DNA of 42,129 bases from Planctomycetaceae bacterium (lineage in GTDB: Bacteria > Planctomycetota > Phycisphaerae > Phycisphaerales > SM1A02). Numbering within the stretch: the first letter of the stretch is position 1; every line of letters starts with the position of its first letter. Where the stretch lies: contig CANETX010000003.1 of assembly GCA_947441435.1 (NCBI GenBank), forward strand, positions 1 through 42,129, in the 5' to 3' direction. Positions 1 to 42,129 of the stretch are shown piece after piece. Below the pieces are notes generated by a model, which worked only from the letters and a program-made list of their open reading frames with translations, was not told the DNA's origin and made no database searches. The position numbers and the translations under genes are program-made.

Positions 1-242
1 AGCACGGTCTCCCCATAGCGTGCTGCGTCGACTGCGGCCTGGATCGTTCGGTACTCGGCGGGAACCTGACGGGCCCCCGTGATCGGGAGCACCGAACTCA
101 TGGGTTCCGTCGCGGCGCCGGTCTTCGAGATGAAGAGCCCGCGTCCGAAGGACGCAACGGCCAGACCGCCCAAAAGAAGGAGGACCGCGGCGTGGCTAAC
201 CATTCTCCCTGCACCGCCCCTATGAACATCAGACTTCGCCAT
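1..242 (-). CDS. Partial N-terminus of a secreted/membrane-anchored protein, probably right-handed beta-helix (truncated by window edge)
   Basis: Reverse strand reads MAKSDVHRGGAGRMVSHAAVLLLLGGLAVASFGRG...RQVPAEYRTIQAAVDAARYGETVL; hydrophobic N-terminus plus the VPxEYxTIQAAVDAAxxGxTVL signature typical of parallel beta-helix proteins. Alternative start at 203. Confidence 0.5.
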   Translation of the reverse strand, partial: MAKSDVHRGGAGRMVSHAAVLLLLGGLAVASFGRGLFISKTGAATEPMSSVLPITGARQVPAEYRTIQAAVDAARYGETV

Positions 243-437
243 GCCGTCGGTCCTCCAACTTCGGTTCCAATCCATCATGACTAGAAGGTCCAATTCACCC
301 CTTGAGGGGGCAAGCGGGACCACGACTTTCACCCGAGATTTCGGGTTGCGCAGATGCATCGGTCGACGGCGGGGGCGACTTTGGCCGACTTGCCAAATTG
401 CCAATTTTCTGCCCCCTTGACCTACTCTTTGCGCAGA

Positions 438-2768
438 ATGGCCCTTCCGACCCGGTTCGGCATGAGCGCCCTGAGGCGGCTCGCCCCCCTGCTCCTCGCG
501 GTGGTCGCCGGGTGCGGTGGGGAGGCGCAGGAGCCACCCCGTGTGCTCGCCCCTTCCATTCGAGCGCAGGATCTCGTGACGTGGCTTGATGAGGGGGCAG
601 TGGACGGTCGCACTCTCGACTGGGCCGCGATCGATGCCGCCCACGACCGCTACCTCGTGCGTGCGCTCGCGGATCGCATCGTCGCCCGTGATCGCATCAC
701 CGAGCTCTATCGAACGTTCGACGGCGACGCGAGTGGACACGTGCCTTCGCGCGAACGATGGAACGCGGCGCGGTCCTCTGCGGCAATTGCGCGCGACTTC
801 GAAGCGATGATCGCCCGGCAGGACGAGGCTCTGCTCAATGAGCTCGTGCAGGTGCCGGGGATGAACGGCGAGATCAGCGCATACCTGATCGCGCGGCGCT
901 CGCTCGACCGAATTGCGCAACGCTTCGCGCTCGCGCGCACCAGGACCAACGTCACCGCGCGCTACCCGAATGCGATCGACGCTGCCCTCAAGGGGATGCG
1001 TGGGACCCCCGCTCCCGATCCCGCTGCACTGCGCGCGTTCGTCCGAGAGTCTGCGCAGCGGCTCGTGCCCATCGGCGACCAGTGGTGGGACAACACCGTA
1101 AAGGCCACACTTCTCATTCTGGAGGGGGCAATCCCACCGTCGCCGAAGACTCTCCCCGAAGAGGCGCAGGCGTCGGCGAGGGTCTTGAACACTGAAGCGT
1201 CCGCGATTGTGGTCGCATCTGCCAGCGAGTGCGTTCGCGCGGAGCTTGCAGTCTTCGAGCGGGCCAAGGCGGATCCCCATACCCCCCTCACCCGACGGGC
1301 CATCGACGATGGCGTCGAGGAAGTGTTCAACTCGCTCGCGCGGCCAGGCGCGGTGAGCGATCTCGACAAGGCGTTCACCATCGCCCACTCGCTCGACACG
1401 GGATCGGATGCGACTCGGCGTCAGGTCGAATCGATGCGGCTTGCGTGGCGACAGCAGTGGAACATCATCTTGAACACGGGCGAGCCGAACGAGGTCACCG
1501 ACAAGAGCGTCGACGCGGCGATGAGGACGAAGGTTCGACTGCTCGCGCTCTTTCCCGCCGCGACCGACAAGGCGCGAATCAACGGCGAACTGCAGGAAGA
1601 TCCTCCCCCGCCCCCTCCCGTCGACCCCGCCGACGCCGAGGCGGCCGAAACCTACGCGGACGTCTCCCTCTACGCGAATTGGGTGAACGCCGCACTTGCG
1701 CCTCCAGCCCCGACGCGCGAGGTATTGCGGACGGTCGCTCGCATGGCCCGCCTCGACAGGTCGCAGGAGGACTTGTTCGTCGAGGATGCCCGTCACGATT
1801 GGACTGCGGCGCTCATCCGCTTGAACACGAACGTGCGCGAAGCTGAGGAGACGATTGGGCCGGCGATCGAGTACCTCGGCGATCCCAAGGAGTTCGAGCG
1901 GCTGCTGACGGTCGTCATGACGAAGTGCATCGAGGGACCACGCGCCGCCGGCGCTGCCGTCGACGATGCCATCGCCGAGAGCCTGGCACTCCGTGCCGAT
2001 GCCTTCCACGGTCGGTCCGAACCCGCCGCGAGCCTCTATCGCATGTACCGCGTCCTCCCGCCGCCGCCGCGCGCGTGGGAGACGGCGGGCCACAACGAAG
2101 TGCGCTGCTTCGGCGCAGTCGCCCGTGGGAGCGCCGCGGAACTCGCACTCGACCGCGAACTCGGCGGCGCGACGCAGGCAGTGCTCGTCGACCTCATCGT
2201 CGAGCACCGCGACGAGTTGGTGCAGGCCGCTGCGGCTGCGATTGTGGCACGCTCCACACTCGTGCGCGCTGGTGCCGCGGTCCTTGTCGCCCACCGAGAC
2301 GACCCCGCTCGGGCCAAGGATCGCGTCCGAGAGTTGACCGCCACCTTCTTCCAGCAGTGTGAACCGTGGACTGATCTGCAGGCGACGATCGTCGATCGCG
2401 CGTGCGAACTCCTGTCCGAAGACGAGTGCGAGCAACTGCGCTACCGACGGGCGCAGTCGCGGTTCCCCGAGATCTTGGGGTCCGGCGCCTCCTCGTTCGC
2501 CGTCGATGGCCGCCGCGCCCGCGAGCTGGCCGGCGAAGCGCTCGCCGTCGACGATGCCGCGCTCGACCGTGCGTTGCGCGCTGACGACCTCGCCCTCGTC
2601 GCGGCCATAGAGGTGGCGATCGCGCGCCGCCCCGGTGGGCAGCCCTCGCTGACAGAAGTCAATCGGCTCGCAATCACCGACGAAGCCCTCGTCGAACAGT
2701 CGCGACGGCGCATCGACCGCGCGGTCCGCGCGAAGCGCGACCTCGAACTCCGGCGCCCGGCTCGCTAG
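438..2768 (+). CDS. Hypothetical lipoprotein
   Basis: Long ORF; start at 438 or 462 gives MSALRRLAPLLLAVVAGCGGEAQ, a lipobox-like signal. No recognised domain. Confidence 0.7.
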   Translation: MALPTRFGMSALRRLAPLLLAVVAGCGGEAQEPPRVLAPSIRAQDLVTWLDEGAVDGRTLDWAAIDAAHDRYLVRALADRIVARDRITELYRTFDGDASGHVPSRERWNAARSSAAIARDFEAMIARQDEALLNELVQVPGMNGEISAYLIARRSLDRIAQRFALARTRTNVTARYPNAIDAALKGMRGTPAPDPAALRAFVRESAQRLVPIGDQWWDNTVKATLLILEGAIPPSPKTLPEEAQASARVLNTEASAIVVASASECVRAELAVFERAKADPHTPLTRRAIDDGVEEVFNSLARPGAVSDLDKAFTIAHSLDTGSDATRRQVESMRLAWRQQWNIILNTGEPNEVTDKSVDAAMRTKVRLLALFPAATDKARINGELQEDPPPPPPVDPADAEAAETYADVSLYANWVNAALAPPAPTREVLRTVARMARLDRSQEDLFVEDARHDWTAALIRLNTNVREAEETIGPAIEYLGDPKEFERLLTVVMTKCIEGPRAAGAAVDDAIAESLALRADAFHGRSEPAASLYRMYRVLPPPPRAWETAGHNEVRCFGAVARGSAAELALDRELGGATQAVLVDLIVEHRDELVQAAAAAIVARSTLVRAGAAVLVAHRDDPARAKDRVRELTATFFQQCEPWTDLQATIVDRACELLSEDECEQLRYRRAQSRFPEILGSGASSFAVDGRRARELAGEALAVDDAALDRALRADDLALVAAIEVAIARRPGGQPSLTEVNRLAITDEALVEQSRRRIDRAVRAKRDLELRRPAR

Positions 2769-2789
2769 CGCGCGCAGAAAACTCCATGA

Positions 2790-2830
2790 TGTGTGGCGAA
2801 TCGGCCCATTTTGGGCCTCTTTCGCACACA
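2790..2830. terminator. Two-tier palindrome between convergent genes (candidate bidirectional terminator)
   Basis: tgtgtggcgaa-tc-ggcccattttgggcc-tct-ttcgcacaca; outer arms about 10 bp (one bulge), inner ggccca/tgggcc. Confidence 0.5.
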
Positions 2831-2881
2831 AGACGCGATACTGCGCGCCATGCGCAATCTCGATCTGCGCCCACTGACGCG

Positions 2882-3634
2882 CTAGCGCGTCGCCGCGACC
2901 TTCTTCATGATGAACAGGTAGTTGAATCCGCGGAGGAAGAAGTTGCCCTCCTCCGCGGCCTTCTTGAAGTTCCCCTTCGCGAGCGTCGCGTTGTTGCGGA
3001 CGACGCTGATGACGTCGATGGGGCGAAAGTGCCCTCGCAGCCGCGCGAAGAGTTCAAAGCCGATTGGCATGAATGTGCCATTGCCCGCTCCCTTCTCGCC
3101 GCGGCGCCGTCGCCAGGAGTCGCTGACATAGAGCGCGACGTACCGGCGGTCCTTGAGGACGCGGTGCATCTCTGAAATCACACGGTCCATCGCCGCGTAG
3201 TAGGCGCGACCGCCATCTTCCCCCGAGGCATCGAGTTTCCCAATGCAGCGCGAGTCATCCGAGTACTCGACATGCGTCGAGTACGGCGGATCGACGAACA
3301 CGAAGTCAACCGAGGCATCTTCAAGAGGCAGTTTTCGCGCGTCAGCGGACTGGATGTCAGGCCGCGCGGGAACGAGATCGAAGCCGATCCCGGATCGACC
3401 GAGGTCGGTGCACACATCGAGCGTGGTCCCACTGCCGCACATCGGGTCGAGCACCTTGTCCCCCTCGCGCGTGTACCGCTGCAGCAACTGCCAGATGATC
3501 CACGATGGGGTCGCGCCGATGTAGTCCTTGTCCCCCTGCATTCGCGACCCGCTCGGCGAGTCGTAATGCTGGCTCGGGTACTCCCAGAGCGTGGTCGTCT
3601 GAAGGCGAAGCGGAGGGCGCTTCAGGAACGCCAC
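2882..3634 (-). CDS. Site-specific DNA methyltransferase (N6-A/N4-C type), orphan
   Basis: Motif I-like LDPMCGSGTTLDVCTDLGRSGIGFDL and motif IV DPPYSTHVEYS; no restriction endonuclease nearby. Confidence 0.8.
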   Translation of the reverse strand: MAFLKRPPLRLQTTTLWEYPSQHYDSPSGSRMQGDKDYIGATPSWIIWQLLQRYTREGDKVLDPMCGSGTTLDVCTDLGRSGIGFDLVPARPDIQSADARKLPLEDASVDFVFVDPPYSTHVEYSDDSRCIGKLDASGEDGGRAYYAAMDRVISEMHRVLKDRRYVALYVSDSWRRRRGEKGAGNGTFMPIGFELFARLRGHFRPIDVISVVRNNATLAKGNFKKAAEEGNFFLRGFNYLFIMKKVAATR

Positions 3635-4161
3635 GAGCCCACCAGCACCGAGAGGTCTCGGCCATCGACGACGCCGTCGCGATCAAGATCGGCCGCGCAC
3701 GCCGAGCCCGGCTGGCACGGTCCCCACGCGGCGAGAATCGCGGCGAGATCCGCGGAGTCAACTCGACCGTCGCGATTGATGTCCGAGCGCTCGAACGAGC
3801 GGACGATCACGATCTGCTGGATCTCCACCACAAGTTCGCCTCGGCTCACGGTGACCGTCGCTACCGTCTTCGCGGCACCATCCTCCGGAATGAGGACGAG
3901 GAATGGAATCTCGACTTCGTCCGGGGCGTCGCCCGCCGCCGGGGATCCCGTCACGACTGCGCAGGCATGGGCCGAGTCGACGTCTACGGACCATTCGCCT
4001 GACGCGGCTGCGTCATCGTGCACGACGATCGTTCTGGCGTGAAGCGATTTCGGTGGGCCGACGACTTCGAGGTCGGGAGCGGCATCAACGACCACCACGA
4101 GAGCCCCCGCGATCAGTCCCGCAATCAGTCGGCTCGGCACCATGGGGGCAATCGTACTCAT
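3622..4161 (-). CDS. Secreted protein with C-terminal dockerin-like repeats
   Basis: C-terminus DINRDGRVDSADLAAILAAWGPCQPGSACAADLDRDGVVDGRDLSVLVGSW; start MSTIAPMVPSRLIAGLIAGALVVVVDA. Overlaps the methyltransferase start by 13 nt. Confidence 0.75.
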   Translation of the reverse strand: MSTIAPMVPSRLIAGLIAGALVVVVDAAPDLEVVGPPKSLHARTIVVHDDAAASGEWSVDVDSAHACAVVTGSPAAGDAPDEVEIPFLVLIPEDGAAKTVATVTVSRGELVVEIQQIVIVRSFERSDINRDGRVDSADLAAILAAWGPCQPGSACAADLDRDGVVDGRDLSVLVGSWRS

Positions 4162-4168
4162 CACAAAC

Positions 4169-4930
4169 TCACCCCACGCGCATGTCGATGTCGATGTCGC
4201 CCCCCTGCGGGAGTCGCGACGCAAGCAGCGCCTTGAACTTCACTGGATCGACTCGCGAGGGGATCTTGCCGATCACCACGACTTGGCGCTTGTGCTCGTA
4301 GTCGTCGGCGCTCGCGACTCGGCCGCCGTGCTGCCGAATCACCGCCAACAGCGCGAGAAGCGTCGCCTTCGAGTCGGCGCGTGTGGGGAGTTTGAGTCGA
4401 ATTCGGTAGCCGACGCTCGAGTCGAGCCAGAAGATCAGGAGCCACGCGAACAGGGTGAAGAACACCCCCATCGCCAGCTGACCGAGGCCGCAGGCGAGGC
4501 CGATCACCACGACCATGATGGCCTTGCCGGTCGTCTTGGGATTCTCGAGGATCGTGCGGAAGCGAATGAGACCGCCGATGCCGAAGACGACGAGGGCCAT
4601 GGTCGGCTCGACCCGAACGAGTTCCGAAACGGTTGCGCCGACGAGGGCGAGAACGATCAGCGTGTTGCGCCGTTCGAGGTCCTCGACGGGATCGCCCTTG
4701 CCGGAGCGCCTCGGATGCCATGCGATTGCGAAGCCGCAGCCCGCCGCCACAACAAGCCCGAGAAGCAGCGAGAAGATGAACCACGGATTCGTGAAGTGGC
4801 TCAATGAGTCTGCAATTCCGTGCGCCCCGAGTTTCGCCGATGCCTGCTGCTGGTCGAAGAGCGGGATGAGCGACGCCGTCTTGTCCCCGAGTGCGACGAT
4901 CGGCGTCCATGCGCAAAGTGGTTCCAACAT
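4169..4930 (-). CDS. MgtC/DUF4956-like membrane protein
   Basis: Several TM segments; ERRNTLIVLALVGATVSELVRVEPTMALVVFGIGGLIRFRTILENPKTTGKAIMVVVIGLACGLGQ resembles the R-F-R-T/GLACG core of this group. Confidence 0.6.
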   Translation of the reverse strand: MLEPLCAWTPIVALGDKTASLIPLFDQQQASAKLGAHGIADSLSHFTNPWFIFSLLLGLVVAAGCGFAIAWHPRRSGKGDPVEDLERRNTLIVLALVGATVSELVRVEPTMALVVFGIGGLIRFRTILENPKTTGKAIMVVVIGLACGLGQLAMGVFFTLFAWLLIFWLDSSVGYRIRLKLPTRADSKATLLALLAVIRQHGGRVASADDYEHKRQVVVIGKIPSRVDPVKFKALLASRLPQGGDIDIDMRVG

Positions 4931-4955
4931 CGTGGCGCTATTCTCACATGAGTCC

Positions 4956-6161
4956 ATGAATTCGTCCAACCCACGCGGACTCCCGCTACTTCTCCTCGTG
5001 CTCGGGATCCTCGGCGCTCTCGCCGGCTGCCCTCCGCTCGACGAATCCAACAAGAAGACGCCCCCGAGCGAGGCGCACTTTGATTCGGGAGCTCATCAGC
5101 GGCAACATGGCAAGGACGCAAAGTCGGAAAGCGACCCGGCGTCCGCCCCCGCAGCCGCCGACGCCAAGCGCGAGCACGGCCACGACCTCCCCAAGACCGC
5201 GACCCACTGGTACTGCACCATGCACGGAAAACCGGCGGGGAACAGCGTCCACGGCATCGACGAAAACGGAACGGTGCTTGGGGCCATCCTCGAAGCCGTC
5301 CCCGAATCCGCCGGGGGCAATGCCAAGGGAGTGCGCGGCATGCTCCATCTCGGCGAGCACGGACTCCTTGTCGTCAGCGCGAACCTCGCGGACACGCGAC
5401 TCATTCGCTACGGCCCGCCGGCGTCCGATGGAACCCTCCCGTTCGTGAGCCTCTTTGCGCAGAAGGCGCTCAAGAACCCCGACCTCGTGCACTCGTACGC
5501 CCTCGCGGTCGGCGCCGATGGCACGGTCTACGCCTCGAATCAGGACACGAACACGGTCAGCGCGTACGCGGGAATCGGCACCGCACAACCGGGCGCTCCT
5601 CTCGATGTTCCCAAGGAGATCGCGGGGCTCGGGATTCCCGCTGGCACCATCGTGCCGAGCCGCGTCGTCTCTCCCCAAGGCATCACCGAAATCCGTGGGA
5701 TCGCCATCGGCGCTGATGGTCTCCTCTATGTCTGCGATCGAGGCGCCGCCCAGGTCGTCGTCTTCGATCCGAAGACTGGACTTCGTCTGCGTGTCCTCGC
5801 GGACGAGTCGCATGGACTTGTCCACCCGATTCAGCTGCTGTTCGCACCCGATGGTCACACGGTCTACTTGACGGACAACGGGATGCCGGGGATTTTTCGG
5901 ATCGACACGGCGACGGGCGCGATCATCCTCTTTGCGAACCGTTCGACCGGCTGCCCCGAACTTCCGAGTTCACTCGCGATGGACAAGGACCATCTCTATG
6001 TGGGCGACCGCAAGAAGCAGGAGATCCTTCGGTTCAAGCTCGCAACCGGCGAGCCTGATCACACCCCCTTCGCGCAACTCCCCGACGCTCCCGAGTTCAT
6101 GATTCCGGCGTCGCTGCTTCCGGCGATCCCTCAGTCCCCGAAGGCGAAGGCTGACGACTGA
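4956..6161 (+). CDS. Lipoprotein with NHL/SMP-30-like beta-propeller
   Basis: MNSSNPRGLPLLLLVLGILGALAGC lipobox; repeats such as GIAIGADGLLYVCDRGAAQVVVFDPKTG and LLFAPDGHTVYLTDNGMPGIFRIDTATG. Start chosen inside ORF 4515..6161. Confidence 0.8.
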   Translation: MNSSNPRGLPLLLLVLGILGALAGCPPLDESNKKTPPSEAHFDSGAHQRQHGKDAKSESDPASAPAAADAKREHGHDLPKTATHWYCTMHGKPAGNSVHGIDENGTVLGAILEAVPESAGGNAKGVRGMLHLGEHGLLVVSANLADTRLIRYGPPASDGTLPFVSLFAQKALKNPDLVHSYALAVGADGTVYASNQDTNTVSAYAGIGTAQPGAPLDVPKEIAGLGIPAGTIVPSRVVSPQGITEIRGIAIGADGLLYVCDRGAAQVVVFDPKTGLRLRVLADESHGLVHPIQLLFAPDGHTVYLTDNGMPGIFRIDTATGAIILFANRSTGCPELPSSLAMDKDHLYVGDRKKQEILRFKLATGEPDHTPFAQLPDAPEFMIPASLLPAIPQSPKAKADD

Positions 6162-6173
6162 CCCGCAGGTCGA
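6073..6173 (+). repeat. Direct repeat copy A (end of the lipoprotein gene)
   Basis: 6073-6123 is identical over 51 bp to 7890-7940; the next 50 bp align without gaps to 7941-7990 but are diverged. Confidence 0.95.
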
Positions 6174-6201
6174 GGGGGGAATCGGCTCCCCGCGAGACGG
6201 G

Positions 6202-6453
6202 TTGTTTGAGGTTGCTTGTGTCGCCACGGGCTACCGGCTTGGGCGACGGCGCGGAGATTCCCGGATGGTCGTGCCATACGATCCGACGCGAGTGGATGAG
6301 GCCAGCCTGCACTTCGATGACACCGCGCGCCGCACTCAGGCGCGCGATTTCGCAGTGACGACCCAGCCCGAGGGCGCGGGCTGCAAGGAGTGCGACCTCA
6401 GAATGATGTGCTACGCGGACGGGATCATTCGACGCCAGGCGGGTGTGGCGTGA
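6202..6453 (+). pseudogene. C-terminal fragment resembling an Fe-S PD-(D/E)XK nuclease/UvrD-type helicase
   Basis: Ends ...TQARDFAVTTQPEGAGCKECDLRMMCYADGIIRRQAGVA; CxxCx5C cluster typical of the C-terminus of RecB/AddB/Cas4-like nuclease domains. Stop overlaps the next start (GTGA). Confidence 0.5.
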
Positions 6454-7877
6454 AGGCCGCCGATCTGCGCATCGTGATCCAGGAAGGCGAGGGAACGACC
6501 CTCGAGTTCAAGCAGAGCCTTCCCGGATCCTTGGCCAGGGATCTCGTCGCAATGGCGAACACGATTGGAGGGCGGCTCTTGCTCGGCGTGCGAGACGACG
6601 GCACGGTCGTCGGCGTGAAGGACGCCAACAGCCTCCGCGCCCGCATCCAGGACATGGCCCGCAACTGCGACCCGCCGGTCACTGTGCGCGTCGAGCCAGT
6701 TGGCGATGTCTTGGTGATCCATGTTCGAGAGAGTGAGGCCAAGCCTGTGCAGTGCAGCGATGGTTTCTTCTGGCGACAGGGAGCGGCGACCCAGAAGCTC
6801 AGCCGAAAGGAGATCCGCGACTTCTTCCGGACCGAGGGGGCGGTCCGCTTCGACCTCGCCCCCTGCCCCCGCTTCCGCTACCCACAGGACTTCGACCGTG
6901 CGAAGTATGACGCGTGGCTGAAACTCTCCGGCATCGCTGGCAAGCCGCGCACCGAAGACGTGCTCGTGAACATCGAGGCGGCTGAACGCGCCGGAGGCAA
7001 GCTCCTGTTCCGCAACGCCGGCGTGCTCTTCTTCGCGAAGGATGTGCGGCACTTTTTCAACCAGGCCTATCTCACTTGTCTGCTCGCCAAGGGCACAGAC
7101 AAGGTCCACATCCTCGACCGCAAGGATTTCGATGGAGGTGTCGTGTCTGACATCGAGGAAGCCCTGCGGTTCGTCGAGCGCAATACCCGCACGGCCTATC
7201 GAATCGAGCGCCTCCAGCGCGAGAACATCCCCGAGTACCCAATGAAGGCGCTGCGCGAGGCGATCACCAACGCGGTGATGCACCGCGACTGGTTCATCGA
7301 GGGCGCCAATGTGTTCGTCGAGATCTACACCGACCGCATCGAGGTCGTGAGCCCGGGCGGGCTTCCCAAGGGGATGACGCTCGCCGATCTCGGGCGCAAG
7401 AGCGTTCGCCGGAACGCTCTCATCGCGGATCTCCTTCATCACATCGACTTCATCGAGAAGGCGGGCACGGGGATCAAGCGCATCCGCAATGCGGCGCGCG
7501 ATGGTGGCTACCCGCAGCCGGAGTGGGAAGCCAACGGGTTCGTCACAACGATGTTCCGCCCGAACCCCGAGGTCCGGATCCGGTCGGAGGACCAGCGGAC
7601 CGGACATGTCGCCACCCAAGTACCCGACAAGTACCCGCCAAGTACCCGCCAAGTCCTGATTGCCCTCGACACAACTCCCGAACCGCTGGCGCGCGCGGTC
7701 TTGCAGAAGGCTTCGGGGCTCAGCAACCGAGAGCACTTTGTCAGCGAGCACCTCAAACCCCTTGTTGCCGCTGGCCTGATCGAGATGACAATTCCTGACA
7801 AGCCGCGCAGCAGCAGACAGTGCTACCGCCTGACCGGGACCGGCCGCGAGTTCTTGCAGACCGTGAAGCCGAAATGA
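6450..7877 (+). CDS. AlbA_2 (Schlafen-type) domain ATP-binding protein/transcriptional regulator
   Basis: N-terminus IQEGEGTTLEFKQSLPG...NTIGGRLLLGVRDDGTVVGV plus GHKL-type ATPase-like segment ALREAITNAVMHRDW...IEVVSPGGLPKGMTLADL...EKAGTGIKRI. Confidence 0.85.
   Translation: MKAADLRIVIQEGEGTTLEFKQSLPGSLARDLVAMANTIGGRLLLGVRDDGTVVGVKDANSLRARIQDMARNCDPPVTVRVEPVGDVLVIHVRESEAKPVQCSDGFFWRQGAATQKLSRKEIRDFFRTEGAVRFDLAPCPRFRYPQDFDRAKYDAWLKLSGIAGKPRTEDVLVNIEAAERAGGKLLFRNAGVLFFAKDVRHFFNQAYLTCLLAKGTDKVHILDRKDFDGGVVSDIEEALRFVERNTRTAYRIERLQRENIPEYPMKALREAITNAVMHRDWFIEGANVFVEIYTDRIEVVSPGGLPKGMTLADLGRKSVRRNALIADLLHHIDFIEKAGTGIKRIRNAARDGGYPQPEWEANGFVTTMFRPNPEVRIRSEDQRTGHVATQVPDKYPPSTRQVLIALDTTPEPLARAVLQKASGLSNREHFVSEHLKPLVAAGLIEMTIPDKPRSSRQCYRLTGTGREFLQTVKPK
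7617..7649 (+). repeat. 11-bp tandem repeat, three units, inside the AlbA_2 gene
   Basis: caagtacccga caagtacccgc caagtacccgc. Confidence 0.9.
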
Positions 7878-7889
7878 GGGCGGGGCCCC

Positions 7890-7990
7890 CGCAACTCCCC
7901 GACGCTCCCGAGTTCATGATTCCGGCGTCGCTGCTTCCGGTGGCTCCCCTCTCCCCGAAGTCGAAGGCGGACGAGTAACCCGCAGGTCGA
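7890..7990 (+). repeat. Direct repeat copy B (overlaps the 3' end of the RlmK-like gene)
   Basis: See copy A; plus-strand translation gives QLPDAPEFMIPASLLPVAPLSPKSKADE*, an allele of the lipoprotein C-terminus. Confidence 0.95.
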
Positions 7991-8942
7991 GCGCTCCCGG
8001 GACATCCGCGCGGGCGACGAGATAGGCGCGGTGCGGCGTCTTTGAGTCGAAGTCCTCGGGGACCGTGTATTTCGTGATCTCCCTGAGCGCAATGCCCTCG
8101 GGCAACTGCGCTGACTCCGGCCGGAACGACCTCGAGTTCGTGCTGAACCAGATCTGACCCATCGGCGAGAGCCACGGCATCGTCATCGCCAGCAGCGCGA
8201 TCCAGTCGCGGTCCACCGAGAAACTTCCCGCGACCATCCGCTTGGAGTTCGAGAAGGTCGGCGGGTCGAGAACGATGATGTCATAGGACTCTCCCGCCGC
8301 AGGGCCCGCCTCCAGGAACTGCAGGCAGTCGGCCGACTCCAGTCGATGCGTCGGGCCCACCGCGAATCCGTTGAGCGCCAGGTTGCGGCTCGTCCACGCC
8401 TGATAGGTGTTGCTCATGTCGACCGTGAGCGTGGCGCTCGCCCCCCCAGCCGCGGCGTGCACCGTAAACGCTCCCGTGTACGCGAAGAGGTTCAGCACGC
8501 GCTTGCCCTGCGCGCGCTCGCGAATCATGGCGCGCGTCGTGCGGTGGTCGAGGAACAGTCCGGTGTCGAGGTAGTCCGAGAGGTTCACCTCGAACTTCAG
8601 GCCGTGCTCACTGACGACGCGCACAACCGAGTCGGTGCTCACCCGTTCGTACTGCGCGAGCCCGCGCTGGCGCTGACGCCGCTTGATGTACAGCCGCGCG
8701 TCGTCGATCTCAAGCCCCGCCTTGATCTGCGCGACGCTCAACTGCACGAACGCCTCCTCCGCCTCTTCGGTGTCATCGCGCGTCCGCGGGTGGAACCACG
8801 CCACGACATCCCCGTCGTACCAATCGATCACCAGCGGGTACTCCGGAATGTCCCGTTCGTACACACGGAAGCACGGCGCGTCGGTGCGGCGCGACCACTT
8901 CATCAGGTGACGCTTGCGTTTGGCGAGTCGGTGGTCGAGCAT
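7914..8942 (-). CDS. Class I SAM-dependent 23S rRNA methyltransferase, RlmK (RlmKL C-terminal)/RlmI family
   Basis: FRVYERDIPEYPLVIDWYDGDVVAWF, VNLSDYLDTGLFLDHRTTRAMI, NLFAYTGAFTVHAAAGGASATLTVDMS, DIIVLDPPTFSNSKRM. Confidence 0.88.
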   Translation of the reverse strand: MLDHRLAKRKRHLMKWSRRTDAPCFRVYERDIPEYPLVIDWYDGDVVAWFHPRTRDDTEEAEEAFVQLSVAQIKAGLEIDDARLYIKRRQRQRGLAQYERVSTDSVVRVVSEHGLKFEVNLSDYLDTGLFLDHRTTRAMIRERAQGKRVLNLFAYTGAFTVHAAAGGASATLTVDMSNTYQAWTSRNLALNGFAVGPTHRLESADCLQFLEAGPAAGESYDIIVLDPPTFSNSKRMVAGSFSVDRDWIALLAMTMPWLSPMGQIWFSTNSRSFRPESAQLPEGIALREITKYTVPEDFDSKTPHRAYLVARADVPGALDLRVTRPPSTSGRGEPPEAATPES

Positions 8943-9030
8943 GGCTGCGGATTCGGGCGGCTTGCCAGTTTCGCATAAATCGCTACACTCCCCCGCTTCA
9001 ATTTCCCGCTCAAATAAGGAAGGAACCCCC

Positions 9031-11619
<2,589 letters not shown>

Positions 11620-11654
11620 GCCCCACGGTCGACGCGGACTTCAAGTCCAGGACA

Positions 11655-11690
11655 CGCCGTACCATCGCCAAACGATGGTGCGGCGTTTTT
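11655..11690 (+). terminator. Rho-independent terminator of hppA
   Basis: cgccgtaccatcg-ccaaa-cgatggtgcggcg-ttttt: 13-bp stem with one G-U pair followed by T5. Confidence 0.85.
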
Positions 11691-12487
11691 CTTTGCTCGC
11701 GGCGTGGATGGCAGCATTCGTCATCGTGCTGTCGCTTGCGGGAGCCGCCGCGCAGGACGCGGGCGGCCCGCCGACCCCCGCCGCCACCGAAATCCCCGGG
11801 TGGCTCGCAGAGGCGATCGACGACTACGGGTCCTTCGCGCTGTTCGGCGCGTTCGTCATCTCGGGTGTCGGGCTGCATCTCTCCGAAGATCTGATCCTCA
11901 TCCCCGCGGGATGGCTCGCGGCCCACGACCTCGGGATGTTCGTCAAGTTCTGGGTGTGGGCGTACCTCGGCATCGTCGTCGGCGATGGACTGTGGTTCTG
12001 GATGTGCGGCCACTTCGGCACACGATTCCTCCACTCCAAGTTCTTCAAGCGGGCAATCCACCCGAGACGGCTTCTCGAGATCAAGCACCAAATTGACGAG
12101 CGCGGGGCGTTCGTGCTCTTCGCCGCACGGTTCATTCCGGGGACGCGCACGCCGGTCATCACCATGTGCGGTCTCCTGCACATGGCTTGGTGGAAGTTCC
12201 TGCTCGTCGAGTGCTCGTGTGCGGCGGTGACCGTGCCCCTCCAGATGCTCGTCGGCGTCGCCGGCGCGCGCGCGGCCGAGGAGGTCGGCGTCACCGATCA
12301 CACGCACAAGATCATGATCGCCGTCGGACTGACGCTCGGGTTCGTGCTCCTGATGTACCTGGTCCACAAGTGGATCTCGGCGCGCAAGGCCAAGCGCCGC
12401 ACCCCGCGCGCCCCGGCGCGATGGCTGCGCCTCTATCAGGCGACCCGTCGCCTCGTCACCCAGGTCCAGCCGCGTTCGAACAGCTAG
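11675..12487 (+). CDS. DedA/SNARE-associated (VTT) family membrane protein
   Basis: VGDGLWFWMCGHFGTRF...FAARFIPGTRTPVITMCGLLHMAWWKFLL. Alternative start ATG 11708. Confidence 0.85.
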   Translation: MVRRFSLLAAWMAAFVIVLSLAGAAAQDAGGPPTPAATEIPGWLAEAIDDYGSFALFGAFVISGVGLHLSEDLILIPAGWLAAHDLGMFVKFWVWAYLGIVVGDGLWFWMCGHFGTRFLHSKFFKRAIHPRRLLEIKHQIDERGAFVLFAARFIPGTRTPVITMCGLLHMAWWKFLLVECSCAAVTVPLQMLVGVAGARAAEEVGVTDHTHKIMIAVGLTLGFVLLMYLVHKWISARKAKRRTPRAPARWLRLYQATRRLVTQVQPRSNS

Positions 12488-12514
12488 CCGCCGCGGCCGG
12501 CCGGGCGCCTGCGA

Positions 12515-14018
12515 TCAGCTCCCCGTCCACGCAGAAAGCAGGATGGTCATGTCAACACCATCGGTGAGGCCATCGCCGTCCATGTCTCCTTCCGTCGTCC
12601 CCCACGCCGCGAGGATCATCCCGAGGTCGAGCCCATCGACATCACCATCGCCATCGAGGTCGCCGGGACCCGCGCAGGCGTCGGGGATGCCGTCACCGTT
12701 GAGGTCGCGGGCCAATGCGCAGGTAGTAGACATCCTGCTCTCCGTTGACCGTGGTGCAGAAGGCAAGGTCTGCACCCGTGAGGTCCGAGACCATGTGGAA
12801 GTAGTCCCCCATCTTCTGCTGCTGCGGCCAGCCGGCGGTTGAGTTGAACGCAGGCGTTTGCGCAACCGGCGCCGCGAAGGTGGATCCACCGTCGGTGCTC
12901 GAAGTGGAGTAGAGGCGCGCCACATTCATCGATCCCGACTCGTGGGTGCTGAGCCAGACCACTTCGATGCGCCCGTTGGGAGCGACACTCATCGTGCCGT
13001 GCCAGTTCCACGAGTTCGCGCCCATGGGATCGGGATTCACCCGCGTGTACGGCGACCACGTGGTGCCGCCGCTGTCACTCCAGATGAGGTGGACATCGAG
13101 CGGGTCATTGACGGCGCCCACCGGCGCCGGATCGACGCCTGAGAGGACATAAATCCGCCCGCTGTAGGGACCATCCGAACGATCGACATCCACCCACACC
13201 TGTGCGAGAAGACCCGAAGGGTTCGGGCCCGTGGCCCACGGCATCCCGCCACCCATGGCGAGGACCCGAGGCTGAGTGAACGAGACGGCCTGCGACGCAT
13301 CGCGGGCGTTGTCGCTGCGTGTGAAGAGGAAAGTGTCGCTGTCGAGAGGCAAACTGCGAACGCCCGCGATGAACAGTGCTCCCTCGGCGCCAACGGCGAG
13401 CGTCCCCCAGCGCATCGGGTCGGGCATCGACACGGGAGCATCGAAGGTCAGCCCGCCGTCAGTGCTGCGAACGAACGGAGTGCCCGGGTAGGGATTCTCT
13501 TCCGTGCTCCAGTGGAGATAGGTGTGGTCACGGCTCGGGCCCTTCGTGCGGTCGATCGCCATCCACGACTTGTCGCCGCCGTACGAGGGAACCGATGGAC
13601 CCCACGACTGGCCACCGTTCTCGCTTCGGTACATCTGGCAGTAGAAGTCCTGTCGCATGCTGCAATAGAGAAATGTGCCGTCCGCAAGTGAGCCCAGCAG
13701 CGGGTCGCTGCGAAAGACCCCACGCTCCAGGACGCCTGGGAAGTGCCATGTGCGACCTGCGTCCTCGCTCCATCCCCAACCTGCTTCCCGGATGCTCGAC
13801 GAGATCGAATCGAACTGGCGCCAGCCGATCGCCATGCGGCGCGGATTGGTCGGGTCCACAGCGATCGACGGCTCGTTCGCGGCGTCGCCTGGGATGTTGA
13901 ATCCCATCGACGAGACATTCACCTGCACGGGGGCCTGAGCGAGGACTGCGGCGGCAGCGCCGAGTGGAAACAATGCTGCCACAAAGACTTGGGGAGAGCG
14001 GACCATGATCGTGAACAT
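12515..14018 (-). pseudogene. Sialidase/BNR-repeat-like secreted protein with dockerin tail, disrupted by a +1 frameshift near 12710-12716
   Basis: ORF 12693..14018 (FNIPGDAANEPSIAVDPTNPRRMAIGWRQFDS...EVVWLSTHESGSMNVARLY) ends ..YYLRIGPRPQR*; dockerin RDLNGDGIPDACAGPGDLDGDGDVDGLDLGMILAAWG... continues in the adjacent frame of ORF 12515..12925. Confidence 0.75.
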
Positions 14019-14216
14019 GTCTCAAACCATGCGCAACCCAAGAACTCCGATCTCGATTCATGCATGTGGAGAGCCATTTTCTCATGGATTCTGCAGTCGC
14101 GATGGATCCGGGCCCGGCAAGCCCACCAAGTCGACCGCTACTCCCGACTGCTGCCCCCGTATCGAGGCTCTGTAGGATCCCACACCCGCGAGATGTGCGC
14201 GGGCTGACAATCGACA

Positions 14217-14298
14217 GGGCGAATACTCAAGCGGTCAACGAGGACAGACTGTAAATCTGTTGGCTTAGCCTTCGTAGGTTCGAATCCTACTTCGCCCA
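14217..14298 (+). tRNA. tRNA-Tyr (GTA)
   Basis: gggcgaa/ttcgccc acceptor, anticodon loop ctgtaaa within acaga/tctgt, long variable arm, T arm gtagg-ttcgaat-cctac. Confidence 0.95.
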
Positions 14299-14777
14299 TT
14301 GCCCCGGTTTCGCGCAGCGTCGCATGGCGCCGCATGGCGCTGCGCACTCTCGCCACAACATGGACTTGCGAACGATTCGTGCGTAGTAGCGCGAAGCGGT
14401 GCGGATGGGTGCTGTGACGCATTTTGTGCTTCAAGTGTGACGCATTTTGTGTCGCCCAAACTGAGACCGGCTGCAGCGTCAAAGTCGGCGTCACGATCCT
14501 GCAAGTAGTGCTGTGCTGCGATGGGCGGGGAGTGCCCCATCCATTTCGCTACTGCATGGCCGGGGTACCGCTGAACCCAGTCGGTCGCGCACGACGCACG
14601 TAGGTTTTGGAAGAGTCTGGGCCACGGAGCATGCCCTGCCCGTTCGATAATGCGGTGCAACATCGGGCGCAGGTTCACAGATGGATCACCGAACCTCGGG
14701 ATGATCCGCTCTGCGCCAACCTGGGCGTGGTCGAATAGGTCTTGCAGGACCGGCCGCATCCAGCGTGCTCTGGGCAA
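14265..14777 (-). pseudogene. C-terminal remnant of a tyrosine recombinase/integrase
   Basis: LFQNLRASCATDWVQRYPGHAVAKWMGHSPPIAAQHYLQ retains R...H-x-x-x-x-x-x-GHS...HY; N-terminal half absent; tail runs into the tRNA antisense. Confidence 0.75.
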
Positions 14778-15074
14778 GCGGACCCGAGCGACCTGGTCAA
14801 ATGATTCTCAATCTGCGCAGACAGTCGCACTGTTTGACTTCGAAGCACCTTTTTTTGATTGAAAGTTCGCTCTGTGACTTGATTCGCAGGGACACGCGGA
14901 TACTCTGCATTTGCAGCGGGATCGTTCAGAGACGTGAAGACGTTGCCATTGCAGGGGGACTCGCACGCGTGCGTGCGCAAGAAGTGGCAAAGGGTCGCGG
15001 GTCGTAGGTCACGACTCTGTTTGACTGCCCTCGGTGGGCTTGGGCGTTCAGAAAACGCCGCGAGGAGATTTGCC

Positions 15075-15854
15075 ATGAGAACGATCCCACTTATGTCGAC
15101 TGCGTTGATTGCACTAGCTGCATCGGTCTGGACCTCGGCATCAGGCGATGTCATCTATACCAATATTCCTGTCGCTCTCGACCCGACTGGCTACTACAGC
15201 CAACCCTATCAGGCAGAGAGTCTCGCGGAGTTCGGCGACCGAATCAATTTCGGCGGAAGCGCTCGCCTCCTGACATCCGTCACGGCATGGATGGACAGTT
15301 ACGCGGGAGCATCGGAGTGGACGAACTACGGCGGCAATACCACCGTGGATGGCGTCGCCGGGTACATGCACGATTTCACATTCAACATCTATGAGTCTGG
15401 ATCTGGCAGTCAGCCAGGAGCTTTGCTTGGTTCAGTGAGTCAATCGCAATTCGTTCGATACGAAACAGGCGGCGCACTCGGCGGGCTTTTCGCAATGACG
15501 TTCGACCTCAGCGGACTCAATTTGCTCGCACCCGACTCGATCGTGTACGGACTTGCATTCAACACAGAAACTTACGGCGCGACCCCAACTGGATCGAGCG
15601 GCCCATACAACGGCCTCAATTTCGCTCTCAGCATGGAAGGCGCGCTGGGAATCACGACGGGATCGAATGCAAACCTCGGTGATGTGTTCTGGGCGAATCA
15701 GGGTGGAGTATTCCAAGCAAACTACGGATGGGATCCCTACCCAGGCGTCGGAACGGCATTGACTCCGATTGTGTCTTTCTCGGCAGTTCCGACACCTGGT
15801 GCGCTCGTCTTGTTGGGCTTGGTTGGCTGTGCGAAGCGACGACGCCGCGCCTAG
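15075..15854 (+). CDS. PEP-CTERM-like sorted secreted protein
   Basis: Signal MRTIPLMSTALIALAASVWTSASG and C-terminus VPTPGALVLLGLVGCAKRRRRA. Confidence 0.8.
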   Translation: MRTIPLMSTALIALAASVWTSASGDVIYTNIPVALDPTGYYSQPYQAESLAEFGDRINFGGSARLLTSVTAWMDSYAGASEWTNYGGNTTVDGVAGYMHDFTFNIYESGSGSQPGALLGSVSQSQFVRYETGGALGGLFAMTFDLSGLNLLAPDSIVYGLAFNTETYGATPTGSSGPYNGLNFALSMEGALGITTGSNANLGDVFWANQGGVFQANYGWDPYPGVGTALTPIVSFSAVPTPGALVLLGLVGCAKRRRRA

Positions 15855-16152
15855 CAGGACGCTGAAAACTCGGGATTCTCGAATTGATAGGACTTCGCTT
15901 TTCCGACGTCGCGCGCCTGGACCGCAGAGTTTCCGGCGATGGCGATGGAGGCCGGGATCTCGCCACGTGGCATCGACGAAGCGTTTTCAATCCTCTACGA
16001 GTTCTGGGAGACATTGAAGCCGCTCAGGTCGAGCGAGTAATCCCCACATCTGGGGTGAACTCTCCGCCGCCGCCGGTACCTGAGCACACAGCCATCTAGG
16101 ATGCGCCAACTCTCAGGGGTGAATCGATGAGAGTGATTCCGTCGCCGGCGCC

Positions 16153-18519
16153 ATGAGACTGCTCGCACCAACTGTCTACCGGGCATTCCCAGAGCTCGAC
16201 TCGTTCTCCGACGACGACTGCCGGATCTTTGTGCGCAACGCGACGGTCGTGCTCTGGCGACGCATCATGCGTGCGTGCGTGAACGCGGCGACGATTCTGA
16301 CGCTAGTGATTGCCGAGGTTTGGTTTCTGGAACCAGATCCGAGCCCGAACTGGATGGCGACGGCAAACGCGATATTGCTTGCCGTTGTGCTTCTCATCAC
16401 CATCGGCATCGGCTCGCTCGTGATCCGTGACATCCTGTTGCGCCTGGCCATCCGGCGCATCCTCAACTGCGTGGCTCGCTGCCCACAGTGCCGCTACTCG
16501 ATGGTGGGACTTCCAGTGACGGCGGACCACCGCGTCACCTGCCCGGAGTGCGCGTGCGTGACATATGTCGGGGTGCACGCCAAGCACTGCGTGCGTGGCA
16601 GCGACGGATCGCTTCGCTTCCTCCCCGGGCCAAGCGTGCAACTGCCGGTGGAGTTCTGGTGGACACGGAAGCGCCTCCGCACCGCTGCGCGAGGGACTGC
16701 GGCCGTCCTAGGAAGCATCGCGATCGTGCTAGGCATCTTGCTTGCTATCTGGGAAGTGCGCGTGCGCTTGATGGCCTCCGCCGTCCATGCCGCCGTCGCC
16801 GCGCTGCCGCCCGGGTCGGAGCTGCTGGCCGCCGTGGTGCCACCCGCTGCGCTTGTCGAGGGTGACAACGCCGTCGACGCGCTGACCGAGTTCCAGTCGC
16901 GATTCGGTGCGATTCGCGACACGCCCACCGAGCGCGCGCTCCTCAATTGGTGGCCACCGCGCGACTTCCGTTTGCGGATGGACCCTGCTCCCCCCCGCGA
17001 CGGGTCGCCGCCGGCCGACCGAACGGTGAGTGTCCAGATGGTGGTGCGTGAAGCGCGCGCCGCGGGACTGCTCGACTCGCTGGACCGGATCGGGCTCGCT
17101 CCGGCAATCCAGTTCCCGACCGATCCCTTAGCCGCGCCCCTGTTCGGAGAGTGCGCATCTGCGCGAACCAGACTCTTTGCCGTCGCCATGAGCCACGCAG
17201 CAAACCTTGCGAGCATCTGGATGCTCGACGCATGTGCGCGCGGCGAACCTGCGGAAGCGGCGCGTGCCTTCCGCGCACTCGCGTCGCTCGCGGCAATGCA
17301 GGGCATAGCTCGGCCAACCCCCCTCGGTGGGTCGATTGTTGGCGCAGGACAGGTGATGGAGTGCTTGGCCGAGGTGGCGCGGCTGCCCGGCGGTGACGAG
17401 GCGCTTCGAATCGCTCGGCAGGCTGTCGACCGCAACCTTCGCTGCCGGGTCACGCCCGAGTCCCTGTCGGCGATCTTTGTCCGCTGGTTCCAAGAGGATT
17501 TGCTCCGCGTCTTCGGCGATCCTGCGGTGCTGCGCTGGCGCTTGACTCCCTGGATTCGAACGGAGGCATACGAGCGAGCCATCAGCGTCTACCTGAGCAA
17601 CATGTCGACGCGCACCGAGCCATCGGGGCTCGGATGCGACTTTGACCGCGAGTGGGCCGCATCGATCGACACGCTCCCCACGCTGCTGCTGACCTGCGCA
17701 AACTCAACAAGGTGGAGCAACGCGACCCCATCGATCTCGCCCGCGCCCGCGCTCCCGCCGATGGCCGATGCGTTTATGGAGATGATGTCTGGTCGTAGCC
17801 TCGACTTTCAACCCATTCTGCTTTCCGACTTAGCCCTGAGCTGTGTTCTTGGAATCGAGGAATTCCGCCGGACCCAGGGACGATTGCCCGCATCGCTTGA
17901 GGAACTGGTGCCCGGGTATCTGCCGACGCCTCCGCCAACATCACTCGGCGTCATCTACCGCACCGTGCAGGATCCCGCATGCCCGCTCGGGTACCAGCTT
18001 TACTCCAAGGGATTCAATGGATTGGACGACGGGTGCTCGGCGTTCATCGACATTCCGATCGTGGGGGCTCCGGTGCCACCACCCGCCGAGTCGCTACCCT
18101 CCACGCCAACTCCGGGGCCCCAGAGTCGCCTACGGATGGGCGACGACCTGTTCGAACGGCTTGGACTCTCCCCTGATGACCCAACACAGCTCGCTGACTG
18201 CCTTGGGTCGACCAACTTCGACAGTCCCAACCGTTCTGTTCTTGCGTTACCTCCTGCCGGTGCTCATGGTGCACTTGCTCGCGCTCTTGGCGTGCGCGCC
18301 GACATTCTTCTCGTGGACGGGGGTCATCGCGTGCGTCCTGGGGATCCATGTTTTCGGACAGGCGATCACGATGGGATACCACCGCCTCCTGACGCACCGG
18401 AGCTTCACGGTCCCGCGCTGGTTCGAGTGGACGCTCGTCACGCTCGCACTGTGTTGCTTGCAGGACTCCCCCGCGCGCTGGGTTGCAACCCACCGGATGC
18501 ACCACGCGCACAGCGATGA
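16153..18519 (+). CDS. Hypothetical membrane protein with zinc-ribbon-like CPQC/CPEC motifs; 3' end doubtful
   Basis: CPQCRYSMVGL...TCPECACVTYVG; TM segments; last about 110 codons overlap the desaturase in another frame. Confidence 0.6.
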   Translation: MRLLAPTVYRAFPELDSFSDDDCRIFVRNATVVLWRRIMRACVNAATILTLVIAEVWFLEPDPSPNWMATANAILLAVVLLITIGIGSLVIRDILLRLAIRRILNCVARCPQCRYSMVGLPVTADHRVTCPECACVTYVGVHAKHCVRGSDGSLRFLPGPSVQLPVEFWWTRKRLRTAARGTAAVLGSIAIVLGILLAIWEVRVRLMASAVHAAVAALPPGSELLAAVVPPAALVEGDNAVDALTEFQSRFGAIRDTPTERALLNWWPPRDFRLRMDPAPPRDGSPPADRTVSVQMVVREARAAGLLDSLDRIGLAPAIQFPTDPLAAPLFGECASARTRLFAVAMSHAANLASIWMLDACARGEPAEAARAFRALASLAAMQGIARPTPLGGSIVGAGQVMECLAEVARLPGGDEALRIARQAVDRNLRCRVTPESLSAIFVRWFQEDLLRVFGDPAVLRWRLTPWIRTEAYERAISVYLSNMSTRTEPSGLGCDFDREWAASIDTLPTLLLTCANSTRWSNATPSISPAPALPPMADAFMEMMSGRSLDFQPILLSDLALSCVLGIEEFRRTQGRLPASLEELVPGYLPTPPPTSLGVIYRTVQDPACPLGYQLYSKGFNGLDDGCSAFIDIPIVGAPVPPPAESLPSTPTPGPQSRLRMGDDLFERLGLSPDDPTQLADCLGSTNFDSPNRSVLALPPAGAHGALARALGVRADILLVDGGHRVRPGDPCFRTGDHDGIPPPPDAPELHGPALVRVDARHARTVLLAGLPRALGCNPPDAPRAQR

Positions 18520-19132
18520 GGGGGAGGACCCGCACTCGCCGCTCGTCACGTTCTTGTGGGGGCACATGGGGTGGCTCTTCCTTCGCAACCACGACTTGAC
18601 TCATGTGTCGAGCTACGCGAAGTATGCGCGCGACACGCTCCAGGACCCCTACTACTTTTGGCTTGAGCGCAGGCCAGTCGCGCCGCTTCTGATCTACGCG
18701 GCGCAGATCATTCCCTACTTTGCCATCGCGTTCCTTGCGGCGATGAGTGCCGGAGAGGCGTTTGAAGGCGCAGCGATGTTTGGCGCAAGCGTCGTGATCT
18801 GGGGAGTCTTCGCGCGAACCGTGCTCGTCTGGCACATCACCTGGAGCGTGAACAGCCTGACGCACATGTTTGGGTACAGGAACCACGCGACCGAGGAGAA
18901 CAGCCGCAACAACTGGCTGGTTGCGCTGGTCGCCGCGGGCGAAGGCTGGCACAACAACCATCATCAGGACCCATCCGCGTGCTCCGTTCAGCACCGTTGG
19001 TGGGAGTTCGACCTGACCTACTGGGAAGTGCGCGCGCTGGCGTGGATGGGGATTGCGCGCGACATCACGCCGCTGCGCAGCGAACGCGTGAAGCGCGCAA
19101 GCAACGCACGGCGCGACCCAGGCGTGGCTTGA
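18176..19132 (+). CDS. Acyl-CoA/fatty acid desaturase (delta-9 type)
   Basis: Three His boxes HRLLTHR, HRMHHAH, HNNHH. Alternative start 18266. Confidence 0.9.
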   Translation: MTQHSSLTALGRPTSTVPTVLFLRYLLPVLMVHLLALLACAPTFFSWTGVIACVLGIHVFGQAITMGYHRLLTHRSFTVPRWFEWTLVTLALCCLQDSPARWVATHRMHHAHSDEGEDPHSPLVTFLWGHMGWLFLRNHDLTHVSSYAKYARDTLQDPYYFWLERRPVAPLLIYAAQIIPYFAIAFLAAMSAGEAFEGAAMFGASVVIWGVFARTVLVWHITWSVNSLTHMFGYRNHATEENSRNNWLVALVAAGEGWHNNHHQDPSACSVQHRWWEFDLTYWEVRALAWMGIARDITPLRSERVKRASNARRDPGVA

Positions 19133-19159
19133 CCATCGCCCCCACCGCCGCGGACCCTC

Positions 19160-20407
19160 CTAGAACTCCATAATGAGCTGCGTGGCTCCGTACCACTCCC
19201 CCTGGCCGACGCTGCCTGATTCATTCGTATGACTCACTTGGATCTTGAACGTGAACGAATCGTTGAGACGCATGCCGCCTCCCAGATCGATGCGCTGCAC
19301 GTTGTTGTCCCAGGTCTGGTTGCTCAGCTCCCCGTAGAACTGCGAATTCCAGCGCGCGGATAGCCACGCGTCCGTGGCAACATTGAACTTTCCTTCGACG
19401 AAGAAACTGAAGCTGTTGAGGTTGCCGACCGCTGGCTGGTCGAATGTGTTCCAGATGAACTCGGACCAGACCTCAAACCACTCATGCGTGTACGAGCCAT
19501 CGAGTCCCCAAGTCGTTTGCATGAAACTGCCGGGGTCGGTGATCGTGGTGCCCGGCCTCGCCACCGGATTCGACAGCAGGTAGCCGCCTCGGCTGAAACT
19601 TCCGCCGAAATTCCACCGAGGGTCTGGTCGGGCACCAACGCGAGACGTCACGGTCGGAGCGGCGAGATTGCGATCCCAGAACTGCCACTCGCTCGGGCGC
19701 GACGAGAGCGACGCATTCTTCACCTCGACCGCCCAGTCGAAGTTCGCCTGGTCCCATGCCGGAATCACGCCGAATGCGCTGAACCCGCTGGTGTAGGAGG
19801 GCCCCCAGATGATCGGATTCCAGCTTGGCACATTGTCCGCCTTGCCTTTCCTCCCCAATTGAACCGGCGACTTGGGGTTTGCGGGCACGGTTGTGCCGTC
19901 CCCGACCGACGTCATCCAGCCATAGGGCACCGGTGCGTCAATGAGCGGATTCTCGAACGAGAGGAACCGCCGGTTCCACTGGCCGAAGCATGTGCCGAAC
20001 TGCCCCGCACGCAGGCTCAGCAACCTGTTCTCAAAGGGACGCACCGTCACGAAGTATTCGTTGAGGATCATCTCCATCGACTCATCCGTCGGATCGAATC
20101 CGCGCGAGGCCATGGCGTACACCGTGAAGTCGAATGCCTTGCCGACCGTCGCGGTCCCCATCAGATTGATTGCGGGGGCATAGAGGACATTGGTTTCCGA
20201 CTGGAGGAAGTCCGGCGGTGGTTGCGTGTAGAACCAGATCGTCTGATCTATCCACGGGTCGATGCCGAGCGTCCACGATCCATCGGGATCGCCCGTCGTC
20301 AGCGAGTCGCCGACGTCCTGCATCGCTTGCGAGAGCGTGTCGAAGACCCCAAGGTCTTCCTCGGCCACCTGCCCGAGGCAACACGTGATGAGCATGGTCT
20401 CGATCAT
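19160..20407 (-). CDS. Outer-membrane beta-barrel/porin-like protein
   Basis: Aromatic-rich alternating pattern with terminal GEWYGATQLIMEF (C-terminal Phe). Confidence 0.55.
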   Translation of the reverse strand: MIETMLITCCLGQVAEEDLGVFDTLSQAMQDVGDSLTTGDPDGSWTLGIDPWIDQTIWFYTQPPPDFLQSETNVLYAPAINLMGTATVGKAFDFTVYAMASRGFDPTDESMEMILNEYFVTVRPFENRLLSLRAGQFGTCFGQWNRRFLSFENPLIDAPVPYGWMTSVGDGTTVPANPKSPVQLGRKGKADNVPSWNPIIWGPSYTSGFSAFGVIPAWDQANFDWAVEVKNASLSSRPSEWQFWDRNLAAPTVTSRVGARPDPRWNFGGSFSRGGYLLSNPVARPGTTITDPGSFMQTTWGLDGSYTHEWFEVWSEFIWNTFDQPAVGNLNSFSFFVEGKFNVATDAWLSARWNSQFYGELSNQTWDNNVQRIDLGGGMRLNDSFTFKIQVSHTNESGSVGQGEWYGATQLIMEF

Positions 20408-20417
20408 TGGTCCTCCT

Positions 20418-22076
20418 TCATGAGTTCGACAGCACGAACGCGTGCACCGGGTCTTGGAAACCCTTCACTGGAAATGGCTCAAGCGCCTCCGCGCAAATCG
20501 TCGTGTCGAGTTGCTCCCGCACCCGGGAATCCGCCACGACCTGACCGGCCTTTGCCGCGCTGCACAGCCGACTGGCAAGGTTGACCCGCGCGCCCAGCAC
20601 GGTGTAACTGACGCGCGTTGCAGATCCCATGCACCCCGCGACGACCGGTCCGTACGCGATGCCGATGCCGACTCGGATCGGCTTCCCGCCCGACTCGTTC
20701 AGCCGCGTGCGCTCTGCCTGCATCGCGAGTGCGCACCGCGCAAGGCGAAGCGCATCGTCGGGCGATGACTTGGGGGCACCCCACACGGCCATGACGAGAT
20801 CGCCGACGAATTTGTCGACCATTCCGCCATGCGCGTAGATGATGTCGCACATCGCGCTCATGTGCGCATTGAGCATCTCGATCACTTCCTCCGGAGTCAT
20901 GGTTTCCGTCGTCGCCGTGAATCCGCGAATGTCGCAGAAGAGAATCCCTGCATCGACGGTGCGCCCCTTCCGGTTCAGTTCGCCCGCGACGAGTTCCTCG
21001 GCAACAGCAGGATCTGCGACCGCATCGAGCACGTTTCGATACTTGTCGCGCAACTCAAGGCCGTGCGCCATGGTGTTGAAGGTGGCGCCAAGCGCATGGA
21101 ACTCGTCGGCGCCTTGGAGGTGCACGCGAACGTCATACTTCCCCTGGCCGATTGCGCGTGCCGCATCCCCGAGCACCGCGACCGGCTTGGAGAGGCTCTT
21201 CCCCATCCAGTGGCTCACCACGGCGCCGCTGCCGAGGGCGATCACCGCCGTGCCGAGGAAGAATGCGGTGGTCCGATTCCGCGCTGCGACCCACTCGGCG
21301 AGGCTCTGCACGACGACGAACCGCACCGCTGCCTTCGCGGCACCTTTCACCGCGAACGAACGCACGGAGTATGGCGTCCCATCGGGCGCCGTCGCTTGCG
21401 TTGATTCCGCCTCGGGCGAAATCCGCGACGGAAGCAAGTCCCTGAGCCACGCGCCCAGCGGCTGTCCGGGCGGCAGGGCGATCTCCGAACCAACTGCCAT
21501 TGCGTACAGCGTTGCCCCCGAAGTCCCCTCGGCGGGCCAAGCGTAGGGCCACGCGGCGACGATCCACCCTGCTGGCTCCTCGGTGTTGACATCGATCACG
21601 GGCTGACGCAACACCTCAAAGAGCGATCCATCGTGCAGCACGCACGCGGATCGGAGCGGCTCGCCGAATGGCTCGTCCTTCGCCGGAGGCAGTGCGGCGT
21701 GAATCGCGTCCCCCAATGGGCCGAGCGAGCGACCGGCCGCCGCAACTGGTTCTCCTCCTGAGTCGAGGAAGAAGGAGTCCTTCGCCTTCAGCTTCCTGAG
21801 TTCGTACTGCGCGTTGTCGTAGAGGCCCTTCCAGTCTTCTTCAACGAGTGCCGCGAACAGGAAGCTGTTGCGCTCGAAGTCACCGATGACTTGCCGAGTC
21901 GCGTCGAGGCGGAGTGCCTGCCGTTCGCGCATGGCGCGCACCTCGAGTTCAAAGATTGCTCGCGCCCCCTGCTCTTCGGCGTGCGCGACCTGTCGATGTG
22001 CGATCAGCACACCGACCCCACTTGTCCCCGCAACGAGTGCGAGAATGCTCAGCGTAATGCGTCGACTGAACTTCAT
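20418..22076 (-). CDS. Adenylate/guanylate cyclase with HAMP and N-terminal TM sensor
   Basis: GILFCDIRGFTATTETMTPEEVIEMLNAHMSAMCDIIYAHGGMVDKFVGDLVMAVWGAP...GIAYGPVVAGCMGSATRVSYTVLGARVNLASRL. Confidence 0.9.
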   Translation of the reverse strand: MKFSRRITLSILALVAGTSGVGVLIAHRQVAHAEEQGARAIFELEVRAMRERQALRLDATRQVIGDFERNSFLFAALVEEDWKGLYDNAQYELRKLKAKDSFFLDSGGEPVAAAGRSLGPLGDAIHAALPPAKDEPFGEPLRSACVLHDGSLFEVLRQPVIDVNTEEPAGWIVAAWPYAWPAEGTSGATLYAMAVGSEIALPPGQPLGAWLRDLLPSRISPEAESTQATAPDGTPYSVRSFAVKGAAKAAVRFVVVQSLAEWVAARNRTTAFFLGTAVIALGSGAVVSHWMGKSLSKPVAVLGDAARAIGQGKYDVRVHLQGADEFHALGATFNTMAHGLELRDKYRNVLDAVADPAVAEELVAGELNRKGRTVDAGILFCDIRGFTATTETMTPEEVIEMLNAHMSAMCDIIYAHGGMVDKFVGDLVMAVWGAPKSSPDDALRLARCALAMQAERTRLNESGGKPIRVGIGIAYGPVVAGCMGSATRVSYTVLGARVNLASRLCSAAKAGQVVADSRVREQLDTTICAEALEPFPVKGFQDPVHAFVLSNS

Positions 22077-22083
22077 GTCGAAG

Positions 22084-22866
22084 TCACTTGCTCCAGTCGA
22101 CCTCGAGCACTTGCCCAGCACCAAGCGTGACCTCTCGGGTCTCCTGATCCTTGCGTCCTCGCCAGATGGTCACTGTGTACGTGCCGGGCGGAATCGCCTT
22201 GATCTCGAACGAACCCTTCGCGTCGCTCGTGGTGGAGTAGGGGGTGTCTACAACCAGCAAGTGCCCTTGCATGTGCTCGTGCACCTCGCAAAGGAGGAAG
22301 ACATAGCCCGGCTTGTCGAAGACCACTGCTGGCGGATCCTCGCCCTTCATGAAGCGACCGACGTTGAATTTCTTTGCGGCGCTCTGGGATCGCACCGCGT
22401 GCAAGACCTGATCGTGGTTGGGAAAGATCACGGGTGTGCCAGTTTGCACGACGAGCGTGCCCGGCCGGAACTGGATTCCCTCTTGGCGAATCTGAACCGG
22501 CGCGGTGGTCGCTGGGTCCAAGGGCTTCGCTCCGGAGCCGACCCAGATCGCCGCAACCGGCGCGTCCGGAAGCGTCGTCTCGACGGGAGCGTCATAGTCA
22601 CTCTTCGACTTCGCAGGTGCGCGCGGCTCGGGCACCTTGGCGATGCCGCGGAGCGTGGCGGTGGTGGCGTCGGCAGATGGGACGGCGGGCGCGGCAGGCG
22701 GGTCAGCGGGCGCGGGGGCACTGGGAGCAGGCGCCGTCGCAGGCGTAGGTTCCGATGACTGCTGAGGAGCGATGGTTGGTTCGTCGGCCAGCACTGCCCG
22801 CGCCCCAATGGCGAGCATGCAGGCGCCCACGGCAACCGACAGCACGAAATGTGTTGGCAATCTCAC
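22084..22866 (-). CDS. Cupredoxin/plastocyanin-like protein with carboxypeptidase-regulatory-like segment
   Basis: VIFPNHDQVLHAVRS...VFLLCEVHEHMQGHLLVV (H...C..H..M pattern) followed by GSFEIKAIPPGTYTVTIWRGR. Confidence 0.75.
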   Translation of the reverse strand: MRLPTHFVLSVAVGACMLAIGARAVLADEPTIAPQQSSEPTPATAPAPSAPAPADPPAAPAVPSADATTATLRGIAKVPEPRAPAKSKSDYDAPVETTLPDAPVAAIWVGSGAKPLDPATTAPVQIRQEGIQFRPGTLVVQTGTPVIFPNHDQVLHAVRSQSAAKKFNVGRFMKGEDPPAVVFDKPGYVFLLCEVHEHMQGHLLVVDTPYSTTSDAKGSFEIKAIPPGTYTVTIWRGRKDQETREVTLGAGQVLEVDWSK

Positions 22867-23048
22867 GAGTCACATCGTAACTGCGGGAGAATCGTCGTCG
22901 GACGATGATGGACTCGTCCGCGTTGGCCGACGGTTTCGCCACCGGTGGCATCGAATTGCGCAGTTGAACTGTCGTCTTGGATGGCACCTCGAAGGTCGCG
23001 GCGTGGGGGTGCGCGCGAGGCGGGTCCTCCCCCTGCTATCGTGATTCC

Positions 23049-23798
23049 ATGTCTCGGGGCGTTCCACCGGTCGACCATTTCCCGTCCACGCATCGCACAT
23101 GGCTGGAGACGCAGATCGATGCGGGGCGCGAGGCGCGTGCCGCCGGCGACTCGGAGGCGCATCGCGAGGCGATTCGCACGCTCAGCCGTCATGTGATGGA
23201 GCGTTACCGCGAGCCGCTGCGCGCGTACATCCTTGGTTCGCGGTGGCGGAGTTTCGGCGACGCCGATGATCTCGTCGCGGGGTTCTTCGCGCGGCGGCTC
23301 GACTCGCTCGACTACATGGAGCGATGGCACGCGGTGGGGATTTCCCTGCGGCGGTGGCTGATGAACGGGATCCTGCTGGAGTTGCGCACGCTCGCGCGGG
23401 ATGCGCGGCGGCTCGCGCGCCGCGAGGGTGGGCCGCACGCGAGCGCCGACGCGGCGCAGCACGAGGGTTCGCATGAGCCCACGGCCGAGCGCGCGTTCGA
23501 CCGTGCGTGGGCCCGTGGGATTCTCGTCGAGGCGGCGGCGCAGGCGGCCGCAGAACTCACGGCGGAAGGTCGCGAGACGGCGTGGCGACTGTTCGAGCGG
23601 CATGTGCTCGACGGGGTCGAGTACGCGGCGGCGGCGGACGAACTTGGCGTTGCGCGCGGCGAGGCGAAGGCGATGAGTCGCATGGCGCAGTACCGATTGC
23701 GGCGGGCGATCGCTGCGGTCCTGCGCGACGATGGCGTCGCGGCGGCAGACCTCGAGCGCACGGTCGAGGATGTCTATGGCGCGGCGCTGGGAGATTGA
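23049..23798 (+). CDS. ECF-like RNA polymerase sigma factor
   Basis: RTLSRHVMERYREPLRAYILGSRWRSFGDADDLVAGFFARRL...; C-terminus ELGVARGEAKAMSRMAQYRLRRAI resembles the region 4 helix-turn-helix. Confidence 0.7.
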   Translation: MSRGVPPVDHFPSTHRTWLETQIDAGREARAAGDSEAHREAIRTLSRHVMERYREPLRAYILGSRWRSFGDADDLVAGFFARRLDSLDYMERWHAVGISLRRWLMNGILLELRTLARDARRLARREGGPHASADAAQHEGSHEPTAERAFDRAWARGILVEAAAQAAAELTAEGRETAWRLFERHVLDGVEYAAAADELGVARGEAKAMSRMAQYRLRRAIAAVLRDDGVAAADLERTVEDVYGAALGD

Positions 23799-23802
23799 CG
23801 AC
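23747..23802 (+). repeat. 56-bp direct repeat, left copy
   Basis: agacctcgagcgcacggtcgaggatgtctatggcgcggcgctgggagattgacgac, identical to 24562-24617. Confidence 0.97.
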
Positions 23803-23885
23803 GCGGGACCGCTCAGCGGCCAGTTTCCGGTTGTGGCTGAGTTTGTCCGCCAGAACCGGGCCGGTCCGCGATAACCTGCACTCGC

Positions 23886-24191
23886 GTGATCGATCTCGTC
23901 TCCACCAACCTGGACCGCATCCGTGCTGCGTGCGAACGGCACGGCGTTTCATTTTTGGAGTTGGTCGGATCAGCAGCGCGGGATGACTTCGATCCCAGCC
24001 GGAGTGACATCGATGTGCTCGTCGATTTTCCGGACGGGGCCACCGACCTGTTTGGTTCTTTCATGGGACTGCGCGAAGACCTCTCGGAGATACTGGGCCG
24101 CTCGGTGGATGTGATTACGGTCCGCGGCGTCCGCAATCCGCTCTTCTTGGAATCGCTGCGCCGCGGCGCCATTCGCCTCTATGCGGCGTGA
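23886..24191 (+). CDS. mntA: MntA-type nucleotidyltransferase antitoxin
   Basis: ELVGSAARDDFDPSRSDIDVLVDF (GS...DxD nucleotidyltransferase motif), 101 aa, directly upstream of HepT. Confidence 0.9.
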   Translation: MIDLVSTNLDRIRAACERHGVSFLELVGSAARDDFDPSRSDIDVLVDFPDGATDLFGSFMGLREDLSEILGRSVDVITVRGVRNPLFLESLRRGAIRLYAA

Positions 24192-24516
24192 ACCGCAGAC
24201 CATCCTGCGCGATGCCATCGCAGCGGGAGAGGACATAACCGGCATGCTCAGTGGGGTGACTCAAGCGCTCTTCCTAGCGGACCGCAAGACGCAACGCGCC
24301 ACAGAGCGCTGCTTCGAAATCATCGGCGAGGCGCTCGCGCGACTTGCCCGAGACTTCCCCTCGATCGCCGATCGGATCCCCGACCACCGCAGGGTGATCG
24401 ACTTCCGCAACCTGCTGGCGCACGGCTACGACATAGTCGATCCTCGGTTGGTGTTCGATCTGGCCACGACGCGCCTCCCCCGACTGCTCGCGGCCCTCCG
24501 TGAGGCCGCCCGGTAG
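24181..24516 (+). CDS. hepT: HepT-like (DUF86) ribonuclease toxin
   Basis: FRNLLAHGYDIVDP contains Rx4HxY; overlaps mntA by 11 nt. Confidence 0.9.
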   Translation: MRREPQTILRDAIAAGEDITGMLSGVTQALFLADRKTQRATERCFEIIGEALARLARDFPSIADRIPDHRRVIDFRNLLAHGYDIVDPRLVFDLATTRLPRLLAALREAAR

Positions 24517-24561
24517 CCCCTGGGGCGCATGCGCCATGCACGATGTTGGAGTACCAACTGA

Positions 24562-24617
24562 AGACCTCGAGCGCACGGTCGAGGATGTCTATGGCGCGGC
24601 GCTGGGAGATTGACGAC
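24562..24617 (+). repeat. 56-bp direct repeat, right copy (contains start codon of downstream gene)
   Basis: Perfect match to 23747-23802; ATG at 24585. Confidence 0.97.
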
Positions 24618-25877
24618 CAGGTCGCGCGGCGGCTGGCTCGCGCGAACGCGGCCCGAGTGAACGCGGCTCGGTCGAATGCCGATGGTTCGGCGAGGGGGTT
24701 GCCGTTCTGGCGCCGAGGGGGGTTCCGGCTCGGACTCGTGGCAGTAATTCTGATTGGCGTTTGGGCCGTGTGGGGCCACGAGGGCTTTCTTTCTTCGCAG
24801 GGTTCTGTCCGTGCGGGGGTGTTGCCCGTCGGGGACTCTGCCAGTCCCGGAGAAAGTCCCATGTCCAGCCTGTCACTTGAAAACTCTCGCCTCGCGACCG
24901 TGGCCGCATCTGCGGCCGTCGCCTTCGCCGCAGTCTCCTACTCCCCCGAGATCGACGCGAGTTTCGCGCAGGGAACGGGGAGTTGCGAAGGTGACATCAA
25001 CGGGGATGGCGCGATCAATGGGATCGACTTGTCGTATGTGCTCGTCAACTGGGGGACATGCAATCCGCCGCCACCGCCCCTGCCGAGGGCGACGACGCTC
25101 GAGGCGCTGCCGGATCCCGCGGTCGTGACGGATGAGGCGCTGCGCAATGCCATCATCGCCGCGCATCTCCCGTGGCGCGTCCGCGACAACGCGAGCAACA
25201 TCGAGATGCTGCTGGTGCCGCCGGGGACGTTCATGATGGGGTGTAGTGCGTCGACGCCGGCCGGGGGGTGCAGTCCCGACGAGAGCCCTGTTCATCAGGT
25301 GACGCTCACAAGCGCGTTCTATCTCGGAAAGACAGAAGTGACACAGGCCCAGTGGGTAGCCGAGATGGGGAGCAATCCGTCGGAATTCTCGACAGCCGCC
25401 GACAGTCCGTCGCGGCCAGCTGAACATGTGTCGTGGGACAACATTCAGGGGTTCCTATCGCAGAACTCGCTGCGGCTGCCGACCGAGGCGGAGTGGGAGT
25501 ACGCCTATCGCGCCGGGACTAACACCGCGTTCCACAACGGCAGCAGCAGCGACGCGACGCTGGGAACCATCGCCTGGTTCTCCGCAAACTCGTCGAGTCA
25601 GACCCACACAGTGGGCGGCAAGCTCGCCAACAGGGTTGGTTTGCACGACATGTCCGGCAATGTGTGGGAGTGGGTGAGCGATTGGTACGGGGGATACACC
25701 GCAAGCAGCGTGGTCGATCCCACAGGGCCGACTTCTGGCTCCAAGGGAGTCGTGCGCGGCGGTGGATGGAACATCGACTCCACACCGCAACGCTGCCGTG
25801 CGTCGAGTCGCCCCAACGACGTGCCTCGGTCGTCGGTCCGGCCTGATTTCGGCTTCCGCGTCGCGCGCAATCCGTAG
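24585..25877 (+). CDS. Dockerin-like plus SUMF1/formylglycine-generating-enzyme family secreted protein, with in-frame TM leader
   Basis: CEGDINGDGAINGIDLSYVLVNWG; then MLLVPPGTFMMGC...PVHQVTLTSAFYLGKTEVTQAQW...LPTEAEWEYAYRAGT...GLHDMSGNVWEWVSDWYG...RVARNP. Alternative start ATG 24861. Confidence 0.85.
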   Translation: MSMARRWEIDDQVARRLARANAARVNAARSNADGSARGLPFWRRGGFRLGLVAVILIGVWAVWGHEGFLSSQGSVRAGVLPVGDSASPGESPMSSLSLENSRLATVAASAAVAFAAVSYSPEIDASFAQGTGSCEGDINGDGAINGIDLSYVLVNWGTCNPPPPPLPRATTLEALPDPAVVTDEALRNAIIAAHLPWRVRDNASNIEMLLVPPGTFMMGCSASTPAGGCSPDESPVHQVTLTSAFYLGKTEVTQAQWVAEMGSNPSEFSTAADSPSRPAEHVSWDNIQGFLSQNSLRLPTEAEWEYAYRAGTNTAFHNGSSSDATLGTIAWFSANSSSQTHTVGGKLANRVGLHDMSGNVWEWVSDWYGGYTASSVVDPTGPTSGSKGVVRGGGWNIDSTPQRCRASSRPNDVPRSSVRPDFGFRVARNP

Positions 25878-25894
25878 CGCGCTGCGCCAACCGA

Positions 25895-25954
25895 CCCCCC
25901 GGTTGCGGGCACTTCGAGCCCGCTAGCGGTCGCTTTCTGCCCGTAACCGGGGGG
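25895..25954. repeat. Interspersed palindrome family 1, copy 1
   Basis: ccccccggttgcgggca-N26-tgcccgtaaccgggggg, just after the SUMF1 gene stop. Confidence 0.9.
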
Positions 25955-26011
25955 TACGGGGCGCGCGCGACCCGGAGGCCGCGAGCCGCACCCCGGGTAC
26001 CGTGGCGATCC

Positions 26012-26617
26012 GTGGCCGTCCCCCCTACCCAAGTCACGCTGCTCGGGCGGCTTCGCGATCCCGGTGACGAACGAGCATGGCAGACCTTTGAAGGGCGATA
26101 TCGCGAACTCATCGTCCGATTCTGCATCCGACAGGGACTCCAGTTCACCGATGCCGACGACGCCGCCCAAGCGGTGTTGGCCTCGCTCTTTCGCGTGATG
26201 CGGACCTTCGAGTTCGACCCCCAGAAGGGCCGCTTTCGCGATTATCTGTTCAGGACGATCCGAAACGAGATCGCGCGACAGAAAACTGCGCATCGGCGTC
26301 CAAACGACCCCGCCGCAGCGGTAACCATTGGTGACGGGACCGCGGTCGAAGGCTCGTGTGCCGCGACCGGCGATGTCGAGCAGGCGTTCGAGGACGAATG
26401 GACACAGCACCACTTCCGATTGGCGATGACGGCGGTTCGAGCGACGCACAGCAGGGAGAGCTTGGCGATCTTCGAATGTCTCATAGCCGGGGAATCGGTG
26501 GAGCGGACGGCGCAGCGGTTTGCGACCTCAGAGCAGGCGGTCCACAAGGTGAAGCAGCGGCTGCGCGACCGCCTGAAGGAACTGATCCAACAGCAGATCG
26601 CCGACGAGGGACCGTGA
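26012..26617 (+). CDS. RNA polymerase sigma-70 family (ECF) factor
   Basis: GDERAWQTFEGRYRELIVRFCIRQGLQFTDADDAAQAVLASLFRVMRTFEFDPQKGRFRDYLFRTIRNEIARQ; GTG start. Confidence 0.85.
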   Translation: MAVPPTQVTLLGRLRDPGDERAWQTFEGRYRELIVRFCIRQGLQFTDADDAAQAVLASLFRVMRTFEFDPQKGRFRDYLFRTIRNEIARQKTAHRRPNDPAAAVTIGDGTAVEGSCAATGDVEQAFEDEWTQHHFRLAMTAVRATHSRESLAIFECLIAGESVERTAQRFATSEQAVHKVKQRLRDRLKELIQQQIADEGP

Positions 26618-29181
26618 TCGACGCCGCATTCGAGACGGACGAGTGGCTCCGCTTTGCCCTCCGGACGACGGCCCCCGTGCCGCTTGGGGAACTCGCCGGC
26701 TACCGGATCGAGAGCCTCATCCAGCGCGGCGGCCAAGGCGTCGTGTATGAGGCGACGGAAGTGCGCAGCGGCCGGCGCGTTGCGATCAAGCGGCTCCTCT
26801 GGCACGAGTCGTCGACCGCCGAGTTCGCGAGGTTCGCGCGCGAGACTGAAGTTCTCGCGACGCTGACCCACGCGAACATCGTCTCGCTGCTCGCCGCCCC
26901 CGAAGTGGACAGCGGGCGACTGCTTGTGATGGAGTGGATCGACGGACTCGAGTGGGATGCGTGGGCGGATGCCGTCTGGGAGCGACTCGCGCCGCGCGAC
27001 GCCTCGCGAGTCATCGCCGCGGCCCTCATGAAGGTCGCATCCGCGGTCGCGGCCGCGCACGCCAAGGGGATTCTCCATCGCGACCTCAAGCCCGCCAATG
27101 TGATCGTCACCGGCAGCGACGAACCGAAGGTCCTCGACTTCGGCTTGGCGAAGGAGATCGGCGCATCCACAGACGGCGTCGAGGCGCAACGATTCGCGGG
27201 AACTCCCTCGTGGACATCTCCCGAGCAGGTGGCGCTCGGTGAAGACCGCATCGATGCGCGCAGCGATGTGCACGCGCTCGGGCTCCTCCTCTATAGGGCG
27301 CTCGCGGGAACGCCCGCGTTCGATCCGGGGCTGCCGATCGCTCCGTTGTTCGAGGCGATTCGCACGCGTGTCCCCCCGCCGCCGCTTCGGTCGCGCCCCG
27401 GGGTCTCGAAAGAACTCGATCTCATCGCGCTGCATGCCCTGGAGAAGGACCCCGCGCGCCGATACCAGACAGCCGATGCGCTGGCCAAGGACCTCGCCCG
27501 GTTCCTGAGCGGCGAACCGATCGAGGCGCATCCGCCGAGTGGGCTGTACGCATTGCGCAAGCTTGTGGGGCGGCATCGCACCATCGCGATCCTGTCGTTC
27601 GTGGCCGTCGGCGCGCTCGTCGCCGGATCCATCGCGATGTTCGTCTCCGCGCGACAGACCGAGGACGCGCGTATTTTCGCCGAAGCACGCGCCACGGAGG
27701 CCAACCTCGCCCGAGGACGCGCGGAGCGGATGAATGTGTTCTTCCAGGACCTGCTCTCGAACCTGCGCGAGCGCGATGCGGCCGGCGGACCGACGACTGC
27801 GCGTGAGATCATCGCGCTCGCCGTCGCCACCATTGAAGAGCGCGCGAGTCCGATGGACGCGGAACTCGACCTGCGCCTCGCGCTCGGGAGCGTCTTGCAC
27901 GAAGTCGGCGACTACCAAGGAGCAGTCGGACAGTACGAGCGAGCGGTCGGGTTGCTGGCCGCCACCGACGATCGAGCGCGTCACGCAGATGCGCTCGCCT
28001 TGTTGATGCGCTCGGAGAATCGCGCGGGTGCGCTCGAGAAGAGCGCCGAGACAGCCCAGCAGTGCGTGGAGATCCGCGAGTCGATCGGCGCCGCCCCCGC
28101 CCTCCTGGCAGATGCCCAGGACGGCCTCGCCTACGCGTTCGTGTCACTCGGGCGCGTCCGTGAGGCACAGGACGCGATCGACCGAGCGACCCGCAACGCC
28201 ACGCTCTCGGAGGATCCACGCACCGAAGTGATGGTCCTCTCGACGCGCGCGCTGGTGTTCGAAGCACAGGGCAATCTGCGCGAGGCGGCTCGTCTCGCTG
28301 TCGAGGCGGCGGATCGTGGACGGACGATCTCCCAGGAGCGCGCCGATCTCCCGCCACGGCTTCTTCACAATGCGGCGTATCTCTTGACGGAATCGGGTCA
28401 ACCCGCCGCGGCCCTCGCGTTCGCGCAGGAGTCGCTCGCGGTTCGGGCAGCCAAGTACGGTCCACACCACCCGTCGCTCGCCACCGCGACCTGCCAGTTG
28501 GCGATGACGCTCGGAAGCCTGAAGCGGCACGACGAGGCGGTCGCGATGCTTAAAGCGTCGGTCGCGGCGCTCGACGTCCCGGGACGGATCCCGACGGCCC
28601 TGCACGCAAACCTCCTCCGCCGGCTCGCAACTGCCTACGCACGGCGCGCGACCGAGGGTGACTGTCGACGGGCGATCGTCGCGCTACGCGAGGCAGTGAT
28701 CGAGTTCGCACAGGACGAGCCCGGCATTTGGGCGCGGATCCGAAGCTCGGTCCGCGGGCTCGCGCAAGAGACCGCGCGGGACGGCGGCAGCGCAGCGCTC
28801 TTGGAGTTGTTCTGGTCGTTTCCCGATGAAGTGGAGAGGGCGTCGCGCCACGCGGCAACGGCCTCCACTGTTCGAGTGACGATGGTGCGCAAACTGGCGG
28901 AGGTCGTCGAGGGAGCGGGCGACGACGGGGAACTCGTCCGACAGATCCGGCGGGATGTCATCGAGATCCGCGCGACCGAGGGACGCGCACCGATCGAGCA
29001 GTTCGACGCGACGCTCGCGCTCGCGGACTTGCTGGCCACCTCGACCGTTCCGGCACGCCGCGAGCAAGCGAAGCTCCTCGCGGAGGATGTCGCGCGAAGT
29101 GCCGCGACGACGCTCGGCGAGGAGTCCGGCCCGGTACGCGACGCGCGGGCGATCCAGAAGAAACTCGCCGCAGCGAACTAG
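26614..29181 (+). CDS. Serine/threonine protein kinase with TM segment and TPR-like C-terminus
   Basis: YRIESLIQRGGQGVVYEATE, HRDLKPANVIV, DFGLAKE, GTPSWTSPEQ; GTG start overlaps sigma stop (GTGA). Confidence 0.92.
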   Translation: MIDAAFETDEWLRFALRTTAPVPLGELAGYRIESLIQRGGQGVVYEATEVRSGRRVAIKRLLWHESSTAEFARFARETEVLATLTHANIVSLLAAPEVDSGRLLVMEWIDGLEWDAWADAVWERLAPRDASRVIAAALMKVASAVAAAHAKGILHRDLKPANVIVTGSDEPKVLDFGLAKEIGASTDGVEAQRFAGTPSWTSPEQVALGEDRIDARSDVHALGLLLYRALAGTPAFDPGLPIAPLFEAIRTRVPPPPLRSRPGVSKELDLIALHALEKDPARRYQTADALAKDLARFLSGEPIEAHPPSGLYALRKLVGRHRTIAILSFVAVGALVAGSIAMFVSARQTEDARIFAEARATEANLARGRAERMNVFFQDLLSNLRERDAAGGPTTAREIIALAVATIEERASPMDAELDLRLALGSVLHEVGDYQGAVGQYERAVGLLAATDDRARHADALALLMRSENRAGALEKSAETAQQCVEIRESIGAAPALLADAQDGLAYAFVSLGRVREAQDAIDRATRNATLSEDPRTEVMVLSTRALVFEAQGNLREAARLAVEAADRGRTISQERADLPPRLLHNAAYLLTESGQPAAALAFAQESLAVRAAKYGPHHPSLATATCQLAMTLGSLKRHDEAVAMLKASVAALDVPGRIPTALHANLLRRLATAYARRATEGDCRRAIVALREAVIEFAQDEPGIWARIRSSVRGLAQETARDGGSAALLELFWSFPDEVERASRHAATASTVRVTMVRKLAEVVEGAGDDGELVRQIRRDVIEIRATEGRAPIEQFDATLALADLLATSTVPARREQAKLLAEDVARSAATTLGEESGPVRDARAIQKKLAAAN

Positions 29182-29206
29182 CGGGTGCAGCGCTCGCCCC
29201 TCATCT

Positions 29207-29257
29207 CGTTCTTTGGAAGGATTGTGCCCTCCGAGGGCGCGTTTCTTCCAAAGAACG
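29207..29257. repeat. Interspersed palindrome family 2, copy A
   Basis: cgttctttggaa-ggattgt-gccct-ccg-agggc-gcgtttc-ttccaaagaacg; 46/51 identical to 31865-31915. Confidence 0.9.
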
Positions 29258-29261
29258 CGCG

Positions 29262-29617
29262 GCACGCGGTTAGAGGCCGCGCTGGCTCCAGAGGCCACCG
29301 CCGAAGCGCACTTCGAACGCGCGTGGTGTCGCGAGGTGCTTGAGGCTGTCTACGCCACAACTGCGGCGGCCCTTCGCGCGGCGGGGCGCGAGCGGCAGTG
29401 GGACGTGTTTCGTGAGCACATCATCAAGGGGAGGCCCTACGCGGCGATCGGTGCCGAGATGGGAATGATCCCGCAGCAGTGCGCCGATGCGACGCGGGCA
29501 GTCTCGGGGATACTCCGCACGGAACTCGTCAAGGTGCTCACTGAAGATGGCGTCGCGCCCGATGAGCAGGCAGTCGAGGACATCATCCGAGGGGTGATCG
29601 ATGGACCGGCTGACTGA
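29262..29617 (+). pseudogene. C-terminal fragment of an ECF-like sigma factor paralogue
   Basis: EATAEAHFERAWCREVLEAVYATTAAALRAAGRERQWDVFREHIIKGRPYAAIGAEMG... parallels EPTAERAFDRAWARGILVEAAAQAAAELTAEGRETAWRLFERHVLDGVEYAAAADELG of 23049-23798. Confidence 0.7.
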
Positions 29618-29837
29618 CGCGGACGCGCGTGCGCTTGCGGCGGGGCTGCGCGCGCAGTGGCGGACCCGCGCGGGGGGCGGCACCCCGCCGACGAGGTCAG
29701 CCCTCTTGCTCGTAGGCGCAACTCGGCTCGCGGGGTTCGCCCTCGCCACCAGCAGCCCAAGAATTCCACAGGTCGAATCCCATGAACGCCTCCCCAGTGG
29801 CTCCCTCTCAGGGGTCCTCAACACTCGGGAGACAGAC

Positions 29838-30668
29838 ATGAACACCACCCAATCACTCACATCTGTGGCCACCACCCTCGCAATCGCCTGCGCCGCCACG
29901 ACAGCGGACGGTCAGACCGCCGCCGTCCAGTGGCCCGTCGCCGACGGCGGCAACGGACATTGGTATGAACTGCGAGTTCGGCCAGCCGGGATCACTTGGA
30001 CCGAGGCCGAAGCCGAAACTCCGATTGGCAGTCACTTGGTGGCCGCCGAGACCGGTCCCGAGAAGGCGTTTGTCCTGCAGAACTTCACTCCTGCCAACTA
30101 CCCCACGGCATTTCACCCGCAGGGCGGACCTGGCTGTAGTGCGATGGGACCCTGGATTGGCGCCTATCAGCAACCCGACTCCCCGGAACCAAGCGGCGGA
30201 TGGCGGTGGGTCACTGGAGAACCCATGGATCCAACTGACACCTATTGCTGCAACAACGACTGTCAGGGCCCGGAGACCTATCTGCACCTCTACGAGTATT
30301 GCAGCTACCCGATGGGGTGGAATGACCTCCCCAATGACGGTGACCTCTGCGCCGCTGCCCCCTATGGATTCCTCGTCGAGTGGGAGGCCGACTGCAACTC
30401 CGACGGCATCGTCGACTACGGGCAGATCCTTACGGGCCAACTGATTGATGCGAACGCGAACGGCATCCCCGACACTTGCGAACGCATCCCCTGCCCCGGC
30501 GACATCTCCGGCAACGGTGCGGTTGACGGAGTCGATATCACGGTGCTGCTCGGCCTCTGGGGCACCGATGGCAGCGGCGGCGAGTTCTTCGCCGATGTCA
30601 CCAAACTTGGCATCGTGAACGGCGCCGACCTGACGGTGGTGCTCGGCGGCTGGGGCGCCTGCCCCTGA
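29838..30668 (+). CDS. Secreted C-type-lectin-like protein with dockerin-like tail
   Basis: GHWYELRVRPAGITWTEAEAETPIGSHLVAAETGPEKAFV...WIGAYQQ...GWRWVTGEPMD...WNDLPND; DCNSDGIVDYGQILTGQLIDANANGIPDTCE; GDISGNGAVDGVDITVLLGLWG. In-frame upstream start at 29601. Confidence 0.8.
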   Translation: MNTTQSLTSVATTLAIACAATTADGQTAAVQWPVADGGNGHWYELRVRPAGITWTEAEAETPIGSHLVAAETGPEKAFVLQNFTPANYPTAFHPQGGPGCSAMGPWIGAYQQPDSPEPSGGWRWVTGEPMDPTDTYCCNNDCQGPETYLHLYEYCSYPMGWNDLPNDGDLCAAAPYGFLVEWEADCNSDGIVDYGQILTGQLIDANANGIPDTCERIPCPGDISGNGAVDGVDITVLLGLWGTDGSGGEFFADVTKLGIVNGADLTVVLGGWGACP

Positions 30669-30718
30669 CCGATCTACAACCGCGTCTTGCGCACTCCGTA
30701 GCGAAGCGCGCTCAGCGA

Positions 30719-30778
30719 CCCCCCGGTTACGGGCAATTCGATCCCGCTAGAGGGCGCTATCTGCCCGTAACCGTGGGG
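30719..30778. repeat. Interspersed palindrome family 1, copy 2
   Basis: ccccccggttacgggca-N26-tgcccgtaaccgtgggg, just after the lectin-like gene stop. Confidence 0.9.
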
Positions 30779-30808
30779 TAGCTGCCGCCGGGGAGAACCA
30801 GCTACGGG

Positions 30809-31786
30809 TCACCGCCCTTGGACGTGCTTGCGCGCCTTCTCGGCCGCCTTGGTCCCGGGATACGCGCGCGCGACTTCCTTCAGCGCGGCGATCGCCGCAT
30901 CGCGCTTGCCCTGCAAGGCGAGCTCCTTCGCCGCCCGGTAGAGGGACGCCGCGCGCGCCTCACGATCAACGCTCGGCAGCGAATCCGGATCGTCCTCGAC
31001 GTCGATGTCCGCCGGCGCACCAATCTCCAACGGAACCGGCGGCGGTTCGTGATCCTGCGGTGCAGGCGTCACGCTCTTCGGCCTCCACACCGGTGGCGCG
31101 ATCGGCGCCTTCCTGCGAGCTGAACTTGATGGCTCCCCCCCGCCGCTCCCGCCACCACCGCTGCCGGCGCCACCACCGCCGCCCCCACCACGCGCACCAG
31201 CCGCGCTCCTGCGCATCAACTCCCGGACGACCTCATACACGCGCTCCGCCTGCTTGGCATCAACGTCGATGCTCTCGATCACCGACCGCTTGAACTGGAT
31301 GCTGTACGCGGCGCCCGCGATCTCCGCCACCTGGATCGTCAGGAGGCGATTGAGGAAGTAGTAGAGGAGCGCCACTGCGGCCGCAAGGAGCGCTCCCGCT
31401 ACGAATCCCATGAACATGTCACCGATTCCCGGCAGCGATAGCGCATCCGAGCCGACGCCGCTGAACATCGCCGTGAGGCATCCGCTCGATGGCATCAGCA
31501 TCAGGATGAAGATGATCGCCGCGGACTTCCACGGCTTGAAGTACCCCCACGACACCGACGACACGCAGTCGTACGCAATGAACACGAGGTTCGATCCACT
31601 GAGCGAGGTGGAGCGAAAGGTGATCCCCTCGTGCGTGGCATTGAACGAAGTCGTGGGGTCGATCCCACACAACGCCAGCAGCCACGCGATCAGCCCGCTC
31701 TGCCGCCCCGCGATGTCGACGAACCCCTCGTCATCCCCTGTCTCGAGGTCCGAGATCCGCCAGCGCTTCAGGACGAGTTTGGCCAT
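30809..31786 (-). CDS. Hypothetical membrane protein with TPR-like C-terminus
   Basis: MAKLVLKRWRISDLETGDDEGFVDIAGRQSGLIAWLLALCGIDPTTSF...; C-terminal LYRAAKELALQGKRDAAIAALKEVARAYPGTKAAEKARK. Confidence 0.65.
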   Translation of the reverse strand: MAKLVLKRWRISDLETGDDEGFVDIAGRQSGLIAWLLALCGIDPTTSFNATHEGITFRSTSLSGSNLVFIAYDCVSSVSWGYFKPWKSAAIIFILMLMPSSGCLTAMFSGVGSDALSLPGIGDMFMGFVAGALLAAAVALLYYFLNRLLTIQVAEIAGAAYSIQFKRSVIESIDVDAKQAERVYEVVRELMRRSAAGARGGGGGGGAGSGGGGSGGGEPSSSARRKAPIAPPVWRPKSVTPAPQDHEPPPVPLEIGAPADIDVEDDPDSLPSVDREARAASLYRAAKELALQGKRDAAIAALKEVARAYPGTKAAEKARKHVQGR

Positions 31787-31864
31787 GGGTGCGGGGCGCT
31801 CGCGGCGGCGCAACGATACCGCTCCGCAAAGCCGCGCACTCAGCTCGCTCGCGTGGCGCGCTCC

Positions 31865-31915
31865 CGTTCTTTGGAAGGATTGTGCCCTAGCAGGGCGCGA
31901 TTCGTCCAAAGAACG
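31865..31915. repeat. Interspersed palindrome family 2, copy B
   Basis: cgttctttgga-aggattgt-gccct-agc-agggc-gcgattcg-tccaaagaacg. Confidence 0.9.
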
Positions 31916-31964
31916 AGGGGATCGAACTTGCGCGCGGCAAACCTAGCGCTATTTTGCTCTCACG

Positions 31965-34382
31965 ATGAGTCTCTGTTCAATCATCGGGGCGCGCGTCCTG
32001 CGGGCACTGGCGCTCTTTCTGTCGGCCGCGGCACTCCAAAGCTGCGCACAAGACCAGTCCGCAACGGTTGGCCAAGACTCACTGCGCGCACCCGCGACGC
32101 GAGACGCGGAAGGCCGCCCTCTCGCGCTCATCGCGTGCGAGAATCCTCGAACCAAGAAGACCGGCTACGGCCCGCCCCCCTACGGGTACTGGCGAATCGT
32201 CGGCGGCACGGTCCCCGACGCGGCGCTCCCTCTCGGCGCGCCGATGGACATCCCCGGGCTGATGCACTGGACCTTCCTCGGCCCACGCCCCATCACGAGC
32301 GAGTACTGGTCGGGCGAAGGGAACGCGGGCGGACGCGTCCCGTCAATCGCATGCCACCCGACCAACTCGGCCATCGCCTATGCGGCGAGTGCTTCGGGCG
32401 GAATCTGGAAGACCATCGACTCGGGGGTGACATGGACGCCCATGTCGGACCACATTCCCAATCTCAATCACGGCGCGGTCGCGCTCGACCCGAACTTCCC
32501 GGACACCGTGTACGCCGGCACAGGCGAGTACACCACTGGATCCGCCGGCGACGGCCTCTACCGGTCACTCGACGCGGGGCAGACATGGACGAAACTCGCG
32601 AGCGCCGCGACTCTCGGCAGCAGTTGCAGCGGCCTCGCCGTCGTGTCCGGCACATCGGCGACGACGCCTGCCAGCCTGCACTGGGTTGGCGGTTCCGGCT
32701 ATCGCAAGAGCCTGACTGGCGGCGCCAGCTGGCTGAACGGAGCCCTCACGGGCGGTGCCTCAAGTATGGCGATCGACCCGATCAATCCGCAGAATGTGTA
32801 TGTCGCCATGCATGGGCTCGGCATCCGGAAGTCGGTCAATGGCGGACTGTCGTTCACTCCGCTGACGACCGGGCTCCCGACCAGCGGAATGCATCGCATC
32901 GTCCTCGCGATCTCGCGGTCGAACCCATCGGTCCTCTACGCGGCATTCGTCAATGGCTCCGGCGGCCTCCTCGGGTTCTACACGACGACAAACGGCGGCG
33001 CGCAGTGGACGCAGCTCGCACAGACGCCGAACTTCCCGACGCCACAGGGGTGGTATGACCTGTCGGTCGGCGTTCATCCGAGCAATGCAAACCATGTGTA
33101 CTGCGGCGGCGTTTCGCCGATCTACCAAACCGCAGGCGTCATCGAGTCATCCAATGCAGGCGCCACCTGGACGGAAATCTCCGCGATAGGCGGACAGATC
33201 CACCCCGATCAGCACTGCATCGCTTTCGCGGCAGATGGCACGCCGTGGTTCGGCTGCGATGGCGGGGTGTGGCGGCGCGTCGGGAACAATTGGATCAACT
33301 GCAACGCGACGCTCGGTGCGATCCAGAACTACTCCATCGCGCAACATCCCACGGATCCCAATCGGTTCATGGTCGGCACACAGGACAACGGGTCCGCAGG
33401 CACGGCGACCGGCGCGATTGCATGGCCCCAACTTGCCGGGGGCGATGGTGGATATGGCAGCTACAAGGCCGACAGCTACACGACCCTTTTCACGACCTAC
33501 ACCTACCTCACAATCTTCCGGTTCGTGAACTCCGTTCGGACCACCATCACTGGGCCATGGGCCGATGACCTTCGCGAGTGGATCGCGCCGCTGGTCTCCG
33601 ACCCCAATGCGGCGAACACACTGTGGGGCGGCACCAATCGACTCTGGCGCACGACGAACGCCTCCGGGACTCCGGCGTGGGCGGCCATCAGCCCTACGAC
33701 GGTCGCCAATGGAGGCACGATCACCGCGATCGCCGGTGTGAGACTGGTTCCCGGGACGATTTGGGTCGGAAACTCCGAGGGAGGCGTGTGGCGCACGACG
33801 GACTCAGGCACCAACTGGACTCAGGTCCGTGCGAACGACGGCTACCGGGTGACGGCGATTTCCACGAAGCCGTCGACGCAGGGCACGGCGTATCTCTCCG
33901 CGGAACGGTCGAGCGGCACTCGCGTCGCGAAGACCACCAACGCATCGACCTGGACCGACATGACCGGCACCCTTCCCGCTGGCGTGACAGCCCAGGCCCT
34001 CGCCATCGATTGGGGACGCCCGGTACCCACGATCTACCTCGGAAGCCAAGCGGGGATCTACGCCAGCACGACTGGCGGGAGTTCGTGGGTGCGCGATGGC
34101 GATGAGTTCCCGAATGTCAACATCGGCCAATTGGAGATCGACCCGGTTCGGAGAACTGTGATCGTCGGGACCTATGGTCGCGGCGCATGGCGCACAGCGA
34201 TGCCACCTGCCGCCGACATCAACGCCGATGGACTCGTCGATGCAAACGACCTGACGATGATCTTCGCCGCGTGGGGCTCATGCGGAGCATCGCAGCCCTG
34301 CCCTGCCGACACTGACATGAACGGTGTTGTCGATGCGCTCGACCTGGCCGCTGTGCTGTCGGCGTTTCCCGTCCAACCCTGA
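31965..34382 (+). CDS. Sialidase/BNR (VPS10-like) repeat secreted protein with dockerin-like tail
   Basis: Repeated SGGIWKTIDSGVTWTPMSD, LYRSLDAGQTWTKLAS, GVWRTTDSGTNWTQVRAND; C-terminus DINADGLVDANDLTMIFAAWGSCGASQPCPADTDMNGVVDALDLAAVLSAF. Confidence 0.88.
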   Translation: MSLCSIIGARVLRALALFLSAAALQSCAQDQSATVGQDSLRAPATRDAEGRPLALIACENPRTKKTGYGPPPYGYWRIVGGTVPDAALPLGAPMDIPGLMHWTFLGPRPITSEYWSGEGNAGGRVPSIACHPTNSAIAYAASASGGIWKTIDSGVTWTPMSDHIPNLNHGAVALDPNFPDTVYAGTGEYTTGSAGDGLYRSLDAGQTWTKLASAATLGSSCSGLAVVSGTSATTPASLHWVGGSGYRKSLTGGASWLNGALTGGASSMAIDPINPQNVYVAMHGLGIRKSVNGGLSFTPLTTGLPTSGMHRIVLAISRSNPSVLYAAFVNGSGGLLGFYTTTNGGAQWTQLAQTPNFPTPQGWYDLSVGVHPSNANHVYCGGVSPIYQTAGVIESSNAGATWTEISAIGGQIHPDQHCIAFAADGTPWFGCDGGVWRRVGNNWINCNATLGAIQNYSIAQHPTDPNRFMVGTQDNGSAGTATGAIAWPQLAGGDGGYGSYKADSYTTLFTTYTYLTIFRFVNSVRTTITGPWADDLREWIAPLVSDPNAANTLWGGTNRLWRTTNASGTPAWAAISPTTVANGGTITAIAGVRLVPGTIWVGNSEGGVWRTTDSGTNWTQVRANDGYRVTAISTKPSTQGTAYLSAERSSGTRVAKTTNASTWTDMTGTLPAGVTAQALAIDWGRPVPTIYLGSQAGIYASTTGGSSWVRDGDEFPNVNIGQLEIDPVRRTVIVGTYGRGAWRTAMPPAADINADGLVDANDLTMIFAAWGSCGASQPCPADTDMNGVVDALDLAAVLSAFPVQP

Positions 34383-34411
34383 GCCAACGAACGCCGCGCG
34401 CCGCCTCCTCG

Positions 34412-34459
34412 AACTTTGACCAAAAAGCGCCCAAGTCGGGCTCTTTTTTGGTCAAAGTT
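34412..34459. terminator. Long two-tier palindrome between convergent genes (bidirectional terminator candidate)
   Basis: aactttgaccaaaaa-gcgcccaagtcgggctc-ttttttggtcaaagtt. Confidence 0.75.
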
Positions 34460-34471
34460 GGGGGAGACTCG

Positions 34472-35494
34472 CTACGGCGCGGGGGGCGGCGCCCCAATCA
34501 CAAGATTGCGATAGGCCTTCGCCCACTCGACCGAGCCCTTGATGATCCCCGTCTCCTCGAGTTGCGTCGCGACTGACTCCCACCGTTTCGCGTCCATCCA
34601 GCCGAGCGCCACCGGTGCGCCGTTCGCGGTTTGGACATACGGGCCAAGCACCTTCGCAGCGTCGTTCATCGCCGCCTCGTTCATCGCCGGGTTCAGCGGC
34701 GCGATCACCTTGTTGAACCGCTCGGGCGTTGCGAAGTACGCCTTCCAACCCTCCTGCATCGCGGCCGCGAACTTGGTCAGTGGAACGATGTGCGAATCCA
34801 GAAACTCCCCGCGCGTCGCGTACACCGCGACATACGGGTCGTAGCCGCTCTCGGAGACATTGATGCACCTGACCGGAATGTTGTTGAGCTTCATCGTGAG
34901 CGGCTCGCTCGTCACGAAGATGCTCTGCGCGAGCATGGGATCGGCCATGAAACTCGTGACGCCGCCAGTCCCTGGGACAACCTTGACCCCCGCCGTCCCG
35001 TATTTTCGGTTCATGAGCTGCACCCACGGCAGTCCCGGCTCCGTCATCACCGTGAGTCCACTCGTCCACACATCCTTGAGTGTCCTCGCCGGGTTCGACT
35101 CGTGCACCATCACCGCTGTCGGATTCGTCTCCATCGTCGCGTAGATCGCGACGACGTCGCCACCCTGCGAGCGCAGGGTCAGAATCTGGTCGCAGCTCAA
35201 GACGGCAATGTCACAGGTGCCGCTCGCGACCATCTGTGCCCCCGGCACTCCCGGCGCGCCCGGAACGATGGTCACTTCAAGCCCCGCCTTCGCAAACAGA
35301 CCCAGTTCCTTCGCTGCGTACAGCCCGCCGAACTCCGGCTCGGGCATCCAATCGAGTTGCACGGAGAGTTTCAAGGGGGCCGCACTCGCTGCCCCCGCGC
35401 CAGCAGTCGGCTGATCCTTCGACTCGCCATCGCAACCTGTCAGCGCGCACGCGACCGCGGCGACCGACGCCCACATCAACGGTGAATTCTGCAT
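34472..35494 (-). CDS. ABC transporter substrate-binding lipoprotein, NMT1/THI5-SsuA-like
   Basis: MQNSPLMWASVAAVACALTGCDG lipobox; LDWMPEPEFGGLYAAKELGLFAKAGLEVTIVPG... Confidence 0.85.
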   Translation of the reverse strand: MQNSPLMWASVAAVACALTGCDGESKDQPTAGAGAASAAPLKLSVQLDWMPEPEFGGLYAAKELGLFAKAGLEVTIVPGAPGVPGAQMVASGTCDIAVLSCDQILTLRSQGGDVVAIYATMETNPTAVMVHESNPARTLKDVWTSGLTVMTEPGLPWVQLMNRKYGTAGVKVVPGTGGVTSFMADPMLAQSIFVTSEPLTMKLNNIPVRCINVSESGYDPYVAVYATRGEFLDSHIVPLTKFAAAMQEGWKAYFATPERFNKVIAPLNPAMNEAAMNDAAKVLGPYVQTANGAPVALGWMDAKRWESVATQLEETGIIKGSVEWAKAYRNLVIGAPPPAP

Positions 35495-35498
35495 GGAA

Positions 35499-36272
35499 TC
35501 ATCGTATCGACGGATGCCACGCGCGAAGGAGCAAGGCTCCGCCAACGCTCACGATCCCGAAGAGCGCAAGCCCGACGAGCGACGAGAGCGCGATCGCCGC
35601 GAACACGATGTCAGTGCGCGACTCGCGCATCGCACTCATCACGATCATGCCGATGGGCGCGCTCTCGCCCGCGTAGCCGGAGACGAACTCACCGACGATC
35701 GACCCGATCACGCTGAGTCCCGTCGCGATCCGCAAGCCGGTGACAATCCCCGGCACCGCTCCCGGAATCTCCAGCTTCCACCAGCGCTGGAACCGATTCG
35801 CGTGGTAAAGCGTGAACACTTCATGGAAGTGCGGATCGACTCCGCGCAGCCCATCGATGGTGTTGGCAAGGACGGGGAAGAGCGCCACCAGCGCTGCGGC
35901 CGCAGTCGCGGGAGGTGCGCCGTAGCCGAGCCAAATCACGAGGAGCGGAGCAACCGCCACCAGCGGCACCGTCTGCAGGAACGACGCGATCGGATACACG
36001 CCGCTCAAGAGCAGTCGGCTCGACGAGATCACGATTCCCGCGACGATCCCGACGACCGCCGCAATCGCGAGCCCGAGCGTCGCGGTGATTGCAGTCGCAA
36101 GGCACCCCGAGAAGAGCATGTCGGCCCGTTCCACGACGACGGAGGCAACCGCCAGCGGCGACGGCACGAGAAACGGCGGAAGCGCAAAGACTTTCACCGC
36201 CGCTCCCCATGCGACCACGATCAACGCCAGCACAACGATCGGCGGGACGATCTTGCCTGCCAGGCCGCGCAT
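35499..36272 (-). CDS. ABC transporter permease (SsuC/TauC/ThiX-like)
   Basis: MRGLAGKIVPPIVVLALIVVAWG...LQTVPLVAVAPLLVIWLGYG...EIPGAVPGIVTGLRIATGLSVIGSIVGEF. Confidence 0.88.
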   Translation of the reverse strand: MRGLAGKIVPPIVVLALIVVAWGAAVKVFALPPFLVPSPLAVASVVVERADMLFSGCLATAITATLGLAIAAVVGIVAGIVISSSRLLLSGVYPIASFLQTVPLVAVAPLLVIWLGYGAPPATAAAALVALFPVLANTIDGLRGVDPHFHEVFTLYHANRFQRWWKLEIPGAVPGIVTGLRIATGLSVIGSIVGEFVSGYAGESAPIGMIVMSAMRESRTDIVFAAIALSSLVGLALFGIVSVGGALLLRAWHPSIR

Positions 36273-37066
36273 CACAGTCCCCTCCGTGCAGCTGCATGCA
36301 GCGACTGCATGAGTCGCGAGAGCGTCACCGAGAATTCCTGTGAGTCGCGTACCGCCGACGCGCGGCTCCCGTGGGTGATTTCCAACGTCTCGATGACTCC
36401 GGCGGGCGACCCCGCAAGAATCGCCACGCGATCGGCGAGGAACGCCGCCTCTTCGATCGCATGGGTCACGAGGACAATCGTCATGTGCATCGCCTCGCGC
36501 ACATGGGTGATGTGGTCCTCGATCTCGACCCGCGTGACGATGTCGAGGGCCGAGCAAGGTTCGTCGAGCAGCAACACTTTCGGTTGCGCGACGAGCGCGC
36601 GCGCGAGTCCGACCCGCATCCTCATTCCGCCCGACAACTTTGCAGGCATCGTCTTCGCCGATCCGAGCAGGCCGACGAGGTCGAGCGCGTCGTAGGCACG
36701 CAAGCGCGCGTCGCGCTTGGGGACTCCGCGAATCTCCAAGGGCAGCGCGACATTGCGGAGCGCGTTCCTCCAGGGCAGCAGCCTCGGCTCCTGGAAGCAG
36801 ACGCCGATCTCGACTTCGGTGCGCGGCACCTCCTTGCCGTCGCGCTCGAACGACATTCGTCCGCCGGTTGGCGCTTCGAGTCCCGCGGCGATCCGCAGGA
36901 GCGTCGTCTTCCCGCATCCCGACGCGCCCATCAAGGCGACGCACTCACGCGGTGCCACTTTGAAGTCGATCCCCGCAACCCCCGCCACCGCCGAGAACAG
37001 TCGCGACACGCGGTCGAACCGCACTGTGACGGGCTCCGCACCGCCTCGCCGCATTGCGTCGGTCAT
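36272..37066 (-). CDS. ABC transporter ATP-binding protein (SsuB/TauB/ThiZ-like)
   Basis: Walker A GASGCGKTT, signature LSGGMRMRVGLARAL, Walker B VLLLDEPCSALD, VTHAIEEAAFLADRVAIL. Confidence 0.92.
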   Translation of the reverse strand: MTDAMRRGGAEPVTVRFDRVSRLFSAVAGVAGIDFKVAPRECVALMGASGCGKTTLLRIAAGLEAPTGGRMSFERDGKEVPRTEVEIGVCFQEPRLLPWRNALRNVALPLEIRGVPKRDARLRAYDALDLVGLLGSAKTMPAKLSGGMRMRVGLARALVAQPKVLLLDEPCSALDIVTRVEIEDHITHVREAMHMTIVLVTHAIEEAAFLADRVAILAGSPAGVIETLEITHGSRASAVRDSQEFSVTLSRLMQSLHAAARRGL

Positions 37067-37228
37067 GCGCGCGGGTTGTACGGCCGTTTGCGGGACGGGG
37101 CAACTCGGCCGGCGATGAGGCGACCTCAGCGCACGACCCGCCCCCTCGCCCCGCACCGGTTGCCCCCCTTCCCCATCCCAAGTAGAGTGGCCCCTCGCGC
37201 TTTGGGCGCGACCGCAGCAGTTTGTGTG

Positions 37229-37302
37229 CGGGGTGTAGCTCAGCTTGGTAGAGCGCTTCGTTCGGGACGAAGAGGCCGCAGGTTCAAATCCTGTCACCCC
37301 GA
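37229..37302 (+). tRNA. tRNA-Pro (CGG)
   Basis: cggggtg/caccccg acceptor, anticodon loop ttcggga flanked by cttcg/cgaag, T arm gcagg-ttcaaat-cctgt. Confidence 0.95.
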
Positions 37303-37303
37303 C

Positions 37304-37774
37304 TTGGATCACCGCCCCCCCTGCACCGATGCAGAGGTCATCGAGTTCCTTCGCGAGCGGTCCATTCCCTGCCCGCGCTGCAGCCATGATCTGCGCGACA
37401 GTCCCACAGCCAAGTGCCCCGAGTGCGGCGAACCGCTCGTGCTCAAGGTCGGCTCACCGAAGGCCCGCTTCGGTTGGCTCGTGCTCTCGATGGCACCGGG
37501 GTGCTTCTCGGGGGTGATGGCCTGCGTCGTCGCGATTCCGGTGGTCGCCACGATCGGACAGAGTGCCCCCCCGGGACAGGGGTGCCCATGGCCGATCGTT
37601 GCAGCGGACGCGTTCGGGTTTCTCAGTGCTGCGTCGCTGTGGCTGATGTACAAACATCGGCATCGCGTCATGTCATGGACCACCCGCCAACAGGCTGGCT
37701 TCATGGGGGTCGTGTGGGGGGTTCACTTCCTCATGCTCGCACTCGTCATTCTCTCGATGTTCCTCTGGTACTAG
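37304..37774 (+). CDS. Small zinc-ribbon membrane protein
   Basis: VIEFLRERSIPCPRCSHDLRDSPTAKCPECGEPLVL plus TM segments; TTG start immediately after tRNA-Pro. Confidence 0.6.
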   Translation: MDHRPPCTDAEVIEFLRERSIPCPRCSHDLRDSPTAKCPECGEPLVLKVGSPKARFGWLVLSMAPGCFSGVMACVVAIPVVATIGQSAPPGQGCPWPIVAADAFGFLSAASLWLMYKHRHRVMSWTTRQQAGFMGVVWGVHFLMLALVILSMFLWY

Positions 37775-37776
37775 CC

Positions 37777-38265
37777 ATGTCGCTCATCCGCCGCGCCACT
37801 CTCACTCCGTTTCTCTGGTTCAACGGCCAAGCCGAAGAGGCTGCGCACTTCTACTGCAGCATCTTTCCCGACTCGACCTTGGGGGGAACAACGCGATGGG
37901 GGAAGGGCGGCCGAGGTCCCGAAGGCATAGCGATCACCGTCGAGTTCACCCTCGGAGGGCAATCATTCACCGCGCTCAACGGTGGACCGCAGTACACCTT
38001 CACAGAAGCGATCTCCTTTTCCATTGCTTGCCAGACGCAAGCGGAGATCGACTACTACTGGGATCGCCTCACTTCGGCGGGCGGAACCCCGTCGCGCTGT
38101 GGATGGCTCAAGGACCGGTTCGGCCTCTCGTGGCAGGTGGTGCCCGCGAATCTCGGCGCGCTGATTAACGCCCCCAACAACACGGCGGCCGTGATGGCGG
38201 CACTCATGCCCATGTCCAAGATCGAACTCGCCCCGCTCGAAGCGGCCGCTCGCCGACTCACATGA
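37777..38265 (+). CDS. VOC superfamily/PhnB-like protein
   Basis: TPFLWFNGQAEEAAHFYCSIFPDSTLGGTTRWG...VEFTLGGQSFTALNGGPQYTFTEAISF...SWQVVP. Confidence 0.88.
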   Translation: MSLIRRATLTPFLWFNGQAEEAAHFYCSIFPDSTLGGTTRWGKGGRGPEGIAITVEFTLGGQSFTALNGGPQYTFTEAISFSIACQTQAEIDYYWDRLTSAGGTPSRCGWLKDRFGLSWQVVPANLGALINAPNNTAAVMAALMPMSKIELAPLEAAARRLT

Positions 38266-39509
38266 GTCACGTGGGGGCATCGCGGCCGACGTTGGGACTG
38301 CTCGCGCTCCGATGGACGATTCGCGCGCTGACCATCGCGTCGATCGGCCTCATGTGCCTCATGCTCACCGATGGTTGGCCGCCCAAGTCTGCGCGCGAGT
38401 GGGGGCCGATGATCCTATTCCCCGGCGGCGTCATGGTTGGGATGGTGCTTGGATGGTGGCGCGAGTTTCTGGGCGCACTCGTCACCGCTGCGAGCCTCGG
38501 CGGCTTCTATCTCGTCCTTCACTTCCTTGGCGGTAGGCCCCCCACCGGAGTGTGGTTTCTCGTCTTCGCGTCTCCGGGGCTTCTCTTCGCGCTCCCCGCT
38601 GCGTGGTCGGCGGCGTCGCGGAGCGATCCCCTTGTGCGAGGCACGCTCGTCGGACTCTTCGTCTCCGCAGCACTCGCACTCGGGAAACTCGTGGCTGGAA
38701 TCGCCGGACACTCGACAGCCCTCGTCGCTGATTCGGTCGAGTCGCTCGCCGACACGGTGGGTTCGATCATCGTCTGGCGAGGCATCTGAGTCGCCGGGCG
38801 GCCTCCCGATCGTGATCATCCGTACGGATACGGGAAAGCCGAAGCGGTCTCGGTCTTCTGCGTTGGATCGCTCCTCCTCCTCGCCTGCGTCATCATCGTG
38901 GTCGAGGCCGTCGAGCGAATGCTCACGCCACACACGCCGCCGGCGGCATGGACGCTCCTCGTGTTGGTCGCCGTCGTCCTCATCAAGGAGTGGTTGTTCC
39001 GCCGGATCACCGTGCAAGCCGACCTTCACGACTCTGATGCCGCGAGGGCCGACGCTTGGCACCATCGCTCAGATGCCATCACGAGTTTCGCTGCGTTTGT
39101 CGGAGTCACCGTCGCGATTTGTGGGCCGCCGCTGCTCGACTCCCCCCACCTCGTCCTCGCCGACGAGGCGGCAGCCATGGTCGCCAGCGGGATCATCCTT
39201 GTCACCGGCGTACGACTCATTCGGCGTTCGTTACGCGAATTGCTCGATGCGGCATCGCCAGACATAGCCGCGCAGGTTGCCCGAGTGGCCGGCGGTGTCC
39301 TTGGGGTTCGCCTGGTTGAGAGGGTTGAGGCCCGCAAGAGCGGCCCGAACTACTACGTCGACATGCACCTCCACGTCGACCCGGACCAGTCGGTGCGCGA
39401 CGCGCACTCCCTCGCCGGAAGGGTGCGTGCCGAGGTCTGTCGACAGCTCCCTCAGGTGCTCGACGTGCTCATCCACATCGAACCGGACGAGTCGGACCCG
39501 CTCGCCTGA
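38262..39509 (+). pseudogene. Cation diffusion facilitator (CDF) transporter with extra N-terminal membrane domain, interrupted by in-frame TGA at 38787-38789
   Basis: Same frame on both sides: ...GKLVAGIAGHSTALVADSVESLADTVGSIIVWRGI*VAGRPPDRDHPYGYGKAEAVSVFCVGSLLLLACVIIVVEAVERM...DAWHHRSDAITS... Confidence 0.85.
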
Positions 39510-39700
39510 GCCGGCAGAAATGCCGAAAATCCTTGACGGGGGCGACTTGCATTCCTCCCAGAGGATGGCAAGGTGTGCGCAGTGCCCCCAGTGACTCGGC
39601 GGGCGATGTCAGAAATCTGAATGTTGACGCGGGGCAGAGCGCCTTGCGCGGGACCAAACGAGTTGTTCCCGATGGGTCCTAGGCAAGGAGTTTCAGTAGC

Positions 39701-42129
39701 ATGATCCGACACCCAATGCGAACTAACACGGGATTCCGCATCGTTCTTGGCTCGCTCGTCGCACTGCTTGTGGCTTCCCCAGCCATGGGTCAGGCCCAGC
39801 GCGTTGCCACATCGTCCGACACGAACGCCACTACTCCGGCCACGAAGTCGAGTTCGAGCGGAAGCAAGTCCGCGGGAGTGAAGAACTCCAAGGCGACCCC
39901 AGGGTCCAACAGTGCGAGCAAGAGCGCTGCCCCTGCGTCCGCCGCTTCGCGCTCCGCTTCCGGCTCATCCGATGCGGCGAAGACAGAGCCCGCAGCTCCG
40001 GCTGCTCCGGCCACCAAGCCAGCGCCCGCTGCTCCGGCGCCGACCACTACGACCACGAAGGCCGCGCCTGCAGCGCCCGCCGCAACGACCACGAAGGCTG
40101 CACCCGCAGCGCCTGCGGCGACAACCACCAAGCCAGCGCCCGCTGCTCCGGCTCCGACCACCACGACCACGAAGGCCGCGCCTGCAGCGCCCGCCGCAAC
40201 GACCACGAAGGCCGCACCCGCCGCTCCCGCTGCAACGACCACGAAGGCCGCGCCTGCAGCGCCCGCCGCAACGACCACGAAGGCTGCACCTGCTGCACCT
40301 GCTGCGCCCGCTGCTCCGGCTCCGACCACCACGACCACGAAGGCCGCGCCTGCAGCGCCCGCTGCAACGACCACGAAGGCTGCACCTGCTGCGCCCGCTG
40401 CTCCGGCTCCGACCACCACGACCACGAAGGCCGCACCTGCTGCGCCCGCCACAACGACCACGAAGGCCGCACCCGCTGCGCCCGAATCTGGCAAGACCGG
40501 CGGCGCAACGTCATCGAAGACTGCCACCAGTCTCCCCACTCCCCCGGCCCGACCGGCCGAGTCGAAGACCGTGACGGGGACGACTCAGGCAGGCAAGCCT
40601 GACAGCACGCGGACGGCGACCATTGACCGACCCTCGACCACCTCTGTCGTAGCGGACGCCAAGGGTGTCGCGACGACCGGTCCTGCTGCGAAGCCAGCCC
40701 CCGCGCAACCCAAGCCTGTCGATGTCGCGGTCGCTCCCGAGACAGCCAAGCCTGTGACGGATGCGCAAATCGCCAAGGGCATTGCTGACTTCACCTCTGG
40801 CACGACGTCCGCGGAGGAACTCACGCGGCTCCTCGCAGGCGGTGGTGGCGCCCCGGTGACAGAGCCCCCGGCTCAACCCATCACGCCTCCTGACCAACCT
40901 CCCGCTCCACCCGTCGTCTCCTTCGAGACGATTCGGCACGCGCTGCCGGCAGTCACGGAGACCGGTCGGTTCAAGGCATGGACGTGGCATGCGGTCGACC
41001 GAAACCAAACGGACTTCCAGGTCACGACGGTGTGGTTCGGACGACCAGGTGGCTGGGTCGAGAGTTCTCCGGTCCGCGCCGCAGAGCAACTCAATGCCCT
41101 CCCCCCGGGTCAGCGAGTCATGCTCCTCTGGGACATGACCACCGATATTGTCGGGAATCCGGCTGACGACTTGCTTCCTGCCCCTGGGCAAGTGGCAACG
41201 GCGCGAATCTTGAGCCCGTGGATCGACAACGCGACAACCATCGTGCGGGACCGGATGATCGGGTTCATGAACGCCTTCGCTGCCGCGGGCGGTCAGGTCG
41301 ACGCGATTCTCGTCGACAACGAGACCGACTTCCGGTGGGGCAATCAGTTCGGCTCACCCGATCAGGTGCTGGCGATCGAAGCTGATCCTCGCTTCCAGGC
41401 ACTTGCCAGCGAACTCGGATTTAACGACCTTGACCAAATCCAGGGACTGAACGAGCAGTACCAGCGCTGGAACGCGGTCATGTCGAGGCACTTTGATGCC
41501 GCCCTGCAGTTTGCGGTCTACGAACCGATCAAGGCCAAGTTCCCCAACTGCGTTGTGAGTAATTACGAGTGCTTCCAAGTTCTGCCTGACCGCTCGACCC
41601 CGTGGTGCACCGGCACGCCGGACACTCGGTACTCCGATGGATTCGGCACCCACGACACGCACTGCTATTACGGACTGATCTCGGCGAATCTCGCCACCAA
41701 GAAACTCGATGCCCAGAATCCGATCGGTCAGGATCCATTCGCGGGGTTCCGCCTCCAGATTCACCGCTGGCGCGCGACCGACTTCGGCTCGCCTCGCCCG
41801 ATGCAGGCGTGGATCTCGCCGAAGCACAACCACCCGTCCCTGTATGACCCGACCGTTGCGCTGACCCTGAACGGCAGCCCGTACTACGACGAGACGTTGC
41901 TGCACCTCGGTGCCGGCGGGTGCGATACGTTCCTCTACTGGAACCCTAGCGCCTACAACGAAACCATGATTCCCGCCGAGTGGAACCGGATGGACGATCA
42001 GTTGACGGTCGATGCGTGCCTCCGGGAACTCAGCGAGATCTACGGGCAGGCTCCCGGCGCAACGATCCCACTCGAGGGACCCGGTTGGGGTGATCGCGTG
42101 ATCGCTACAGGCCGCGCTGTCGCCGATCG
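39701..42129 (+). CDS. Large secreted protein with Ala/Pro/Thr/Lys-rich linker and unknown C-terminal (possibly glycosidase-like) domain; runs off window
   Basis: SD aaggag then MIRHPMRTNTGFRIVLGSLVALLVASPAMGQA; low-complexity linker; C-terminal ...AAGGQVDAILVDNETDFRWGNQ... Open through 42129, so absent from the ORF track. Confidence 0.8.
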   Translation, partial: MIRHPMRTNTGFRIVLGSLVALLVASPAMGQAQRVATSSDTNATTPATKSSSSGSKSAGVKNSKATPGSNSASKSAAPASAASRSASGSSDAAKTEPAAPAAPATKPAPAAPAPTTTTTKAAPAAPAATTTKAAPAAPAATTTKPAPAAPAPTTTTTKAAPAAPAATTTKAAPAAPAATTTKAAPAAPAATTTKAAPAAPAAPAAPAPTTTTTKAAPAAPAATTTKAAPAAPAAPAPTTTTTKAAPAAPATTTTKAAPAAPESGKTGGATSSKTATSLPTPPARPAESKTVTGTTQAGKPDSTRTATIDRPSTTSVVADAKGVATTGPAAKPAPAQPKPVDVAVAPETAKPVTDAQIAKGIADFTSGTTSAEELTRLLAGGGGAPVTEPPAQPITPPDQPPAPPVVSFETIRHALPAVTETGRFKAWTWHAVDRNQTDFQVTTVWFGRPGGWVESSPVRAAEQLNALPPGQRVMLLWDMTTDIVGNPADDLLPAPGQVATARILSPWIDNATTIVRDRMIGFMNAFAAAGGQVDAILVDNETDFRWGNQFGSPDQVLAIEADPRFQALASELGFNDLDQIQGLNEQYQRWNAVMSRHFDAALQFAVYEPIKAKFPNCVVSNYECFQVLPDRSTPWCTGTPDTRYSDGFGTHDTHCYYGLISANLATKKLDAQNPIGQDPFAGFRLQIHRWRATDFGSPRPMQAWISPKHNHPSLYDPTVALTLNGSPYYDETLLHLGAGGCDTFLYWNPSAYNETMIPAEWNRMDDQLTVDACLRELSEIYGQAPGATIPLEGPGWGDRVIATGRAVAD
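39991..40485 (+). repeat. Imperfect tandem repeat encoding (AAPAAPA[PA]TTTTK)n, 36-nt base unit
   Basis: Repeated gccgcgcctgcagcgcccgccgcaacgaccacgaag and variants. Confidence 0.9.

What the first reader, a model, noticed from the sequence alone, without database searches (positions are those of the whole stretch)
23747..24617. MntA/HepT module inserted at a sigma-gene/next-gene overlap, flanked by a perfect 56-bp duplication
The 56-bp sequence at 23747-23802 encodes the sigma factor C-terminus (DLERTVEDVYGAALGD*). The identical copy at 24562-24617 contains the ATG (24585) of the downstream gene (MSMARRWEIDDQVARR...). Removing the 759-bp insert plus one repeat restores a 4-gene-order-free overlap of sigma 3' end and the next gene's 5' end. 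The toxin-antitoxin pair is thus cleanly inserted without breaking either gene.
Basis: partly seen in the sequence, partly recalled or inferred. Interest (0 to 1): 0.9.

Follow-up and report, generated by a model that had tools for sequence, protein, structure and literature searches.

The report
Toxin–antitoxin pair inserted by target duplication
A two-gene toxin–antitoxin module has slipped in between two overlapping bacterial genes by duplicating the piece of DNA at their junction, so neither gene is broken; the same signature at the 3' ends of other genes around other toxin or defence genes suggests a recombinase-free way for such modules to settle in genomes.

Summary
Confirmed and extended. 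The exact 56-bp direct repeat exists (23747-23802 / 24562-24617). It is the identical core of an 81-bp imperfect repeat (23722-23802 / 24537-24617) duplicating the 3' end of a sigma-like gene that overlaps the start of an FGE-sulfatase/dockerin gene. The 759-bp insert holds a complete MntA/HepT pair with both catalytic motifs. Two same-genus genomes carry the empty site: single copy, sigma stop inside the next gene. Contigs end in 149-bp overlaps, so a 56-bp repeat is not an assembly-graph artefact. It is not a one-off. In 1.49 Mb of this genome five low-copy direct repeats flank single-gene inserts. Four carry toxin-antitoxin or defence genes (MNT/HEPT twice, Schlafen-AlbA_2, SoFic), each at the 3' end of a gene or tRNA. 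Across the taxonomic family 6 of 45 MNT/HEPT loci show it (icd, aconitase, sdhA, ROK kinase and others), against 1.3% of random windows. The copies differ mostly at third codon positions, as if one came from another lineage. No insert encodes a recombinase. Best reading: 'insertion with long target duplication', known for restriction-modification systems, here shown for MNT/HEPT; retention by addiction is inferred. The mechanism (single crossover at a carried gene-end tag) is plausible but unproven.

The parts
23049..23798 (+). sigma-70-like ECF protein gene (249 aa); its 3' end is the duplicated target; intact
23722..23802 (+). left copy of the duplicated target (81 bp; 23747-23802 is the exact 56-bp part)
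23803..24561 (+). inserted segment between the exact repeats (759 bp), absent from G012 and G013
23886..24191 (+). MntA-type minimal nucleotidyltransferase (antitoxin), GTG start, GSX10DXD-type motif conserved
   Evidence: PF01909 5.6e-12; PADLOC PDC-S09 9.7e-28; NCBIfam MntA 1.3e-8, below its cut-off; motif alignment
24181..24516 (+). HepT-type HEPN RNase (toxin), 11-bp overlap with mntA, RX4HXY motif at R76/H81/Y83
   Evidence: PF01934 1.7e-17; NCBIfam HepT 1.7e-7, below its cut-off; motif alignment
24537..24617 (+). right copy of the duplicated target: 25 bp diverged (15/25) plus 56 bp identical; supplies the ribosome-binding site and start codon of the next gene
24585..25877 (+). dockerin/FGE-sulfatase-domain gene (430 aa), intact; original translational overlap partner of the sigma-like gene
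   Evidence: PF03781 3.3e-44; orthologue in G012
6073..6174 (+). second example in the window: left copy of a 102-bp repeat (first 51 bp identical, 91/102 overall) = 3' end of the NHL-propeller gene 4515-6161
6390..7877 (+). cargo of the second example: SLFN_AlbA_2 / HATPase_c_4 / Fic-like_C protein
7890..7991 (+). right copy of the 102-bp repeat; frame and stop kept but residues differ (PVAPLSPKSKADE* vs PAIPQSPKAKADD*)

Best explanation
A stand-alone MntA/HepT (type VII) toxin-antitoxin module inserted at the junction of a sigma-like gene and an overlapping downstream gene, with a long duplication of the target. Shown: the filled site, two empty orthologous sites, intact neighbours, intact toxin-antitoxin motifs, no recombinase in the insert, and the same architecture at unrelated 3' gene ends here and in relatives. 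Inferred: the incoming DNA carried, next to the module, a short (about 30-110 bp) stretch of the same gene's 3' end from another lineage. One crossover at a stretch of perfect identity (29-56 bp in this genome's four cases) then integrated it, as a circle would integrate. This leaves one hybrid copy on each side, one completing the upstream gene and one supplying the start of the downstream gene. Also inferred: the flanking repeats would normally favour precise loss, but cells that lose the module are poisoned by residual toxin, so such insertions persist mainly when the cargo is addictive or defensive.
For: Empty sites and orthologous flanks. Contig-end overlaps of 149 bp exclude a 56-bp graph artefact. 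45 MNT/HEPT loci from the taxonomic family: 7 with a flanking repeat against 1 of 360 permuted flank pairs. Six of them are a gene 3' end: ROK kinase 90/97, this one, icd 71/81, aconitase 57/61, sdhA 30/33, and an unnamed gene of about 114 bp. Random windows: 38 of 3000, Fisher p=3e-5 for 6/45. In 1.49 Mb of this genome five low-copy repeats flank single-gene inserts, four with toxin-antitoxin or defence cargo; one sits at the 3' end of an intact tRNA-Gly, and an AlbA_2 locus in a relative at tRNA-Arg. Differences between copies fall at third codon positions in 22 of 41 cases, p=0.006, with frame and stop kept, as expected of two diverged orthologues. The identical block lies at the 3' side in this case, the 5' side at 6073 and centrally in the ROK case, as a single crossover at a varying position predicts. 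The genome has only two tyrosine recombinases (the one read looks XerC/D-like) and no detected Ku.
Against: The closest relatives of this MntA/HepT pair (71-74% identical HepT) sit in other contexts without detectable repeats, so the gene-end tag is not a permanent part of the module and new targets must arise by a non-homologous step. No excised circle and no donor sequence was seen. No MNT/HEPT relative was found in phage records or viral contigs, so no carrier is known. The addiction argument is untested here. One repeat-flanked insert carries an ordinary alpha/beta-hydrolase. The genome is a draft, 83% complete.
Confidence: 0.6

Rival explanations
1. Site-specific integration: the repeats are attL/attR of tiny non-autonomous islands moved in trans by tyrosine integrases of phages or ICEs that target gene and tRNA 3' ends.
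For: tRNA-Gly, tRNA-Arg and icd 3' ends are classical integrase targets (general knowledge; targets). The upstream gene is completed by an alternative 3' end, as in attL.
Against: Only two tyrosine recombinases in the genome, the one read being XerC/D-like. The eight or more targets share no obvious core and each would need its own integrase. Inserts have no room for other functions.
Confidence: 0.17
2. Remnants of large islands: an integrated island decayed until only its toxin-antitoxin module, which cannot be deleted without killing, was left between attL and attR.
For: Explains cargo type, 3' gene-end targets and absence of an integrase. In contig C21 a further ROK 3' fragment (19546-19881) with degenerate HEPT/MNT lies 11 kb away.
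Against: Most inserts are tightly sized (about 0.8-0.9 kb for MNT/HEPT) with under 100 bp of extra DNA on most sides. Apart from C21, no partly decayed islands flanked by low-copy repeats were seen at larger spacings.
Confidence: 0.12
3. Local rearrangement: the genome carries tandem sigma/lectin-type operons with an MNT/HEPT pair between two of them (contig 58); deletion of the first downstream gene and most of the second sigma gene left its 3' end on the right.
For: Contig 58 has exactly such a tandem arrangement. The right copy's diverged 25 bp reads as a sigma C-terminus.
Against: Does not explain 56 bp of perfect identity nor the same structure at single-copy genes and tRNAs. Empty orthologous sites show a single operon junction.
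Confidence: 0.08
4. Assembly artefact or strain chimera.
For: The genome is a short-contig draft.
Against: Assembly overlap length is 149 bp; the same structure recurs in independently assembled genomes.
Confidence: 0.03

Closest known systems
Insertion with long target duplication of restriction-modification systems (Nobusato et al. 2000, Gene 259:99; Furuta et al. 2010, NAR 38:2428; reviewed in PMC3874152)
   Same: Addictive two-gene module, unlinked to a known mobile element, inserted with a long (order of 100 bp), variable target duplication; empty alleles in relatives.
   Different: Cargo here is MNT/HEPT (and AlbA_2, SoFic), not RM. The duplicated pieces are 3' ends of genes or tRNAs and the copies are usually diverged like orthologues. 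The original papers were not readable here; taken from PMC3874152, PMC3031569 and PMC1643837.
Recently inserted HEPN-MNT modules in Deinococcus radiodurans and Thermus thermophilus HB8 (Makarova et al. 2009, PMC2701414)
   Same: Clean presence/absence of the same toxin-antitoxin family inside otherwise syntenic operons.
   Different: The passages read mention no target duplication and no mechanism.
Genomic islands at tRNA or icd 3' ends and cis-mobilizable elements (att-flanked, integrase-less)
   Same: Direct repeats from a gene 3' end, upstream gene completed by the element, no own integrase.
   Different: Far smaller (about 0.8 kb), one operon only, many unrelated targets, no matching integrase in the genome.
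Illegitimate recombination assisted by homology (discussed in PMC2884548)
   Same: A short homologous anchor on one side, non-homologous joining on the other, adding foreign DNA.
   Different: Here the outcome is a duplication of the anchor rather than replacement; no laboratory evidence in this lineage.

Membership tests
MntA/HepT (HEPN/MNT, type VII) toxin-antitoxin | Adjacent genes of PF01909 and PF01934 | tested here: met
   both above Pfam cut-offs, genes overlap by 11 bp
MntA/HepT (HEPN/MNT, type VII) toxin-antitoxin | GSX10DXD motif in MntA and RX4HXY motif in HepT (PMC7641770) | tested here: met
   R76/H81/Y83 and G28,S29...D41,D43 invariant among relatives aligned
MntA/HepT (HEPN/MNT, type VII) toxin-antitoxin | NCBIfam equivalog score | tested here: not met
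   34.6 and 31.2 bits, cut-off 60; so a member of the broad family, not of the curated equivalog set
MntA/HepT (HEPN/MNT, type VII) toxin-antitoxin | Toxicity of HepT and AMPylation by MntA | not testable with these tools
   needs expression in a laboratory strain
Insertion with long target duplication | Direct repeat of tens to about 100 bp flanking the insert, single copy in the empty allele | tested here: met
Insertion with long target duplication | No linked transposase or integrase | tested here: met
   insert contains only the two genes; genome-wide only two tyrosine recombinases, on other contigs
Integrase-driven genomic island / CIME | Repeat at a gene or tRNA 3' end, gene completed by the element | tested here: met
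Integrase-driven genomic island / CIME | Cognate integrase in the element or available in the genome | tested here: not met
   genome 83% complete, so an undetected integrase remains possible
DNA transposon | Terminal inverted repeats with short (2-14 bp) target duplication and a transposase | tested here: not met
   no inverted repeat pairs the two ends of the insert, and the duplication is 56-81 bp

The most novel reading that the evidence does not exclude
Toxin-antitoxin and single-gene defence modules form a class of minimal, recombinase-free mobile units. Each carries a short 3'-end tag of a host gene, excises as a small circle by recombination between its flanking repeats, re-enters the same gene end in another species by a single crossover, and is kept by addiction.
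Probability: 0.3. Interest if true: 0.82.

Novelty: new variant of a known kind. Interest (0 to 1): 0.6.

Why it matters
How chromosomal toxin-antitoxin modules move without any recombinase is a long-standing gap. This locus gives a filled site, two empty sites and a set of parallel cases. Together they make the question testable: whether homologous single crossover at gene ends brings such modules in, and whether addiction is what keeps repeat-flanked insertions from being lost. It also ties toxin-antitoxin, Schlafen-AlbA_2 and Fic genes to the behaviour described for restriction-modification systems.

Tried and rejected
The genome-contig scan with the sigma protein gave only one distant planctomycete locus. 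No phage or viral-contig carriers. No solved structure for HepT; MntA matches 1wot weakly. An inverted repeat in the 56-mer (CCTCGA-8-TCGAGG) was considered as a recombinase core but set aside: such arms are not rare by chance in GC-rich DNA and the other repeats have no common core (both judged by eye, not by a tool). Many other direct repeats in the genome are multi-copy palindromic repeats or repeated protein domains and were excluded by copy number. Staggered-break or NHEJ capture of a fragment would give identical copies and was disfavoured because the copies differ mainly at third codon positions and no Ku was found. L192 and L043 repeats were not counted because they are short and not gene ends; L047 is a tandem duplication that includes the MNT gene itself.

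Full report
Observation. The 56-bp sequence is present twice, exactly, at 23747 and 24562, and the flanking bases differ on both sides. It is the last 52 bp of a 249-aa sigma-like gene plus 4 bp, and in the right copy it contains the ribosome-binding site and start codon of a dockerin/FGE-sulfatase gene. Removing the 759-bp insert and one copy restores both genes in an overlapping arrangement. The repeat goes on for 25 bp further 5' at 60% identity in the sigma reading frame (HDVGVPTE versus RDDGVAAA). Only 0.13% of random 25-mer pairs in the region reach that identity. The true unit is thus 81 bp, 71/81 identical.

Insert. It encodes only an MntA-like nucleotidyltransferase (PF01909; PADLOC PDC-S09) and a HepT-like HEPN RNase (PF01934), overlapping by 11 bp. 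The motifs that define the AMPylating type VII pair in PMC7641770 are intact and invariant among ten HepT and nine MntA sequences aligned. NCBIfam equivalog scores are below cut-off, so it is a member of the broad family. There is no transposase, integrase or terminal inverted repeat.

Empty site. In two genomes of the same genus the orthologous sigma gene (66% identity) overlaps the orthologous next gene (53% and 40% identity over two segments) with a single copy and no insert. In those two genomes a different MNT/HEPT pair (34% identical HepT) sits just upstream of the same sigma gene.

Not an artefact. Twelve pairs of contigs of this genome overlap by exactly 149 bp at their ends, so the assembly's last k-mer is much longer than the repeat.

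A class, not a single event. A self-comparison of 125 contigs (1.49 Mb of 2.06 Mb) leaves five low-copy direct repeats flanking single-gene inserts once multi-copy palindromic repeats, protein repeats and paralogous genes are removed. They are: this one; a Schlafen-AlbA_2 protein at the 3' end of an NHL-propeller gene (window 6073/7890; 51 bp identical, then 40/51); a second MNT/HEPT at the 3' end of a ROK kinase gene (contig 21, 90/97); a SoFic protein at the 3' end of an intact tRNA-Gly (contig 33, 42/43); and an alpha/beta-hydrolase with a copy of the rpsU upstream region (contig 5, 52/59). The last is not a toxin or defence gene and has a paralogue 1 kb away. Four of five are therefore toxin-antitoxin or defence cargo, although the HEPT, Fic and AlbA_2 genes found number only about ten in the genome.

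Relatives. Of 45 MNT/HEPT loci with full flanks from the taxonomic family, 7 have a flanking repeat (score 20 or more) against 1 of 360 permuted flank pairs. Six are 3' ends of genes: ROK kinase, this sigma gene, isocitrate dehydrogenase (71/81), aconitase (57/61), succinate dehydrogenase flavoprotein (30/33), and a gene of unknown kind with a repeat of about 114 bp. Random windows of the own genome give 38 of 3000; Fisher p=3e-5. An AlbA_2 locus of another genome has 33 bp of an intact tRNA-Arg on both sides. Thirty Fic loci and 20 sigma loci gave none in the exact-repeat screen, and 23 and 18 full-flank ones gave none in the scored screen, so the effect is not general to all genes.

What the copies say. 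In all six protein-gene cases aligned the two copies differ somewhere but keep the frame and, where visible, the stop; 22 of 41 coding differences are at third codon positions (p=0.006). That is what two orthologous gene ends from different lineages look like, not a fresh duplication or a decaying pseudogene. The block of perfect identity lies at the 3' side here, at the 5' side in the AlbA_2 case and in the middle in the ROK case, as a single crossover between a resident and a foreign gene end would leave it. Identical blocks of 29-56 bp in this genome are around or above the roughly 30-bp threshold for RecA quoted in PMC2884548. The genome has only two tyrosine recombinases (the one read looks XerC/D-like) and no detected Ku. 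Donor circles were not seen, and no phage or viral contig carries a relative of this HepT.

Limits. The four closest relatives of this pair (71-74% identical HepT) sit elsewhere without repeats, so a module can change target, and that step is not explained by homology. The choice of cargo families in the enrichment statement was made after seeing the inserts.

Comparison with what is known. Restriction-modification systems are described as inserting with long, variable target duplications without a linked mobile element (PMC3874152 and PMC3031569, citing Nobusato 2000 and Furuta 2010). HEPN-MNT modules are described as recently inserted in Deinococcus and Thermus, but without a mechanism in the passages read (PMC2701414). 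Full-text searches with the terms tried found no report of long target duplication for MNT/HEPT. I therefore rate it a new variant of a known kind.

Noticed in passing
window 4515-7991: A Schlafen-AlbA_2/HATPase/Fic-like_C gene lies between two copies (102 bp, 91 identical) of the 3' end of an NHL-propeller gene; same signature as the finding.
   Followed up: yes
L100 1698-3152 (own contig 33): SoFic gene between an intact tRNA-Gly (3080-3152, minus) and a 43-bp copy of its 3' end; no integrase.
   Followed up: yes
L030 (own contig 21) 6633-20469: ROK kinase gene followed by MNT/HEPT between 97-bp repeats, and 11 kb further a second ROK 3' fragment (83% identical over 336 bp) with degenerate HEPT/MNT; a possible nested or accreted island.
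   Followed up: partly
L026 (own contig 58) 4298-7559; G012 contig 58 and G013 contig 97: MNT/HEPT pairs, distinct from the one in the window, repeatedly sit next to the sigma-like/dockerin operons (between two operons, or just upstream of the sigma gene), as if these operons were a hot spot. In G012 an IS3-type element lies beside the pair.
   Followed up: partly
own contigs 14, 15, 18, 20, 26, 27, 30, 66, 70, 74; window 25894-25955 and 29204-31920: Several families of multi-copy palindromic repeats of about 50-70 bp (AACAGGTGA...TCACCTGTT with up to about 40 hits, CGGGCG...CGCCCGTTTC, CCCCCGGTT..., GAGGCCTTCGG..., CGTTCTTTGGAAG...), often one on each side of a single gene; possibly terminators or REP/cassette-like elements.
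   Followed up: no
L112 (own contig 5) 11509-12690: Alpha/beta-hydrolase gene inserted with a 59-bp copy of the region upstream of rpsU; the only low-copy repeat-flanked insert without toxin or defence cargo.
   Followed up: partly
window 40011-40480: Tandem Ala/Pro/Lys/Thr-rich coding repeat (GCGCCCGCTGCTCCGGCTCCGACC-like units) with repeats up to 59 bp.
   Followed up: no
L040 (G177 contig 207): Two tandem, 55-72% identical MNT/HEPT pairs, the second being among the closest relatives of the one in the window.
   Followed up: no
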